Part shown: positions 1 through 64,000 of the stretch, one piece after another
Numbering within the stretch: the first letter of the stretch is position 1
Layout: every line of letters starts with the position of its first letter
DNA from: Sporosarcina oncorhynchi
GTDB taxonomy: Bacteria; Bacillota; Bacilli; Bacillales_A; Planococcaceae
Reading direction: 5' to 3'
NCBI RefSeq assembly: GCF_033304615.1
Contig: NZ_CP129118.1
Location: 1,856,001 to 1,920,000 of the forward strand
Length of the DNA stretch: 64,000 bases
The notes under the pieces: model-generated
What the model saw: only the letters and a program-made list of their open reading frames with translations
The model's database searches: none
Told to the model about the DNA's origin: nothing
Translations under genes and position numbers: made by a program

Positions 1-1682
1 ATATGGATCATGATGATTTTCGGAGCATACGCAGACAGCTCTTCACTCGGAGTGGAGATTGTTGACAGCATATGGCTAAGAATCTTCATTCTACCGATTT
101 TGGCTTGTGTCAGTGATTCTTCAAGAATTTCACGGGAAAGTCCGTCAATCTTAATATCCATTTGTAAAGCTGTAATTCCTTTTTCAGTTCCAGCAACTTT
201 AAAGTCCATATCGCCTAAGTGGTCTTCTAAACCTTGGATATCTGAAAGGACAGAATAATTTTCGCCTTTTTTCACAAGACCCATAGCAATTCCAGCTACA
301 GGTGCTTTAATAGGAACCCCTGCATTCATCATTGCCATCGTAGATGCACAGATTGACGCCTGGGATGAAGAGCCGTTTGATTCGAGCACTTCTGCCACTA
401 GACGAATTGTATACGGGAAATCTTTTTCATCGGGTAGGATTGCTTCAAGCGCGCGTTCACCAAGTGCCCCGTGACCAATTTCACGGCGGCCTGGACCACG
501 GATTGGACCAGTTTCACCTACACTGAAATTCGGGAAATTATAATGGTGCATGAAACGCTTGGACTCTTCAAGTCCAAGACCATCAATGATTTGTACTTCA
601 CCGAGTGCACCTAATGTACATACACTCAAAGCCTGAGTTTGTCCGCGTGTGAACAGCCCTGAACCATGCGTACGGGGTAAAATCCCAACTTCTGATGCTA
701 ATGGGCGGATTTCATCCAAACCACGACCATCAGGACGGACTTTTTCATCAGTGATCAGTCGACGGACTTCTTCTTTGACAAGGTGATCCAGAACGCTTTT
801 CACTTGCTTCATTTTATCATCATCAGCTTCTGCTTCTGTGTAGAATTCGAGTATATCATTTTTCACTGCAGTGATTGCTTCTTCACGGGCATGCTTCTCT
901 TCCGTTTGGATAGCATTGATTAAATCTGTTTCACATTTCTCTTTCACTTCATTCAATACATCTTCATCCAATTGGAATAACGTAATTTCCATTTTCTCTT
1001 TACCAACTTCGGCAATAATCATTTCTTGGAATTCGATGAGTTTAATGATCTGTTCATGACCAAACATAATCGCTTCTAGAATGATATCTTCAGCGACTTC
1101 TTTTGCACCCGCTTCAACCATGTTAATTGCGTCTTTAGTTCCTGCTACTACAAGATCAAGATCACTTTTTTCTAGCTGGTCAGGATTTGGGTTGATGATG
1201 AATTCATCATCAATACGGCCGATTTGGACACCAGCGATTGGTCCTTCAAATGGAATATCAGAAATAGACAACGCTAGAGATGATCCAAGCATCGCAGCCA
1301 TTTCAGATGTGCAGTTCTGGTCAACAGACATGACAAGTGAGATAACTTGTACATCATTACGGAATCCATCCGCAAATAAAGGGCGAATCGGACGGTCAAT
1401 TAGACGGCTCGTCAAAACAGCTTTTTCTGACGGACGACCTTCTCGTTTAATAAATCCTCCTGGAATTTTACCTACCGCATACATTCTCTCTTCATAGTTC
1501 ACTGTCAATGGGAAGAAATCAAGCGGTTTTGGCTTTTTGGATGCAGTTGCTGTCGATAATACGGTTGTATCGCCGTAACGTACAAGTACTGCGCCGTTTG
1601 CCTGTTTCGCCAGTTGACCCGTTTCAATCGTCAACGGTCTTCCAGCCCACTCAAGTGAATAAACTTTTTTCTGTTCTGTCAT
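1..1682 (-). CDS. pnp: polyribonucleotide nucleotidyltransferase (PNPase), C-terminus outside window
   Basis: Phosphorolytic 3'-5' exoribonuclease that degrades mRNA with inorganic phosphate, releasing nucleoside diphosphates. The reading frame is open from the ATG at 1682 to the window edge, about 560 codons, beginning [20 protein letters not shown]. Both RNase PH-like cores are visible: the first with [20 protein letters not shown] and the second with [16 protein letters not shown] and the [15 protein letters not shown] motif. The family's KH and S1 RNA-binding domains at the C-terminus lie beyond position 1. The start is supported by a GAGAGGGGAAA ribosome-binding site just upstream. It follows rpsO, as in other Bacillales, but has its own candidate promoter and is separated by the rpsO terminator. 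Identity is very secure; the only uncertainty is the missing end. Confidence 0.97.
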
Positions 1683-1725
1683 TGTGTTTCCCCTCTCTTA
1701 TTCCAAACTTGTCCAACAATCATAC

Positions 1726-1754
1726 GTTGTATGTATTTAGTAGTAGTGTATCAA
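1726..1754 (-). promoter_or_regulatory. candidate sigma-A promoter of pnp
   Basis: On the minus strand, TTGATA (-35) is followed by 17 bp and TACAAC (-10). The -35 matches the consensus at five of six positions, the -10 at four of six. It lies between the rpsO terminator and the pnp start, so it would allow pnp to be transcribed on its own. No start-site data, so moderate confidence. Confidence 0.5.
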
Positions 1755-1822
1755 AAATGACGTGCTTATGCGAAAAATAGCTTAATTAATTGAAAAGAAA
1801 AGATTCCAGTCAATGGACTCAA

Positions 1823-1848
1823 TAAAAAAAAGCGGGCAAGGCCCGCTT
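1823..1848 (-). terminator. intrinsic terminator of rpsO
   Basis: On the minus strand an AGCGGGC / GCCCGCT stem with a 3-nt loop is followed directly by seven T residues. It starts about 16 bp past the rpsO stop codon. Textbook Rho-independent terminator separating rpsO from pnp. Confidence 0.93.
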
Positions 1849-1863
1849 TCCGTATCCATCTTA

Positions 1864-2133
1864 TTAACGGCGAAGGCCGAGTTTTGCAATAAGATCTCGA
1901 TAACGTTGAACATCAGTTTCACGCAAGAACTTTAGAAGTCTTTTACGTGTACCGACCATCTTAAGAAGTCCACGACGTGAGTGGTGATCCTTCTTATGAA
2001 GTTGCAAGTGTGTGTTCAAGTTGTTGATCTCTTCAGTAAGGATAGCGATCTGCACGTCGGCAGACCCAGTATCGTTTTCGTGAATTTTGAATTCGTTGAT
2101 CAATTCATGTTTACGCTCTTGTGTAATAGCCAT
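1864..2133 (-). CDS. rpsO: 30S ribosomal protein S15
   Basis: Primary 16S rRNA-binding protein of the small-subunit platform. It has 89 residues, the usual family length, beginning [19 protein letters not shown] and carrying the conserved [14 protein letters not shown] and [13 protein letters not shown] segments. The reading frame continues three codons upstream to a GTG, but that GTG is part of the AGGAGGTG ribosome-binding site; the ATG at 2133 with 7-nt spacing is the real start. It has its own extended -10 promoter and terminator, so it forms a single-gene unit between ribF and pnp. In several bacteria S15 represses its own mRNA through a leader structure; the roughly 90-nt leader here could do the same but I cannot match a specific fold. 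Confidence 0.98.
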
Positions 2134-2231
2134 CCTATTCACCTCCTAATTTCTATAAAATATCCCCGAATCCCTAGCAATCGTTGGTGACTCGATTCGC
2201 CAAAGAAAGGTTTGTGCGATTGCACTGATTT

Positions 2232-2260
2232 ATCATATCATGCACATCGGTCATATGCAA
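2232..2260 (-). promoter_or_regulatory. extended -10 sigma-A promoter of rpsO
   Basis: On the minus strand TTGCAT, 17 bp, TATGAT, with TGA immediately before the -10 hexamer, giving the extended -10 TGaTATGAT. Transcription should start near 2225, leaving a leader of about 90 nt before the rpsO ATG. A possible CGAATC / GATTCG stem lies in that leader. Strong by spacing and -10 quality. Confidence 0.8.
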
Positions 2261-2290
2261 TAAAGATGCAAAAAGACTTTTATGTAATTC

Positions 2291-3235
2291 TCAGTCCTTA
2301 AACAATAGTTGCCTAGCTATTTCTTTGTCTTCTCCGATTTGCTGAATTAGAGCGTCAACCGAACTGAATTTCACTTCCCCCCGAATGAATGTGATCCAGT
2401 CAACCTTCACTTCCACGCCATATATATCGTCGTCAAAATCGATAATATGCACTTCAACAGTCGTCGCCATCGAACTTGAATCATGGAATGTCGGTTTTTT
2501 ACCTACGCTACAAACACCGCCGTATACCTTTCCAGCAAATTCAATCCGAACGGCATAGACACCAATTGAAGGGATGATTGAATCTTCATTGTAAGAAATA
2601 TTGGCTGTCGGAAAACCGAGCTGTCTTCCTCTTTTTTCTCCGTGTACAACAATACCTGAAGTACGGAAAGGGCGACCTAATAAAGCAGCGGTTTTTTCCA
2701 CATCGCCTTCGGACAGTAATTTCCGTATACGAGTTGAAGAGATCTTTTCATCGTAATCTTTAACTTTTTCAATTGTCGTTGTACCATATGAATCTCCAGC
2801 AAGTGATTCCATCTGCTCCATCGTCCCAGAGCCTTTTGAGCCGAATGTAAAGTCAAACCCTGCCGTCACATGCTTTACACCGAGCCCTTTGATAAACAGT
2901 TCGATAAACTGCTCAGGTGACAATGATGCAAGATCCAAATCGAACTTGACAATGAATAATGTGTCAACACCCATTTCTTTCAGCAGTCTAGTTTTTTCAT
3001 CATACTGCGTAATATATCCGACTTTATTCTTTCCACTATCGAAAAGATGAGATGGATGTGGATCGAATGTCATGACAGCTGAGTGGATTCCGAGTTCTTT
3101 TGCTTTACGAATCGCTTCTCCGATAACTGTCTGATGACCTTTATGCAGCCCATCAAAAAAACCGAGAGCCATCGAAAAGGGTCCTTTGTCATCAATTGAT
3201 GTTTTTTCTGGGTATGTTAAATGATAGATTTCCAT
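2291..3235 (-). CDS. ribF: bifunctional riboflavin kinase / FAD synthetase
   Basis: Converts riboflavin to FMN and FMN to FAD with ATP. The N-terminal nucleotidyl-transferase half carries ALGFFDGLHKGHQ near residues 23-35 and TFDPHPS; the C-terminal flavokinase half (about 185-314) carries GRPFRTSGIVVHGEKRGR and LGFPTANI. Length, 314 residues, is normal for the bifunctional enzyme. The ATG at 3235 follows a GGGGGAAA ribosome-binding site. It is the last gene of the rimP-nusA-infB-truB cluster, only 10 bp after truB, as in B. subtilis. A weak stem plus T-run (about 2266-2290) past the stop might serve as terminator, but it is not convincing. Confidence 0.96.
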   Translation of the reverse strand: MEIYHLTYPEKTSIDDKGPFSMALGFFDGLHKGHQTVIGEAIRKAKELGIHSAVMTFDPHPSHLFDSGKNKVGYITQYDEKTRLLKEMGVDTLFIVKFDLDLASLSPEQFIELFIKGLGVKHVTAGFDFTFGSKGSGTMEQMESLAGDSYGTTTIEKVKDYDEKISSTRIRKLLSEGDVEKTAALLGRPFRTSGIVVHGEKRGRQLGFPTANISYNEDSIIPSIGVYAVRIEFAGKVYGGVCSVGKKPTFHDSSSMATTVEVHIIDFDDDIYGVEVKVDWITFIRGEVKFSSVDALIQQIGEDKEIARQLLFKD

Positions 3236-3245
3236 GAATTTCCCC

Positions 3246-4157
3246 CTAGCTGTTAAATGGAAACATCTTTTCAGGTTTCATTAATCCTTCTTTTGAAGGA
3301 TGTTTTTTATAGACCGCAACCGCTTTTTCTGAAATTGTAAATACGATATATTCGTGTTCATTAAGTGCGGGATGCTGCTCCAACACTTGACCATTTATTA
3401 TTTTATCATATAAAGCTTCTTCAATCTCGATAAATTCGAATATAGTAAGCGCATCTTCCAATGGTCTAATATGTGTATGTAGTTGCTCTCGTTCTTTGGA
3501 TGAAGCAACTTCCTGTAAAGTGAGACAATCCGTCTTCGTAAAGTTTCCAGAAGCAGTTCGCACAAGGCTTGCCATATGAGCAGGATAGCCAAGCAGTTCA
3601 CCAATTTGGACAGACAGAGTTCGAATATATGTACCTTTTCCGCATCTAACACGGATTGAGAATTCAATTTCTTCCCCTTCGTACAGTTCACGTTCATCCA
3701 AAAGTTCTATCTGATGAATCGTTACGGTACGCTTAGGACGTTCCACTTCGATTCCTTTTCGTGCATATTCGTATAGTCTTTTACCATTCACTTTGACAGC
3801 AGAATACATAGGCGGAATTTGAATGATGTCACCAGTCAGTTGTTCAAGTGCTACGAGTAGATCTTCGCGCGCAATCGATTTATAGGTTGAATTTTGTTCC
3901 ACGATTTCGCCGTCAGCATCTTCTGTTTCAGTTGCCGACCCGATTGAAACTGTAGCAATGTACTCTTTTCCGGCATCAGTAATATATTCAGCGACTTTGG
4001 TTGCTTGACCAAGGCAAATCGGAAGGACGCCTTCAACACTCGGATCTAGTGTTCCCGTGTGACCGACTCTTTTCATACCTAGTATTTTACGCAACTTAAA
4101 GACACAGTCATGGGAGGTCATCCCTTTTTCTTTCCATAACGGCAGGATTCCGTCCAT
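3246..4157 (-). CDS. truB: tRNA pseudouridine(55) synthase
   Basis: Makes the pseudouridine in the T-loop of tRNAs. It has 303 residues and the TruB signature RVGHTGTLDPSVEGVLP near residues 31-47, where the Asp of TLDP is the catalytic nucleophile. GKRLYEYARKGIEVERPKR and RCGKGTYIRTL are further conserved family blocks, and a short C-terminal extension (about 235-303) resembles the Bacillus TruB tail. ATG at 4157 is preceded by AAGAGGGAATAAC. Lies between rbfA, from which it is separated by a strong hairpin, and ribF. Confidence 0.97.
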   Translation of the reverse strand: MDGILPLWKEKGMTSHDCVFKLRKILGMKRVGHTGTLDPSVEGVLPICLGQATKVAEYITDAGKEYIATVSIGSATETEDADGEIVEQNSTYKSIAREDLLVALEQLTGDIIQIPPMYSAVKVNGKRLYEYARKGIEVERPKRTVTIHQIELLDERELYEGEEIEFSIRVRCGKGTYIRTLSVQIGELLGYPAHMASLVRTASGNFTKTDCLTLQEVASSKEREQLHTHIRPLEDALTIFEFIEIEEALYDKIINGQVLEQHPALNEHEYIVFTISEKAVAVYKKHPSKEGLMKPEKMFPFNS

Positions 4158-4170
4158 GTTATTCCCTCTT

Positions 4171-4222
4171 TTCTAAAAATAAAAGGAAGGAAGCCGGAAA
4201 GTCCATTTGGACACCGACTTCC
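4171..4222 (-). terminator. terminator-like hairpin between rbfA and truB
   Basis: On the minus strand a nine-pair outer stem (GGAAGTCGG with CCGGCTTCC, one G-U pair) encloses an inner GTCCA / TGGAC stem and is followed by TTCCTTTTATTTTTAG. It begins about 10 bp after the rbfA stop. It looks like a real intrinsic terminator or a partial one that lowers truB-ribF expression relative to upstream genes. No promoter for truB is obvious in the remaining 14 bp, so readthrough would be needed. Confidence 0.72.
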
Positions 4223-4231
4223 TCCAATTCC

Positions 4232-4579
4232 TTATTCTTCTTCAGTTTTAACTTGGCGAAGTAATGTTTCGATACGGTTGCCGTATGCAACGGAATCATC
4301 GAAAGCAAATTCGATTTCCGGTGTTTTACGGAGTCTGATCCGCTGTCCGATTTCTGAGCGGATGAAACCTTTTGCTTTTGAAAGACCAGCTAATGTGGCT
4401 TCTTTCTCAGCATCAGTTCCCAGCACAGAAATATATATTGTCGATTGTTGAAGATCGCCGGTCACTTCTACATCAGTAACTGTAACGAATCCGACTCTTG
4501 GATCCTTTAGCTTTTGACCGATGATGCTACCAAGCTCTTTCTTCATCTGTTCAGCGACACGGTTCGCACGCATAGACAT
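4232..4579 (-). CDS. rbfA: 30S ribosome-binding factor A
   Basis: Late 30S assembly factor acting on helix 1 and the 5' end of 16S rRNA. It has 115 residues with the single KH-like fold; conserved stretches are [37 protein letters not shown] and [17 protein letters not shown]. Typical family length is 110-120. Starts at ATG 4579 after GGGGTGACC. Follows ylxP by 22 bp in the nusA-infB cluster, the normal position in Bacillota. Confidence 0.97.
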
Positions 4580-4601
4580 GGATGGTCACCCCTATTCAAT
4601 A

Positions 4602-4880
4602 TCAGTAGTACTCATGCAGAAGATCGGTCATTTCCCATTCGGGATTTGACTCAAGGAAACGAATGGCCCGTCTTATCTCACCTTCGGCCGCCGCTTTTAC
4701 GGAAGCGACCGAAACAAGTGCAAGAGTTGTACGTTGCCATAAGTCTTGGTGATCAATTTCTGCTATTGAGACATTAAATTCATTTTTAACACGATCGGTC
4801 ATTTTTTTCAGTATTGACCTTTTGCCTTTTAAGGAATGCACATCTGGTATGAAAAATATACATTCGGCGTATACAATCAT
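4602..4880 (-). CDS. ylxP: YlxP, DUF503 family protein
   Basis: Small 92-residue protein of the DUF503/YlxP family. The diagnostic features are the N-terminal hydrophobic strand [20 protein letters not shown] and the central [21 protein letters not shown] block. Its function is not established; conserved linkage to infB and rbfA suggests a role near ribosome assembly or translation, which is inference. Start ATG overlaps the infB stop by four bases (ATGA), indicating translational coupling. No membrane segment or signal peptide. Confidence 0.93.
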
Positions 4881-7468
4881 GTCCGTTTGATTTCCTGCAT
4901 GATGAATCCTTCAAAAATGTCGCCTTCTTGAATATCGTTGAAGTTTTTGATCGTAATACCGCATTCGTATCCTTTGGCAACTTCTTTCACATCGTCTTTA
5001 AAGCGTTTTAATGTATCCAGTTCGCCTTCAAATATAACAATGTTATCGCGAATAACTCGCACACTTGCAGCACGCGTCAGCTTACCTTCAGTTACATAAC
5101 TTCCGGCAATTGTACCAATTTTAGAAACTTTGAAGGTTTCTCGCACTTCAGCTTGGCCGATTACTTTTTCCTCGAATTCAGGATCAAGCATTCCCTTCAT
5201 AGCCGATTCAATTTCTTCAATCACTTTATAGATGACTTTATGCAAACGGATATCGACACCTTCAGCTTCAGCTGCACGTTTTGCATTCACATCTGGTCTG
5301 ACGTTGAAACCGATAACAATAGCATTTGAAGCGGCAGCGAGTGAAATATCTGATTCGTTGATGGCACCTGCACCCGTGTGGATGATTTTAACGTTGACAC
5401 CTTCGACTTCAATTTTCATAAGTGAAGCAGCCATCGCTTCAACTGTACCTTGAACGTCAGCTTTGACGATTAAGTTCAATTCTTTCATTTCGCCCTGCTT
5501 CATTTGGTCGAATAAATTATCGAGAGTAACACGAGTATTTTCACCGCGTTGCTCAACCAATGCATCTCCTGCTCTGGATTCGGCAATTTGACGTGCTTTC
5601 TTTTCATCTTCGAATACTACAAAACGGTCTCCAGCTTGTGGTACACCATTGAGCCCAGTGATTTCAACAGGTGTGGATGGACCCGCTTCTTTCACACGGC
5701 GACCGATGTCGTTAATCATTGCTCTTACTTTACCGAAAGTATTACCAACAACAATTGGATCACCAACACGCAATGTTCCGTCTTGTACTAGCAATGTTGC
5801 AACCGAACCGCGTCCGCGATCGAGTTGTGCTTCAATAACTGTACCTTTCGCACGGATATCTTTGCTTGCTTTCAACTCAGCCACTTCAGAAACAAGAAGG
5901 ACCATTTCAAGCAACTGATCAATTCCGTCACGTGTCAATGCAGAAATTGGTACAAAGATTGTATCTCCACCCCATGCTTCCGACAATAGACCATGCTCAG
6001 TTAACTCTTGCATGACGCGGTCAGGGTTGGCTGAAGGTTTATCCATCTTGTTTACTGCAACGATAATCGGAACTTCCGCCGCTTTAGCATGGTTGATCGC
6101 TTCGATTGTCTGTGGCATAACACCATCATCAGCCGCTACAACTAAGATTGTAATGTCAGTAACTTTCGCACCACGAGCACGCATAGTCGTGAATGCTGCG
6201 TGACCCGGTGTATCTAGGAATGTAATCTGCTTTCCTTCGACTTCAATCTGGTATGCACCAATATGCTGAGTAATTCCACCAGCTTCACCTTGTGTCACTT
6301 TCGTATCACGAATGGAGTCAAGAAGCGTCGTTTTACCATGGTCAACGTGCCCCATGATCGTGACGACTGGCGGTCTTTCAGTTGGAACGCCTTGCACTTC
6401 TTCAGGCTCTTCAAAATAGATTTCAAGATCTGTTACATCGATGCGGATTTCTTCTTCTACTTCCACACCGTAATCAGCACAGATTAGTTCAATCGCATCT
6501 TTATCCAACTCCTGATTGATTGTCGCCATGACACCAAGCATAAATAACTTTTTGATGATTTCAGATGGCTCACGACCTAATTTTTTACCAAGTTCTCCGA
6601 CAGTAAGTGATTCGTAGAATGTGATTTTTTCAGGAAGCGGCATTTCCACCTTTGGCATCGGAGCTGGACGATGTCTTCTACGTCCTTGGTTTATGCCACG
6701 CGCAGGAGGTCTTCCACCGCGCCCCGCTGGACGATTGCCACCCGGACCACCTTGACCCGGACGTTGTTGGCCTTGTGCTGGACGGTTAGCACCTTGTTGT
6801 GCGCCTTGACCTGGACGTTGCTGGCCTTGTGCTGGACGGTTAGCACCTTGTTGTGCGCCTTGACCTGGACGTTGCTGGCCTTGTGCCGGACGGTTAGCAC
6901 CTTGTTGTGCGCCTTGACCCGGACGTTGCTGGCCTTGTGCCGGACGGTTAGCACCTTGTTGTGCGCCTTGACCTGGACGTTGCTGGCCTTGTGCCGGACG
7001 ATTGCCACCTTGTTGTGCTCCTTGACTTGGACGTTGCTGGCCTTGTGCCGGACGATTACCACCTTGTTGTGCTCCTTGACCTGGACGTTGCTGGCCTTGT
7101 GCCGGACGATTACCACCTTGTTGCGCTCCTTGACCTGGACGTTGCTGGCCTTGAGCTGGACGATTGCCACCTTGTTGCGCTCCTTGACCTGAACGTTGTT
7201 GGCTTTGAGCCGGACGGTTCGTCTGATTCGGTTTATCCTGGCTTACTGCCGGTCGTGAAGGTACTGGTTTGCTTTGAGTATTAGAGGATTGGTTTGCTGT
7301 CTTGGAATCACCTTTACCAAATCGCTGATTCAATTTCGACGTCGCATCCTTATCCAACATTGCCATATGGTTCGTTACATTCACATTAATTTTTCCAAGC
7401 TCTTCGATGACTTCTTTACTCGTCCGATTCACTTGTTTCGCGTATTCGTGTACACGTATCTTCGTCAT
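4877..7468 (-). CDS. infB: translation initiation factor IF-2
   Basis: GTPase that places initiator tRNA on the 30S subunit and promotes subunit joining. It has 863 residues. An N-terminal IF2_N domain ([20 protein letters not shown]) is followed by a low-complexity Gly/Gln/Pro/Arg region (about 50-280) built from near-identical 18-residue repeats, a second IF2_N domain (about 290-340), then the G domain with [14 protein letters not shown] and NKMDKP, domain II, and the C-terminal tRNA-binding domains. The frame extends 17 codons further upstream, but the ATG at 7468 has the GGGGGTGG ribosome-binding site and the family N-terminus. Its first 53 bp overlap the end of ylxQ and its stop overlaps ylxP. 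The repeat block is longer and more regular than usual. Confidence 0.97.
6749..7219 (-). repeat. 54-bp tandem repeat inside infB
   Basis: Eight full and one partial in-frame copies of a 54-bp unit encode [18 protein letters not shown] and close variants. Copies differ at a few positions: the first has SQQRSG, the fourth SQG in place of GQG, the last four GA instead of GG. The region is arginine-, glycine- and glutamine-rich and free of predicted structure. Copy-number variation by slippage or recombination is expected. Confidence 0.97.
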
Positions 7469-7793
7469 TAGCCCACCCCCGGTTATATTCGTTGAGGAGC
7501 CCGGATATTTTTTCGGCAAAGCCGCTATCCGTTAACGCGAGTACGACCCGCGACTCTTTCCCGATTGCATGACCGAGAGCTTCACGGCTCCCGAATTCAT
7601 GCTTCTCAACGTTGTAAAAGCTACATTTATCATTTATTTTCTTACGTGTGTTATCAGATGCATCTTCAGCCACAATAACTAAAGATGCATTACCATTTCT
7701 TACTTCTTTTAAAACAAGCTCTTCGCCTGTGATTAATTTCCTCGCTCTTGCCGCCAAACCCAACATTTGAAAGACCTTGAAAGGATGATTCAT
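7416..7793 (-). CDS. ylxQ: YlxQ, L7Ae-family RNA-binding protein
   Basis: Ribosomal-protein L7Ae/L30e/S12e/Gadd45 family member that is expected to bind kink-turn RNA. It has 125 residues; the family core is clear in [37 protein letters not shown] and [19 protein letters not shown]. Start ATG overlaps the ylxR stop by four bases. The frame runs 53 bp into infB, adding a polar tail ([16 protein letters not shown]...) that is not part of the L7Ae fold, since family members are usually about 100 residues. Its cellular role remains unclear in Bacillota. Confidence 0.93.
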
Positions 7794-8068
7794 TTCAATG
7801 CCTCACGACGGATTGCATGAAGAAGTTCATCATACACTTCATCAGGAACAGAAGACCCAAGTTGGCTCTCGATTGAGCCATTACTTTTCGCCGTTTCAAC
7901 CGCGGCTTCAGTTTTGGAGACATAGGTGCCTCTCCCTGATTTTTTTCCTGTCAAATCAACTGAAACTTCGCCTTCTTTTGTACGGACAATGCGAATCATG
8001 TCTTTCTTCGGACGCATTTCGCCGGTAGATGCGCATTTGCGTAAAGGGATTTTCTTCTTGCTCGTCAT
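7790..8068 (-). CDS. ylxR: YlxR / RnpM, DUF448 RNA-binding protein
   Basis: Small basic protein (92 residues) of the YlxR family, characterised by RKCASTGEMRPKKDMIRIVR and the GRGTYVSK motif that forms part of the RNA-binding surface. YlxR has been described as a modulator of RNase P activity (RnpM) and as a regulatory protein in B. subtilis; assigning those roles here is by homology. Starts at ATG 8068 after an AAAGGATGG ribosome-binding site. Sits between nusA and ylxQ, translationally coupled to ylxQ. Confidence 0.94.
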   Translation of the reverse strand: MTSKKKIPLRKCASTGEMRPKKDMIRIVRTKEGEVSVDLTGKKSGRGTYVSKTEAAVETAKSNGSIESQLGSSVPDEVYDELLHAIRREALK

Positions 8069-8095
8069 GGACGGTCCATCCTTTCTGTCATTTCA

Positions 8096-9310
8096 TTAGT
8101 CTTCGTCTGTTTCCGAATAAAGATCGATCGTATCGATGACGGTTTCCTCAGACTCAGTCTCTGAATAAGGATCGTCTTCGTACTTATCGTTTCCATTATC
8201 CAAATCTGCATATACGTCTGTTTCGAATTTACCTTCAATTTCCATCAGACTGTTTTCATTTGGATAGATGCCCAATTCTCGTGCATCTGTTTCGCTCTTA
8301 ATATCAATTTTCCAACCGGTCAACTTGGCTGCAAGCCTAGCATTCTGTCCGCGCTTACCAATTGCCAAAGATAGCTGATAATCAGGGACAACGACTGTAG
8401 TCGATCTGTCTTCTTCATTCACATGAACATCCAGTACTTTGGAAGGGCTCAATGCGTTGGCAACAAATATGACAGGATCTTCAGACCATTCTACGATATC
8501 GACTTTCTCGCCATTTAATTCATTCGAAACGGATTGTACGCGAGCACCTCTTGAACCGACACATGCCCCTACAGGATCCACATCAGCGTTGTTTGTATGA
8601 ACGGAAATCTTCGATCGGTCTCCAGCTTCACGCGCAATCGACTTTATCTCAACTATACCATCATAGATTTCCGGTACTTCCATTTCAAACAATCTGCGAA
8701 GAAGACCGGGATGTGTGCGGGATACAAAAACTTGCGGTCCGCGCGAAGTCCGTTCGACTTTCGTTATATAAACCTTTATCCGGTCATGCGGTTTAAATGT
8801 TTCAGTCGTAATCTGTTCGCCTGCAGGCAATACAGCTTCGACTTTCCCCAAGCCGACATAAAGATTCCTTGCGTCCAGACGCTCGACTATCCCGTTGACG
8901 ATATCGTCTTCACGGTCAACATATTCGTCGTAGATTAGACCACGCTCAGCTTCACGTACACGCTGTGTGACAACCTGCTTAGCTGTCTGAGCAGCGATAC
9001 GCCCGAAATCACGTGGCGTGACTTCCTCTTCAACGATATCCGTAAGTTCATAGGCAGGATTGATAGCCAGTGCGTCTTCAAGAGCAATTTGAAGTCTGTC
9101 GTCTTCCACTTCTTCCACTACATCTTTACGTGCGAAAACTTTCATCGTGCCCTTATCCAAGTTCAAATCCACACGCACGTTCTGCGCTTGGTTGAAATTC
9201 CGTTTGTATGCGGTGACAAGTGCCGCTTCAATAGCGTCCACAATTACTTCCCTTGGAATGCCTTTCTGTTTTTCAAGGGCTGTCAATGCATCGAGTAGAT
9301 CACTACTCAT
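8096..9310 (-). CDS. nusA: transcription termination/antitermination factor NusA
   Basis: RNA polymerase-binding factor that stimulates pausing and intrinsic termination. It has 404 residues: the N-terminal polymerase-binding domain (about 1-125), an S1 domain (about 130-200), and two KH domains, the first with [18 protein letters not shown] and the second with [19 protein letters not shown]. An acidic tail of about 50 residues ([20 protein letters not shown] and on) follows; there are no C-terminal acidic repeats of the E. coli type, as is normal for Bacillota. Start ATG 9310 has a TAGGAGTGA ribosome-binding site. Second gene of the rimP operon, whose leader contains a terminator-like hairpin that NusA may act on. 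Confidence 0.98.
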
Positions 9311-9332
9311 AATAAATCACTCCTATATTCAA

Positions 9333-9809
9333 TTATGCGGAAAAATCAATCGCCAATCTTGCTAATGCAATTTTTTCCTTCGCGATCTCGACTTTCAACT
9401 TCCTCGTCTTGATGCGGATTTCAACTTCTGCAGTTTCAGGACCATATGCTAGCAGATGGCCTTCGAATTCTTTCATGCCGTTGATCGGTTCGTATGTTTT
9501 GATAAACACATATTGCCCGACAGCTTTCAGGAAATCCTCTTCCTTCTTTAAAGGTCGTTCTGCTCCAGGTGAAGAAACTTCGAGGAAATAATTTTGTGGG
9601 ATTGGATCAGTCCTGTCTAATTCCTCACTTAGCCTCTCACTGACTTGCGCACATTGTTCAATATCGATATTTCCTTCTGGCGTATCGATATAAACACGCA
9701 AAAACCAGTCTCTTCCTTCTTTCAAGAATTCAACATCAACTAATTCCAACTCGAGGTCTTGCACAATCGGACTGACGAGTTTTTCGACATCTTCTGTAAT
9801 TTTACTCAT
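9333..9809 (-). CDS. rimP: ribosome maturation factor RimP
   Basis: 30S maturation factor acting early in 3' domain assembly. The protein has 158 residues with the N-terminal domain motif LVSPIVQDLELELVDVEFLK and RVYIDTPEGNIDIEQCAQVS, then the YFLEVSSPGAERPL signature and a C-terminal SH3-like domain. Two adjacent ATGs exist; the second (9809) lies 5 nt from GGAGGG whereas the first lies only 2 nt away, so I prefer the second. First gene of the rimP-nusA-infB operon, 22 bp before nusA. Confidence 0.96.
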   Translation of the reverse strand: MSKITEDVEKLVSPIVQDLELELVDVEFLKEGRDWFLRVYIDTPEGNIDIEQCAQVSERLSEELDRTDPIPQNYFLEVSSPGAERPLKKEEDFLKAVGQYVFIKTYEPINGMKEFEGHLLAYGPETAEVEIRIKTRKLKVEIAKEKIALARLAIDFSA

Positions 9810-9862
9810 CATAACCCTCCAGAAATTTGATTCAACTATATGAAAACTATAAAGAACAACAG

Positions 9863-9888
9863 AAAAGAGCGGGAAACCCCACTCTTTT
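9863..9888 (-). terminator. terminator-like hairpin in the rimP-nusA leader
   Basis: On the minus strand an 11-pair stem (AAAAGAGTGGG with CCCGCTCTTTT, one U-G pair) with a 4-nt loop is followed by CTGTTGTTC, so the U-tract is mostly inside the stem and interrupted afterwards. It lies about 25-50 nt downstream of the predicted rimP transcription start, that is, inside the leader. It could attenuate the operon; an interrupted U-tract is the type that NusA is known to assist. Confidence 0.75.
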
Positions 9889-9918
9889 CACGAAAGACTT
9901 ATAGCAAAAGTTGCTTCA

Positions 9919-9947
9919 ATTATACCATCTACAGGTTATCATTGCAA
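9919..9947 (-). promoter_or_regulatory. sigma-A promoter of the rimP-nusA-infB operon
   Basis: On the minus strand TTGCAA, 17 bp, TATAAT, with TGG just before the -10 (extended -10 TGgTATAAT). Perfect -10 and ideal spacing; transcription should start near 9912. It lies in the 178-bp gap between polC and rimP, upstream of the leader hairpin. One of the best promoters in the window. Confidence 0.9.
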
Positions 9948-9987
9948 ATAAAGTGCCGGTGTCCCGCTTTAAGGGCGGCCTTCTCTA

Positions 9988-12900
9988 TCAGAAAAGTGAA
10001 AGTTGGTTGGCATCAGGCAGTCCTTCCAAACATCCTAATGTATCCATATATTCTGTAACAGTTTTCGAAACACGTCCACGTTGTTGCAAGTCCTCTTTCG
10101 ATAAGAATATGCCGTCCTTTCGAGCTTCGACAATCGTTTTTGCTACGCCTGTCCCAAGTGAAGGAATTGAATCAAATGGTGGAATAAGACTATTGCCGTC
10201 AATAATAAAAACAGACGCATCAGACTTGTATAAATCCGGTTTTGCCATCGTAAATCCGCGTTCAGACATTTCCAGAGCAATTTCCAATACTGTAAGTAAA
10301 TTCTTTTCTTTTGGAGAAGCTTCCAGTCCTTTATCATTGATTTCCTTTACTTTCGCACGGATCGAAGCGCTGCCTTTTGTCATTGTGACCAAATCGTAAT
10401 CAGTCGCCCGCACCGTAAAGTACGTTGCGTAATACATAATCGGATGATGCACTTTAAAATAGGCAATACGAAGTGCCATCATTACATATGCGGCGGCGTG
10501 CGCCTTAGGGAACATGTATTTAATCTTTTTACATGAGCTAATATACCAGGCCGGAACGTTATTCGCCTTCATTTGTTCTTCAAATTCAGGTGTCAGCCCT
10601 TTTCCTTTACGAACGGACTCCATAATTTTAAATGCCATGGACGGGTCAAGCCCCTGATAAATCAAGTACACCATAATATCATCACGGCATCCGATTACTT
10701 CTGACAATTGACATGTTTTGTTCTGAATCAATTCCTGGGCATTGCCGAGCCACACATCCGTCCCGTGGGATAGCCCCGATATTTGAATCAGTTCCGAGAA
10801 TGTCGACGGTTTCGTTTCTTCAAGCATTTGACGAACAAAGCGAGTACCGAACTCAGGTACACCTAACGTGCCTGTCTTGCAGTCAATCTGTTCTTCCGTC
10901 ACACCAAGAGAAGAGGTTCCGCTGAACAACGCCATAACTCCCGCATCATCCGGAGGAATTGTTTTCGGATCAATACCCGATAAGTCTTCCAACATTTTAA
11001 TCATTGTAGGATCATCATGACCGAGAATATCGAGTTTGAGTAAGTTGTTATCAATAGAGTGAAAATCGAAATGTGTCGTTCTCCAACTTGACCCTGTATC
11101 ATCTGCAGGGAACTGAATAGGCGTGAAATCGAAAATATCCATATCATCTGGTACGACGATAATGCCGCCCGGGTGCTGGCCTGTATTCCGCTTGACCCCA
11201 GTACAACCTTGGACAAGACGGTCAATTTCTGCTCCTCGCAGGTTCAGGTTATTATCATTCATATAACCCCGAACATACCCGTAAGCTGTTTTCTCAGCTA
11301 CTGTACCGATTGTACCTGCCCGATAGACAAAATCTTCACCGAAAAGCTCTTTCGTATAATTGTGGGCATGTGCCTGATATTCCCCACTGAAGTTCAAATC
11401 GATATCCGGAACCTTGTCGCCGTTGAAACCTAAAAATGTCTCAAATGGAATATCATGTCCGTCTTTTTTGAACATAGCTCCACATGCAGAACATGCTTTG
11501 TCTGGTAAATCGAATCCAGAACTGACGGAACCATCATCGAAGAACTCCGATACTTTACAAGATGGACATACATAATGTGGAGGCATCGGGTTCACTTCAG
11601 TTATCTCCATCATTGTAGCAACGAGAGACGAACCGACAGAGCCGCGGGATCCAACCAAATATCCTTCATCCAACGATCTCTTGACCAATTTATGTGAAAT
11701 AAGATAAATGACGGCAAAGCCATTGTCGATGATTGATTTCAATTCTTTTTCGATCCGTGCTTCAAGTACTTCTGGAAGGTTATCTCCGTAAATATGATGT
11801 GCCATCGAATACGTCAATTCACGAACTTCTTCGTCTGCACCTTCAATTGTCGGCGTAAACAACTCATCTTTAATAACTTTGACATCACCGATGCGACCAG
11901 CGATCTTTGTTGGGTTGTCAATCACTATTTCATTTGCAATTTCTTCGCCTAAAAAAGCAAAGTGCTCTAACATCTCATCTGTTGTACGGAAATGCACTTC
12001 AGGCAACGAATGCCGGTTCATCGGATTCGCCCCTCCTTGCGAGCGGACGAGGACTTGACGGTATGTGCTATCCGTTTCATCAATATAGTGAACGTTGCCG
12101 GTAGCGCAAACGGGCAAACCTGTCTTCTTGCCAAGTTTGATCATCTTTCGCATGATATCTTCTAAATTCCATTCATCCCGAATTAGTTCGAGTTCCATAA
12201 GATGGGAATAGACAGGCTTCGGATGAAGTTCCAGATAATCATAAAAACTAGCGATTTCTTCGACTTCTTCCATCGATTTCTGCATCAATCCTTCGAATAC
12301 TTCCCCTTTGTCGCAACCGGAACCAACTAGTAGGCCATTCCTATATTTCGTCAAAAGGGATCTAGGTATCCGAGGAACACGGTAAAAGTAATCCATATGA
12401 GAAATCGAAACGAGCTTAAACAAGTTTTTCAATCCTTCATCATCTACTGCAAGTAATGTACAGTGTGACGGCCTGGATCGCTTGTAAGCATCACCTTCAC
12501 CAATATTCTTATTGAAATCGTCCAAGTATACGATTCCCTTTTCAGCAGCCTCTTTCATGAAGCGAATAAATAAATAGGCTGTAGCTTCAGTATCGTAGAT
12601 AGCTCGGTGATGCTGGGTCAATTCGATGTCAAATTTCTTAGCTAATGTATTCAATCGGTGATTTCGCAGTTCCGGATAAAGGAAACGTGCTAACTCCAAT
12701 GTATCGATAACGGGATAACTTGTGTCGTGAAGATCTGCCCGCTTGCTTGCTTCATAGAAAAAGCCCATGTCAAATTTCGCATTATGCGCGACGAGGATGC
12801 CATCTCCGATAAATTCCTTGAAGTCCTTTATCACTTCTGAAACCTCAGGAGCGTCTTTAACCATATCGTCTGTAATACCTGTTAATTCCGTTGTGGTAGA

Positions 12901-14301
12901 TGACAATGGATGATGAGGGTTGGCAAAACGTTCAAACGTATCAACAATCTCTCCATTTACAACACGTACAGCGGCCAATTCGATGATCGTATCATAAACC
13001 GCGGAAAGCCCTGTTGTTTCAACGTCAAAAACGATATAGGTATCATTTTCGAGTTTCCTGTGCTGTTCATCAAAAACAATTGGTACTCCATCATCGACTA
13101 GATTCGCCTCTAATCCAAAGAGCACTTTGATGCCATTTTTCTTTCCAGCTGCATACGCTTCCGGGAAGGCTTGGACATTCGCATGATCTGTAATTGCAAC
13201 AGCTGGGTGACCCCATTTAGCGGCTTGTTCCACTAAAGCGGATGCCGAAGTGACTGCGTCCATCTGGCTCATTGTCGTATGGGCATGCAGTTCGATTCGT
13301 TTGCGGTCTGCCGGTGCATTGTCTTTTCGGATGACCGGCGCAACTTCCATTATGTCCTGTGCCATCATGATCAAATCTCTGACAAATGTGTCATTTTGAA
13401 TGCTCCCGCGCGCACGAATCCATGCACCTTTCTTCAATGTCTTCATCAGTTCTGCATCTTCGTTATCGCGTGAGAACATTTTCACGAGGATTGAATCAGT
13501 GTAATCTGTCACTTTAATCGTCAGCAAGGAACGGCCGCTGCGCAACTCCCTCACTTCTGCATCAAAGACATACCCCTCGATTGCAACCCGGCGTTCTTCA
13601 TCTTGGATTGTCTGAATATCAAGAATGTGCTCATCCTGTTTGATCGGTGTCCCTAAAACAAATGGCCTGTTTCCTGCTCCGCCATTTTCTTTCTTTAAGG
13701 CTTCTACTCTTTGTAGATTTGCCAACGCAGTTTTCGCATACGCTTCTTCTTCTGCTTCTTTTTGGGCAATGAAAGCAATTCGTTCAGCTTCATTTTCCTC
13801 AACTTTTTCATTGACAATAAATTCAATCGCCATAGGTGGGAAACCGAAGGAAGAATAGACATCCATAATAAGTTTGACATATTTGTTTTTCATCGTCTGT
13901 TGCTCAAATTCAGATGAACAAGTTAGCGTCATCTTTTCACCGGACATAACCGGTTGTTGCCCAACGAGACAATCCCGGATTGGCGGGGACATGTCTCGCA
14001 TTTCTTCGATGACATATGGCCAATAACCGATAAGTGACTCGATGTCTCTTTCGGTAGAGTTTGTACTAATTTGTATTCTGACCGTCGCGATTGTACGGAA
14101 CGTTTCAGTCAAACGTTGATGGAACAGACGAAAGATTTCGATTGGCAAGGTCTTCTGTAGTTGCACGTTGAATTGCCAAACTCTTGATTTTCGATGGATA
14201 TCAACGCGTTCCAGCGTCCCATGTTGAAAATGGACAATTGTCTGGTCATCAGTCAGACCGATTTGCTGAAGCAAAGTCAGTAATTTCATTTTCGCATCCA
14301 T
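9988..14301 (-). CDS. polC: DNA polymerase III alpha subunit, PolC type
   Basis: Replicative polymerase of low-GC Gram-positives with built-in 3'-5' proofreading. From the ATG at 14301 it has 1437 residues, the same length as I recall for B. subtilis PolC. In order: N-terminal domain, OB fold (about 230-330), PHP domain with [13 protein letters not shown], interrupted by the DEDD exonuclease ([20 protein letters not shown]), then the C-family catalytic core with [12 protein letters not shown], a four-Cys zinc motif ([10 protein letters not shown] ... CSACGAMF) and [12 protein letters not shown], ending in the beta-clamp-binding QLSLF. The frame extends 28 codons upstream, but GGGGGATT precedes ATG 14301. 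Follows proS by 83 bp. A weak GC-rich stem after its stop (about 9955-9985) may help end its transcript. Confidence 0.98.
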
Positions 14302-14384
14302 TTGAATCCCCCATTTCGTTCCGTTAAAAGAAGGGAAGCACCGATAACGCACGGTCTCCCCTTCCTTCACTATATCCAGTATCA

Positions 14385-16085
14385 CTATCCAAAGAACGGC
14401 TGTAGTTTCTCAGTGATTTCTTCGCGTTGCCACTCAAATATCTCTCCAGTTGACCGTAATTTCACTTCTACAATTCCGTCTTGGGCTTTCTTGCCGATTG
14501 TTATACGAATCGGTAAACCTATCAAGTCGGAATCGGCGAACTTTACACCTGGACGTTCATGCCGATCGTCATATAAAACTGCATATCTGTACGATTTTAA
14601 TAGATGATACATTTCTTCTGAAAGCTGTTTCTGTGTTTCATCTTCTATATTGACGGTTACGAGATGTATATCATATGGGGCTAACTGTTTTGGCCACTTT
14701 AAGCCGTTCGCATCGTTATATTGTTCTGCAATTGCTGCGAGTATCCGAGAAATTCCAAGCCCGTAGCTACCCATGACGAAGGAGTTAGCATTTCCTTGTT
14801 CATCTAGGAATGAGGCATCCATTGTTCCGCTAATATCGTCGCCAATGTCAGTTACGAACCCTAAATCGATACCGGCCGCAAACTTAATAACCCCAATTCC
14901 ATCCGGAGAAGGATCTCCTTCTTGGATAAACCGCAAATCCATATAGTCATCAATAGCGAAGTCGCGTTCAGGATTTACGTTCATCAAATGATAACCATTT
15001 TCGTTCGCACCACTCACTCCGTTCACTATGAAACCGACAGCATGATCCGCATATACCTTTGTGTCAAGTGGTAACTTTACGGGACCAATGGAGCCAGGTT
15101 CACAGGACAAGACATCTTTAATTTCATGTTCAGATGCCAATGAAATAGCAGTTGTCCCTAGAGCACGTTTCAGTTTCGATTCATTGATCATATGATCCCC
15201 ACGCATTAATATCGCAACAAAATCATCATTTACTTTGAATATAAGGGTCTTAATGATCTTTGAAGGGGCTATGTCAAGAAATGTCGAAATTTCTTCAACT
15301 GTGTGTTGATTTGGCGTTTCTATTTTTTCCATTGCTTTAAGAGAATCATTCGGCAATACATAATTGGCATTCACTTCCGCCATTTCCATAAGGGCAGCAT
15401 AAGTGGATGCGTCACTGTAAGCAATTGTCGCTTCTCCAACTTCAGATAACGACATAAACTTGTGGGACTTATTACCGGCAGATCCAGTTCCATTTGCAAT
15501 GACCGTTCGGACATCCAAGCCTAATCTTGTAAATACAGTTGAATAGGCATTCATCATATCTTTGTATTTCTCATTAAGGCTTTCTTGGTCCGCATGGAAA
15601 GAGTAGGCATTTGTCATCATATATTCACGCATACGTATCAAACCGAAACGAGGACGCTTTTCATCTTTGAATAATGTGGCAATCTGATAAAGTGTCAACG
15701 GTAGTTTTTTATAGGATTTAATCTCATCCTGAACAATTTTAGTTATGATACTTGCCTGATCAAGACCCAATGCCATTTTGCGATCGGATCGATCTGTTAG
15801 CATGAACAAGTCCGAGCGATCTGAAATTCCGCTTTCCGTTTCAGCCAATAGTTCCATCTGTTGCAGCGATGGCATTGAAAGTTCAACAGCATCAATATTT
15901 TCCATCTCCTCACGGATGATGTTTTCTATTTTCCGCAATACTTTATGGGCTAGAGGCAGATAGGAATACACCCCGTTCATATGCCGTCTCACAAATCCAG
16001 CTCTCAGTAATAACTGATGGGAGATGATGTCGGCTTCAGTTGGGATTTCACGAATTGTCGGTATGAAAGTTCGTGATTGCTTCAT
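14385..16085 (-). CDS. proS: prolyl-tRNA synthetase
   Basis: Class II aminoacyl-tRNA synthetase of the bacterial type with an inserted editing domain. It has 566 residues. Motif 1 region [20 protein letters not shown] near the N-terminus, motif 2 around [18 protein letters not shown], the YbaK-like editing insertion (about 225-400, containing [21 protein letters not shown] and GPVKLP), motif 3 around [17 protein letters not shown], and a C-terminal anticodon-binding domain. Two in-frame ATGs; the second (16085) is 8 nt from GAGGTG and gives the MKQSRTF start typical of the family. Preceded by rseP and followed by polC as in B. subtilis. No T-box leader is present in the 45-bp upstream gap. 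Confidence 0.97.
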
Positions 16086-16130
16086 GTTCATTTCACCTCG
16101 AAATTCTAGAATTTACGTGAATCAGCTTTT

Positions 16131-17390
16131 CTAAAAGAAGAATCGTTGAATGTCGTTCCAGGTGACGACTAACATGAGAACCATTAATAACATGATACCT
16201 ACGAAATGCACCATACCTTCCTTCTGCTTATCAACTGGTTTGCCACGCAAGCCTTCGAATAGGAAGAAGAGCAATCTGCCGCCGTCAAGAGCTGGTAATG
16301 GTAGAAGGTTCATAATTCCAAGATTGATGCTCAGAATTGCAGCCCAGTTCATGAGCGTGAATACGCCATGCTGTGCCATGTCACCAGTCGCCTTGTAGAT
16401 TCCTACAGGACCACTTAAGGCATCAATTGAAAACTTACCTGTGACAAGCTGGCCAAGCAGGTCGAAAATCCGCTTAATCCATGTTCCTGTTTCTGTCGCT
16501 CCGTATTTTAATGCTTTAATAGGACTCTTTTCAAATTCCGGTTTATATTTGACACCTATCTGTCCGAACTTATGTCCTGAATCTTCAACAACAGATGGAA
16601 TCATTGTCATTGTCACAATTTCTCCCGCCCGGTTCACTTTAACCTGAACGTTTTCACCTGGTTTCTCTTGAATAATCTCAGTGAACTCTGTCCATTTATC
16701 GACCGGAGTGCCGTCTACTTCAGTAATATAGTCACCGGCTTCCATACCGGCTTCATACGCGGGACTATCCGAAACAACTTCATCGATAATAGGCTCATTT
16801 TTCGGCACCCCATTAATCAAGCCTAATGCCAAGAAAATGAAGAAAGCCAAAATAAAATTGAACAAAGGTCCTGCGAAAATCGTCAAGATGCGACTTACTA
16901 ATGGCTTAGAATCGAACTGACGGTCATATGGTGCGATTAATGTCTCTTGTCCTTTTTCGTAAATGATAGCCTCACGTGAAACATCATACTTTACAAGCTC
17001 ACCTTCCTCATCATACCCTTCGATGAAAAGATCTTTGCTCAAATCAGCAGATTCTGTTTCAAGGAAAAGTATATTCGGGTTGGAGATCTCTCGATTTAAG
17101 TAGATTTTTTCAACTTGGTCCAAGTCATTCAATTCAAGACCGACTCTATAGCCAGGAAGCAATTCGACAGTATCGAAATCTTCTCCAGCCATTCTTACAT
17201 ATCCGCCAAGTGGCAAAATACGTATTGTATACAATGTTTCTTTCTTGCGTATTGCAAGTATTTTCGGTCCAAAGCCAATCGCAAACTCACGTACCATGAT
17301 TCCTGCTTTTTTCGCGAAAAGGAAGTGTCCTAATTCATGAAAAAACACTAGCGAACCGAATATGATAATAAACGCAATAACGGTTTCCAT
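16131..17390 (-). CDS. rseP: site-2 membrane metalloprotease RseP/RasP
   Basis: Intramembrane zinc protease that cleaves anti-sigma factors and leftover signal peptides. It has 419 residues: first membrane helix with the zinc-binding HELGH at 18-22, a PDZ domain in the middle (about 195-280, PAYEAGMEAGDYITEVDGTP), and C-terminal helices with NLLPLPALDGGRL, supplying the third zinc ligand. An unusual-looking insertion between the first helix and PDZ (about 60-165) is soluble and acidic. Lies between dxr and proS in the conserved order; starts at ATG 17390. Homologues act on RsiW and FtsL in B. subtilis; substrates here cannot be read from the window. Confidence 0.95.
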   Translation of the reverse strand: METVIAFIIIFGSLVFFHELGHFLFAKKAGIMVREFAIGFGPKILAIRKKETLYTIRILPLGGYVRMAGEDFDTVELLPGYRVGLELNDLDQVEKIYLNREISNPNILFLETESADLSKDLFIEGYDEEGELVKYDVSREAIIYEKGQETLIAPYDRQFDSKPLVSRILTIFAGPLFNFILAFFIFLALGLINGVPKNEPIIDEVVSDSPAYEAGMEAGDYITEVDGTPVDKWTEFTEIIQEKPGENVQVKVNRAGEIVTMTMIPSVVEDSGHKFGQIGVKYKPEFEKSPIKALKYGATETGTWIKRIFDLLGQLVTGKFSIDALSGPVGIYKATGDMAQHGVFTLMNWAAILSINLGIMNLLPLPALDGGRLLFFLFEGLRGKPVDKQKEGMVHFVGIMLLMVLMLVVTWNDIQRFFF

Positions 17391-17434
17391 AAAAAACCAC
17401 CTTAACTGGCCAGTTTGGCCTATTTATCAAAACT

Positions 17435-18583
17435 TCACTTCACTCTATCATACACCATTTTTCGGATAGCTGAATCAATTTCTAGTATTACGTCAAGATT
17501 TGGAGTTGCTATCGTTTGGTGCTGATCCATCATTCTTTCCACGATTTCTTCAATTTGTATAAAAGGAATTTTACCATCCATGAATAATTGGACCGCAATT
17601 TCATTTGCCGCATTCATTACAGCTGGCATTGTACCGCCTTCTTTCCCAGCTGTATATGCCAACGACAAAGCCTTGAAGCGTGTATAGTCCATTTTTTCAA
17701 AATGCAATGTGCCGATGTCCTCCAGACGTAGCGGTTTAGCATTCTGCATCGGAATCCGAACAGGGTATGTCATTGCATATTGAATCGGGACGCGCATATC
17801 CGGCGAGCCAAGCTGCGCCATCACACTTGTATCTTCGAATTCAACCATAGAGTGAATAATACTCTCTTTGTGAAGCAGGCAATCGATCTGCTCGTAAGGG
17901 AGATTAAATAAGTGATGCGCTTCTATCACTTCAAGACCTTTGTTCATCATCGTTGCCGAATCGATTGTCAGTTTGTTTCCCATCGACCAGTTCGGATGTG
18001 CTAGCGCCTGCTCGACTGTGACGTCTTTCAACTGTTCACGTGTCAAGTCCCTGAAACTTCCCCCAGACGCGGTTAAAATGAGCCTAGAGACGGTCTTCGG
18101 GTTTTCTCCGTTCATCGATTGGAATAATGCAGAATGCTCACTATCTACAGGTAATAATTCCACGTTATATTTTTTCGCTTCACTGATGACGATATCACCA
18201 GCTGCGACAAGAGTCTCTTTGTTGGCAATCGCGATTGTTATTCCTTCGCGAATCGCATGTAATGTCGGTTCCAGACCAACACTTCCAATCACTGCATTCA
18301 CAAGCATATCCGCTCCTGATTGTGCAGCTACAATGATAAGACCTTCCTTGCCGTGCAAGAAACGCGTTGACGGAAACTCATTTTGCAGCTTATGTGCATC
18401 TTCTTTAAATAAGACAGAAACGATTTCAGGACGAAAGTGAGAGATGATCCGTCGAACCTTATCAATATTTTTCCCTGCAGAAAAAGAAACGAGTTTGAAT
18501 TTCTCGGGATTTGATTGGATTATATCTAGCGTCTGTGTGCCAATAGACCCTGTGGCACCCAGCAGACTAATTTTCTTTACCAT
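17435..18583 (-). CDS. dxr: 1-deoxy-D-xylulose 5-phosphate reductoisomerase
   Basis: Second enzyme of the MEP isoprenoid pathway; rearranges and reduces DXP to MEP with NADPH. It has 382 residues, beginning with the Rossmann motif [16 protein letters not shown], followed by [11 protein letters not shown], the catalytic-domain metal ligands in [13 protein letters not shown], the flexible-loop [21 protein letters not shown], and a C-terminal helical domain with ANEIAVQLF. Start ATG 18583. The MEP pathway supplies the prenyl diphosphates used by UppS encoded just upstream. Confidence 0.97.
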
Positions 18584-18604
18584 GTACTAAACGACTTCCT
18601 TTCA

Positions 18605-19399
18605 TTAACCGATAAAATTCAAAAAATGGAGTAACGGTAACACGAAAAGAAGGCTGTCGAACCGATCAAGTATACCGCCATGTCCAGGTAATAACGTTCC
18701 TGAATCCTTCACATTAAAATACCGTTTCAAAGCTGATTCCACCAAGTCTCCAAGCTGACCAATCATTGACGCAACAACTGTCACAATGATCATCAACGTA
18801 TAGGACGATGTGAGCGGGTAGAAATATTGGAATACACAAGCAAAAATGACCGCCGCCAAAATACCACCGATAAACCCTTCTATCGTCTTGTTTGGTGAAA
18901 TTTCCGGCCATAGTTTTCTCTTACCGAGTTTTCGGCCAGTGAAATAAGCACCAGAATCAGTCATCCAGATAACAAGAAGTGCATAGAACACATATTCAAA
19001 CCCATAGAATCTAGTTTCAATAAGATAATAAAAACCAATTCCCACGTATAACGCGCTAAAAGCAGTAAACGCAGCATGTTCGAATGTAAATCTGTTTTTT
19101 GATAGCACGGTGTAAATTAATAAAAGTAAAATAAGCGCTGAAACCAGTTCCATTTTTGAAGTACCGAGGACTTGCTCCACTTCGTACATCCAAGTAGATG
19201 GAATTAGCAGGACTGCTAAGAGTAGCCAAGTCAGGAAACCTTCAACTGAAAATAGAGAAAGGTTTTTCATACGCAATAATTCATATAAACCAATGGTTCC
19301 AATGATATATATAATAGCTGTAAATGGAATGCCGCCTAAGATGACTAGTGGAAAAAAGACCGCTAATGCAACTAGCGCAGTTATGATTCTCTGTTTCAA
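18605..19399 (-). CDS. cdsA: phosphatidate cytidylyltransferase
   Basis: Membrane enzyme making CDP-diacylglycerol from phosphatidic acid and CTP, the branch point for phospholipids. It has 264 residues from a TTG start at 19399 (LKQRIITALVALAVFFPLVILGG), with about seven or eight membrane helices and the CdsA signature GHGGILDRFDSLLFVLPLLH near the C-terminus. The TTG overlaps the uppS stop (TTGA) and has AAGGAG ten bases upstream. A longer frame reaching 19474 would overlap uppS and lacks family similarity at its N-terminus, so I reject it. Translational coupling to uppS is likely. Confidence 0.94.
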   Translation of the reverse strand: MKQRIITALVALAVFFPLVILGGIPFTAIIYIIGTIGLYELLRMKNLSLFSVEGFLTWLLLAVLLIPSTWMYEVEQVLGTSKMELVSALILLLLIYTVLSKNRFTFEHAAFTAFSALYVGIGFYYLIETRFYGFEYVFYALLVIWMTDSGAYFTGRKLGKRKLWPEISPNKTIEGFIGGILAAVIFACVFQYFYPLTSSYTLMIIVTVVASMIGQLGDLVESALKRYFNVKDSGTLLPGHGGILDRFDSLLFVLPLLHFLNFIG

Positions 19400-20190
19400 A
19401 CCCCTTTTTCTCCTTCCACACTTCCAAAGCGCCGGTTGCGCAATTGGAATTCTTCTATCGCACTTAACATACACGCTTCATCAAAATCCGGCCAAAGAAC
19501 ATCCGTAAAGGAAAACTCCGAATAGGCAAGTTGCCATAGCATGAAGTTTGATAGTCTTACTTCCCCACTTGTACGGATTAGAAGATCCGGTTCAGGTAAG
19601 TGTGATGTCATGAGATGGGCGTTAATCAACGTCTCATCGATTTCTTCAATCGAAATTTGGTTTGAAACCGCCATTTGAGCGATTTCTTTCACCGTTTCCA
19701 CAATTTCAAGCCTACTCCCATAATTCATGGCAAAGTTCAAAATTAGACCGTTGTTCGAAGATGTTGCTTCCACTGCTTTTGCTATCGCCTCTTGTGTATG
19801 GATAGGTAGTGAGCTTGTATCGCCAATCATTTCGACTTTCACGTTCTGCTCAATAAGTTCCGGTAAATAGGTCGTGAGAAACTCTCCTGGAAGTTTCATA
19901 AGAAAGTCAATCTCGATTTTAGGCCGTTTCCAATTTTCCGTGGAGAAAGCATATAGTGTCAAAACTTTGATGCCTATATCATTTGCAATACGAGTGATTT
20001 TGCGGACAGTTTTCATACCTTCATGATGTCCGGCAATACGTGGAAGACTCCGCCGGCTTGCCCATCTTCCATTTCCATCCATGATAATGGCGACGTGTGA
20101 AGGGATCGTCCTATGTTTAATATTCACTACTCTTTCTGTAATGGATAACTGGACTTCTACATTTTTTCTACGTAATAGTTTTTCTAGCAT
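19396..20190 (-). CDS. uppS: undecaprenyl diphosphate synthase
   Basis: Cis-prenyltransferase producing the C55 lipid carrier for cell wall synthesis. It has 264 residues. The substrate-binding HVAIIMDGNGRWASRR is near residues 32-47, with STENWKRP and the C-terminal RTSGEVRLSNFMLWQ and YSEFSFTDVLWPDF blocks, all conserved in the family. The N-terminal 20 residues before the core are variable. Start ATG 20190 follows GGAGGAAACTGA. First gene of a uppS-cdsA-dxr-rseP-proS-polC run; it is separated from frr by a strong terminator, but I could not identify a confident promoter in the 200 bp upstream. Confidence 0.97.
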   Translation of the reverse strand: MLEKLLRRKNVEVQLSITERVVNIKHRTIPSHVAIIMDGNGRWASRRSLPRIAGHHEGMKTVRKITRIANDIGIKVLTLYAFSTENWKRPKIEIDFLMKLPGEFLTTYLPELIEQNVKVEMIGDTSSLPIHTQEAIAKAVEATSSNNGLILNFAMNYGSRLEIVETVKEIAQMAVSNQISIEEIDETLINAHLMTSHLPEPDLLIRTSGEVRLSNFMLWQLAYSEFSFTDVLWPDFDEACMLSAIEEFQLRNRRFGSVEGEKGV

Positions 20191-20392
20191 TCAGTTTCCT
20201 CCACTCGCCTGCTATTTGAGCAAGTATCTAGTCTATCGTACCAAATGATGCATTAAATTTCATTTAAAAGAATCAACTTTCTGATGAAAATCTTGCTTAA
20301 TGATAATTATCTTATGCGTTGGAAAGAAAATATATTGCTTTTAGTCCTTGTTTGATCATTCGTCATATGTATGTCACCTTCAATAGGCAGGC

Positions 20393-20423
20393 AAAAAAAG
20401 ACGTCCTGCAAGTAGGACGTCTT
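20393..20423 (-). terminator. intrinsic terminator after frr
   Basis: On the minus strand a perfect 10-pair stem AAGACGTCCT / AGGACGTCTT with a 6-nt loop, continuing into a TTTTTTT run. It begins about 20 bp after the frr stop codon. Ends the rpsB-tsf-pyrH-frr unit. Confidence 0.95.
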
Positions 20424-20443
20424 GGCCTATAAAAAGTTCTCAA

Positions 20444-21001
20444 TCAAATTTCAAGTATTTCTTTTTCTTTATCTTTTGCTACTTCATCAACTTTTTCAAT
20501 GTAAGAATCCGTTAACTTCTGGATTTCATCACTTTCACGACGCAATTCGTCTTCTGTGATTTCACTGTTTTTCTCCATCTTTTTCAGATCATCGTTTGCA
20601 TCCCTGCGGATGTTACGAATACCAATTTTGGATTCTTCTGCTTCTTTCTTCACTTCTTTGACCAATTCTTTACGTCGATCTTCTGTCAAAGCGGGTACAG
20701 CTAAACGGATGACTGATCCGTCGTTTGATGGTGTGATACCGATATCGGATTTTAATATTGCTTTTTCAATATCACCCAATGTCGTTTTGTCATAGGGTTG
20801 AATGACCATCAATCTTGCTTCAGGTACAGAGATTCCAGCCATTTGGCTCAATGGCGTCGGTGCTCCGTAATATAGAACTGTGATACGATCCAGCAATGAT
20901 GCATTCGCGCGGCCTGCACGGATAGATGCAAGCTGTCTTGAGAAAGCGGCTATCGCTTTGTCCATTTTGTCTTTCGTCTGATCCATTAACTCTTTCGGCA
21001 T
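20444..21001 (-). CDS. frr: ribosome recycling factor
   Basis: Splits post-termination ribosomes together with EF-G. It has 185 residues, the standard length, with the long helices of domain I bearing [20 protein letters not shown] near the N-terminus, the domain II segment [14 protein letters not shown] and [17 protein letters not shown], and the C-terminal [20 protein letters not shown] block. The ATG overlaps the pyrH stop by one base (TAATG), so it is translationally coupled to pyrH. Followed by a strong terminator. Confidence 0.98.
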
Positions 21002-21726
21002 TACGCATTCCTCCTGACAACCGTACCAATTGGTTCACCAAGGACGGCTCTTTTTATATTTCCATTCTCCATAATCGAGAATACTACGAGAGGTATATCA
21101 TTGTCCATACATAGGGTTGAAGCAGTTGAATCCATAACTTCTAGACCTTGGCTGATCACTTCGATATACGTCAATTCCGTATATTTGACAGCATTACTAT
21201 CTTTCAAGGGATCCGCTGAATAGACTCCATCTACATTATTCTTAGCCATCAGAATGACATCCGCTTCAATCTCGGCAGCTCTTAATGCCGCTGTCGTATC
21301 TGTAGAGAAATACGGATTGCCTGTTCCAGCAGCGAAAATGACAACCCGTTTCTTTTCAAGATGGCGGATTGCTTTCCTGCGAATATACGGTTCTGCGACT
21401 TGTCTCATATCAATAGAAGATGATACACGTGTTTCAACGCCTAATTTCTCAAGAGCGTCTTGAAGCGCCAGGGAATTCATAACAGTCGCGAGCATACCCA
21501 TATAATCTGCAGTCGTTCGATCCATGCCCATTTCACTGCCGATTTTCCCTCGCCATATATTTCCTCCCCCAACAACAACAGCCACTTCTACTTCAAGGTC
21601 AATAACTTCCTTGACTTGTTTCGCGACTGATTTGATGATTTCAGGTGAGAGGCCAAAACCTTTTTCACCTGCAAGTGCTTCTCCACTAAGTTTCAAGACA
21701 ATTCTTTTGTATTTTGGGACGCTCAT
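21001..21726 (-). CDS. pyrH: UMP kinase
   Basis: Phosphorylates UMP to UDP; member of the amino-acid kinase superfamily. It has 241 residues starting [18 protein letters not shown], with [10 protein letters not shown], the [15 protein letters not shown] block, and [18 protein letters not shown]. The open frame extends 15 codons upstream, but the ATG at 21726 lies 4 nt from GGAGGG and gives the family N-terminus. A terminator for tsf lies only about 30 bp upstream of the start, so pyrH depends on readthrough or on a promoter I cannot see. Confidence 0.97.
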
Positions 21727-21754
21727 ATGTACCCTCCGTCTACTATGTTTTTCT

Positions 21755-21786
21755 CGAAAAATAGGGAACACAGTAGTGTGTCCCCT
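21755..21786 (-). terminator. intrinsic terminator between tsf and pyrH
   Basis: On the minus strand AGGGGACACA pairs with TGTGTTCCCT (one G-U pair) around a 4-nt loop, followed by ATTTTTCG. It begins about 26 bp past the tsf stop and ends some 30 bp before the pyrH ATG. Confidence 0.85.
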
Positions 21787-21811
21787 AATTGGATAAATAT
21801 AACGACAACGA

Positions 21812-22696
21812 TTAGTTGCCTTTCACTTGGCTCATTACTTCATCAGCGAAATTGTCTTCACGCTTTTCGATACCTTCACCGACAGCATAACGGACGAATT
21901 CCTTCAATGTGCCACCAGTAGACTTGACGAAATCACGGACTTTTTGATCGGAATTTTTAACAAATGCCTGATCAAGTAGACAAATTTCTTCGAAGTATTT
22001 ACCAAGACGGCCTTCTACCATTTTCGCAACGATGTTTTCAGGCTTGCCTTCATTCAACGCTTGCTCTGTTAGAATTTTACGCTCGTGCTCGACTTCATCT
22101 TCAGAAACTTCATCACGTGAAATGTATTTAGGATTCAAAGCAGCAATGTGCATAGCAACATCTTTTGCAGCATCTGAATCTGTAGAACCTTCTAGTATAG
22201 TCAAAACAGCGATTCGTCCACCCATATGCAAATATGGACCGAATGCGTCGTTGTCTGTCTTCGTTCTGATTTCGAAACGGCGAAGTGTTAGCTTTTCACC
22301 GATTTTAGCTACAGCATTTGAAATATGGTCCGCAACTGTAAGGCCGTTATCCATTTTGGAATCGACAGCTTCTTCAATTGAAGCAGGTTTTGTCGCCAAC
22401 AAATGCTCCCCAAGCTCTTTAACAAGCGTTTGGAATGCTTCGTTTTTAGCAACGAAATCCGTTTCTGCGTTCACTTCATAGATAACTGCTTCGTTGTCCT
22501 TCACTAAAATTGCAGTAGTACCTTCAGCTGCAATACGGTCAGCTTTTTTAGCTGAACTTGAAAGACCTTTTTCACGAAGGAAGTCAATTGCAGCTTCCAT
22601 ATCGCCATTGACTTCAGTCAATGCTTTTTTACAATCCATCATTCCTGCGCCTGTTTTCTCACGCAATTCTTTAACCATTTGTGCTGTAATAGTCAT
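21812..22696 (-). CDS. tsf: translation elongation factor Ts
   Basis: Nucleotide exchange factor for EF-Tu. It has 294 residues: N-terminal UBA-like domain with [19 protein letters not shown], then the core with [19 protein letters not shown] containing the TDFVAKN motif that contacts EF-Tu, two repeated core subdomains, and a C-terminal module ending [21 protein letters not shown] 22696 is preceded by TGGGAGGAAACACTA. Downstream of rpsB with a terminator hairpin between, a layout shared with many Bacillota. Confidence 0.98.
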
Positions 22697-22740
22697 TAGT
22701 GTTTCCTCCCAATAAAGTAGTTGTGTGTATCGAAAGTCTT

Positions 22741-22777
22741 TAAAAAAGACGATAAGGGGGTTGGCCGCTTATCGTCT
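22741..22777 (-). terminator. terminator / attenuator between rpsB and tsf
   Basis: On the minus strand AGACGATAAG pairs perfectly with CTTATCGTCT around an 11-nt loop, followed by TTTTTTA. It starts about 12 bp after the rpsB stop. Because tsf has no visible promoter, this is likely a partial terminator that sets the ratio of S2 to EF-Ts. Confidence 0.88.
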
Positions 22778-22789
22778 GGTCATGTAGTC

Positions 22790-23521
22790 TTACTCTGCAG
22801 CTACTGTTTGGTTTTCTTCTTCAGAAACCTCTTCGTCAGCGCCTTGTCTAGATTCAATCAAAGCATCTGCCATTTTACTAGTCAGTAGACGCACTGCACG
22901 GATTGCATCGTCATTCGCAGGAATGACATAGTCAATTTCATCCGGATCACAGTTCGTATCTACAATTCCGACAAGTGGAATGTTCAATTTAATTGCTTCA
23001 GCAACTGCAATGCGCTCTTTACGTGGATCCACGACAAAGATTACATCAGGAAGTGTTTTCATATCACGGATACCGCCAAGGAATTTAACAAGACGATCGT
23101 GTTCTTTTCTCAATTCGGAAACTTCTTTTTTAGGAAGTACAGCGAATGTGCCATCTTCTTCCATAGCTTCGATTTTCTTCATGCGCGCAACACGCTTTTG
23201 AATTGTACCGAAGTTTGTAAGTGTACCACCAAGCCAACGTTGGTTGATGTAGTACATGCCTGCACGTTCTGCTTCTTCTTTAATCGCATCCTGTGCTTGC
23301 TTTTTAGTACCTACGAAAAGTACTTTACCACCATCTGCTCCAACTTGACGCATGAAGTCATAAGCCTCTTCAAGCTTCTTCACAGTCTTTTGAAGATCGA
23401 TGATGTAGATTCCGTTACGCTCAACGAAAATAAACTTCTTCATTTTCGGGTTCCAGCGACGTGTTTGGTGTCCGAAGTGCACCCCTGCTTCAAGCAGTTG
23501 TTTCATTGAAATTACTGACAT
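22790..23521 (-). CDS. rpsB: 30S ribosomal protein S2
   Basis: Late-binding small-subunit protein near the head-body junction. It has 243 residues: [40 protein letters not shown], the coiled-coil hairpin region, [16 protein letters not shown], and [20 protein letters not shown]. The acidic C-terminal tail ([16 protein letters not shown]) is typical of Bacillales. Has a strong own promoter and a roughly 100-nt leader. Start ATG 23521 after AGGAGGAATAAAA. Confidence 0.98.
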
Positions 23522-23629
23522 TTTTTATTCCTCCTATTTGGTTTGATTCCTCCGCATGCATCATCCGCTGGACAGACCTTTCGGCACCTTTCCCATCGTC
23601 CGCACACGTGTGTAGTAACACCATTTGAT

Positions 23630-23658
23630 AATATACCATATCTATTTTGCATATGCAA
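23630..23658 (-). promoter_or_regulatory. extended -10 sigma-A promoter of rpsB-tsf
   Basis: On the minus strand TTGCAT, 17 bp, TATATT, with TGG before the -10 (TGgTATATT). The -35 is embedded in a perfect palindrome TTTGCATATGCAAA (23646-23659) that directly follows the swrB stop. Transcription should start near 23623. The leader contains GGGAAAGGTGCCGAAAGG and other G-rich segments that could fold. Confidence 0.85.
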
Positions 23659-23664
23659 ATTTAT

Positions 23665-24183
23665 TCATCTGAATTTCAATAGCAGGGTTACTTCCGTCTT
23701 GCCTTTCCCTAGCTTTTTAGCAATTTCTTCAATTGATTTACCTTCATCATGCATGTCGATAGCGACTGAACGGTCATCCTTCTTTTTTTCTTCGGTGACT
23801 ATTTCTGGTATAACAGCTGCTTTTGATACAAATGATTGATAAGACTTCATGGCAACCTTCATGGGATATTTCACGGGGTTAATCGTTAGAACATCTTGCT
23901 CCCCTTCAATAAAATCATCAGTCTGATTGGTTCTCTGCTCTTGTGCCTGCTCATGACGAGAATCCGTCTGGAACGATTTCTGATCAATTATTTGGATAAG
24001 ACGGTCGTTTTCCTCTTTTAATTCATTAAGATAGGCACCAATCGCATCATCCATTTCAGACATCAACTTCTGTTGTTTCTTCTCAAGGTCCTTGAATTTG
24101 GAGATTTTCATATAAAGAAGTGCAATGATGTAAAAACTGACTAGCTGCATTATGAACAAAATTACTAAAAACACTGCCATCAT
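23665..24183 (-). CDS. swrB: SwrB-like motility protein (YlxL, DUF6115-type)
   Basis: 172-residue protein with one N-terminal membrane helix (about 3-25), a charged coiled-coil segment (about 27-75), a low-complexity linker, and a C-terminal helix-turn-helix-like stretch DMHDEGKSIEEIAKKLGKGKTEVTLLLKF. This arrangement and the position as last gene of the fla/che operon, between sigD and rpsB, match B. subtilis SwrB (YlxL), a membrane protein that promotes flagellar export-gate and hook-basal-body maturation. Sequence identity cannot be measured here, so the name rests on architecture and synteny. The start has only a weak ribosome-binding site (ACGGG). Confidence 0.78.
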   Translation of the reverse strand: MMAVFLVILFIMQLVSFYIIALLYMKISKFKDLEKKQQKLMSEMDDAIGAYLNELKEENDRLIQIIDQKSFQTDSRHEQAQEQRTNQTDDFIEGEQDVLTINPVKYPMKVAMKSYQSFVSKAAVIPEIVTEEKKKDDRSVAIDMHDEGKSIEEIAKKLGKGKTEVTLLLKFR

Positions 24184-24188
24184 CTGAT

Positions 24189-24491
24189 TTAACCCGTAAA
24201 GTCGACAAATGAACCTTTATAAGGGTGCACGGTCGCCTTTTCCTCTTCATTTCGTTCTTTTTCATTTTTCCCATGTCCATTGTTTTGCTTGCCATCTTTT
24301 GAATCTGGGTCTGTCTTTGCGGACTTGTCCGACTGCAAAACACTTTCCCGACTTTTGAGCAATTGCTTCTCTGTCAAAGCCTGTGCCTGCTCTTGATTGA
24401 GTTGAGACTGTTGTTGTTTATGTTCTGCAACTTTTCCAGCTTCAAACGTTTTTGGTATTGCAATTTGGAGTTCGATCACTTTAAGGCTCAT
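24189..24491 (-). CDS. uncharacterised small polar protein of the fla/che operon
   Basis: 100 residues, not recognised. The N-terminal MSLKVIELQIAIPKTFEAGK could form a beta-strand or short helix; the rest is very polar and low in complexity, rich in Gln, Lys, Glu and Asn (QQQSQLNQEQAQALTEKQ, then KNEKERNEEEKA) and ends with aromatic-containing HPYKGSFVDFTG. No membrane segment or signal peptide. The start overlaps the sigD stop by four bases (ATGA) and swrB follows after 5 bp, so it is a true operon member and translated. B. subtilis has no gene at this spot to my knowledge. A flagellar accessory role is inference from position only. Confidence 0.8.
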   Translation of the reverse strand: MSLKVIELQIAIPKTFEAGKVAEHKQQQSQLNQEQAQALTEKQLLKSRESVLQSDKSAKTDPDSKDGKQNNGHGKNEKERNEEEKATVHPYKGSFVDFTG

Positions 24492-25267
24492 AAAATCCCT
24501 CCATCAACAATTTCGGGCAAAAGAAGTTTCCGCAGTTTGAATAATGCTTTTGAATGGATTTGTGAAATCCGGGAAGTTGATAAACTTAAGATTTCCCCAA
24601 TCTCGGTCAATGTCATTTCCTCGGTATAAAAAAGATTCAGCACTAGTTGCTCATTTTTGTTGAGTTCCTTGATTTTTAATGACAAATCACCGACAAGCTC
24701 CCCCATCATAATATGCTGTTCAGGAGAACGTTCGAGATCGTCTTTGATGATAAATGACTTCTGACCTTCTTCATCATCTTCATTCATCCGGTCATCTATG
24801 GAAAGCACATTTGAGAAGTAGTGTTCATGAACAGTTTGGTACACTTCATCAACTGTCATGCCTAGATGATTTGCAATTTCTTCCGGAGTTGCATGGCGCA
24901 ACAATTTTTGTTCAAGTCTATTGATTTCTTCTTCCAGCTTTTTTGACTTCTCCCTGGATGAACGAGGCAACCAATCCTCTTTACGCAAACCATCAATGAT
25001 AGAGCCCCTAATTCTAAAAGATGCATATGTATCGAATTTCAAATCTCTGCTTCTGTCAAACTTCGTCAGCGCATCAAATAACCCTTGCAAGCCCAAGCTC
25101 ATAATATCATCCCTAGAAACGTTTCGCGGCAGTCCCAAGCTTATGCGTTGAACATGGTAGTTGACAAGGGGCGTGTATGTGCGAACTAGCCAGTCGCCTG
25201 CCTCAGCATCTCTTTCATTCATCCAAAGATCCCAATACGCCGCTTCTGTCATTTCTTTCTTATACAT
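24488..25267 (-). CDS. sigD: RNA polymerase sigma factor SigD (FliA family)
   Basis: Sigma factor for late flagellar, chemotaxis and autolysin genes. It has 259 residues. Region 2 is seen in YTPLVNYHVQRISLGLP and DLKFDTYASFRIRGSIIDG, followed by LRKEDWLPRSSREK; region 3 includes HATPEEIANHLGMTVDEV; region 4 ends in LTEIGEILSLSTSRISQIHS. The frame extends 12 codons further, but the upstream TTG/GTG codons lie in the ribosome-binding site TTGGAGGTGA; ATG 25267 is 8 nt from it. Unusually it appears to have a terminator and an extended -10 promoter between it and cheD. Confidence 0.96.
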   Translation of the reverse strand: MYKKEMTEAAYWDLWMNERDAEAGDWLVRTYTPLVNYHVQRISLGLPRNVSRDDIMSLGLQGLFDALTKFDRSRDLKFDTYASFRIRGSIIDGLRKEDWLPRSSREKSKKLEEEINRLEQKLLRHATPEEIANHLGMTVDEVYQTVHEHYFSNVLSIDDRMNEDDEEGQKSFIIKDDLERSPEQHIMMGELVGDLSLKIKELNKNEQLVLNLFYTEEMTLTEIGEILSLSTSRISQIHSKALFKLRKLLLPEIVDGGIL

Positions 25268-25334
25268 TGAATCGCTCACCTCCAAGCTACTCCTATCCAG
25301 CATCCCTCTACTTCAGAAAAAATGAGTTATGACT

Positions 25335-25343
25335 ATTATAGCA
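25335..25343 (-). promoter_or_regulatory. candidate extended -10 promoter of sigD
   Basis: On the minus strand TGCTATAAT, a perfect -10 hexamer with the TGN extension, about 68 bp before the sigD start. No good -35 is present 17 bp upstream, where the cheD terminator T-tract lies. Extended -10 promoters can work without a -35. Single-motif evidence, hence moderate confidence. Confidence 0.55.
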
Positions 25344-25350
25344 AATGCTA

Positions 25351-25385
25351 ATTAAAAATAGCGACTGAACCGTTCAGCCGCTATT
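25351..25385 (-). terminator. intrinsic terminator between cheD and sigD
   Basis: On the minus strand a 13-pair stem (AATAGCGGCTGAA with TTCAGTCGCTATT, one G-U pair) with a 3-nt loop, followed by TTTAATTAG. Located about 88 bp after the cheD stop and inside what is otherwise a continuous operon. The stem is long and strong; the U-tract is five residues. Confidence 0.85.
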
Positions 25386-25472
25386 GATAACTATACAATT
25401 TCCAAGATTTTTAGTTACGCATTATTCAAGCTGTGCAATGAAATCACGCAGGCGTTATTTATTCGGATATGC

Positions 25473-25967
25473 TCAAATTTCCTTTGTACCCGAATTGACA
25501 GTCCTAATACTCAGCATTTTTGTCATTGGGTCGAATTCGATTGTCCGACCGCTTGAACCTCCGGTGTCTTCAGCAATTATCGGAATTGACAGGCGCGCCA
25601 GTTCTTTTTTGACAGCTTCGACATTTCTTGGTCCAATTCTAATTGAATCGCTTGTCCCAAACTGGAACATTTGTGCTCCTCCAGCTATTTTTGCTTTCAG
25701 TGAAAGAGGACGGACACCCTCAGCCTTCAAAAGTTCCATCAATCCATAAATACCTGTATCAGCAAATTTCGCTATATTTATATTATCCGATCTTCCTAGA
25801 CTTGAATCAGGCAACATAACATGAAGCATTCCCGCTATCTTTTTCATTTCATCATATAAAATGACACCAACGCAAGAACCTAATCCAGAAGTCCTTATTG
25901 TATTCGGTGCTTTGACAATGTTCATGTCGGCTATTCCTACTCTGACGACTGTATTCAACGTGCTCAT
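25473..25967 (-). CDS. cheD: chemoreceptor glutamine deamidase CheD
   Basis: Deamidates selected glutamines of chemoreceptors and, in B. subtilis, stimulates CheC phosphatase activity. It has 164 residues with the catalytic Cys in [14 protein letters not shown] (about residue 32) and His in [10 protein letters not shown] (about residue 49), matching the Cys-His-Thr triad of the family. The ATG at 25967 comes one base after the cheC stop; the upstream frame extension overlaps cheC and is not used. Adjacent cheC encodes the expected partner. Followed by an unexpected terminator. Confidence 0.95.
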
Positions 25968-25968
25968 T

Positions 25969-26601
25969 TCACAGCACACCAAGGGATCGGAATATGGTCA
26001 AATACGATTCAGGATCAGGAAGCAGAAGAAAATGACCGTTAATAGTCGAGCTTTCTTCATCTCCCTCGTCAATAATACGAGTATCAATTACAATGACTTC
26101 ATCACTATAATGAGATACTTCGATTAATCCGAAACTGACGATGGCACCAACCATATCGACACTTAACGAAGGTACGGTAGGATGGATATTGAGTCCTGTA
26201 AAATCCGATAGCGCGGACAGGTAAGAACCTGAAAGAATATTACCCAATTCCTGCATTGCAGAAACACCCATTTCAGAAATCGGAATCGCATGGAAGTCAA
26301 ACGTTTCGTCATGGATCAGATTTCTGATGAATTGGTTTGCCGATTCAACGGGGAGAACAAAAAACATACTTCCAGAAAGATCTCCTTGTATGCGTAAAAA
26401 AATTCCTGCTACGATCTTTTCCGCACCACCAGCCAATTCGAACATATCATCAAATGAAACTAAATTGACATTTGGTACAAGCATCTCGATTTTTCGTCCA
26501 AGCAATTGCGATAATGCCGTCGCTGCGTGAGCAGCTCCGATATTGCCAATTTCCTTTAACACGTCAAGATGCATATCATTTATCTGCTCATTAGAACTCA
26601 T
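25969..26601 (-). CDS. cheC: CheY-P phosphatase CheC
   Basis: Dephosphorylates CheY-P and binds CheD as part of chemotactic adaptation. It has 210 residues with two copies of the CheC/CheX/FliY active-site pattern: [19 protein letters not shown] near residues 15-34 and [19 protein letters not shown] near residues 115-135, each with the conserved Glu and Asn. Overlaps cheW by 11 bp and is followed by cheD. Length matches B. subtilis CheC. Confidence 0.96.
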
Positions 26602-27067
26602 CAGATGTCACTCGTTTCAACGGTTCAAGCACTCGTTCAAGATTCAGCAATACTAAAAGACGATTCTCCACTTTTGCAACACCCGCTATGAACTCCGATT
26701 CAATTGTTCCGACGACTTCCGGCTGGGGTTCGATTGATGACATTGGGATATCGAATACATCATTTGCGTCATCGACGATTAGGCCAACTTCGAAATCTTC
26801 CATAGAAACGATGATGATTCTGCTCGAGTCGTCCAATGCTTTCACTTCAAGACCAAAACGTTCGCGAAGATCGACAATCGGTGTAACTAACCCTCTAAGA
26901 TTAATCACTCCGTACACATAAGATGGAGTCCTCGGTACTTTTGTTATTGAAATCAATTTCTCAATCGATTCAACGACATCTACTTCAATCGCATATTCCT
27001 TGTCCATCAATTGGAACACGATTACTTTCATCTCTTCTCGTGCGACCAGCTCGTTATATTGAGCCAT
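26591..27067 (-). CDS. cheW: chemotaxis coupling protein CheW
   Basis: Adaptor linking chemoreceptors to the kinase CheA. It has 158 residues of a single CheW domain: VIVFQLMDKEYAIEVDVVESI, PSYVYGVINLRGLVTPIVDLR and VEVGLIVDD-like EVGLIVDDANDVFDI. The frame begins five codons earlier with an ATG that is inside the GGGAGGGG ribosome-binding site; ATG 27067 (MAQYNEL) is the likely start. Lies between cheA (15 bp) and cheC (11-bp overlap). Confidence 0.96.
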   Translation of the reverse strand: MAQYNELVAREEMKVIVFQLMDKEYAIEVDVVESIEKLISITKVPRTPSYVYGVINLRGLVTPIVDLRERFGLEVKALDDSSRIIIVSMEDFEVGLIVDDANDVFDIPMSSIEPQPEVVGTIESEFIAGVAKVENRLLVLLNLERVLEPLKRVTSDEF

Positions 27068-27082
27068 AATAGCCCCTCCCAT

Positions 27083-29137
27083 CTATTTAATCAAAGAATT
27101 GCAGTCGACTATGAGAGCGACTTGCCCATTTCCAAGAATCGTAGCTCCTGAAATTGCAAATACGCTTTGTAAATAGTTTCCTAAAGATTTCAAAACAATC
27201 TCTTGTTGCCCAATGAATGAATCGACGAGAAGTCCTGCTAATTTGTCGCCTTTACGCACGATGACAATAGACTGATATTCATCCATTTCATGTGCATTGT
27301 CCATTTCAAAAATACCTTTCAAGTTGACAAGCGGAACGATGCTGCCTCTGAAATCAATCACTTTTTGGTTATGAGCATTCAATATCTCAGATTTCTGGAT
27401 AATAGCTGTTTCGATGATGGAGGACAATGGAATTGCATAAATGTCCTTCTCCAAATTAACGAGCATGACGGATATGATTGATAGCGTAAGTGGTAATTGG
27501 ACTTGGAATAGTGACCCTTGACCTTCTTTAGATTCAATTGTAATGTGACCGCCAAGTGATTCAATAGTGTTTTTCACAACATCCAAACCGACACCGCGAC
27601 CTGAAACATCAGTAATGCTTTCAGCTGTCGAAAAGCCAGATGCGAGGATTAGTTCAGCAACCTGCTTGTCTGTCAAAGAGGCTGCGGTCTCTTCTGTAAC
27701 GATTCCTCTTTCTAGCGCCTTTTTCAAAACACGGCTCTTGTTTACGCCTGCACCATCATCTTCCAGTTCTATGAACACATGGTTGCCGGAATGATAGGCA
27801 CGTAGAGTCACAGTACCCTCTTCAGGCTTCCCTTTAGCTACACGCTCTGCTGGCGTCTCAACACCGTGATCTAGCGCATTACGTATTAAGTGGACCAATG
27901 GATCACCGATTTCATCAATGACCGTTCGGTCCAGTTCCGTCTCTGCTCCGATGATTTCAAGATTTATCTTCTTGTCCAGATCTCGTGCAAGTTGACGGAC
28001 CATTTTAGGGAATCGGTTAAATACTGTCTCTACAGGGATCATTCGCATATTCAAAATAATGTTTTGAAGATCACCGGAAACTCGGGTCATTCGTTCCACT
28101 GTTTCATTTAGATCAGGATTATGTAGTTCACTGGCAATTGATTGCAAGCGACCTCGGTCGATAACTAGTTCCTCAAATAGATTCATCAAGATATCCAAGC
28201 GATCAATATTGACCCGGATTGTCTTATTCGTATTTTGAGTACTAGTTGACTTTTTCGCTTTTTCTTGCGATGCATCTTTTTTCCCGATTTCCGCGACTTG
28301 TTTAGTTTCCCTGGCAGATTGTAAATTCGTTTCTTTAGCTCGTTTTCCTTCAATCAATGTTTCAGCGGTCAAGTTCTTCACCGTAACTGATTCAACTTCA
28401 GAAACTTTCATGACTTTAGCTTGAATCACAGCAGCTTCTTCTTTCGTAACAAGAACAATCTTGAATGATTCATCAAACTCTTCGTTTTCCAGGTATTCAA
28501 CATTCGGCTTCGACTTAATAATTTCGCCTGCTTTTTCAAGAATCTCGAAGACCATGAATACGCGGGCAGCTTTTAACAAGCAGTCACTTCTTAACGATAC
28601 AGCAACTTCTAAAGCATTGAACCCTTGTTCTTGAGATTGGCTAATCACTGTTAGTTCATATTCATCATAAATCATTTCAATTTCTACCTGATCATTAGTG
28701 GGAGCGTCTTCGATTACAGTTGCAGCAGTTTCTTGTGATTGTAAATCGACACCCATTTGGCCCGCTTCAATCAGATTCAATGCGTTGACAAGTTCCTGCA
28801 CATTCTTCTTACCAGATCCTCCTGCTTCGATATCCACAACCATCTCTTCTAAATAATCGACAGCTTTGAAAACAACATCGAGGATTTCGGTTGTAACATT
28901 GATCTTAGAATTTCGAATTGCGTCAAGCACATTTTCCATCTTATGCGTTAAATCTGCAATGTCTTCATAGCCCATTGTTGCGGACATACCTTTTAAAGTA
29001 TGTGCTGAACGGAAGACTTCATTGACAATCGCCAAGTCTTCGGGATTTTTTTCAAGCTCCAGCAAGTGTTCGTTACATGCTTGAAGGTGTTCTTTACTTT
29101 CTTCCAAGAACATTTCGAGATATTGATTTGTATCCAT
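27083..29137 (-). CDS. cheA: chemotaxis histidine kinase CheA
   Basis: Receptor-coupled kinase that phosphorylates CheY and CheB. It has 684 residues: P1 with the phospho-accepting His46 in FRSAHTLKGM, a P2 region (about 150-250) for response regulator docking, a charged linker, P3 dimerisation helices (about 300-360), P4 kinase core with LVHLIRNALDHGVE (N box), LEDDGAGVN (G1) and GRGVGLDVV (G2), and a C-terminal P5 CheW-like domain with DFRGSIVPLVNLK. All catalytic boxes are intact. Starts at ATG 29137, 13 bp after cheB. Confidence 0.97.
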   Translation of the reverse strand: MDTNQYLEMFLEESKEHLQACNEHLLELEKNPEDLAIVNEVFRSAHTLKGMSATMGYEDIADLTHKMENVLDAIRNSKINVTTEILDVVFKAVDYLEEMVVDIEAGGSGKKNVQELVNALNLIEAGQMGVDLQSQETAATVIEDAPTNDQVEIEMIYDEYELTVISQSQEQGFNALEVAVSLRSDCLLKAARVFMVFEILEKAGEIIKSKPNVEYLENEEFDESFKIVLVTKEEAAVIQAKVMKVSEVESVTVKNLTAETLIEGKRAKETNLQSARETKQVAEIGKKDASQEKAKKSTSTQNTNKTIRVNIDRLDILMNLFEELVIDRGRLQSIASELHNPDLNETVERMTRVSGDLQNIILNMRMIPVETVFNRFPKMVRQLARDLDKKINLEIIGAETELDRTVIDEIGDPLVHLIRNALDHGVETPAERVAKGKPEEGTVTLRAYHSGNHVFIELEDDGAGVNKSRVLKKALERGIVTEETAASLTDKQVAELILASGFSTAESITDVSGRGVGLDVVKNTIESLGGHITIESKEGQGSLFQVQLPLTLSIISVMLVNLEKDIYAIPLSSIIETAIIQKSEILNAHNQKVIDFRGSIVPLVNLKGIFEMDNAHEMDEYQSIVIVRKGDKLAGLLVDSFIGQQEIVLKSLGNYLQSVFAISGATILGNGQVALIVDCNSLIK

Positions 29138-29150
29138 AATGACGCCCCCT

Positions 29151-30293
29151 TCATGATTGTAAAGATTCTAGCAATGCTGCTGATATATCTTGCAAGTCTT
29201 CGATTCTGTCTGCCAGACCTGCTTCATTTATTGCCTTTGGCATGCCGTAGACGACTGAAGTCCTCTCTGATTCCCCTATAGTGATAGTCGGGCGAGCACT
29301 CTTCAATTGCTGCATACCTTCCTTACCATCGTAGCCCATTCCTGTCATGATAATCGTAATGAATTGCAGACTTGTTTGTAATGCGGCTGATTCTAACAAA
29401 ACATCCACTGCTGGACGATGACCTTTGCGCGGAGGTTCGATGTCATCAAGATGTACACAGTAACCATTGGTGCATTTCCTCATTTTTAAGTGTTTACCAC
29501 CCGGTGCAATATACGCGACACCCTTTTGGAACAGCTCCCCATCTTCCGCTTCCTTGACATGGATTTCACTCAAACCATCCAACCGCTGGGCTAGAGATTT
29601 AGTAAACCCCGGTGGCATATGTTGGACAACTAATATTGGGACAGAGAGTGCAGCCGGCAATCGGGTCAATACTTCTTGTAGTGCCCGAGGTCCCCCTGTC
29701 GATGTGCCTATTATAACAAAAGTTTCATGCATTTTGGAAAGTTTATTTTCTTTAGGCACTTTTTGGTTATTTGTTGAAACAATCAGTGGCTTTTCAGAAG
29801 TATTCACCTTAAGGCTATTCTCCAATTTTTCGACCTTTTTTACACTTCGTCCAGATGCGAGATTCGTTATATTGACTTTGGACGCAGCTACGACCTTTTC
29901 GACAATTTCATGTTCAACGTCTTGGAGGTTTAAGGAAATTGGACCACCTGGTTTAGCAATGAAATCCACTGCGCCATATTCCATAGCCATCATCGTGTTC
30001 CTTGCACCCGTTTCCGTTGTACTGGATAACATGACAATAGGCGTAGGCTGGTGTTTCATAATCTGTTGGAGTGCCTCCAAACCGTTCATCAAAGGCATTT
30101 CAATATCCATTGTAATTACATCAGGACGCAATTCACTGACCTTTAATAGAGCATCTTTTCCGTTTCTCGCCGTTGCTACGACTTCTAACGAAGGATGTTT
30201 CGAAAGCATATCCGAAATCAATTTGCGCATAAATGCTGAATCATCAACAACCAGAACTTTTTTCAAGTTATCGCTGGATATCAAATTAGTCAC
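29151..30293 (-). CDS. cheB: chemotaxis protein-glutamate methylesterase CheB
   Basis: Removes methyl groups from receptors; activated by phosphorylation from CheA. It has about 380 residues: receiver domain with DD at 17-18 and phospho-acceptor Asp63 (TMDIEMPLMNG), a linker (about 130-190), then the esterase with Ser198 in IIGTSTGGP, His225 in VQHMPPGF and the Asp in TGMGYDG, the catalytic triad. The first possible start is GTG 30293, which overlaps flhG by 8 bp; a TTG three codons later has better spacing to AAAGGG. The matching methyltransferase cheR is not in this window. Confidence 0.96.
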   Translation of the reverse strand: MTNLISSDNLKKVLVVDDSAFMRKLISDMLSKHPSLEVVATARNGKDALLKVSELRPDVITMDIEMPLMNGLEALQQIMKHQPTPIVMLSSTTETGARNTMMAMEYGAVDFIAKPGGPISLNLQDVEHEIVEKVVAASKVNITNLASGRSVKKVEKLENSLKVNTSEKPLIVSTNNQKVPKENKLSKMHETFVIIGTSTGGPRALQEVLTRLPAALSVPILVVQHMPPGFTKSLAQRLDGLSEIHVKEAEDGELFQKGVAYIAPGGKHLKMRKCTNGYCVHLDDIEPPRKGHRPAVDVLLESAALQTSLQFITIIMTGMGYDGKEGMQQLKSARPTITIGESERTSVVYGMPKAINEAGLADRIEDLQDISAALLESLQS

Positions 30294-31149
30294 GCCCTTT
30301 CGAAAATATCCCTTTCAGCTTACTGAGAAAACCTGTTTGTTGCTTGTCTACTGTGAGATTCTCTTTTACAAAAGTGTCCGCGATTGCTGACATTCTTTTT
30401 GAGATAAGCGCTTGTGGAAACATAACTATAAAAGGTTTTTGGGCTAATACAGCTTTATGAACAGATGGATCTTCCGGGAGAAAACCAAGAATAGTCGTCT
30501 CTTTATCAAGAAATTTCTTCATTGCATATTGTAAGCGGGTTACAGATTCATTTCCGTCGTCATGTTTTGACACGCGGTTACTCACAATACTGAATTTCTT
30601 ATCTGGATCCTGCAAGCAGATGAATTTCATCATGGAGTACGCATCTGTAATTGAAGTTGGTTCAGTTGTAGAGATGACAATGACTTCATCCACAGCGATG
30701 ATTAGTTCAATCGATCGTTGCGTTGCACCCGCACCCATATCAAATAGGATGAAATCATAATCTAGTTGCAACTGCTCAAATGCCGCTAGCAGTCGGCCGA
30801 ACATATCTTCTGACCAATCTAGCACGGAATCTAATCCAGATCCACCGGAGATAAAAGTGAGTCCATCGTTTTCGTGATTAATAACCTCATCCAGTTGGCG
30901 ATTGCCAAGTAGATAGTCTTTCAAACTGTAAGTAGGTGTGACGCCTAGAAGAATATGAATATTCCCCATACCGATGTCCATATCTACAACGATGACTTTT
31001 TTCCCTTTCATACGAAGTGCCTGTGCAAAATTAGTCGAAAAGTTTGACTTGCCGACTCCTCCCTTACCACTAACTATCGCAATTGACTTGGCCAGTCCAC
31101 CTTGTGCTTTCAACATCTTCATACGTAGTGTTTCGGCTTGATCATGCAT
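30286..31149 (-). CDS. flhG: flagellar number regulator FlhG (YlxH), MinD-like ATPase
   Basis: ParA/MinD-type ATPase that works with FlhF to set flagellar number and position. It has 287 residues, with a deviant Walker A SGKGGVGKSN at about 27-36, VDMDIGMGNIHILLG, and FILFDMGAG as Walker B-like motif. N-terminal MHDQAETLRMKMLKAQ resembles the DQAxxLR motif of FlhG proteins that stimulates the FlhF GTPase. ATG 31149 overlaps the flhF end by eight bases; an upstream extension to 31176 is inside flhF and unlikely. Followed by cheB. Confidence 0.95.
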   Translation of the reverse strand: MHDQAETLRMKMLKAQGGLAKSIAIVSGKGGVGKSNFSTNFAQALRMKGKKVIVVDMDIGMGNIHILLGVTPTYSLKDYLLGNRQLDEVINHENDGLTFISGGSGLDSVLDWSEDMFGRLLAAFEQLQLDYDFILFDMGAGATQRSIELIIAVDEVIVISTTEPTSITDAYSMMKFICLQDPDKKFSIVSNRVSKHDDGNESVTRLQYAMKKFLDKETTILGFLPEDPSVHKAVLAQKPFIVMFPQALISKRMSAIADTFVKENLTVDKQQTGFLSKLKGIFSKGRD

Positions 31150-32254
31150 GATTGACACCTGCCAACAAGAGATCAATTAACTTTTTTAGAGTAGCTTCAG
31201 AAATATCTTCCGGCACTTCTTGACCATCCGTATAATAGGCGACCCCTTTTCCGTATTGTTTCATCAGATTGAAAATAGGACCAACGGAATGAGTCTCATC
31301 CACTTTTGTGAAAATGAATTTTCCAATTGGAAATGAAGTGAATCTATCAACTATTGTCTTCATATCCTCTTCTTTCGATGTGACAGATAACACGAGGTAC
31401 GACTCCATATCAAGCTCAAAGTCGATAAGATTCTTTATATCATCGACATATTTGCTTTCTTTGTAATTGCGTCCCGCTGTATCAATGAAAACGACATCAA
31501 TGTCTTTCATCTTGGCGATAGCTTCATTGAAGTCTTCTTTGTTATAGACAACTTCTACAGGCGCTTGAAGCAAGTTTGCATAAGTCCGCAGTTGTTCAAT
31601 GGCCGCAATACGGTATGTATCGGTTGTGATGAAGCCTACTTTCTTTTTATCTTCCAACAATGCCCTAGCGGCAATTTTGGCAATTGTCGTCGTTTTACCG
31701 ACTCCTGTCGGACCAAGGACATTGACATATTTTCGATTAAAGGAAATTCCGCCAAAAGGAAGTGCAGAAAATTCATCGAGTAAAATTTTTCTAGCATACT
31801 CATTCTGCTCTTCTAAATTGAAATCCTTTTTCTCATCTTTCATCCGTGTATACAGTTCATTTCCGATTTTAAAGATTAACTCTTCCGATAATTCCTGCTG
31901 TTCGAGTGATGATAGCAATGGTGTCAAGCTTTCTGGCAAATTTATATATGCAGAAGACTGTTTCATATCCTGAAGCAGTTTTCTCATTTCTTTCATCTCT
32001 TTTTTAATTTCGGAATTGGCTTCGGATCCTGCAAAAGTCTGCTGTGGCTTATTATAGCGTGCAGGTTCTTGTGGAAAGGCAACAGGTTCATCATAACCTG
32101 CCACCACTTCCACGGATTTTTTTTGAAAAAATCCCATAAATCCTTTTGATTTTATGACTGATGAACTAAGAATGACAGCTTCATCGCCGAAATCAGCTCT
32201 TACTTTCTTCATCGCCTCCACCATTGTGTCGGCAGTATATTTTTTCATCTTCAT
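31142..32254 (-). CDS. flhF: flagellar biosynthesis GTPase FlhF
   Basis: SRP-family GTPase governing flagellar placement. It has 370 residues: basic N-terminal B region (MKMKKYTADTMVEAMKKVR, then GDEAVILSS), a linker, N domain helices, and G domain with [40 protein letters not shown] and FTKVDET. ATG at 32254 overlaps the last base of the flhA stop (TGATG). Adjacent flhG encodes its regulator. Motifs are intact. Confidence 0.96.
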   Translation of the reverse strand: MKMKKYTADTMVEAMKKVRADFGDEAVILSSSVIKSKGFMGFFQKKSVEVVAGYDEPVAFPQEPARYNKPQQTFAGSEANSEIKKEMKEMRKLLQDMKQSSAYINLPESLTPLLSSLEQQELSEELIFKIGNELYTRMKDEKKDFNLEEQNEYARKILLDEFSALPFGGISFNRKYVNVLGPTGVGKTTTIAKIAARALLEDKKKVGFITTDTYRIAAIEQLRTYANLLQAPVEVVYNKEDFNEAIAKMKDIDVVFIDTAGRNYKESKYVDDIKNLIDFELDMESYLVLSVTSKEEDMKTIVDRFTSFPIGKFIFTKVDETHSVGPIFNLMKQYGKGVAYYTDGQEVPEDISEATLKKLIDLLLAGVNHA

Positions 32255-34284
32255 CAAATATCCACCACCCCGACACTTTGTACTTCTATGGAAGCTTCAA
32301 GTTCATTATAAGATAATACCGGTATTTGCGGGAAGTATCGTTCCGTAATCTGACGTAAATACATCCGTATAGCAGGCGAGCATAAAATGACCGGCGATTG
32401 ATCCATCAAGGCAACTCTTTCGACTTCTCTTGCGATCGATTCCAAAATCTCCTGTGAACTGGCTGGGTCAATCGATAAGTAATTCCCCTGCTCAGTTTGT
32501 TGGATGTTATCAGCTATCAGCTTTTCAACTTTGCCTGAAACGGTCAATACTTTTAATGCGTCTGAACCGCTCGCATATTGGGAAGTAATTTGTCTTGCTA
32601 AAGCCTGCCTGACATACTCAGTTAAAAGATCAATGTCAGAAGAATACTTAGAGTAGTCCGCCAGCGTTTCAAAAATAATTGGCAGATTTCTAATAGATAC
32701 ACTTTCATTAAGCAATTTGGCAAGCACTTTCTGGATTTCACCGATTGATAACGGAGTCGGCGTCAATTCATCAACAAGAATTGGATACGTCTCACGCACA
32801 TGATCGACTAGTTGCTTTGTTTCTTGACGGCCAATTAAATCAGCTGCATTTGCACGGATCACTTCAGTCAAGTGAGTAGATACAACGCTTGGCGGATCGA
32901 CAACGGTATACCCCATAATTTCAGCGTCTTCCTTGACATCTTCCGTAATCCATTTAGCTGGAAGTCCAAATGAAGGCTCTATAGTATCTATACCAATAAT
33001 CGAATCATCTCCGCCAGGACTCATAGCGAGATAGTGATCTAGAAGCAATTCCCCTCTAGCCAGCTCATTTCCTTTAATTTTGATCCGGTATTCATTTGGT
33101 TGCAACTGAATATTATCACGGATTCGAACGACCGGTATGACTAGCCCAAGTTCGAGTGCAAGTTGTCTACGAATCATAACGACTCGATCTAACAGGTCTC
33201 CACCTTGCTGTGCATCAACGAGCGGAATTAGTCCATACCCGAACTCAAACTCAATCGGATCGACATTCAACAAGTTGACGACATTTTCAGGACTTTTCAA
33301 CCCTTCCGTTTCGACTTCCTCTTCCATCTCCAACATCTCATCAGGATTTTCTTCGGGTTTTCTCATAAGCATCATTGCAGCAATACCAAGCGTAGCTGCG
33401 ACTGGAATCGTGAAAATATTGGAGATTGGCGTAAATAGACCTAATAGTAATAAGGTTGTAGCTGCAACAATTAACAACTTTGGCTGTCCCAATAACTGTT
33501 TTGTAATATCCGATCCAAGATTCCCTTCGGACGCAGCTCTTGTAACAACGATACCGGTTGCTGTGGAAATAAGTAGTGCTGGTATTTGAGATACGATTCC
33601 GTCTCCAACTGTCAGCCGAGAAAATCGCGCCGCCGCTTCCGCGAATGGCAAGTCCATTTGGACAACACCAATGATCATACCGACTAACAGGTTAATGATA
33701 ACGATAATGATTCCAGCAATTGCATCTCCTTTAACAAACTTTGTCGCACCATCCATTGCCCCGTAGAAATCCGCTTCATTACTTACTTTTTCACGGCGTG
33801 TACGTGCGTCAATTTCGGAAATCATACCTGCGTTCAGATCCGCATCGATACTCATCTGTTTACCCGGCATAGCATCAAGCGTAAAGCGGGCAGCAACTTC
33901 AGATACACGCTCGGATCCTTTTGTAATAACAATAAACTGAATGATGATTAAAATGACGAAAACGACTAAACCGACTACGACATTCCCTCCGGTTACGAAT
34001 GTACCGAATGTATCAACGACACTCCCTGCATCACCTTTAGATAGAATAGCACGTGTAGTAGAGACGTTCAGGCCTAAGCGGAACAACGTCAACAATAAGA
34101 GCAAAGAAGGAAATATGGAAAACTGCAAAGCTTCCTGCATATTCATAGACGTCAGTAAAACCATCAAACCTAATGTAATATTGATGATGATTAAAAAACT
34201 TAATAGCCACGGTGGCAACGGGATGACGAGCATTGCGACAATCATGATAACCGCCGCTAACACACCTATATCTTTGAACTGCAT
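32254..34284 (-). CDS. flhA: flagellar type III export gate protein FlhA
   Basis: Major inner-membrane export-gate subunit. It has 676 residues: about eight membrane helices in the first 320 residues with the FHIPEP-type conserved loop (LDAMPGKQMSIDADLNAGMI, ADFYGAMDGATKFVKGDA), then a long cytoplasmic domain (about 330-676) that docks export chaperone-substrate complexes (WITEDVKEDAEIMGYTVVDP, VHLTEV-like STHLTEVIRANA). Starts at ATG 34284, 26 bp after flhB. Length and helices are normal. Confidence 0.97.
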   Translation of the reverse strand: MQFKDIGVLAAVIMIVAMLVIPLPPWLLSFLIIINITLGLMVLLTSMNMQEALQFSIFPSLLLLLTLFRLGLNVSTTRAILSKGDAGSVVDTFGTFVTGGNVVVGLVVFVILIIIQFIVITKGSERVSEVAARFTLDAMPGKQMSIDADLNAGMISEIDARTRREKVSNEADFYGAMDGATKFVKGDAIAGIIIVIINLLVGMIIGVVQMDLPFAEAAARFSRLTVGDGIVSQIPALLISTATGIVVTRAASEGNLGSDITKQLLGQPKLLIVAATTLLLLGLFTPISNIFTIPVAATLGIAAMMLMRKPEENPDEMLEMEEEVETEGLKSPENVVNLLNVDPIEFEFGYGLIPLVDAQQGGDLLDRVVMIRRQLALELGLVIPVVRIRDNIQLQPNEYRIKIKGNELARGELLLDHYLAMSPGGDDSIIGIDTIEPSFGLPAKWITEDVKEDAEIMGYTVVDPPSVVSTHLTEVIRANAADLIGRQETKQLVDHVRETYPILVDELTPTPLSIGEIQKVLAKLLNESVSIRNLPIIFETLADYSKYSSDIDLLTEYVRQALARQITSQYASGSDALKVLTVSGKVEKLIADNIQQTEQGNYLSIDPASSQEILESIAREVERVALMDQSPVILCSPAIRMYLRQITERYFPQIPVLSYNELEASIEVQSVGVVDI

Positions 34285-34310
34285 GTCATCCCTACTTTCT
34301 CATAGTGTAC

Positions 34311-35393
34311 TCATATTTTTCGTTGAATGCGATAAACATATGCCAATATCTCAGCCACTGTTTTGAAAAACTCATCTGGAATTCGATCTCCGATTTCTAC
34401 ATCGTCATACAAAGCTCTAGCTAATGGTCTATTCTCTACCATGACAATCTCATGCTCTTTCGCAATCAGCTTAATCTTCTGGGCTATGAAATCGGCACCT
34501 TTAGCAATAACTACCGGGGCATCCATCTGATCGTCATCATATTTAAGAGCAATGGCAAAGTGGGTTGGGTTTGTAATAACCACATCGGCTTGGGGAACTT
34601 CTTGCATCATCCTTCTCATCGCCATTTCGCGTTGGCGCTGTTTAATGCGCGATTTGATGATAGGATCCCCTTCCGTATTTTTATATTCATCCTTAATATC
34701 CTGTTTAGACATTTTAAGGTTTTTTTCATAATCATATTTCTGATAAAAATAATCCAGGATCGATATGAACAACAACACGAATGATGCAACGATCCCCATC
34801 AACGCAACTAATTGTCCGACGACGATCATCGCATCCTTCGGCGTTTTGAAAGCCAGCCCGAGTACTTTCTCGATATTTGTGACAAGAAGTAATGTCGTAA
34901 CAGAGCCGATAAAAGAAATTTTCAATAATGATTTCATCAATTCAACTAATGCACGGATAGAAAATATCCGTTTCAACCCTTTAATTGGATCAATCTTCTT
35001 CAAATCGAATTTCAATGTCTCCGTCGTAAACAGTAAACCGAATTGGGCAAGGTTTCCTGTTATACCTGCAAGGACGGCAACTGCCATGACAGGTAGTAGA
35101 ATAAAAGCCATCTGTATGAGCATCGTCGTGTAAATGATCATCGTTCCGTCTTCATCTAACGTTTTAATAGGCATGAATTCGGTGAATGTATGTGTAAAGA
35201 ATGTAAAGAAACGATCACGCATGAATCCCGCGGCAAAAAACAAGAACATAAACACAAAAAGCAAGACAATTGAACTTGTAACATCCGCACTCTTCAGTAC
35301 TTGCCCTTTCTTACGGGAATCGAGACGCTTTTTTGGAGTGGCCTTTTCTGTCTTCTCGCCTGCAAAGAATTGTAGATCCAAGCGAATCATCAT
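34311..35393 (-). CDS. flhB: flagellar export switch protein FlhB
   Basis: Export apparatus protein that changes substrate specificity from rod/hook to filament. It has 360 residues: N-terminal DLQFFAGEKTEKATPKKR, four membrane helices, and a cytoplasmic C-terminal domain with the autocleavage site NPTH at about 275 (VVITNPTHFAIALKYD). ATG 35393 (or the adjacent one) lies one base after the fliR stop. The small gene ylqH near the other end of the window encodes a protein like this C-terminal domain. Confidence 0.97.
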   Translation of the reverse strand: MMIRLDLQFFAGEKTEKATPKKRLDSRKKGQVLKSADVTSSIVLLFVFMFLFFAAGFMRDRFFTFFTHTFTEFMPIKTLDEDGTMIIYTTMLIQMAFILLPVMAVAVLAGITGNLAQFGLLFTTETLKFDLKKIDPIKGLKRIFSIRALVELMKSLLKISFIGSVTTLLLVTNIEKVLGLAFKTPKDAMIVVGQLVALMGIVASFVLLFISILDYFYQKYDYEKNLKMSKQDIKDEYKNTEGDPIIKSRIKQRQREMAMRRMMQEVPQADVVITNPTHFAIALKYDDDQMDAPVVIAKGADFIAQKIKLIAKEHEIVMVENRPLARALYDDVEIGDRIPDEFFKTVAEILAYVYRIQRKI

Positions 35394-35394
35394 T

Positions 35395-36171
35395 TCAGCC
35401 ACCCCCTAAGATGATCATCAAATCCCTCATTGCCGACATCATTATTTCAAACAACTTGCGCATCATCGAAATCATGACGGTGAACATCGTCACTAGCACG
35501 AGAAAACTCACGCCAATCTTAATCGGAAAACCGACAACAAAAATGTTTAATTGAGGGACCGTTCTTGCAGTGATTCCTAAAGCCAAATCGACAAGAAACA
35601 ATGTCGCGACAATTGGTATAGACATTTGAAAAGCGATGGCGAACGTTGTCATAAACAACCGCGCAACAAATTCAATCAGCCTTTCTTCACCGAACGCCGG
35701 CCAAAGCATATCCATTGGAACAAAGCGGTAACTATAAAAAATACCATCCAACAACATATGATGCGCGTTCAATGTAAGCAGCAATAACATAGCCAATACA
35801 TTAAAAAATTGACCGAGCAAAGGTGATTGTGCACCTGTTTGAGGGTCAATGACGTTGGCAATTGCAAAACCCATCTGAAAATCGATAAAACCGCCAGCAA
35901 TCTGGATAGCAGACATGACGATGTATGCTATCACGCCTATGTATAGGCCGACTGTTGCTTCTTTTAATATCAAAAGTATGTATGTACCATCAATTTGCAG
36001 ATCGGGTGCATCGATTGTATAGACCATGAACCAAGCCAACAGAGCAGCAAACAATATGCGTTGTGTTGTCGGGATAGCGCGATAGGAAAACAAAGGTACG
36101 GTAACGATAAATGCAGTGACTCGAGTCAGTATGAGCAGGTAAACAGCTAGGGATGGCAATAATTCTTCCAT
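35395..36171 (-). CDS. fliR: flagellar export gate protein FliR
   Basis: Polytopic component of the FliPQR export channel. It has 258 residues and six predicted membrane helices; recognisable stretches include FIDFQMGFAIANVIDPQTGAQ split by GQFFNVLAMLLLL, and DLALGITARTVPQLNIFVVG. The end GILGGG-like motif is poly-Gly just before the stop, and the GGGGGTGG there doubles as the flhB ribosome-binding site. Lies 4 bp after fliQ. Confidence 0.96.
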   Translation of the reverse strand: MEELLPSLAVYLLILTRVTAFIVTVPLFSYRAIPTTQRILFAALLAWFMVYTIDAPDLQIDGTYILLILKEATVGLYIGVIAYIVMSAIQIAGGFIDFQMGFAIANVIDPQTGAQSPLLGQFFNVLAMLLLLTLNAHHMLLDGIFYSYRFVPMDMLWPAFGEERLIEFVARLFMTTFAIAFQMSIPIVATLFLVDLALGITARTVPQLNIFVVGFPIKIGVSFLVLVTMFTVMISMMRKLFEIMMSAMRDLMIILGGG

Positions 36172-36175
36172 TACA

Positions 36176-36445
36176 TCACCCTATATACCTGACTAGGTTT
36201 TCAAAGATATCTGAAGCGAAAGCTGTCACCCTTCCCAGCATCCAAGGACCGAAAAATATAATGCCAACAAGTACTGCTATGATTTTCGGAACAAACGCTA
36301 ATGTCTGTTCCTGAATCTGTGTGGTCGCTTGAAATATACTGACCGTCAAACCAGTAACTAAAGCGACAATTAATAGTGGGCCTGACGCTAACAAAATGAC
36401 CCATATCGCCCGTTCTGCTATCGTTATAACCATTTCGCCCGTCAT
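36176..36445 (-). CDS. fliQ: flagellar export gate protein FliQ
   Basis: Small two-helix membrane subunit of the FliPQR channel. It has 89 residues, the standard length, with VALVTGLTVSIFQATTQIQE and TLAFVPKIIAVLVGIIFFGP, both diagnostic of FliQ/SpaQ/YscS. Preceded by GGGAGTGG ribosome-binding site. Between fliP (53 bp) and fliR (4 bp). Confidence 0.96.
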   Translation of the reverse strand: MTGEMVITIAERAIWVILLASGPLLIVALVTGLTVSIFQATTQIQEQTLAFVPKIIAVLVGIIFFGPWMLGRVTAFASDIFENLVRYIG

Positions 36446-36498
36446 GATTCACCACTCCCATTATATAAAAAAGATACCGGTTGATTAGCTATAGTCAG

Positions 36499-37164
36499 CT
36501 AAAAGCTTTGAAGCAATGATTTAATAATGAGATACCATCCGTCCACAAGAACAAACAACAGAATTTTAAAAGGCAATGAAATCATTACCGGCGGCAACAT
36601 CATCATACCCATAGACATTAGTACACTTGCTACAATCATGTCGATGACGAGAAATGGGATGAAAACCATGAAACCCATCTGAAATGCGGTTTTGATTTCA
36701 CTTAAAGCGAAAGCAGGAACGAGCATTGTCAAAGGAATATCTTCCAATTTTTCGGGCTGCTCGGCTTTATTGTACCGTATGAACAGTTCCAGATCTTTTT
36801 GCCTCGTATGCTTGCTCATGAACTCTTTGAAAGGACCACTCATCTCTTCATAGGCTTCTTCAAGCGAAATTTCTTCCGCGAATAATGGTGTGAGCGCTTT
36901 ATCATTCACTTCCTGAAAAGTAGGTGCCATGACGAAAAACGTTAAAAACAGCGCTAGTCCTACAATAACTTGGTTTGGAGGCATTTGCTGTGTCGCTAGT
37001 GCGGTTCTGACAAACGACAGCACGATGACAATTCTCGCAAACGAAGTCATTAGAATTAGAATAGCAGGTGCAAGCGAAAGAACAGTGAGAAGAAGAAGCA
37101 TTTTGATGGATGTTGATACGTTTGCCGCGTCACTGTCCGAAAAAAACTGGACGAAATCATTCAT
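36499..37164 (-). CDS. fliP: flagellar export gate protein FliP
   Basis: Core channel-forming subunit of the flagellar type III export gate. It has 221 residues with SFARIVIVLSFVRTALATQQ and PPNQVIVGLALFLTFFVMAP, a periplasmic/extracellular loop (about 85-150), then LPAFALSEIK-type LVPAFALSEIKTAFQMGF and IASVLMSMGMMMLPP. No N-terminal signal peptide, unlike enterobacterial FliP, as usual in Bacillales. Overlaps the end of fliO/fliZ by 8 bp. Confidence 0.97.
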   Translation of the reverse strand: MNDFVQFFSDSDAANVSTSIKMLLLLTVLSLAPAILILMTSFARIVIVLSFVRTALATQQMPPNQVIVGLALFLTFFVMAPTFQEVNDKALTPLFAEEISLEEAYEEMSGPFKEFMSKHTRQKDLELFIRYNKAEQPEKLEDIPLTMLVPAFALSEIKTAFQMGFMVFIPFLVIDMIVASVLMSMGMMMLPPVMISLPFKILLFVLVDGWYLIIKSLLQSF

Positions 37165-37852
37165 CTTTTCTGCTCTCCTTTTCTTCCAATCGGCTTAAGT
37201 GTTTCTGGCGTTCTGATTTGAGTTCATCCAATCGGGTTGCGAAAATATTTTTGAAGTCTTCTTGTTCACTCTGATTGTCTGAAGAGCCATTTCTTCTCTC
37301 TGAAATGAACGTTATAATCTTACTTACAAATCCGGATGATGGATTTATTCCATCTTCTCCGAGATAGCTTTCCAATTGACGGATTTCTTCAGGATCAACA
37401 ATTTCTTTCAGCAACCTGACTTCATCTCCAACCCCTACCAAATAGTAAGTGTCACCAATCATGACAAGTTGTATAGACTTTTGCTGACCTAAGGAAAGAC
37501 CGCCCATATTTTTCATCAATCGATGTTGTTCAAACATCCGGTTCTTACGATTTAAAAACTTTAATAATGCAAGCAAAAGCGCAATGACAAAGATAAATGC
37601 AAAAATCATCCGTATATAATCTCCCCAAGAAGAACCACTAGCTGCCTCGCTAGTTGAACGATTGGCAGCCGGTTCATCTTTCTCTTCCATTATGGGAGTT
37701 TCATCCTTCTCATCTTTACCAGTTTTATAAAAATCCGAAAGAAATGTATCATTATCGGATTCTGCAAATACAACAAGCGAAGGCAATGTAAAGAACAATA
37801 AACACACTAGAATGAATGGTAATGACTTCGTTAATATAATTGCTACTCTCAT
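37157..37852 (-). CDS. fliO: flagellar biosynthesis protein FliO/FliZ
   Basis: 231 residues with a cleavable-looking N-terminal signal (about 1-30, ending PSLVVFAES), an extracellular acidic segment (about 31-78), one membrane helix (about 81-103), and a cytoplasmic domain with GGLSLGQQKSIQLVMIGDTYYLVGV, which is the FliO family core. FliO helps assemble the FliPQR gate. Called FliZ in B. subtilis; the position between cheY and fliP is identical. C-terminal 60 residues are charged and coiled-coil-like (LDELKSERQKHLSRLEEK). Confidence 0.92.
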   Translation of the reverse strand: MRVAIILTKSLPFILVCLLFFTLPSLVVFAESDNDTFLSDFYKTGKDEKDETPIMEEKDEPAANRSTSEAASGSSWGDYIRMIFAFIFVIALLLALLKFLNRKNRMFEQHRLMKNMGGLSLGQQKSIQLVMIGDTYYLVGVGDEVRLLKEIVDPEEIRQLESYLGEDGINPSSGFVSKIITFISERRNGSSDNQSEQEDFKNIFATRLDELKSERQKHLSRLEEKESRKDE

Positions 37853-37856
37853 ACAA

Positions 37857-38219
37857 TCAACCTAAAGCTTTTTGAATCGCTTCGACAACTCGGTCTGCTT
37901 GGAAAGGCTTAACGATGAAGTCTTTTGCCCCCGCCTGGATTGCATCGATAACCATTGCCTGTTGCCCCATCGCTGAACACATAATGATTGTCGCGGATGG
38001 ATCTTTTTCCTTGATTGCTTTTAATGCTGCGATTCCATCCATTTCAGGCATTGTAATGTCCATTGTGACAAGGTCAGGTTTCAATTCCATATATTTTTCG
38101 ACTGCCTGTGCACCGTCAGCCGCCTCACCTACAACTTCAAAACTGTTCTTTGTCAAAATATCCTTAATCATCATGCGCATAAAAGCCGCGTCGTCTACTA
38201 TTAAAATACGTTTACCCAT
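37857..38219 (-). CDS. cheY: chemotaxis response regulator CheY
   Basis: Single receiver domain that binds the flagellar switch when phosphorylated. It has 120 residues with the acidic pair at 9-10 (IVDDAAF), phospho-acceptor Asp54 (VTMDITMPEMDG), Ser/Thr position in CSAMGQ (about 82) and Lys104 (IVKPF). Downstream of fliY and 4 bp before fliO/fliZ, the standard Bacillus arrangement. In B. subtilis CheY-P promotes counterclockwise rotation; same polarity here is presumed. Confidence 0.97.
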   Translation of the reverse strand: MGKRILIVDDAAFMRMMIKDILTKNSFEVVGEAADGAQAVEKYMELKPDLVTMDITMPEMDGIAALKAIKEKDPSATIIMCSAMGQQAMVIDAIQAGAKDFIVKPFQADRVVEAIQKALG

Positions 38220-38239
38220 TCTCTATGACCTCCCGAATA

Positions 38240-39448
38240 CTATCTTAAATTATTTAGACGTTCTGTCTGACTCAAAATATCTGTTATGCGCACACCGAAA
38301 TTCTCATCGATGACAACAACTTCTCCACGCGCAATATGCCGGTTATTCACCAGTATATCGACAGGTTCCCCCGCCAGCTTATCCAATTCCAATATGGAAC
38401 CGCTCGACATTTCAAGGATTTCTTTCACGGAACGCTTTGTCCGTCCTAGCTCAACTGTTACTTTCAACGGGATATCCAATAACATATTCAAGTTATTGGA
38501 TTCCGATGGATTTAACGACGGTGACTCAAAGCTAGCAAACTGGGCTTGCTGTACATGTACAGGTGGTTGTTGCTGCCTAGTTGGCATCTGCTGAGGAGCT
38601 GCCTGTTGTTGCATCGGTGGTTCCTGATAGTATTGTTGTTCTTGTTGTTGCTGTCTTTGCGGCTGTTGCGGCGGCCTTTGTTCATAATTCGGCTGTTGTG
38701 TTGAAAGCGGTTCAACAGGGGCTTCCTCCATAGTGACAGCCGATTCCTCCTCTGCCCCCATACCCATTAACTGAGCGACTAAATTCTTTCCGAATTCCAG
38801 TGGGAACAACTGCATAATGTTGGAGTCAATTAATGAACCGACTCTTAAATCGAATGATACTTTGATCATCAATTCATTTTCAGGAATTTGTTCTGTGCTT
38901 TCTTCGCTTTTAATATCAAATAAATCAATGGAAGGTGGTGAAATATCGACTTTCTTATTGAAAACAGTCGACATCGACGTTGCCGCAGAACCCATCATCT
39001 GATTCATTGCTTCCTGCACAGCACTCAAGTGGATTTCATTTAATTCTTCACTTGGTGCCAACCCATCTCCTCCAAGCATTAAATCCGCAATAATAGCCGC
39101 GTCACTTTGCTTTATGACGAGAAGGTTCGTGCCATGTAAGCCTTCTGTATATTCCACTTGAATCGCAACATAAGGATGTACGAATTCCGTTTCCAACAGA
39201 CTTCTGTTCACAACTGTAATTTCAGGTGTTGTAATTTCAACTTTCTGTCCTAATAAGGAAGATAAAGCTGTAGCTGAACTACCGAAGGAGATATTCCCTA
39301 CTTCGCCTAATGCGTCTTTTTCCATTTCACTTAAATGACTTTGTAAATCATTATTCTCAGAGGACGATGTTGCGGCTTCTTCTGAAGGAAGCGGTTCTCC
39401 ACGTAATAATGCTTCGATTTCTTCTTGGGATAGCACGTTATCACTCAT
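38240..39448 (-). CDS. fliY: flagellar switch protein / CheY-P phosphatase FliY
   Basis: Switch component combining FliN-type and CheC-type modules. It has 402 residues: an N-terminal CheY-binding-like peptide (MSDNVLSQEEIEALLRG), a CheC-like domain with two active-site patterns (EVGNISFGSSATALSSLL and EAMNQMMGSAATSMSTVF), a Gln/Pro-rich linker (about 250-320), and a C-terminal SpoA/FliN domain (LLDIPLKVTVELGRTKRSV to the end). Several in-frame ATGs exist just after GGAGGGG; the one at 39448 has the best spacing. Overlaps the fliM end by 8 bp. The linker is longer and more glutamine-rich than I would expect. Confidence 0.96.
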   Translation of the reverse strand: MSDNVLSQEEIEALLRGEPLPSEEAATSSSENNDLQSHLSEMEKDALGEVGNISFGSSATALSSLLGQKVEITTPEITVVNRSLLETEFVHPYVAIQVEYTEGLHGTNLLVIKQSDAAIIADLMLGGDGLAPSEELNEIHLSAVQEAMNQMMGSAATSMSTVFNKKVDISPPSIDLFDIKSEESTEQIPENELMIKVSFDLRVGSLIDSNIMQLFPLEFGKNLVAQLMGMGAEEESAVTMEEAPVEPLSTQQPNYEQRPPQQPQRQQQQEQQYYQEPPMQQQAAPQQMPTRQQQPPVHVQQAQFASFESPSLNPSESNNLNMLLDIPLKVTVELGRTKRSVKEILEMSSGSILELDKLAGEPVDILVNNRHIARGEVVVIDENFGVRITDILSQTERLNNLR

Positions 39449-40439
39449 CATCTTCATCCCCTCCGTTCAATATATCAATAATTTGCACGGCCATCCGATT
39501 TCGCATATGGCCGGGCTGTGCAGTGAATTTTGGAATATCCCCCACCTTCACAAGAAGAGGATCATCTATTTTCGTATCAAGCGAAATAACGTCTCCCGCC
39601 TGAAGATACAAGAAGTCTTCAACTGATATCGAGCCTTGTCCAAGCTCCGTTGTAATCGCCAAACTTGTTTGCTTAAGTCGTTTTTCCAAAATGATACTTT
39701 GTTCTGGTGACGGTTCTTTCTTATTTGTCTGCATCCAGTACCGTACTGACAAGTTCGGTACTATCGGTTCAAGGACGACGTGTGGAATACATATATTTAT
39801 CATCCCACTCGATTCACCGATCATAATGTTGAATGAAATGACGACAACCGTCTCATTCGGTGAAATCATCTGCAGAAATTGAGGATTCACTTCCATTTCT
39901 GATAAGAACGGATCAATTTCAATAATTCCTGACCACGCTTCACGTAAATTGTCAAACGACCTTTCAAAAAGATTGGTCAATATCTTTGTTTCAATTTCCG
40001 TCATATTATCCACTTTCCCCGGACCATCACCGACACCGCCCATTAACCGGTCCAACATCGAGTAAGCCACATTCGGATTCACTTCCATGATGATATTGCC
40101 TTCCAGTGGTGGAACTTCGAATATATTTAGCAATGTCATATTTGGAATCGATCGGATGAACTCCTCGAATGGAATCTGATCGACCGAGGCAACATTGATT
40201 TGTACATATGTCCGCAACTGCGCTGAGAAGTATGTTGTTAATAATCTGGCAAAGTTTTCATGGATTCGAGTTAAACTTCGGATCTGATCCTTTGAAAATC
40301 GAAGAGCACGTTTAAAGTCATAGACTTTGACCTTTTTTGTTTCATCTTCTTTTTTCATCTCATCCGCTGACATTTCACCAGTTGAGATTGCGGATAATAA
40401 TGCATCAATTTCATGTTGGGATAAAATATCTCCAGCCAT
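39441..40439 (-). CDS. fliM: flagellar motor switch protein FliM
   Basis: C-ring protein that binds CheY-P. It has 332 residues: N-terminal CheY-binding peptide DILSQHEIDALLSA, the middle domain with MTLLNIFEVPPLEGNIIMEVN and DRLMGGVGDGPG, and the C-terminal SpoA domain with DVISLDTKIDDPLLVKVGD. A charged insertion (MSADEMKKEDETKKVKVYDF) follows the peptide. Length agrees with B. subtilis FliM. Preceded by fliL and overlapping fliY. Confidence 0.97.
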   Translation of the reverse strand: MAGDILSQHEIDALLSAISTGEMSADEMKKEDETKKVKVYDFKRALRFSKDQIRSLTRIHENFARLLTTYFSAQLRTYVQINVASVDQIPFEEFIRSIPNMTLLNIFEVPPLEGNIIMEVNPNVAYSMLDRLMGGVGDGPGKVDNMTEIETKILTNLFERSFDNLREAWSGIIEIDPFLSEMEVNPQFLQMISPNETVVVISFNIMIGESSGMINICIPHVVLEPIVPNLSVRYWMQTNKKEPSPEQSIILEKRLKQTSLAITTELGQGSISVEDFLYLQAGDVISLDTKIDDPLLVKVGDIPKFTAQPGHMRNRMAVQIIDILNGGDEDDE

Positions 40440-40477
40440 TAAGCCACCTCCAGTCCCTGTATACGATTAGTACATTG

Positions 40478-40912
40478 TTAATTAATAATGTAAGAAACGA
40501 TATACACTTTTTCAATTTCCCCCTGCTGCATAAGCGGATTTAACTGTGCCTTTATAGCTTCCTCGAATGCGCGTTTGCCGGATTTCCCATCAAAATCTTC
40601 CGCTGTCATTTCAGACAATTCCTGAATGACAATATTATTGATTTGAAAATCCCGCTTTCTCAATTCTTCTGCAGATTTTTTATTGCTTGTCTGGATCTTC
40701 AAGGAAATTTTTATATACTGCTTTCCTGAAAGATTTGTCGTGATTTCCGGTACATCGACAGAAGCTTCTACAATCTCATCGATTGTCGGTTCTTTCGGTT
40801 CACTAGGTCCGCTATTATTGGACAATTGCAATTTGAGGACAAGACCAATAATACTTAACAACGAAATAACAACTAATACGATAAGTGCAATAGTCAATGC
40901 TTTACTCTTCAT
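40478..40912 (-). CDS. fliL: flagellar basal body-associated protein FliL
   Basis: Single-pass membrane protein that associates with stator units. It has 144 residues from ATG 40912: one N-terminal membrane helix (about 5-27, TIALIVLVVISLLSIIGLV), a short linker, then an extracytoplasmic domain related to the SPFH-like FliL fold ending in GEIEKVYIVSYIIN. The open frame runs 33 codons further upstream through swrD, but that extension lacks a ribosome-binding site and the family N-terminus. Start overlaps swrD by 11 bp. Confidence 0.94.
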   Translation of the reverse strand: MKSKALTIALIVLVVISLLSIIGLVLKLQLSNNSGPSEPKEPTIDEIVEASVDVPEITTNLSGKQYIKISLKIQTSNKKSAEELRKRDFQINNIVIQELSEMTAEDFDGKSGKRAFEEAIKAQLNPLMQQGEIEKVYIVSYIIN

Positions 40913-41123
40913 CTTCTTCACCCCAAATATGCGGATTCGATAACAATTGAACTGATTGATAGAAATTAATGATGCGTTGGCTAACGACATCAGCCGGTTC
41001 GAGGACGACATATTTTGACCCAGTCGTCAACGTAATTGTCGTATCAGGAAACGTCTCCACTTTTTCTATGTACAGTGCATTAAGCGTATAAACCGCACCG
41101 TTCAAACGTGTTACTTGGATCAT
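40902..41123 (-). CDS. swrD: swarming motility protein SwrD (FlbD family)
   Basis: 73-residue FlbD-family protein, starting MIQVTRLNGAVYTLNALYIE and including DTTITLTTGSKYVVLE. B. subtilis SwrD (YlzI) increases flagellar power by raising stator protein MotA/MotB; the function here is by homology and position between flgE and fliL. The only good ribosome-binding site, AGGAGGG, is 31 bp upstream of the ATG, separated from it by a stable GC-rich hairpin; a GTG six codons upstream (41141) is 13 bp from it. The true start is therefore uncertain. Confidence 0.88.
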   Translation of the reverse strand: MIQVTRLNGAVYTLNALYIEKVETFPDTTITLTTGSKYVVLEPADVVSQRIINFYQSVQLLSNPHIWGEEDEE

Positions 41124-41130
41124 ATGTAAG

Positions 41131-41161
41131 GGGCCGGGCACAGAGCCGGCCCGGCCCTCCT
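41131..41161 (-). promoter_or_regulatory. GC-rich hairpin between ribosome-binding site and swrD start
   Basis: On the minus strand GGGCCGGGC pairs perfectly with GCCCGGCCC around a 9-nt loop. The stem begins within the AGGAGGG ribosome-binding site (41155-41161) and ends 7 bp before the swrD ATG. It is not followed by a T-run on the minus strand, so it is not an ordinary terminator for flgE. It could block or loop together the translation start region. Confidence 0.7.
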
Positions 41162-41227
41162 TTTCTGATGAAGCTATTTTATGTTTAAGAGATTGGCTAA
41201 CTGGGTAACTATAATGTGGGAATACTA

Positions 41228-42148
41228 TTATCGTTTCAAGTTAACTAGTTCTTGCAAGATTTCGTCTGATGTTGTGATGATTCTTGTGTTTGCTTGGAAA
41301 CCACGTTGAGCAACGATCATTTCTGTGAATTCTTCGGAAAGGTCAACGTTGGACATTTCTAGGAAGCCGGATTCGATATCTCCAAGTCCTGACGTAGTTG
41401 CAATTCCCTTTAATGCATCACCAGAGTTTGAAGTACTTGAAAAGTAATTCCCACCAACTTTCTCCAATCCTCCCGGGTTAGGGAACTTGGAGATAACCAA
41501 TTGACCTGCCCACTTTAATACACCAGCATTATCGACAAAAGTGACAGTACCATCTTTTCCAATCGACATACTTTTCGCATCAGTAGGAATTTTAATCGGA
41601 TTTTCAGCAGTACCTGTTTTAATTGAAATAGCATTAGTAGTTGCATTAAAAGTAGGTGATAAATTCGCATTTGGTACAGGGTAAACTGGAGGAGTACCAG
41701 TTGGTGTTGCCGCAACTCCAACCAAGTATTTTCCATCCGAATTAACTAAATAACCGTTATTGTCCATATAGAAGTTTCCAGCGCGTGTGAATAAAACATT
41801 ATTAAATCCCGTAGGTGTGGTGCCGGTTGAATCTGCGACTTGGAAGAAACCATCTCCAGATATAGCTAAATCCAATGTATTACCTGTAAATTGAGTTGAT
41901 CCCCCAGAATGGATTGTATCTATAGCAGATAATTGGGCACCTAGCCCAACTTGCTTTGGATTGACCCCCCCACGTGTAGCAGTAGCACCAGATGCTCCTG
42001 CAACACTCTGTGAAATTAAATCCTTAAATATCGTTCGTCCTTTTTTAAATCCATAAGTATTAACGTTCGCAATATTGTTACCAATTACATCCAACTTCGT
42101 TTGGAAGTTTTTCAATCCTGAAATTCCTGAGTACATCGATCTTAACAT
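41228..42148 (-). CDS. flgE: flagellar hook protein FlgE
   Basis: Hook subunit exported by the flagellar apparatus. It has 306 residues: N-terminal SMYSGISGLKNFQTKLDVIG and NNIANVNTYGFKKGRTIFKD, the FlgE/F/G core with LDLAISGDGFFQV and TRAGNFYMDNNGYLVNSDG, a central variable part (about 150-215, with Thr/Pro/Asn-rich GVAATPTGTPPVYPVPNAN), and the C-terminal SGFLEMSNVDLSEEFTEMIV and AQRGFQANTRIITTSDEILQ. The B. subtilis protein is about 264 residues, so the surface-exposed middle is longer here. ATG 42148 follows GAGGGGAAAAATTAC; the upstream 20-codon extension is unsupported. Confidence 0.95.
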   Translation of the reverse strand: MLRSMYSGISGLKNFQTKLDVIGNNIANVNTYGFKKGRTIFKDLISQSVAGASGATATRGGVNPKQVGLGAQLSAIDTIHSGGSTQFTGNTLDLAISGDGFFQVADSTGTTPTGFNNVLFTRAGNFYMDNNGYLVNSDGKYLVGVAATPTGTPPVYPVPNANLSPTFNATTNAISIKTGTAENPIKIPTDAKSMSIGKDGTVTFVDNAGVLKWAGQLVISKFPNPGGLEKVGGNYFSSTSNSGDALKGIATTSGLGDIESGFLEMSNVDLSEEFTEMIVAQRGFQANTRIITTSDEILQELVNLKR

Positions 42149-42230
42149 GTAATTTTTCCCCTCTCGGAATGTGTATCTGCCTCTATCGGTCGGCAGTACG
42201 ATTGGCATCCTCTATCTGAGGTCCTGCCGG

Positions 42231-42611
42231 TTAGCTGAGCACGATTGTGCCGTCGATATTTGTAAATAGTTGATCTTTCGCTTCCTTGCGATCCATCGCT
42301 GTTATGACTGTGGAATTTTTTGCGCTGACGATCAGTGCTGCTTGATCCATAAGTACAAGCGATTCTTTGATTCCCTTCATTTTCGCCTCGTTCACCTTAT
42401 CTGAGATGTGGGCCCACTCGACTTCTGAAATATGGATATTCCGTTCTTTCAGTCTGTCGGTTGCATGTTTACTAATTTTCAACTCTTGCGGCTGAATTGC
42501 CTTGTTGAGTTGTTCAAGAAACGATTGCTGCGGACGCTGAACAGGTTTATGAGGTTGTCCTTGGCGTATGTGCGTCTGCGACGGAACGTGGTGGATGTTT
42601 AGTTTCTCCAT
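42231..42611 (-). CDS. TIGR02530-type flagellar operon protein
   Basis: 126 residues, in the usual place between flgD and flgE. It has a Gln/Pro/His-rich N-terminus (about 1-40) followed by the family core LKISKHATDRLKERNIHISE, EAKMKGIKESLVLMDQAALI and IDGTIVLS at the extreme C-terminus. Proteins of this family occur in many Bacillota flagellar operons without a proven role; proposals include a hook-assembly helper. No membrane helix or signal. Start ATG 42611 preceded by a CAGGAGCGAG ribosome-binding site. Confidence 0.86.
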   Translation of the reverse strand: MEKLNIHHVPSQTHIRQGQPHKPVQRPQQSFLEQLNKAIQPQELKISKHATDRLKERNIHISEVEWAHISDKVNEAKMKGIKESLVLMDQAALIVSAKNSTVITAMDRKEAKDQLFTNIDGTIVLS

Positions 42612-42627
42612 ACACTCGCTCCTGTTC

Positions 42628-43275
42628 TTATTGGCTTATCGACGTAAATGACTTTCCGTCAATTCTTGTACCATCCTCTAAAATATATTGCAACTTTCCT
42701 TCTTTGTTTGAAACAGAAATGACTGTTCCAGTTTTTTCGTCTTCACCATCCATATACCCTACCGTCTTACCGATTAGCTGGCTTGCTTCTACTAGACTAT
42801 TCGCACCACTTGAACCTGAAAGTACTTCAGATATATTGCCTGGTGTTAATTCCTTGCCGTCTTCCATTGTGAATACGACAGATCCGTTCACGAACTTCGC
42901 TGATTGGATAATGCCTGTTCCTTCATTAATGATTGGTTTACCTGCTTCATCTTTTTTGTCGCTCACTTCATGCCATTTGACACTTTTCCCTACAAATTGA
43001 TTATATTGAATCAATTGCGTTTGGTTTTGTGCTTCCGCAAACTTATCAAATGCTTTCGCCAAGTTCATCGTCTGTTCTAAGGAAGAAAATTGAGCCATCT
43101 GTGCGATGAATTCGTTATCCTTCATCGGATTAGTTGGATCTTGATTTGTCAGTTGAGCGATCAGTATTTTCATGAAAGCGTCTTTCCCCATCGTATCTGG
43201 TCCTGTTTGCCGTTGATCGCGCTGTTTATTGACGAGATACATCGAGTCTGTAATCGTTTTTTGGACTTCTGGCAT
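42628..43275 (-). CDS. flgD: flagellar hook capping protein FlgD
   Basis: Scaffold that caps the growing hook. It has 215 residues. The N-terminal half carries the FlgD signature DTMGKDAFMKILIAQLTNQD with PTNPMKDNEFIAQMAQFSSL directly after it, and the C-terminal half is a small beta domain (GKSVKWHEVSDKK, GKTVGYMDGEDEK). The frame continues seven codons upstream, but ATG 43275 has GGAGGTGTAGTGAA before it. Four bases separate it from the fliK stop. Confidence 0.95.
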   Translation of the reverse strand: MPEVQKTITDSMYLVNKQRDQRQTGPDTMGKDAFMKILIAQLTNQDPTNPMKDNEFIAQMAQFSSLEQTMNLAKAFDKFAEAQNQTQLIQYNQFVGKSVKWHEVSDKKDEAGKPIINEGTGIIQSAKFVNGSVVFTMEDGKELTPGNISEVLSGSSGANSLVEASQLIGKTVGYMDGEDEKTGTVISVSNKEGKLQYILEDGTRIDGKSFTSISQ

Positions 43276-43279
43276 TTCA

Positions 43280-44572
43280 CTACACCTCCAATTCAATCAT
43301 AAATTCGTCAAACGTCATTTCTTCTTCTGTTTGACTATTGTCCTTATTGGACTCTTCTTGTTGCTCACGCTTGAACTGTTCGTTGAAAGCTTGTTCGCGA
43401 TCATTTTTTGACGTTTCTTGGATGGACTGTGTCACGTCAATACGTTCAACTTGCAAGTTTTGTTGAGCTAATGCATTTCTTAATTGGTGCATTTGACTAT
43501 CAAGCATCCCTTTTGCTAAAGCTGTTGAAGCTAGTATTCTAGCTGAAAGGACACCGTTTGTTTCGTGTAATTCGATACGGATTTGTCCAAGATGTTCTGG
43601 ATAGAGCTTGATAAGCATCCTAGTAGATCCACCTACTTGTCCAAAATTCGATCTTTTGAAAAGCATCTGCATTTCACGCATCAATGCTTCACTGCGTGAG
43701 GAACCGGCGCTGTCAGTTTGTGGGATGGAAAATTCCGCTCTTGTCTGCGTAATAGCTGTATTCGGACTACTCGTTAGATGACTTGTTGTTTCAGGCTGCT
43801 TTTGAGTTGCATTTTCATCTGCATTCGATGAGGATGTATCGGCTTGAACAACGACTCTTAAGTTTTGTTGTTGCTGCATGAATGGAAGTACATTCTGTTT
43901 ACCATTAGTCGCTGTCAAAGTAAGTTGTTGGATTTGCTCAGAAGCACTTTGCAGCATCGATTGAAAACTGAACATTTTCTGTTCCATCGACAATGTCATA
44001 TCTACTTTAGGTGCTATTAACTCCGTAGCCTTAAGAAGTGCCAATAAGTTAATGGATTGATTTTGACTAGAAGAACCTTCCATCGAATCGAATAGTTGTT
44101 GGTAGAAATTCATACCTCGATCTTCAAACACCGTTAACAGTGACCAAACATCAGTTAAACTATTTAGTTCATCTATTTCATCCTCAACTAGACCGGTTTT
44201 TTCTAAAACACTCTTCAAAGACTCCAATAATTTTTCAGGGTCAATAGATAGCATTGTTGCAAAGTCTGTTAAATTGAGCTTTCCACTAATCGTATGCATT
44301 TCTTTTGAAAACTCGACATTTTCATATCCAGGAATTTGTTGTAATGCCTGCTCTAGCTCTTCAGGTGTTTTAGCAGCAAATAGTTGTTGGATCATTTCGA
44401 GTGGAACTTGTACGATTTCTTCATTCAGAATCTGCCCCATTGGTTCAGCTTTCATTGTCATGCCAGCAAAGACATTACCGAATGATTGCATTGAAGTATC
44501 GGTTTTTTGACCAGCGCTTATTGGCGATTGGGTGCCTAATCCCATCATGGATTGCATCGCTGCGATATTCAC
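43280..44572 (-). CDS. fliK: flagellar hook-length control protein FliK
   Basis: Secreted ruler that measures hook length and triggers the FlhB switch. It has about 430 residues: a poorly conserved, Gln/Ser/Thr-rich N-terminal two thirds and a C-terminal Flg_hook domain (about 315-385) with LIKLYPEHLGQIRIELHE and the ALAQQNLQVERIDV end, then a charged tail (FKREQQEESNKDNSQTEEE). The likely start is GTG 44572, nine bases from GGGGAGGTG; the earlier GTG at 44584 is part of that site. Between ylxF and flgD. Confidence 0.92.
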   Translation of the reverse strand: MNIAAMQSMMGLGTQSPISAGQKTDTSMQSFGNVFAGMTMKAEPMGQILNEEIVQVPLEMIQQLFAAKTPEELEQALQQIPGYENVEFSKEMHTISGKLNLTDFATMLSIDPEKLLESLKSVLEKTGLVEDEIDELNSLTDVWSLLTVFEDRGMNFYQQLFDSMEGSSSQNQSINLLALLKATELIAPKVDMTLSMEQKMFSFQSMLQSASEQIQQLTLTATNGKQNVLPFMQQQQNLRVVVQADTSSSNADENATQKQPETTSHLTSSPNTAITQTRAEFSIPQTDSAGSSRSEALMREMQMLFKRSNFGQVGGSTRMLIKLYPEHLGQIRIELHETNGVLSARILASTALAKGMLDSQMHQLRNALAQQNLQVERIDVTQSIQETSKNDREQAFNEQFKREQQEESNKDNSQTEEEMTFDEFMIELEV

Positions 44573-44619
44573 TTTTTCTTTCACCTCCCCTCAATCTCTA
44601 TTATACTACTTTTTTCTAG

Positions 44620-45213
44620 TTATTTCGTCATAAGACTAGTATACTTTGCCGCATCCTCGACAGACATCTTCTCTAATATCGGTGCAAGTGTGTCTGGTTT
44701 CAAGCTAGCAAGTATCTGAATCGCTTCTGCATCGCTCATTTTGGAGATAACAGGCGCTGCGGATTTTGGTGACATCTTTTCGAACGTGGAAATAATTTCT
44801 TTCATATCACGTTTGGAATCGTCCTTTTGTACTTTCAAGAGTTCGATTTCATTCAAAAGATTTTGCTGTTCAGTCAGTAAATCCTGCTTTTCAATATTGG
44901 ATTTATCAAGTTCTTCTTGAAGTTTGTAAAGCGCCGCTTCTTTTTCCTGTATTTCTGCTTGCAGCGTGACAACACGTTCTCCCATTGCAAGATCTTCAGT
45001 ACTATCTTCGTCGTCTTTTTCTTTGTCGACGAAAGGAAGAGTTTGCGTAAATTCCTTCGCTTTGTCAAAAACGTTTATATCTGCAACGTAGGCAATTACA
45101 AGTAACACCATAGTTGTGAACAATAAAGGAATGAGTGTCCAAAGTAATAAGTCTTGAAAGACACGAGTACCTTTTTTCTTTTCTATTTTCAATTGATCGG
45201 ACTTTTTCGCCAC
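44620..45213 (-). CDS. ylxF: YlxF, MotE/MgtE-N-domain flagellar protein
   Basis: 197 residues: basic N-terminus, one membrane helix (about 22-45, LLLWTLIPLLFTTMVLLVIA), a coiled coil (about 80-140, Glu/Gln/Leu-rich heptads), and a C-terminal MgtE N-domain-like helical segment (MSPKSAAPVISKMSDAEAIQ, then ILASLKPDTLAPILEKMS). This is the architecture of YlxF/MotE proteins between fliJ and fliK. Possibly a motor or export accessory; function in Bacillales is not well defined. Two bases separate it from fliJ. A 47-bp gap separates it from fliK. Confidence 0.87.
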   Translation of the reverse strand: MAKKSDQLKIEKKKGTRVFQDLLLWTLIPLLFTTMVLLVIAYVADINVFDKAKEFTQTLPFVDKEKDDEDSTEDLAMGERVVTLQAEIQEKEAALYKLQEELDKSNIEKQDLLTEQQNLLNEIELLKVQKDDSKRDMKEIISTFEKMSPKSAAPVISKMSDAEAIQILASLKPDTLAPILEKMSVEDAAKYTSLMTK

Positions 45214-45214
45214 A

Positions 45215-45667
45215 TTACCACCCTGTTTCTCTTCTATGGAACTTTAATGTAGACAATTCGTCTAGCATAGTCGATTCTATCTGTTCCATTTCCGTTCGAT
45301 AATGCTCTTTGTCTTTTTCTTTCATTTTTTCGTACTTCTTCACTTCAATCGACTTTTCCAATAGTTTCTCTTCATACCAATTCATTTTCGAACGAGCTTT
45401 GATGACAGATTGTTGGAGTGTGTCGATACGCTTTTCCAGACTGTCGATGAAATGGGCGAACTGATGAATATCCGTAATGAAGAATCCCTCCGCAAGCTTT
45501 TGCTGGTGCTTGTCAGTTACATCTTCTTTCTTCTTCAGCACCTCATACAGTTCGTTTGCGACGGCTTCAAAAGACTCCACAGACTTCTTAAACTCCATTT
45601 CCGTATCCGTTTTTTCCTGTTCGCGGAAATTGAGCACTTTTTCGAATCGATATTGATAGGGTTTCAA
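45215..45667 (-). CDS. fliJ: flagellar export chaperone/stalk protein FliJ
   Basis: Coiled-coil stalk of the flagellar export ATPase. It has 150 residues, almost entirely helical with heptad patterns, starting MKPYQYRFEKVLNFREQEKT, a sequence typical of Bacillales FliJ. Overlaps the fliI end by four bases (ATGA-type). Role: couples FliI rotation to FlhA, known from other species. Confidence 0.93.
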   Translation of the reverse strand: MKPYQYRFEKVLNFREQEKTDTEMEFKKSVESFEAVANELYEVLKKKEDVTDKHQQKLAEGFFITDIHQFAHFIDSLEKRIDTLQQSVIKARSKMNWYEEKLLEKSIEVKKYEKMKEKDKEHYRTEMEQIESTMLDELSTLKFHRRETGW

Positions 45668-46989
45668 CGTGAGTCACCTCCTGGAGCCAGTGATATCAAT
45701 TCACTGATACTATCTTCCATACTCACATTATCTTTATAGCTTTGTTTTAAATAGTTTGTAATATGTGGTTCAAATTCAATTGCCTCATCAATCTCACGCG
45801 ATGTACCTCGTTTGTACGCCCCAATGTTGATGAGATCTTCAGATTTATCATACGTATAATATAATTCACGAAGTTTTTCTGCGGCTTTCACATGATCCGG
45901 ACTGGCAATATGGTTCATAAGACGGCTGACGCTCTTTAATACGTTTATGGCTGGATATTGTCCTTTGTTCGCAAGTGTCCTGTCCAACACGATATGCCCG
46001 TCTAAAATACCGCGGACAGCATCCGCAATTGGTTCGTTCATATCGTCCCCGTCAACTAGAACTGTATAGAAAGCGGTAATCGCACCCACTTCATTCGTTC
46101 CTGTCCGTTCTAATAGTTTTGGTAATATGGAGAAAACGGATGGGGTATACCCCCGCGTGGCAGGCGGTTCACCGACTGCAAGCCCAATTTCACGCTGCGC
46201 CATTGCGACTCGTGTGACGGAATCCATCATTAGCATGACATTCATGCCTTTATTCCTGAAGTATTCTGCAATCGCCGTTGCCGTGAAAGCACCTTTAATA
46301 CGCATGAGGGCTGGCTGGTCTGATGTAGCAGCAACTACTATCGTGCGGCTCAATCCTTCTGGACCCAAGTCCCGTTCAATAAATTCACGCACTTCTCGTC
46401 CACGCTCACCGATAAGACCGATGACATTTAAATCTGCGGTTGTATTTCTCGCAATCATTCCGAGAAGCGTACTCTTCCCTACACCGGAACCCGCAAATAT
46501 GCCTACACGTTGTCCATTTCCAACTGTCAGCATCCCGTCGATTGCTTTGACACCTACCGCTAATTTTTCATTGATTGGCATACGAGAAAGTACATTTGGA
46601 GGCTCCTGTTCAGCGCTGACAGTAGAAAGTCCTTTCGGCAATGCACTTTTATCGATCGGATTCCCCATCGAGTCCAACACTTTCCCAATCAGATTCATGC
46701 CGACTTTAACTTCCAATGGTTTGCCAGTGCTTTCAACAAGACACCCACTTGATATGTCATTAATACTTGTATAGGGCATCAGGATAACGATTTCTTCACG
46801 AAACCCAACAACTTCCGCAAGAATGATTGAATCTTTATCATTATTTAAATGGATATGACAGACGTCCCCGACTGAACTTACTGGTCCTTGGGACTCAATC
46901 ATCAGACCGACAACACGAACAACGCGTCCGAACTTCGGAAATGTATTCAATTTCGAAATAGATCCTATTAGTTCTTCAGCTTTCTTCAT
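45664..46989 (-). CDS. fliI: flagellum-specific export ATPase FliI
   Basis: Hexameric ATPase related to F1 beta, energising flagellar export. It has 441 residues: N-terminal beta barrel, Walker A AGSGVGKST at 166-174, VGLIGERGREV-type signature IGLIGERGREVREFIERDL, Walker B LMMDSVTR, and PSVFSILPKLLERTG. ATPase motifs are intact. Two bases after fliH stop; overlaps fliJ. Confidence 0.97.
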   Translation of the reverse strand: MKKAEELIGSISKLNTFPKFGRVVRVVGLMIESQGPVSSVGDVCHIHLNNDKDSIILAEVVGFREEIVILMPYTSINDISSGCLVESTGKPLEVKVGMNLIGKVLDSMGNPIDKSALPKGLSTVSAEQEPPNVLSRMPINEKLAVGVKAIDGMLTVGNGQRVGIFAGSGVGKSTLLGMIARNTTADLNVIGLIGERGREVREFIERDLGPEGLSRTIVVAATSDQPALMRIKGAFTATAIAEYFRNKGMNVMLMMDSVTRVAMAQREIGLAVGEPPATRGYTPSVFSILPKLLERTGTNEVGAITAFYTVLVDGDDMNEPIADAVRGILDGHIVLDRTLANKGQYPAINVLKSVSRLMNHIASPDHVKAAEKLRELYYTYDKSEDLINIGAYKRGTSREIDEAIEFEPHITNYLKQSYKDNVSMEDSISELISLAPGGDSR

Positions 46990-46991
46990 TT

Positions 46992-47687
46992 TCAGTCACC
47001 ACTTTCCATTAGTTCAACGAGTTTTTCTTTCAGTTCAATCAATTGATCATCTACACTGACAACGATTCGCCCTTGATTTGTTTCAATCATACATTCACTT
47101 TTCTCAAAGTCTTCATTGGCAAAGATCAGAAACGGAATATCTGGAGGGAAAACAGCGGCAAGTTCAGTTCTGTTCGCTGACACATTTTCATAGTCTTCCA
47201 TTGAGATATAGAGCTTAATCTCTTTCGATTCCCTTGCTTCTTTCAAGCCTCTTTTCACCATTGTGATGAACGTATCGTCATTTTCATCCAGGACAGATCC
47301 AAGAATCCTTTCAGCAGTTCGCATCGCTAGTTCGAGAATGACTCTTTCTTGGCCTTCTATATACTTAATGGCATTTACCTTTGAATGCTCGGTTACCTCA
47401 TTCGCAATTCTTACCGCATCGCTCATTTCAGCCAATGCTTTATTGCGACCTTCTTCATAACCGACTTGGAAGCCTTCGTCGTAAGCAGCTTGTTGCAGTT
47501 GAACTTTTTCTTTTTCCCAAGACGAATGCATATCGCGGATATCATCCAACGCAGTCTGTCTCAACTGTTCAAGATTTGCTTTTTCAATCTCAATCGTCAT
47601 ACGCGCTTCTTTGAGCATCTTGTCCCGTTCCAGGAAAAACACTTCACGCGACAATGTTTCCTCTGTTCTTGAAGCGTACTCTGGCAT
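46992..47687 (-). CDS. fliH: flagellar export ATPase regulator FliH (5' end out of frame)
   Basis: Dimeric stator-like regulator of FliI. As annotated from the first in-frame ATG it has 231 residues: a charged coiled coil (about 10-75), DEGFQVGYEEGRNKALAEM, and the C-terminal FliH/V-ATPase E-like domain (ILELAMRTAERILGSVLDEN). This ATG has no ribosome-binding site. A much better start, TTG at 47764 with GGTGGAGGGGA upstream and overlapping the fliG stop, encodes a plausible FliH N-terminus but is one base out of frame with the rest. Either a one-base deletion in the T4 run at 47727-47730, a sequencing error, or a shifted start. The body is secure, the 5' end is not. Confidence 0.9.
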   Translation of the reverse strand: MPEYASRTEETLSREVFFLERDKMLKEARMTIEIEKANLEQLRQTALDDIRDMHSSWEKEKVQLQQAAYDEGFQVGYEEGRNKALAEMSDAVRIANEVTEHSKVNAIKYIEGQERVILELAMRTAERILGSVLDENDDTFITMVKRGLKEARESKEIKLYISMEDYENVSANRTELAAVFPPDIPFLIFANEDFEKSECMIETNQGRIVVSVDDQLIELKEKLVELMESGD

Positions 47688-47764
47688 ATTCAGATTTCTG
47701 ATGGTAATTTCTTTAACGTTGCCATCTTTTGAAACGTCCTAGACGAACGGAATATATTAGACAA
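47688..47764 (-). other. displaced N-terminal coding segment of fliH
   Basis: From TTG 47764 the frame reads (M)SNIFRSSRTFQK; after the AAAA run (47727-47730) a frame shifted by one base reads DGNVKEITIRNLN and enters MPEYASRT of fliH. The joined 26-codon segment would need 78 bases but 77 are present. Adding one A to the run restores a continuous gene. Confidence 0.75.
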
Positions 47765-48770
47765 TGACGTCATCCCCTCCACCGCGGGCTATGATGATTT
47801 CTCCTGAATCCTCTAATCTTCTGATGATGGAAACAATCCTCGCTTGTGCTTCTTCAACATCACGCAATCTCACAGGACCCATTACTTCCATCTCTTCCTG
47901 GAATGATTCAGCCATCCGCTGGGACATGTTCTTAAATAATATTTCGCGTACTTCCTCACTGGACACTTTAATGGACAAGACAAGGTCTTCATTTTCACAT
48001 TCCCTGACAATCCGCTGAATTGAACGATTATCCAACGTGACAATATCTTCGAATACGAACATTCTTTTTCGAATGTCTTCTGCGAGTTCGGGATCCTGGA
48101 TTTCAAGCGCATCGAGTATTGTCTTCTCGGTTGCGCGGTCTACACCATTCAACACTTGAACAACTGCATCGACGCCACCTGTTTCGGAGAAGTCCTGTGT
48201 GACAGTCGAGGACAATTTCCTCTCGAGTACAGCTTCAATTTCACTGATTACTTCAGGTGAAGTTGAATCCATCATGGCAATCCTTTTCGCGATATCCGCC
48301 TGCATTTCCTGAGGCAGAGAAGATAAGATCATACCAGCTTGTTCGGCATCCAAATACGACAAAATCAAAGCAATCGTCTGCGGGTGCTCATTTTGAATGA
48401 AGTTTAAGATTTGACCAGGATCTGCTCTTCTTGCAAAGTCGAATGGTCGAACTTGCAGTGATGAAGTTAAACGATTAATGATCGCCTGGGCATGTTCTTT
48501 TCCAAGAGCTTTCTCCAAAACAGTTTTCGCATAACCAATACCGCCTTGCGAAATGTAATCTTGAGCAAGTGCTATATTATGGAATTCAGAAATAATTTCA
48601 TCCTTGACGATAGAATCGACCTTTTTCACACCTGAAATTTCAAGTGTCAACCGCTCAATTTCCTCTTCAGTCAAATGTTTATAGACAGCCGCCGAAACTT
48701 CCGGTCCCAAAGATATGAGAAGGAGTGCAGCTTTTTGTTTGCCTGTCATCCCTTTATCTTTCTTTACCAC
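47757..48770 (-). CDS. fliG: flagellar motor switch protein FliG
   Basis: Torque-generating rotor protein. About 337 residues: N-terminal domain with TGKQKAALLLISLGPEVSAA, middle EHPQTIALILSYLDAEQAG (EHPQ motif) and C-terminal charged torque helix around QRIVRECENEDLVLSIKVSS with MGPVRLRDVEEAQARIVSII. GTG 48770 lies 7 nt from GGAGG and is my preferred start; ATG 48776 abuts the ribosome-binding site and could also be used. Its 3' end holds the ribosome-binding site of fliH. Confidence 0.96.
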   Translation of the reverse strand: MVKKDKGMTGKQKAALLLISLGPEVSAAVYKHLTEEEIERLTLEISGVKKVDSIVKDEIISEFHNIALAQDYISQGGIGYAKTVLEKALGKEHAQAIINRLTSSLQVRPFDFARRADPGQILNFIQNEHPQTIALILSYLDAEQAGMILSSLPQEMQADIAKRIAMMDSTSPEVISEIEAVLERKLSSTVTQDFSETGGVDAVVQVLNGVDRATEKTILDALEIQDPELAEDIRKRMFVFEDIVTLDNRSIQRIVRECENEDLVLSIKVSSEEVREILFKNMSQRMAESFQEEMEVMGPVRLRDVEEAQARIVSIIRRLEDSGEIIIARGGGDDVIV

Positions 48771-48783
48771 GTTCATCCCTCCG

Positions 48784-50367
48784 TCAATCTTCGGCAATCC
48801 AAGTTCTCAACAGCTTAGCGAACTCTTCAGGTTTATCTTTCGCCATTTTCTCAAGTTGCTTCTTACGTAACGTAGCTTCCGTTTCTTGCTCAGTATTAAT
48901 GTCATCTATTTGAAGTGACACTTGCTGTTCTTCGATGATTAACTGCTCTTCAAGTTCCTGATCACGTTTCCGTTTCCTGAAGAACGCTACAACTAGAATA
49001 GTTATAACGACTAACAGTGCAGCACCGATTGCGTAGACCCACCAAGGTATCTTTGTTTCCGCATTGGAATCCACCGGTATCATCTTGCCATTAAACACTT
49101 GAGTAGAAATTGCAATCTTATCTTCCCAATATTGATCTGTGATCGTTGCAGGCACGTAAGTTTTATCAATCGATGTGCTAATAATTGCTTTTAGAATATT
49201 TTTCACTTCTTCTGTACTTGTAAATGAATTCATATCTTCTACATCAGGTGGTTCTATCATTACTTGAATACCGATATCCCGGATTTTATAAGGACTTTCA
49301 ACAATATCCTTACGTATTCGGTTTACTTCATTGTTAATGGTCTCTTCCAGACGATCGTAATCACCGTTCGCATTATTTCCTTCAACGTAATTCGTCCTGT
49401 TATCGGTAGGATCTTCCCCTTCAGGAATACCACCGACTACAGCTCCATCGCCGGAAAACGATTCTGTTATCCGCTGGACACTGATGGCTAAACTATCAAG
49501 ATCTTCGTCAACTCGGTCAACCAGATTCTCCTGCCTGTTTTCCTGTTTAAAATCAATATCTGTCGTAACGGAGACGATGACTTTGTCTTGTCCAATCATC
49601 GTACCGAGCATCATTTGCACTTTGCGTTGCAAATCCGATTCAATGCTCTTTTTCAGATCCATCTGATCGACGATATTCGTACCGGTTGACCCAGATCTTA
49701 GTTCAATTGATTCGGAATATTGATTAATGATTTTAATATCATCCGTCGATAAATTCGGTAAGCTCTTAGATACTAAATTATATAGTGCATTAACTTGTGG
49801 TTCTGTAAATTGATGACCAGGTTCTGTGACAAGCATAATTGCTGCGCTTGCACTTTGTACAGACTCATTTAAGAAAACACTCTGTGTCGGCAAAGTAATC
49901 ATGACATTTGCATCTTTAACACCTTGAATTCCTTTGATCAGATTACCCAGTTCTGTTTGCATCGAAGCTAGTTTGATCATATTGAATTCATTGTCAGTAG
50001 TGCCGAATCCCGCGTTCTGCGAGAAGAACGAATAATCGATCATGCCCGTATGAGGGTACCCTTCTGCAGCTAAGGAAACGAGAAGACTATCGACCTGCTG
50101 TTTTGGTACGAGAATCGAAGTTCCACCCGGTGCTACCTGACTTGGTATTCCCTGAGCATCAAGTTGCTCTTTAATTCTGCCGATCTCAGCACGCGAAACA
50201 TCCTTGTACAGAGGGGCATATTCAGTTCTGGATAGAAAAAAAGTCAGAAGTGCGGCTATCGCGATAACTGAAATTACAGAAGCAATATATGTTGTTTTTT
50301 GTCTTTTAGTGCGACTTGACCAGTACTGTTGCAAATCAGTCCTAATTTTCGTCAATCGTTCATTCAT
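48784..50367 (-). CDS. fliF: flagellar MS-ring protein FliF
   Basis: Forms the MS ring, the base for rotor and export gate assembly. It has 527 residues: N-terminal membrane helix (about 25-45), ring-building YscJ/FliF domain (about 46-220, including YPHTGMIDYSFFSQNAGFG), second domain with beta-collar, C-terminal helix (about 435-460, WVYAIGAALLVVITILVVAF) and a cytoplasmic tail that binds FliG (EFAKLLRTWIAED). Length and topology are normal. Between fliE and fliG; 13 bp before the preferred fliG start. Confidence 0.97.
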   Translation of the reverse strand: MNERLTKIRTDLQQYWSSRTKRQKTTYIASVISVIAIAALLTFFLSRTEYAPLYKDVSRAEIGRIKEQLDAQGIPSQVAPGGTSILVPKQQVDSLLVSLAAEGYPHTGMIDYSFFSQNAGFGTTDNEFNMIKLASMQTELGNLIKGIQGVKDANVMITLPTQSVFLNESVQSASAAIMLVTEPGHQFTEPQVNALYNLVSKSLPNLSTDDIKIINQYSESIELRSGSTGTNIVDQMDLKKSIESDLQRKVQMMLGTMIGQDKVIVSVTTDIDFKQENRQENLVDRVDEDLDSLAISVQRITESFSGDGAVVGGIPEGEDPTDNRTNYVEGNNANGDYDRLEETINNEVNRIRKDIVESPYKIRDIGIQVMIEPPDVEDMNSFTSTEEVKNILKAIISTSIDKTYVPATITDQYWEDKIAISTQVFNGKMIPVDSNAETKIPWWVYAIGAALLVVITILVVAFFRKRKRDQELEEQLIIEEQQVSLQIDDINTEQETEATLRKKQLEKMAKDKPEEFAKLLRTWIAED

Positions 50368-50431
50368 TCTAATCCCCCGGTCTGCTTACGTAGTCAACAA
50401 CACACTACAGATGGTTTTTAGCTCTGTGCCG

Positions 50432-50740
50432 TTAGACTGGCATACGTATGATTTCCTGATACGCTTCTACAACCTTATTTCTGATTTCCATTGTTGCATT
50501 GAGTGCAATTGTCGCTTTTTGCGCTGTAATCATAACATTGTGCAAATCAACATCTTCGCCCATGATCAGTCTTTTTGTCATGACATCTGATTTTACCTGC
50601 ACATCGTTTACTTCCTGTATTGCATCTTTCAAGTATGTACCGAAGCTTTGTTGCGCTTCGTAAGGGGTCGGTTGAGCACTTCTGTCCAACTTCATGAGAG
50701 CGGCTGTATTTTGGGCATTAAGGATCGATTGGATAGCCAT
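50432..50740 (-). CDS. fliE: flagellar hook-basal body adaptor FliE
   Basis: Connects the MS ring to the rod. It has 102 residues; family blocks are FGTYLKDAIQEVNDVQVKSD and GEDVDLHNVMITAQKATIAL, followed by RNKVVEAYQEIIRMPV at the C-terminus. Follows flgC by 26 bp; 64 bp without visible features separate it from fliF. Confidence 0.96.
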   Translation of the reverse strand: MAIQSILNAQNTAALMKLDRSAQPTPYEAQQSFGTYLKDAIQEVNDVQVKSDVMTKRLIMGEDVDLHNVMITAQKATIALNATMEIRNKVVEAYQEIIRMPV

Positions 50741-50766
50741 TTAGGTATAACTCCTTTTCTTGTTCA

Positions 50767-51228
50767 TCATTTGCCGATTTCCAATGCTTTCATCAGCATC
50801 GCTTTGTTTGCATTCAATACCGTCACATTCGCTTCATAGGATCTAGTCGCTGACATAAGATCAATCATTTCTCTTAAGGGGTCCACATTCGGCATTTGGA
50901 CATACCCTTCTTCATTTGCATCAGGATGGGTTGGATCAAAGACTAGTTTCAATGGTGTTTCCGTGTCTTCTTTAATACCGGAAATTTTCACACCTTCTCC
51001 TACACCGCCGTGACGTGAAGTACCCATCGCCAAATTTAGCATAGTCGAGAACTGTCCTTCCCTCGGTTGAAAACTGACCATTTTCCTACGATATGGTTCC
51101 CATTCCCCGTCAACCATTTTCCCTCTTGTCGAATCAATGTTCGCCATGTTCGATGAAATAACATCCATTCTAAGACGTTGTGCTGTCAATGCGGAAGCAG
51201 ACGTATTCAAGCTATGAAATATCGACAT
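50767..51228 (-). CDS. flgC: flagellar proximal rod protein FlgC
   Basis: Rod component exported early in assembly. It has 153 residues: LNTSASALTAQRLRMDVISS and NMANIDSTRG at the N-terminus, PLKLVFDPTHPDANEEGYVQ in the middle, and C-terminal MIDLMSATRSYEANVTVLNA. Follows flgB by two bases. Length typical. Confidence 0.97.
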   Translation of the reverse strand: MSIFHSLNTSASALTAQRLRMDVISSNMANIDSTRGKMVDGEWEPYRRKMVSFQPREGQFSTMLNLAMGTSRHGGVGEGVKISGIKEDTETPLKLVFDPTHPDANEEGYVQMPNVDPLREMIDLMSATRSYEANVTVLNANKAMLMKALEIGK

Positions 51229-51230
51229 GA

Positions 51231-51623
51231 TTACCTTCCTCCTTTAATGACATTTTGTAACGTCCCAAATTTACCATTCAAACGATCGACAAGCGCATTG
51301 TAATAAATCTGATTGGCAGCAAGGTCCGCCTGCTCCTTATCCATATCAACGCCGTTCCCATCTTGACGATACTGGAAGTTTGCATAAGACGAGACACCGG
51401 GCTGTGAAACTTTAGAACCGAATGCAAAATGCAGGTTATTTGTACGATATGCTGAAATCGATTGTTGCTGAACATCTTGCAAAGTTTGTTTAAAATTAAC
51501 ATTTTTAGCTTTATAATTTGGCGTGTCGATATTTGCGATATTTTGCGCTATAGCTTTTCCTTTAGTAGATGAAAAATTCAGTCCCTGTTCCAACATAGAT
51601 ATTGTTGATCCATAAATACTCAT
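51231..51623 (-). CDS. flgB: flagellar proximal rod protein FlgB
   Basis: First gene of the fla/che operon and a rod component. It has 130 residues: GKAIAQNIANIDTPNYKAKN near the N-terminus and a C-terminal helix (AANQIYYNALVDRLNGKFG). The open frame starts at a GTG inside the GAGGTG ribosome-binding site; ATG 51623 (MSIYGST), nine bases downstream, is the likely start. Preceded by an 80-nt leader from the overlapping promoters. Confidence 0.96.
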   Translation of the reverse strand: MSIYGSTISMLEQGLNFSSTKGKAIAQNIANIDTPNYKAKNVNFKQTLQDVQQQSISAYRTNNLHFAFGSKVSQPGVSSYANFQYRQDGNGVDMDKEQADLAANQIYYNALVDRLNGKFGTLQNVIKGGR

Positions 51624-51709
51624 ATTCCTATTCACCTCATTGAACTAGGGGGCCAGCTAACTTGCCACGCCTGTTTCTATTAAACTTACATAATTAAAAC
51701 ATATATCTT

Positions 51710-51739
51710 ATTGTATCGGATATTGACGAACTTTGTCTA
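51710..51739 (-). promoter_or_regulatory. overlapping sigma-A and sigma-D-like promoters of the fla/che operon
   Basis: Two promoters share the same bases on the minus strand. Sigma-A type: TAGACA, 18 bp, TACAAT (each five of six). Sigma-D type: TAGA, 15 bp, TCCGATAC, matching the consensus TAAA-N15-GCCGATAT at three of four and six of eight positions. The predicted start lies near 51704, about 80 nt before flgB. The upstream 140 bp are very AT-rich. Confidence 0.72.
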
Positions 51740-51876
51740 TCTAATAGTTAAAGTTTTAGTAGTTCTAAACAACTCTTTTAAACAAATTTTAAATACATTC
51801 CTATAGTTCATAGGACTAATAACATAATCGTTTTTCCATATTACTTTAATATATGTATTTAGAATAGCCCTTTGCA

Positions 51877-51914
51877 TAAAAATAACACTCCAGTAAGCTT
51901 CAACTGGAGTGTTA
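51877..51914 (-). terminator. intrinsic terminator of codY
   Basis: On the minus strand a perfect 12-pair stem TAACACTCCAGT / ACTGGAGTGTTA with an 8-nt loop followed by TTTTTATG. Starts about 18 bp after the codY stop. Ends the xerC-hslVU-codY unit ahead of the fla/che promoter. Confidence 0.95.
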
Positions 51915-51932
51915 AGACATTCGACAATTTTC

Positions 51933-52709
51933 TTAGTTCTTTTGGTTCTCAAGTTCTTCAAGGAACTTGTTATTCAATACTTTAATATACGTCCCTTTCA
52001 TACCGAGTGAACGAGACTCAATGACACCGGCACTTTCAAGCTTTCGTAAAGCATTAACGATAACTGAACGTGTAATACCTACACGGTCCGCGATTTTTGA
52101 AGCAACAAGTAGCCCTTCGTTACCGTTAAGCTCTTTAAAGATGTGTTCAATCGCTTCATGCTCACTGTATGACAATGAGTTAATAGCCATTTGAACGACT
52201 GCTTTGCTACGTGCTTCAACCTCAATCTCTTCGCCTCTTTCACGAAGAATCTCCATACCGACAACTGTTGCGCCATATTCAGCAAGGATTAGATCATCTT
52301 CAGTGAACTTCTGCTGAAGACGCGCTAAAATCAATGTGCCAAGTCGCTCGCCACCACCGATGATTGGAACGATTGTCGTAAGACCTGCTTTGAACGTTTC
52401 GCGCTCTTCTTCAGGAAATACTGTATAGTCGCTGTAAACATCAATGTTGGAAGATGTTTCGTTCACTTCTGCTATTTTCTTTATATATTCTTCAGGGAAT
52501 TTACGATCTTCAAACATTTGCTTCATACGATCGTTCTCAATTTGCTGATGAATTTCATGACCAAGTAGTTTACCTTTTCTGCTGACGATGAATGCATTAC
52601 ACTCGATCACCGAGCTTAACTTCGCCGCCATTTCATTAAAGTTCACTTGCTTACCTGCTGTTTCTTGTAACATTGCATTAATTTTTCTAGTTTTCGCTAA
52701 TAAAGACAT
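51933..52709 (-). CDS. codY: GTP- and branched-chain amino acid-sensing repressor CodY
   Basis: Global nutrient-responsive regulator. It has 258 residues: N-terminal GAF domain (about 1-155, with [19 protein letters not shown] and [18 protein letters not shown]) and C-terminal winged helix-turn-helix ([39 protein letters not shown]). Length is one residue from B. subtilis CodY. ATG 52709 follows AAGGAGGAAATATAA. CodY represses the fla/che operon in B. subtilis, and the adjacent arrangement is kept. Confidence 0.97.
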
Positions 52710-52790
52710 TTATATTTCCTCCTTAATTTTCATTGAAGCTATAGAATATTCTAAAGCTTTTCAATCATTAAATAAACTAAAACGTTTTGA

Positions 52791-54194
52791 TTATAAGATA
52801 AAATGTGACAAATCTTTGTTTTTTACGATATTTTTCAACTTTTCGTCGACATATTTCTCTGTTATTTTTATAGTCGCAGGCCCGATGTCTGCCGCTTCAT
52901 ACGATAATTCTTCGAGTAATTTTTCGAGTATCGTATGAAGACGTCGTGCCCCGATGTTTTCTGTATTGTCATTCACATCAAAAGCGATTTCAGCAATTCG
53001 TTCGATTGCTTCATCAGAAAACTCTATAACTACATTCTCTGTAGCCAACAGTTTTTCATACTGATTAATCAACGAAAAGTCCGGTTCCTTTAAGATTCGA
53101 ACAAAATCGTCTTTCGTCAGTTTTTCAAGCTCTACTCTAATCGGAAAACGACCTTGCAATTCAGGAATGATATCAGATGGCTTGGACATATGGAAGGCAC
53201 CTGCAGCGATAAATAGGATATAATCGGTTTTTACCGTTCCATACTTTGTTGATACACTTGACCCTTCGACAATTGGCAAAATATCTCTCTGAACGCCTTC
53301 CCTCGAAACATCCGCAGAAGACCCACTACTGTTACCGCGGCTAGCAATCTTATCCATTTCATCAAGAAAAATAATTCCTGATTGCTCAGTAAGCTCTACC
53401 GCATTTCGCGCAATCTCATCATGATCAATCAACTTATCTGCCTCTTCGGCCTGAAGGACTTTACGTGCATCTTTCACTTTCATTTTTCGCTTTGACATCT
53501 TCTTAGGCATCATGGAAGACAAAGCATCTTGCATATTGGCACCCATTTGTTCCATTCCAGAACCTTGGAGCGCATCGAACATTGAAGGCTGCTGTGATGA
53601 AACTTCTACTGTTATCATCTGTTCTTCTAATTCTCCCGAAGCCAATCGAACTTCGATTTGAGAGCGTTTCCGGCTAAGCTCTTCCACTTCTGCGGTATTC
53701 GTTTCAGGTTCTGGCGATTTTTGACCAAACAGCATTTCAAATGGGTTTTGCATATTGCCTTTAGGTTTCTTCTCTGGGACTAGCAATTCGACTAGACGCT
53801 CTTCAGCAAGTTTTTCAGCCTGTTCTCTTACAGACTCGCGCATATCCTCACGAATGATCCTGACGCCTGTCTCTGTCAGATCACGTATCATCGATTCGAC
53901 ATCTCTGCCGACATAACCGACTTCCGTAAACTTCGTCGCTTCAACTTTAATGAAAGGGGCATTTACCAATTTCGCAATCCTTCGAGCAATTTCAGTTTTC
54001 CCTACACCCGTGGGTCCAATCATTAATATGTTTTTAGGGATGACCTCGCTCTTTTCTTCATCCGACAGAAGACTTCTTCTGTAACGATTGCGCATAGCGA
54101 CTGCAACAGCTTTCTTAGCAGCATCTTGGCCAACAATGTAACGGTCAAGATAAGCAGTTAATTGGCGTGGTGTCATTTCTTGTTTTCTGCTCAT
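52791..54194 (-). CDS. hslU: HslU / ClpY, ATPase subunit of HslVU protease
   Basis: AAA+ unfoldase partner of HslV. It has 467 residues, equal to B. subtilis ClpY. Walker A GPTGVGKT at about 60-67, [14 protein letters not shown] pore-loop segment, intermediate I domain (about 110-240), Walker [13 protein letters not shown], sensor regions and a C-terminal activating tail ending KDLSHFIL. The frame extends 14 codons into hslV, but ATG 54194 has GGAGG upstream and overlaps the hslV stop by four bases. Confidence 0.97.
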
Positions 54195-54733
54195 TGAAGT
54201 ACCTCCACAATAATCCGGTCGTTTGTATAGACACAAATTTCAGAAGCTGTTTCAAGCGCCGCTCTTGCAATCTGCTCCGCGGTCAATGTATCACCACTAT
54301 ACTTTTTCAGAGCTCTGCCAGCCGCTAAAGCGAAATTCCCACCTGAGCCGATAGCGAGTATACCATCGTCTGGTTCAATCACTTCTCCCGTTCCCGAAAC
54401 AAGAAGCAGACGATCATTGTCAGCAACCAACAGCATAGCTTCCAGTTTTCTAAGAATCCGGTCACCACGCCACTCTTTAGCGAGTTCAACAGATGCCCTT
54501 TCTAGATTGCCGTTAAACTCTGCTAATTTACCTTCAAAAAGATCAAAAAGGGTAAAGGCATCCGCAACTGAACCTGCGAATCCAGCAAGTATTTTATCAC
54601 CAAACAGTCTTCTCACTTTTTTCGCCGTATGTTTCATAACAACGGAATCACCCATCGTTACTTGTCCATCGCCCGACATTGCACATACTCCGTTATGTCG
54701 GATAGCAAAAATTGTTGTAGCATGAAATTCCAT
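54191..54733 (-). CDS. hslV: HslV / ClpQ, peptidase subunit of HslVU protease
   Basis: Proteasome-like peptidase. It has 180 residues with [55 protein letters not shown] and [21 protein letters not shown] 54733 is eight bases from AGGAGG, and no other start fits. In B. subtilis ClpQ, the N-terminal Ser after Met removal is the reported nucleophile (MSSFHATT), whereas here residue 2 is Glu; the conserved Thr-Thr at 6-7 is present but not exposed. Otherwise full-length and intact. Cotranscribed with hslU. Confidence 0.95.
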
Positions 54734-54745
54734 GAGTTCACCCTC

Positions 54746-55675
54746 CTACGCTCGCGGATGTGTATTCATATAAGTTTTCCGCAAGTGTTCTTTTGTGATG
54801 TGCGTATACACTTGTGTTGAAGATAATTGACTGTGCCCGAGTAATTCCTGAACAGTCCTCATATCCGCGCCATTCGACAGCATATGCGTTGCAAAAGAAT
54901 GGCGGAGCATATGAGGATGGATCTTGCGGTGAATTGCCGCTTCTTCCATCATGCCGTTCAACACATGTCGAACACCACGAGCTGTAATGGGATCACCACG
55001 CAAATTGACAAACACATTTTGATGGTTTTTGTTTTTCATCAATGAAGGACGTCCGACAGCAAGATAGGATTCCAATGCCTCCATCGCAAAACTACCAAAA
55101 GGGATATATCTTTCTTTGCTCCCTTTCCCCATAACCTTTACAATACCTAACGCATTATCGATATCCCGTAGGCTGATGGCAACCAGTTCACTTACCCGGA
55201 TCCCCGTGGCATATAACAACTCCAGTAATGCCTGGTTTCTTAGCGACTTGGGACTACACCCATCACCGACCGAGAATAGTGCAGCCAATTCTTCCTCATA
55301 AAAAAAAGCCGGAAGCCGCTGTTCCTTCTTTGGATGGTACAACAAACGGAATGCATTATCATCTATCCCGAATCGTGCGTTGCAAAACTTATATAAAGAT
55401 CGTATAGATGATATCTTGCGGGAGATTGTCATCCTAGACAAGCCTTTGTCGTAAAGTGTTGTCACATACAAACGCGCTTCGGAATATTCAACACTTGAAA
55501 GATCCGCCAACCCTTCTTGCGACAAAAATACATAGAACTCTTTAATATCGTTCTCATATTCTGAAATGGTGCGGGATGAATAATTCTTCTCTAAGCGTAT
55601 ATAGGATATGTATTCATTGAGCACTGCTGATGGTTCAATTTTTTCCGGCAAGTGTTTCACCCCCATTATGAACAC
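54746..55675 (-). CDS. xerC: tyrosine recombinase XerC (CodV)
   Basis: Site-specific recombinase acting at dif to resolve chromosome dimers. About 300 residues: N-terminal core-binding SAM-like domain (about 15-105), then catalytic domain with Arg in LLYATGIRVSEL, Lys in VMGKGSKERYIPFG, His-x-x-Arg in HPHMLRHSFATHML, His in LLGHSQLSSTQVY, and the nucleophile Tyr directly after (TQVYTH). Start is uncertain: GTG 55675, ATG 55666, or TTG 55654, the last with GGGGGTGA six bases upstream. The location next to hslVU and codY identifies the housekeeping enzyme, not a phage integrase. Confidence 0.94.
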   Translation of the reverse strand: MFIMGVKHLPEKIEPSAVLNEYISYIRLEKNYSSRTISEYENDIKEFYVFLSQEGLADLSSVEYSEARLYVTTLYDKGLSRMTISRKISSIRSLYKFCNARFGIDDNAFRLLYHPKKEQRLPAFFYEEELAALFSVGDGCSPKSLRNQALLELLYATGIRVSELVAISLRDIDNALGIVKVMGKGSKERYIPFGSFAMEALESYLAVGRPSLMKNKNHQNVFVNLRGDPITARGVRHVLNGMMEEAAIHRKIHPHMLRHSFATHMLSNGADMRTVQELLGHSQLSSTQVYTHITKEHLRKTYMNTHPRA

Positions 55676-55996
55676 TCAAACTAATATTACAATATTTGAA
55701 TATATTTGAATAGTCTTTTTCAAAATAAATTACTCATTTACTAATTCTATATTTTTCAAATATATGGATTAATACGGAAATTCGAAACTCATCCACGATT
55801 TACTATACATTATCAGCCATCCGATAGGCAACTTATTCAGACCAAGAAGTCTGACCTCTAATGAATTTTTCAATTCTTTGACACATTTTGTTCAATTTCT
55901 CCGATTTCCCATAAGAAAGACTGCCTGTCGTGCAATTATGCACCCGGCAGTCTGTGATTCCATATTTCGCTTCACGAAACGATTCGGTTGGTTGTT
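55676..55996 (-). other. topA-xerC intergenic region lacking trmFO
   Basis: 321 bp with no coding potential on either strand. It holds the topA terminator at its topA end, an AT-rich middle, and a tandem ATTCAAATAT sequence near xerC. A weak promoter-like TTGCCT-N18-TATAGT (about 55800-55829) may drive xerC. In B. subtilis trmFO (gid) occupies this interval; no remnant of it is recognisable. Confidence 0.8.
55910..55953 (-). terminator. intrinsic terminator of topA
   Basis: On the minus strand AGACTGCC pairs with GGCAGTCT, enclosing an inner TGCAT/TGCAC-type stem, followed by TTCTTATGG. Starts about 44 bp after the topA stop. Stem strong, U-tract short. Confidence 0.8.
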
Positions 55997-58072
55997 TTAT
56001 TCTTGTGCGACTTCTTTATAATCACATTCCGTGCATTGAATCTGGACGCCTTTTTTAAGTCTTTTTTCAACTAGCGTGTTTTGGCACTTCGGACACGGCC
56101 TTGTAATCGGCTTATCCCAAGAAACGTATTCACATTCCGGATAACGGTCACATCCGTAGAAGATTCGCTTCGTTTTGCTTTTACGCTCCACAACTTGACC
56201 TTCTTTACATGTTGGACATGTTACGCCGATCGGTTTGATGATTGCTTTCGTATTTCTGCAATCCGGGAAGTTCGAACACGCCATAAACTTTCCATATCGC
56301 CCCATCTTAAAGACCATCGGATTGCCGCATTTCTCACAATCCTCTCCTGCAGGTTCATCTTTGATCTCAATTTTTTCCATCTCTTCATCTGCAACCTTAA
56401 CATGCTTTTCGAAATCTCTGTAGAATTCATCGATGACTTGCTTCCATTGGATTGAGCCGTCTTCGACATGATCGAGACTTTTTTCCATCTCCGCTGTAAA
56501 TTCAATATCTATAATATCAGGGAAGTATTGATTGACGGCTTGATGGACTATTCCACCAAGTTCGGTTGGAACGAATCTCTTCGCGTCCAATGTGACATAC
56601 CCGCGTTTTTGGATTGTATCAAGTGTCGGAGCATACGTTGAAGGACGGCCTATCCCGAGCTCTTCTAGCGTCTTCACCAGCCGGGCTTCCGAATAGCGTG
56701 GAGGCGGCTGTGTGAAATGCTGCTTCGGATCGATGTCGGTTCCTTTAATCCGCTCCCCTTTTTCAAGCGGCGGTAGGATCCCATCTTTTTTCTCTTCTTG
56801 ATCATCTTCTCCTTCAATATAGACTTTCATGAAACCAGGAAATTTGACTTCTGATCCTGTTGCTCTGAATTTCACATCGCCATTCATCAAGTCCGCAGAA
56901 ACGGTATCTAATACGGCAGACGCCATCTGGCTTGCGATAAAACGTTCCCAGATCAGCTTATACAGTCTGTGCTGGTCCCTTGTAAGAAACTGTTTCATGG
57001 CGTCTGGCGGCCTCATAACGGAAGTCGGTCTGACAGCTTCATGAGCATCCTGTGTATTTGCCGACTCTTTTGCTTTTGCTTTGATTTTGCCGATAAAATC
57101 ATCGCCATACATTGTCTCAATGAATGAAGCCGCTTCATTCTTTGCTGTATCAGAAATTCTTGTGGAATCCGTTCTCATATAGGTGATCAGACCGACAATG
57201 CCTTCTTTACCGGTATTGATACCTTCGTAAAGTTGCTGAGCGATCATCATCGTTTTACGTGCCCTGAAATTTAATTTTCTCGCGGCTTCCTGTTGCAATG
57301 ATGAAGTTGTGAATGGAGGTGCAGGATTGCGTTTTCTTTCCTTTTTGACGAGATTAGTGATTTCGAACTTATCATCTGTCATGCGAGAAAGAATCTCGTC
57401 GACTTGCTCTTTGTTTTCCAGTTTTATTTTTTTCTTGGAATCTCCGTAGAAAGAAGCTTCAAAATCCTTGCCGTCTTTATTGAACTGACCGACAATGCTC
57501 CAGTATTCTTCTGGTGTGAACGCATTGATTTCGTTCTCTCGATCAATAATCATTCGTAATGCAACTGATTGTACCCTACCTGCAGATAACCCTTTTTTAA
57601 CTTTTTTCCAGAGAATCGGACTGATATTGTATCCTACAAGTCTATCCAATATCCTTCTTGCCTGTTGGGCATCCACGCGGTTCATATCAATTGGTCTTGG
57701 CGTTTTAAACGATTCTTTAATTGCATCCTTTGTAATTTCATTGAAGACTACGCGGCAATCAGATTCAATGTCAACACCGAGCTGATGTGCCAGATGCCAG
57801 GCGATTGCTTCTCCTTCTCTGTCGGGGTCAGCCGCGAGAAATATTTTTTTTGCTTTTTTTGCGTCTTTTTTCAATTCTTGCAAAATCGGACCTTTACCAC
57901 GGATTGTAATGTATTTCGGTTCATAATTGTTTTCTGTATCGACACCCATCTGACTGCGAGGTAAATCTCTCAAATGCCCGATGGAAGCACGTACCTTATA
58001 CTTCTTCCCCAAATATCGCTCAATTGTTTTCGCCTTAGCTGGCGACTCAACTATTACTAAATAATCTGCCAT
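55997..58072 (-). CDS. topA: DNA topoisomerase I (type IA)
   Basis: Relaxes negative supercoils. From ATG 58072 it has 691 residues, matching B. subtilis TopA. N-terminal Toprim domain with [19 protein letters not shown] and the [13 protein letters not shown] motif, active-site Tyr at about 300 in [14 protein letters not shown], domain arch, then three C-terminal four-Cys zinc ribbons ([24 protein letters not shown]) in the last 110 residues. The frame continues 48 codons upstream, but that extension is not topoisomerase-like; AGGAGG lies nine bases before ATG 58072. The 170-bp gap to dprA holds only a weak promoter-like TTGATT-N17-TACATT. Confidence 0.97.
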
Positions 58073-58242
58073 TTTCATTTTCCTCCTCATAGAGGTTTCC
58101 TGTTTATTCACCTGGTAGGCACTGTTTATATATTCATGCCAACTCAGCTTGATGGTGAATACGGACGTAAAAGAATATCTGTTGCAAAATGTATAACAGA
58201 TTTGATTTAAAATCAACCTTTTCAGTATAAGGCGGTTTTTTT

Positions 58243-59130
58243 CTATTCATAAATCAAGATGTTTTCCACTGCCTGAAAGCCGTTCCATATAGGTTTGGCG
58301 CCTTGTTCAATTAATTTATTGGGACCAATCGATAGAGGGGATGTAATTGCACCCGGAACAGCGTAAACAGTCTTCCCATGCTCAAGGGCGTGATCGACTG
58401 TACTCATTGTACCGCTCTTTTCCTCCGATTCCGTAATAATGAGTGAGTCAGACAAACCGCTAATAATTCGGTTTCTCATTGGAAAAGTCCATTTTGCCGG
58501 TCTTACATATGGCGGGTATTCTGTCAGCAGTAAATGCTCTTTCCCAATCGTCTCAGCGAGTTTTACATTTTCCCTCGGGTAGAGATGGAACAAACCGTGT
58601 CCAAGCACAGCAATCGTCTTGCCACCATAAGAAATCGCAGATTCGTGCGCCATTGTGTCAGCTCCTTTCGCAAGTCCTGAAACAATGACCATATTCTGAT
58701 CAATAAGGGGCGGTACGATAAATGATAGTGCTTCTTTTGTATAGGCGCCGGCTTTTCTGGAACCGATAATCGCGATTTTGGCGGAAGCTTTTAATATGGA
58801 ATTATCACCTTTCACATATAGAACCGTCGGCGGATCAATAAGCCATTTCAGCATTTGGGGATAATCATGATGGGTGATCGGGATAGGAATGATGTTTTCC
58901 TGATTATACAGGTGAGTAAAAGGGGTTTTTTCATGATGTTTGAGCTGTTCATTCAACTGAATCGCTTTAGTTGCGGAGATTTTCAGAACTCGCGCTAGTT
59001 CAAGATTTGTGTGACGGAAAAGATTTTGCAATTCTGGATCGTTTTGCAGCATTTTCTCCAACTTGTTAAATGGTACAGGAAACACATAATGCAAAACTAG
59101 TAATCTTTTGTCGATATCTGTCAGATTCAT
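58243..59130 (-). CDS. dprA: DNA processing protein DprA (Smf)
   Basis: Binds incoming single-stranded DNA and loads RecA during transformation. It has 295 residues: a short N-terminal helical domain (about 1-70) and the Rossmann-like DprA core with [52 protein letters not shown], and [21 protein letters not shown]-terminal winged helix seen in some DprA proteins is absent, as in B. subtilis. ATG 59130 follows AAAGGAGGAATAGA. Followed by topA in the conserved order. Confidence 0.96.
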
Positions 59131-59154
59131 TCTATTCCTCCTTTTATGAAAATG

Positions 59155-59188
59155 TAAAAGAACAGCATGCAGAATTCCCGCATGCCGT
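59155..59188 (-). terminator. terminator-like hairpin after sucD
   Basis: On the minus strand ACGGCATGC pairs with GCATGCTGT (one G-U) around a 9-nt loop, followed by TCTTTTAC. Begins some 10 bp after the sucD stop. Moderate U-tract. Confidence 0.75.
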
Positions 59189-59197
59189 CCATTGATA

Positions 59198-60100
59198 TTA
59201 ATGAGTTTTACATTTGTCGTAAAGACCTTTTTCTTTAAGAACTTTGATCAATGTCTCTCCGATTACAGATGGAGTGTCAGCTACTTCAATTCCAGCAGCA
59301 TTCAACGCTTTGATCTTTTCTGCAGCAGTCCCTTTACCACCGGAAATGATTGCGCCAGCGTGGCCCATACGTTTTCCTGGAGGTGCAGTTTGTCCGCCGA
59401 TGAAGCCTACAACAGGTTTAGTCATATTTGCTTTTACCCATTCAGCCGCTTCTTCTTCAGCAGTACCACCGATTTCACCGATCATGACGACCGCATACGT
59501 CTCAGGGTCTTCATTGAATTCTTTAAGAACATCGATGAAATTTGTTCCATTGACAGGGTCTCCACCAATACCAACTGCAGTCGTTTGACCGATTCCAGCC
59601 TGGCTCAATTGGTGAGTCGCTTCGTACGTCAATGTCCCTGAACGGGAAACAACGCCGACATGACCTTTTGTATGGATGTATCCTGGCATAATACCAATTT
59701 TACACTCATCAGCAGTGATAACGCCCGGGCAGTTTGGACCAACTAGACGTGTCTTTTTGCCTTCCATATAGCGCTTCACTTTGATCATGTCAATAACAGG
59801 AATATGTTCTGTAATACAAATAGCCATATCCAATTCTGCATCGACAGCTTCTAAAATCGCGTCTGCAGCAAATGGAGCCGGAACATAGATGACTGATACG
59901 TTCGCACCAGTTGCTTTTACTGCTTCTTCAACAGTATTGAAAACAGGTACACCTTCGACTTCAGTGCCGCCTTTGCCGGGAGTTACTCCGCCGACGATTT
60001 TCGTTCCATATTCAAGCATTTGTTTTGTATGGAAAAGTGCTGTAGAGCCTGTAATACCTTGTACAATCACTTTTGTATCTTTATTAATATAAATTGCCAT
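59198..60100 (-). CDS. sucD: succinyl-CoA synthetase alpha subunit
   Basis: TCA-cycle enzyme interconverting succinyl-CoA and succinate with substrate-level phosphorylation. It has 300 residues: CoA-binding Rossmann domain with [20 protein letters not shown] and [10 protein letters not shown], and the ligase domain with phospho-His247 in [14 protein letters not shown]. The standard length and motifs are complete. 18 bp after sucC. Confidence 0.98.
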
Positions 60101-60118
60101 CGTTTGTCCCTGCCTTTC

Positions 60119-61279
60119 TTAGCCTACGAGTTCAACAATCTTTTGTGCACCGTCTGCCATAGTATCTGCAGCGATGATGTTCAATCCTGATTCATTCAGC
60201 AAAGCCTTACCTCTATCGACATTTGTACCTTCCAAACGAACGACTAACGGCACTTCTAAGCCAACTTCCTTCGCAGCTACAATTACACCTTCAGCAATGA
60301 CGTCACACTTCATGATGCCACCGAAGATATTTACGAAGATCCCTTTGACATGCTCATCAGAAAGGATAATCTTGAATGCTTCAGTTACTTTTTCAGCTGT
60401 CGCGCCGCCCCCAACGTCAAGGAAGTTTGCGGGTGAACCGCCGTAGTAATTGATTGTATCCATCGTAGCCATAGCAAGACCTGCACCATTGACCATACAA
60501 CCAATGTTTCCGTCCAATGAAATGTAGCTTAAATCATACTTAGAAGCTTCGATTTCCTTTGGATCCTCTTCATCAAAATCACGTAATTCAACGATGTCTT
60601 TATGACGGAAGAGTGCATTTTCATCAAAATTAAATTTTGCGTCCAATGCTAGTACATTATCGTCATTTGTAACGACGAGCGGATTGATTTCAACAATTGA
60701 AGCATCTTTTTCGCTGAAAACTTGATAGAGACCCAACATGAATTTAGCAGCCTTATTCACTAGATGTGAAGGGATATTCATGTTGAAAGCCATACGGCGT
60801 GCTTGGAAGCCTGTCAATCCAACAATCGGATCGACTACTTCTTTGAAGATTTTTTCAGGAGTAGCTTCAGCCACTTCTTCAATGTCCATTCCGCCTTCTT
60901 CAGAACCCATCAATGTGATGCGGTCTGTAGCACGGTCAACAACTAGACCAATGTAGTATTCTTTCTTGATGTCAGAACCTTCTTCGACTAGAAGACGTTT
61001 CACTTCTTTGCCTTCAGGGCCTGTTTGAGGTGTAACGAGAATTTTGCCTAATAGCTCCTTGGCATACTCGCGAACTTCGTCAAGATTCTTGGCGATTTTG
61101 ACACCGCCTGCTTTACCGCGTCCACCAGCATGGATCTGTGCTTTTACTACATACACACCTGGCGTAAGTTCTTTCGCTGCTTTTACAGCTTCTTCGGGAG
61201 AGAATGCTACCCGACCGTTTGAAACAGCAACGCCGTAATCTCGTAGCAATTGCTTTCCTTGATATTCATGGATATTCAT
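60119..61279 (-). CDS. sucC: succinyl-CoA synthetase beta subunit
   Basis: ATP-grasp subunit that binds nucleotide and succinate. It has 386 residues: N-terminal [37 protein letters not shown] for nucleotide binding, [20 protein letters not shown] for metal binding, and C-terminal [23 protein letters not shown] 61279 follows GGAGGATGTAAG. Has its own sigma-A promoter and forms an operon with sucD. Confidence 0.98.
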
Positions 61280-61326
61280 CTTACATCCTCCAATCGAACT
61301 TGTAGCTAGTATTTACTGCCGTATCT

Positions 61327-61355
61327 ATTGTAGTCACAACGTCAAAAAATGTCCA
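61327..61355 (-). promoter_or_regulatory. sigma-A promoter of sucCD
   Basis: On the minus strand TGGACA, 17 bp, TACAAT, each hexamer five of six. Start expected near 61320, leaving about 40 nt of leader to the sucC ribosome-binding site. No operator-like palindrome is evident. Confidence 0.8.
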
Positions 61356-61397
61356 CAATTGTATGCTATGTTGTCTGATCTTTTTTGACAACGATCA

Positions 61398-61697
61398 TCA
61401 TTTTCTGCGAATCTCTTTTTCTAAACCGTGATTTCGGTCGACATGATAGATGTATGCAAACACTTCCGCAACCGCTTGATATAATTGTTCAGGTATCGTT
61501 TCATTCACATCCAACTGTCCTAACAGTTCCACTAATGTGGGATCTTCCTGGATTGGAACGTCATGTTCTTCGGCTTTTGCCAGTATATTTTCCGCAATTT
61601 TCCCTCGGCCTTTGGCTATGACCTTAGGCGCTTCACCGACATTCGGATCATACGAGAGCGCAATCGCTTCTTTACGGGTATGCTTTTTATCTGTCAT
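61398..61697 (-). CDS. ylqH: YlqH, FlhB C-terminal-domain-like protein
   Basis: 99-residue protein resembling the cytoplasmic domain of FlhB/EscU: IALSYDPNVGEAPKVIAKGR, EEHDVPIQEDPTLVELLGQL and EQLYQAVAEVFAYIYHVDRN parallel the FlhB residues from about 278 onward. It has no membrane segments and lacks the NPTH autocleavage tetrapeptide. Such stand-alone domains (FlhX-like) can substitute for cleaved FlhB C-terminus in other species. Start overlaps the ylqG stop by four bases, so the two are cotranslated. Present at the same place in B. subtilis, so it is not a fragment of a broken flhB. Confidence 0.9.
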   Translation of the reverse strand: MTDKKHTRKEAIALSYDPNVGEAPKVIAKGRGKIAENILAKAEEHDVPIQEDPTLVELLGQLDVNETIPEQLYQAVAEVFAYIYHVDRNHGLEKEIRRK

Positions 61698-63664
61698 ATC
61701 CGAAAGTCCACTCCTTGCTGATCATGAATGATTTCCCGTTTTGCCGACGGTAACTGCTTTTCTTCCTCAAAGTTTTTGAATGAAATGCCCGACAGTCTAT
61801 AGTCCACGGATTCAAGTCCTTCTTTCAATTTCCCTTGTAGCGCAGCCCCTATGACCTTTAACCGGTCATCTTCATTATAGACTGTAACTGTTACGACTCG
61901 GTTCTGCACTTGCATATCGATAACAGTTTTACGAATCGATTCCAAATCAAGATAAAACATAATTCTAGCAAAATCGGGGTCTATTTTGCCATCGTCTTTC
62001 AATCTGCCATTCCACTCTACTGTCGCGTCAATCCGCTTACCGAGCATCTCGATTGGCAACTGCATGATGACCTGCTGATTCATTCCTGTATCGACCGATT
62101 GCATAATAGGGCCATTCATTCGCGCGACGACTGCTTCGGCAGCTTCCCTAACCGTCGGCGAAACAGAGTTGTCCTGTAACAGAGCGACAAGTTGTGGTTT
62201 CAACAATTCCGATGTTCTAGCAGCATCAGTATTTCGATTTAAAAGACCTGCTTCATAATTGATGCCGAGCGATTGGAAAATTGTCTGCATCGTGTCTTTC
62301 ATTACTTGCCCGTCAACTGTTTGTCCGACTGTCGTCTGCGTTACTTGTAGCAGTTCTCTTGATACAGGTAGCGATGATTGCTCAATAACACGAAAAAGTG
62401 CGGACATCTTTACTCCACCATCCGTTTGTAAAAGTTTCGAAAGATCGAAAGATGCATCATTTCTGAACGGATTGGCTTGGGACTGTTCGGCGACGACCTT
62501 GACAAGACCCTGCGATACTTGTTCACTCAATCCGGACGACCGTAATTCACTACTCGGCATTTTTGCAAGTTCATCCAGAATCGTCGTCAATTGAACCTTA
62601 ACAAACTGTTGTAGAACAGGGTCGTTTTGGATAGTGCTTTTTAATTGATTGATCGATTGGGAAATCTCTCCTGAACCAGTTTGACTAGCAACCTTTAGAA
62701 TGCTTTGCCAGGAATTGAGTAGAGATGCTGCAGACTGTGGAGTATCAGTTTTCGAGAATTGCATTGGAACTACTGATGAGTTTGCAACTTGACTTACTAC
62801 GGGGGGGTGCCTTACGCTCTGCTCACCTTCCGGCATTTCAAATTCGAGAACTGCTGAATGAAGAACAGATTGCAAGTTTGCCAATGAAGTTTGTGGCGGT
62901 AATATCCCCACTTGTTTCAGCATTTGAAGAACATGAAACTTCTCTTCTCTTAGTCCTGTATTATCCAGTAGTTTGAGCACCGCATTCGCAAGCAACGCTT
63001 TTTCAGTACCAGCAGTTAATGAACCGCGGTGACCTGATTCCAATGACTCCAAAATTGTCATTTTTACTTTTGGATCCATGCTGACATCTTCTGTGATCAC
63101 TGTTTTCAAAGAGGCAAGGATTGAATGCAAACCATCTTTCTTTTCTGCAGTAAGTAAAGAATTAAAATTCATTTGTGTAAGAGGGAGTTTCAATTCAATT
63201 ACTTTTTGAATGGCGTTCAGAGCTTCAGTCCGCAATTCTGCAGGAATTGATTTTAATAAGTTTTCTGCAGCTAATAAGTTTTCACGTGATACCGGAATGC
63301 GATTTGTCATGAAATGCTTCAAAAGATCTTGCATTTCCTGCGTATTCGGTAACTTCATCGAATCCATGAGACTCGACAATTGTTTTGTTTGTCCCTCTGA
63401 CGCTTGGACAGGACCCGAAACAATTTTTAGTTGTAGTTCAGGATCAGTTGACTTCACTTGAAAATAATAAGCATCGCCAGCTTTCATCGGTACTTCCAGC
63501 TTTGCCATCAGCTTCTGATTACCGATTTGCACTTCTGCCATCTGACCAGGATACAATTTTTTAATCTGACCATGAAACATCTGCCCTTCACGCAACGAAA
63601 CCGATGTCTGTGGAGCGGCAACTGTCTGCCCGGTTATATGTTGGGGGATGGAAGGATACGTCAT
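61694..63664 (-). CDS. ylqG: YlqG, FliK-like protein of unknown function
   Basis: 656 residues, low in recognisable motifs. N-terminal part (about 1-90) has a compact beta-rich look (GQMFHGQIKKLYPGQMAEVQ, IGNQKLMAKLEVPMKAGDAY); the middle is helical and Gln/Ser-rich with many LLK/LLQ pairs; the end (about 540-640: FYLDLESIRKTVIDMQVQNR, VVTVTVYNEDDRLKVIGAAL) resembles the FliK/Flg_hook C-terminal fold. No signal peptide. Starts at ATG 63664, overlapping the rnhB stop by one base, and is coupled to ylqH. Its pairing with an FlhB-like partner suggests a flagellar or export role, which is inference. Confidence 0.82.
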   Translation of the reverse strand: MTYPSIPQHITGQTVAAPQTSVSLREGQMFHGQIKKLYPGQMAEVQIGNQKLMAKLEVPMKAGDAYYFQVKSTDPELQLKIVSGPVQASEGQTKQLSSLMDSMKLPNTQEMQDLLKHFMTNRIPVSRENLLAAENLLKSIPAELRTEALNAIQKVIELKLPLTQMNFNSLLTAEKKDGLHSILASLKTVITEDVSMDPKVKMTILESLESGHRGSLTAGTEKALLANAVLKLLDNTGLREEKFHVLQMLKQVGILPPQTSLANLQSVLHSAVLEFEMPEGEQSVRHPPVVSQVANSSVVPMQFSKTDTPQSAASLLNSWQSILKVASQTGSGEISQSINQLKSTIQNDPVLQQFVKVQLTTILDELAKMPSSELRSSGLSEQVSQGLVKVVAEQSQANPFRNDASFDLSKLLQTDGGVKMSALFRVIEQSSLPVSRELLQVTQTTVGQTVDGQVMKDTMQTIFQSLGINYEAGLLNRNTDAARTSELLKPQLVALLQDNSVSPTVREAAEAVVARMNGPIMQSVDTGMNQQVIMQLPIEMLGKRIDATVEWNGRLKDDGKIDPDFARIMFYLDLESIRKTVIDMQVQNRVVTVTVYNEDDRLKVIGAALQGKLKEGLESVDYRLSGISFKNFEEEKQLPSAKREIIHDQQGVDFRI

Positions 63665-64000
63665 TATAAGCCACCTCTCTCCAGAATGGATTTGACAGGT
63701 TCAAAAGTCTTCCTATGGTGAACGCATGGCCCGTAGCTGTTGAGCGCCTCCAGATGCGCAGCAGTGCCATATCCAGCGTTCTTTCTGAAATGGTACATCG
63801 GGAACTCTGTATCGAGCTCATCCATCAAATCATCTCTCGTTGTTTTTGCAAGTATAGATGCAGCAGCGATAGCCAAACTTTGTGCATCTCCCTTAATGAT
63901 TGATTCAGATGCGCAATCTACTTTAAGAGACATGGCATCCGCCAATACCATATCCGGTTTAATTGAAAGATTGCCAACAGCAAGCTCCATCGATTCCCTT
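63664..64000 (-). CDS. rnhB: ribonuclease HII, N-terminus outside window
   Basis: C-terminal 111 or so residues of a type 2 RNase H, which removes ribonucleotides and RNA primers from DNA. Recognised by DAMSLKVDCASESIIKGDAQ, SLAIAAASILAKTTRDDLMD and the C-terminal NAGYGTAAHLEALNSYGPC and HHRKTFEPV, typical of the family. The frame stays open to the window edge (64000) with no start, so this is a partial gene. Followed by ylqG as in B. subtilis. Confidence 0.95.
   Translation of the reverse strand, partial: RESMELAVGNLSIKPDMVLADAMSLKVDCASESIIKGDAQSLAIAAASILAKTTRDDLMDELDTEFPMYHFRKNAGYGTAAHLEALNSYGPCVHHRKTFEPVKSILERGGL

Follow-up and report, generated by a model that had tools for sequence, protein, structure and literature searches.

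A private one-base frame break at the start of fliH in the Sporosarcina oncorhynchi assembly and its probable origin as an uncorrected deletion

In the 64,000-nucleotide stretch of Sporosarcina oncorhynchi DNA that was analysed (the window), the 5' end of fliH was found to be interrupted by the lack of a single base. The N-terminal segment and the body of FliH lie in separate frames here, versus one frame in all 57 relatives that were read, and similar breaks were observed elsewhere in the same assembly. Judged by these sequence comparisons, the one-base deletion is probably an uncorrected sequencing or assembly error.

All features of the fliG–fliH junction described here are on the minus strand. 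The fliG gene (47757..48797) is open along its full length, with matches to FliG_N, FliG_M and FliG_C above cut-off, and ends with a stop at 47759-47757. An initial reading of the DNA, made from the sequence only, had described a TTG start codon overlapping this stop and preceded by a ribosome-binding site, and both were confirmed: the TTG is at 47764-47762, and a GGAGG is located 11 bases upstream as part of a Shine-Dalgarno-like GGAGGGG (47774..47780), which falls inside the coding end of fliG and has a similar counterpart at the same place in the relatives. From the TTG, an open frame of 24 codons leads to a TGA at 47692-47690 (47690..47764), corresponding to the fliH start of the relatives but cut short. 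This frame reads SNIFRSSRTFQK, and the neighbouring frame reads DGNVKEITIRNLN before running into FliH, both as given in the sequence-only reading. Upstream of the FliH body, the FliH frame is open only as far as a TAG at 47741-47739. Comparison with the relatives revealed two conserved pieces of the FliH N-terminus, the first consisting of the start codon and SNIFRSSRT (47735..47764) and the second, SKDGNVKEITIRNLN (47688..47732), sharing its frame with the body. The body begins with MPEY at an ATG (47687), comprises 231 aa (46992..47687) and holds the FliH-domain match (PF02108; 39.6 and 37.7 bits, cut-off 24.1). The earlier statement that this in-frame ATG lacks a ribosome-binding site was also correct, as no Shine-Dalgarno sequence was found before it and the best match was only a TGA, 2 bases away. 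The large ORF 3' of fliH in the ORF list (45664..46989) was taken to be fliI from the gene order. A fliH gene adjoining fliG is usual in Bacillales. The gene matches the FliH flagellar assembly protein family (PF02108) in its domain score above the curated cut-off, its position directly after fliG and its TTG with Shine-Dalgarno sequence as in the relatives; it departs from the usual FliH in lacking a base after codon 10, so that N-terminus and body are separated.

A search for the FliH protein covered 101 genomes, among them the strain's own, and 89 gave a match. Besides the own genome, 58 matches were labelled as the same genus and 30 came from other genera. The start region was read in 57 of the 58 same-genus matches, leaving out G003 (28% identity) and the 30 other-genus matches. 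In all 57 (27 loci, then 30), the TTG that overlaps the fliG stop opened a single frame continuing into FliH; for 28 of these loci, the frame was traced over 108 to 117 codons, as far as the retrieved sequence extended. Such a comparison of fliH starts in close relatives had been suggested in the sequence-only reading, which would have been refuted by relatives whose FliH starts at MPEY behind a good ribosome-binding site and lacks an upstream homologous segment. No such relative was present among the 57, each of them being open from the upstream TTG, and the ATG of the MPEY start was absent from many. The N-terminal segment in the relatives starts with SNIFRS or alike and includes a conserved stretch resembling KEITIRNL, which varies. 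The locus of the window was the only broken one of 28 read together, and it was also unlike the 30 further same-genus loci. The break was shared by none of the 57 same-genus relatives, which include no other strain of the same species, and on this comparison it is private to this assembly among the genomes read. As all 57 relatives were unbroken, a slippage-dependent gene maintained across the genus is excluded. In this genus, the TTG overlapping the fliG stop is indicated as the start of fliH.

A scan of named genomes provided 7 loci. Two of them, from Psychrobacillus vulpis and Lysinibacillus alkalisoli and not counted in the 57, match most of FliH and have a frame that stays open between the end of fliG and FliH, in the latter species starting from an ATG; the remaining five match over 25 residues only. 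Within the genus, G005 and G013 gave no FliH match in the search of the 101 genomes, and G003 gave only the distant one. In these three genomes the flagellar set may have been lost or replaced.

The place of the missing base was determined by alignment to the closest relative, G029, whose FliH has an identity of 83%. The first frame of the window matches G029 up to ACG (47737-47735), and the FliH frame matches it already from TCA at 47732 (SKDGN versus SKEGN). Between ACG and TCA there are three bases in G029 versus two in the window, and the missing base is therefore within 47737-47731, where the window has ACGTTTC. A reading of 'FQK' at this point was discarded as out of frame and of the right length by chance, given that the FliH frame matches G029 from TCA. 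The A4 run that had been named as the point of the break is present at 47730-47727; however, the alignment places the missing base just 5' of it, between ACG and TTTC, and the run is already within the FliH frame, so that it was rejected as the site. Of 26 codons beside the break that were compared with G029, 10 differed, 8 of them silently. This proportion of silent differences indicates that the break is young or not real. Both N-terminal pieces have probably been under protein-level selection until very recently, or still are. Since both align to the one-frame segment of all 57 same-genus relatives read, the frame break appears to be more than chance.

Frameshifts elsewhere in the assembly were surveyed by frameshift-aware alignment of genes to G029 in three sets of stretches, using ORFs of at least 100 codons with an identity of at least 60%. 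For this assembly, 278, 165 and 50 genes were tested (493 in total, 167,833 aligned residues), and for the reverse test of G029 the numbers were 283, 163 and 50 (496 in total, 166,424 residues). Events, comprising frameshifts and stops with at least half of the residues identical on both sides, numbered 19, 10 and 1 here and 16, 9 and 1 in G029. The raw totals were thus 30 versus 26, with most events at over-extended ORF starts. The events were sorted first by eye and then by a third-position filter, fixed after the events had been seen, which retained a frameshift (stops were not counted) if each side showed at least 5 base differences with third codon positions making up the majority of these. 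Three frameshifts in the 493 genes of this assembly passed this filter versus none in the 496 genes of G029, and each of the three was read as one base missing. With such small numbers, this is no more than suggestive of an excess of one-base deletions in the assembly.

The three genes were fliH, a transketolase gene and a gene that we call radical-SAM-like from its cysteine motif. For fliH, third positions accounted for 4/7 and 12/18 of the differences on the two sides of the break. The corresponding shares were 13/21 and 11/16 for the transketolase, broken near residue 343 of 668 (genome position ~1,809,771) and continued in the next frame by an open, conserved remainder, and 10/15 and 11/16 for the radical-SAM-like gene, broken near residue 145 of 581 (~2,082,765). 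The broken transketolase scored 507 bits against the transketolase profile and was the only strong match of the genome, the other two matches scoring 28.6 and 18.5 bits. The 28.6-bit match, a frame of 639 codons, is above the family cut-off of 22 and is presumably the related enzyme Dxs.

Because a transketolase gene elsewhere in the assembly shows the same kind of break, the most likely source of the fliH break is a sequencing error rather than a new mechanism. A healthy strain would hardly be expected to have lost its only clear transketolase, which further favours an assembly error. The gene would then be an ordinary fliH, starting at the TTG that overlaps the fliG stop, and the private deletion just after codon 10 would have arisen as an error left uncorrected in the assembly. 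In the living strain, both pieces would form one reading frame and FliH would be normal, with ~257 residues like its counterpart in G029. We infer that the organism's DNA does not carry the deletion; as a biological feature, the observed frame break is likely not real. As described for long-read assemblies in PMC12007338, false deletions are known to fragment genes, the majority of errors are short indels (predominantly false deletions in one assembly that was tested) and the highest numbers of false deletions follow runs of four to five. The lesions found here resemble the gene-fragmenting indels of that account in being one-base deletions that have also hit a central metabolic gene, but differ in that the runs at the fliH site are short (GG, T3, A4), a point against the error reading. 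Also against it, all three lesions would fall on one side by chance about 1 in 8 times by our own arithmetic, and 3/493 is plausible as a rate of genuinely broken genes. The fliH break by itself has little significance; the assembly is flagged in that its frameshifts should not be taken as biology without reads.

Of the causes put forward in the sequence-only reading, sequencing error and recent deletion both remain, the former being favoured. A deletion that is real and recent in the sequenced strain is rather unlikely, though it is the sequence as it stands that shows the shorter form, and no further frameshift event was seen within the window when its genes were compared with G029. In that case, ribosomes starting at the TTG would stop at the TGA (47692-47690), and some may reinitiate at the ATG (47687) to give a 231-residue FliH without the N-terminal segment; alternatively, FliH would be lost and motility impaired. 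The TGA and the ATG are two bases apart, a spacing that suits termination-reinitiation. However, the ATG lacks a dedicated ribosome-binding site and is not kept by many relatives, both fliH pieces still look to be under selection, and a lesion of the same type in the only strong transketolase match is difficult to reconcile with a healthy free-living strain. According to PMC9114704, binding of FliN and FlhA in Salmonella involves the extreme N-terminus of FliH, which also helps to localize the ATPase complex; loss of this end should therefore matter, and a shortened FliH might work poorly if the deletion were real. The two Trp residues of the Salmonella N-terminus mentioned there have no counterpart here, as no Trp is present in the N-terminal FliH segment of this strain. 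It is very unlikely that the deletion is real and that flagellar export proceeds with little or none of the conserved N-terminus, using either a shortened FliH, made when ribosomes terminate at the TGA and reinitiate at the ATG, or traces of full-length protein from a -1 slip.

The third of the proposed causes, a slippage-dependent gene, was not supported. Under this reading, the frames would be joined through a one-base shift of ribosomes or RNA polymerase somewhere in 47741-47690, and the two pieces when joined do give the N-terminus seen in the relatives. The AAG codon at 47728 is a conceivable place for a -1 slip, A AAG being a -1 slip motif. Programmed -1 frameshifting of the dnaX or IS3 type is alike in that a -1 shift would join the fliH frames, but no slippery heptamer X XXY YYZ was present in the zero frame over the 25 codons that lead from the TTG to the TGA, and the break is not conserved in any of the 57 same-genus relatives. 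Transcriptional slippage wants a long run of A or T, about eight or more, and no run in this region is longer than the A4. Both mechanisms were rejected on these grounds, and slippage is considered highly improbable. A genuine start at MPEY with a noncoding upstream piece scarcely deserves credence: the in-frame ATG at 47687 exists, but without a ribosome-binding site, and the upstream piece is in the FliH frame in all 57 relatives read, with mostly silent changes. This candidate was likewise rejected.

Under the same filter, stops were left in three ORFs here versus one ORF in G029. The three were an ORF apparently antisense to flagellar genes (a guess), a transposase-like ORF (also a guess) and a decayed gene at ~274,758-275,500 of the genome. 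The last of these exhibits two frameshifts and a stop here, is open in G029 and was dropped by the frameshift filter; from its sequence it looks like a really decaying gene. Also dropped was a transposase-like ORF (again a guess) at 1,796,877-1,797,486, the last 20 residues of which look out of frame relative to G029 after an A7 run.
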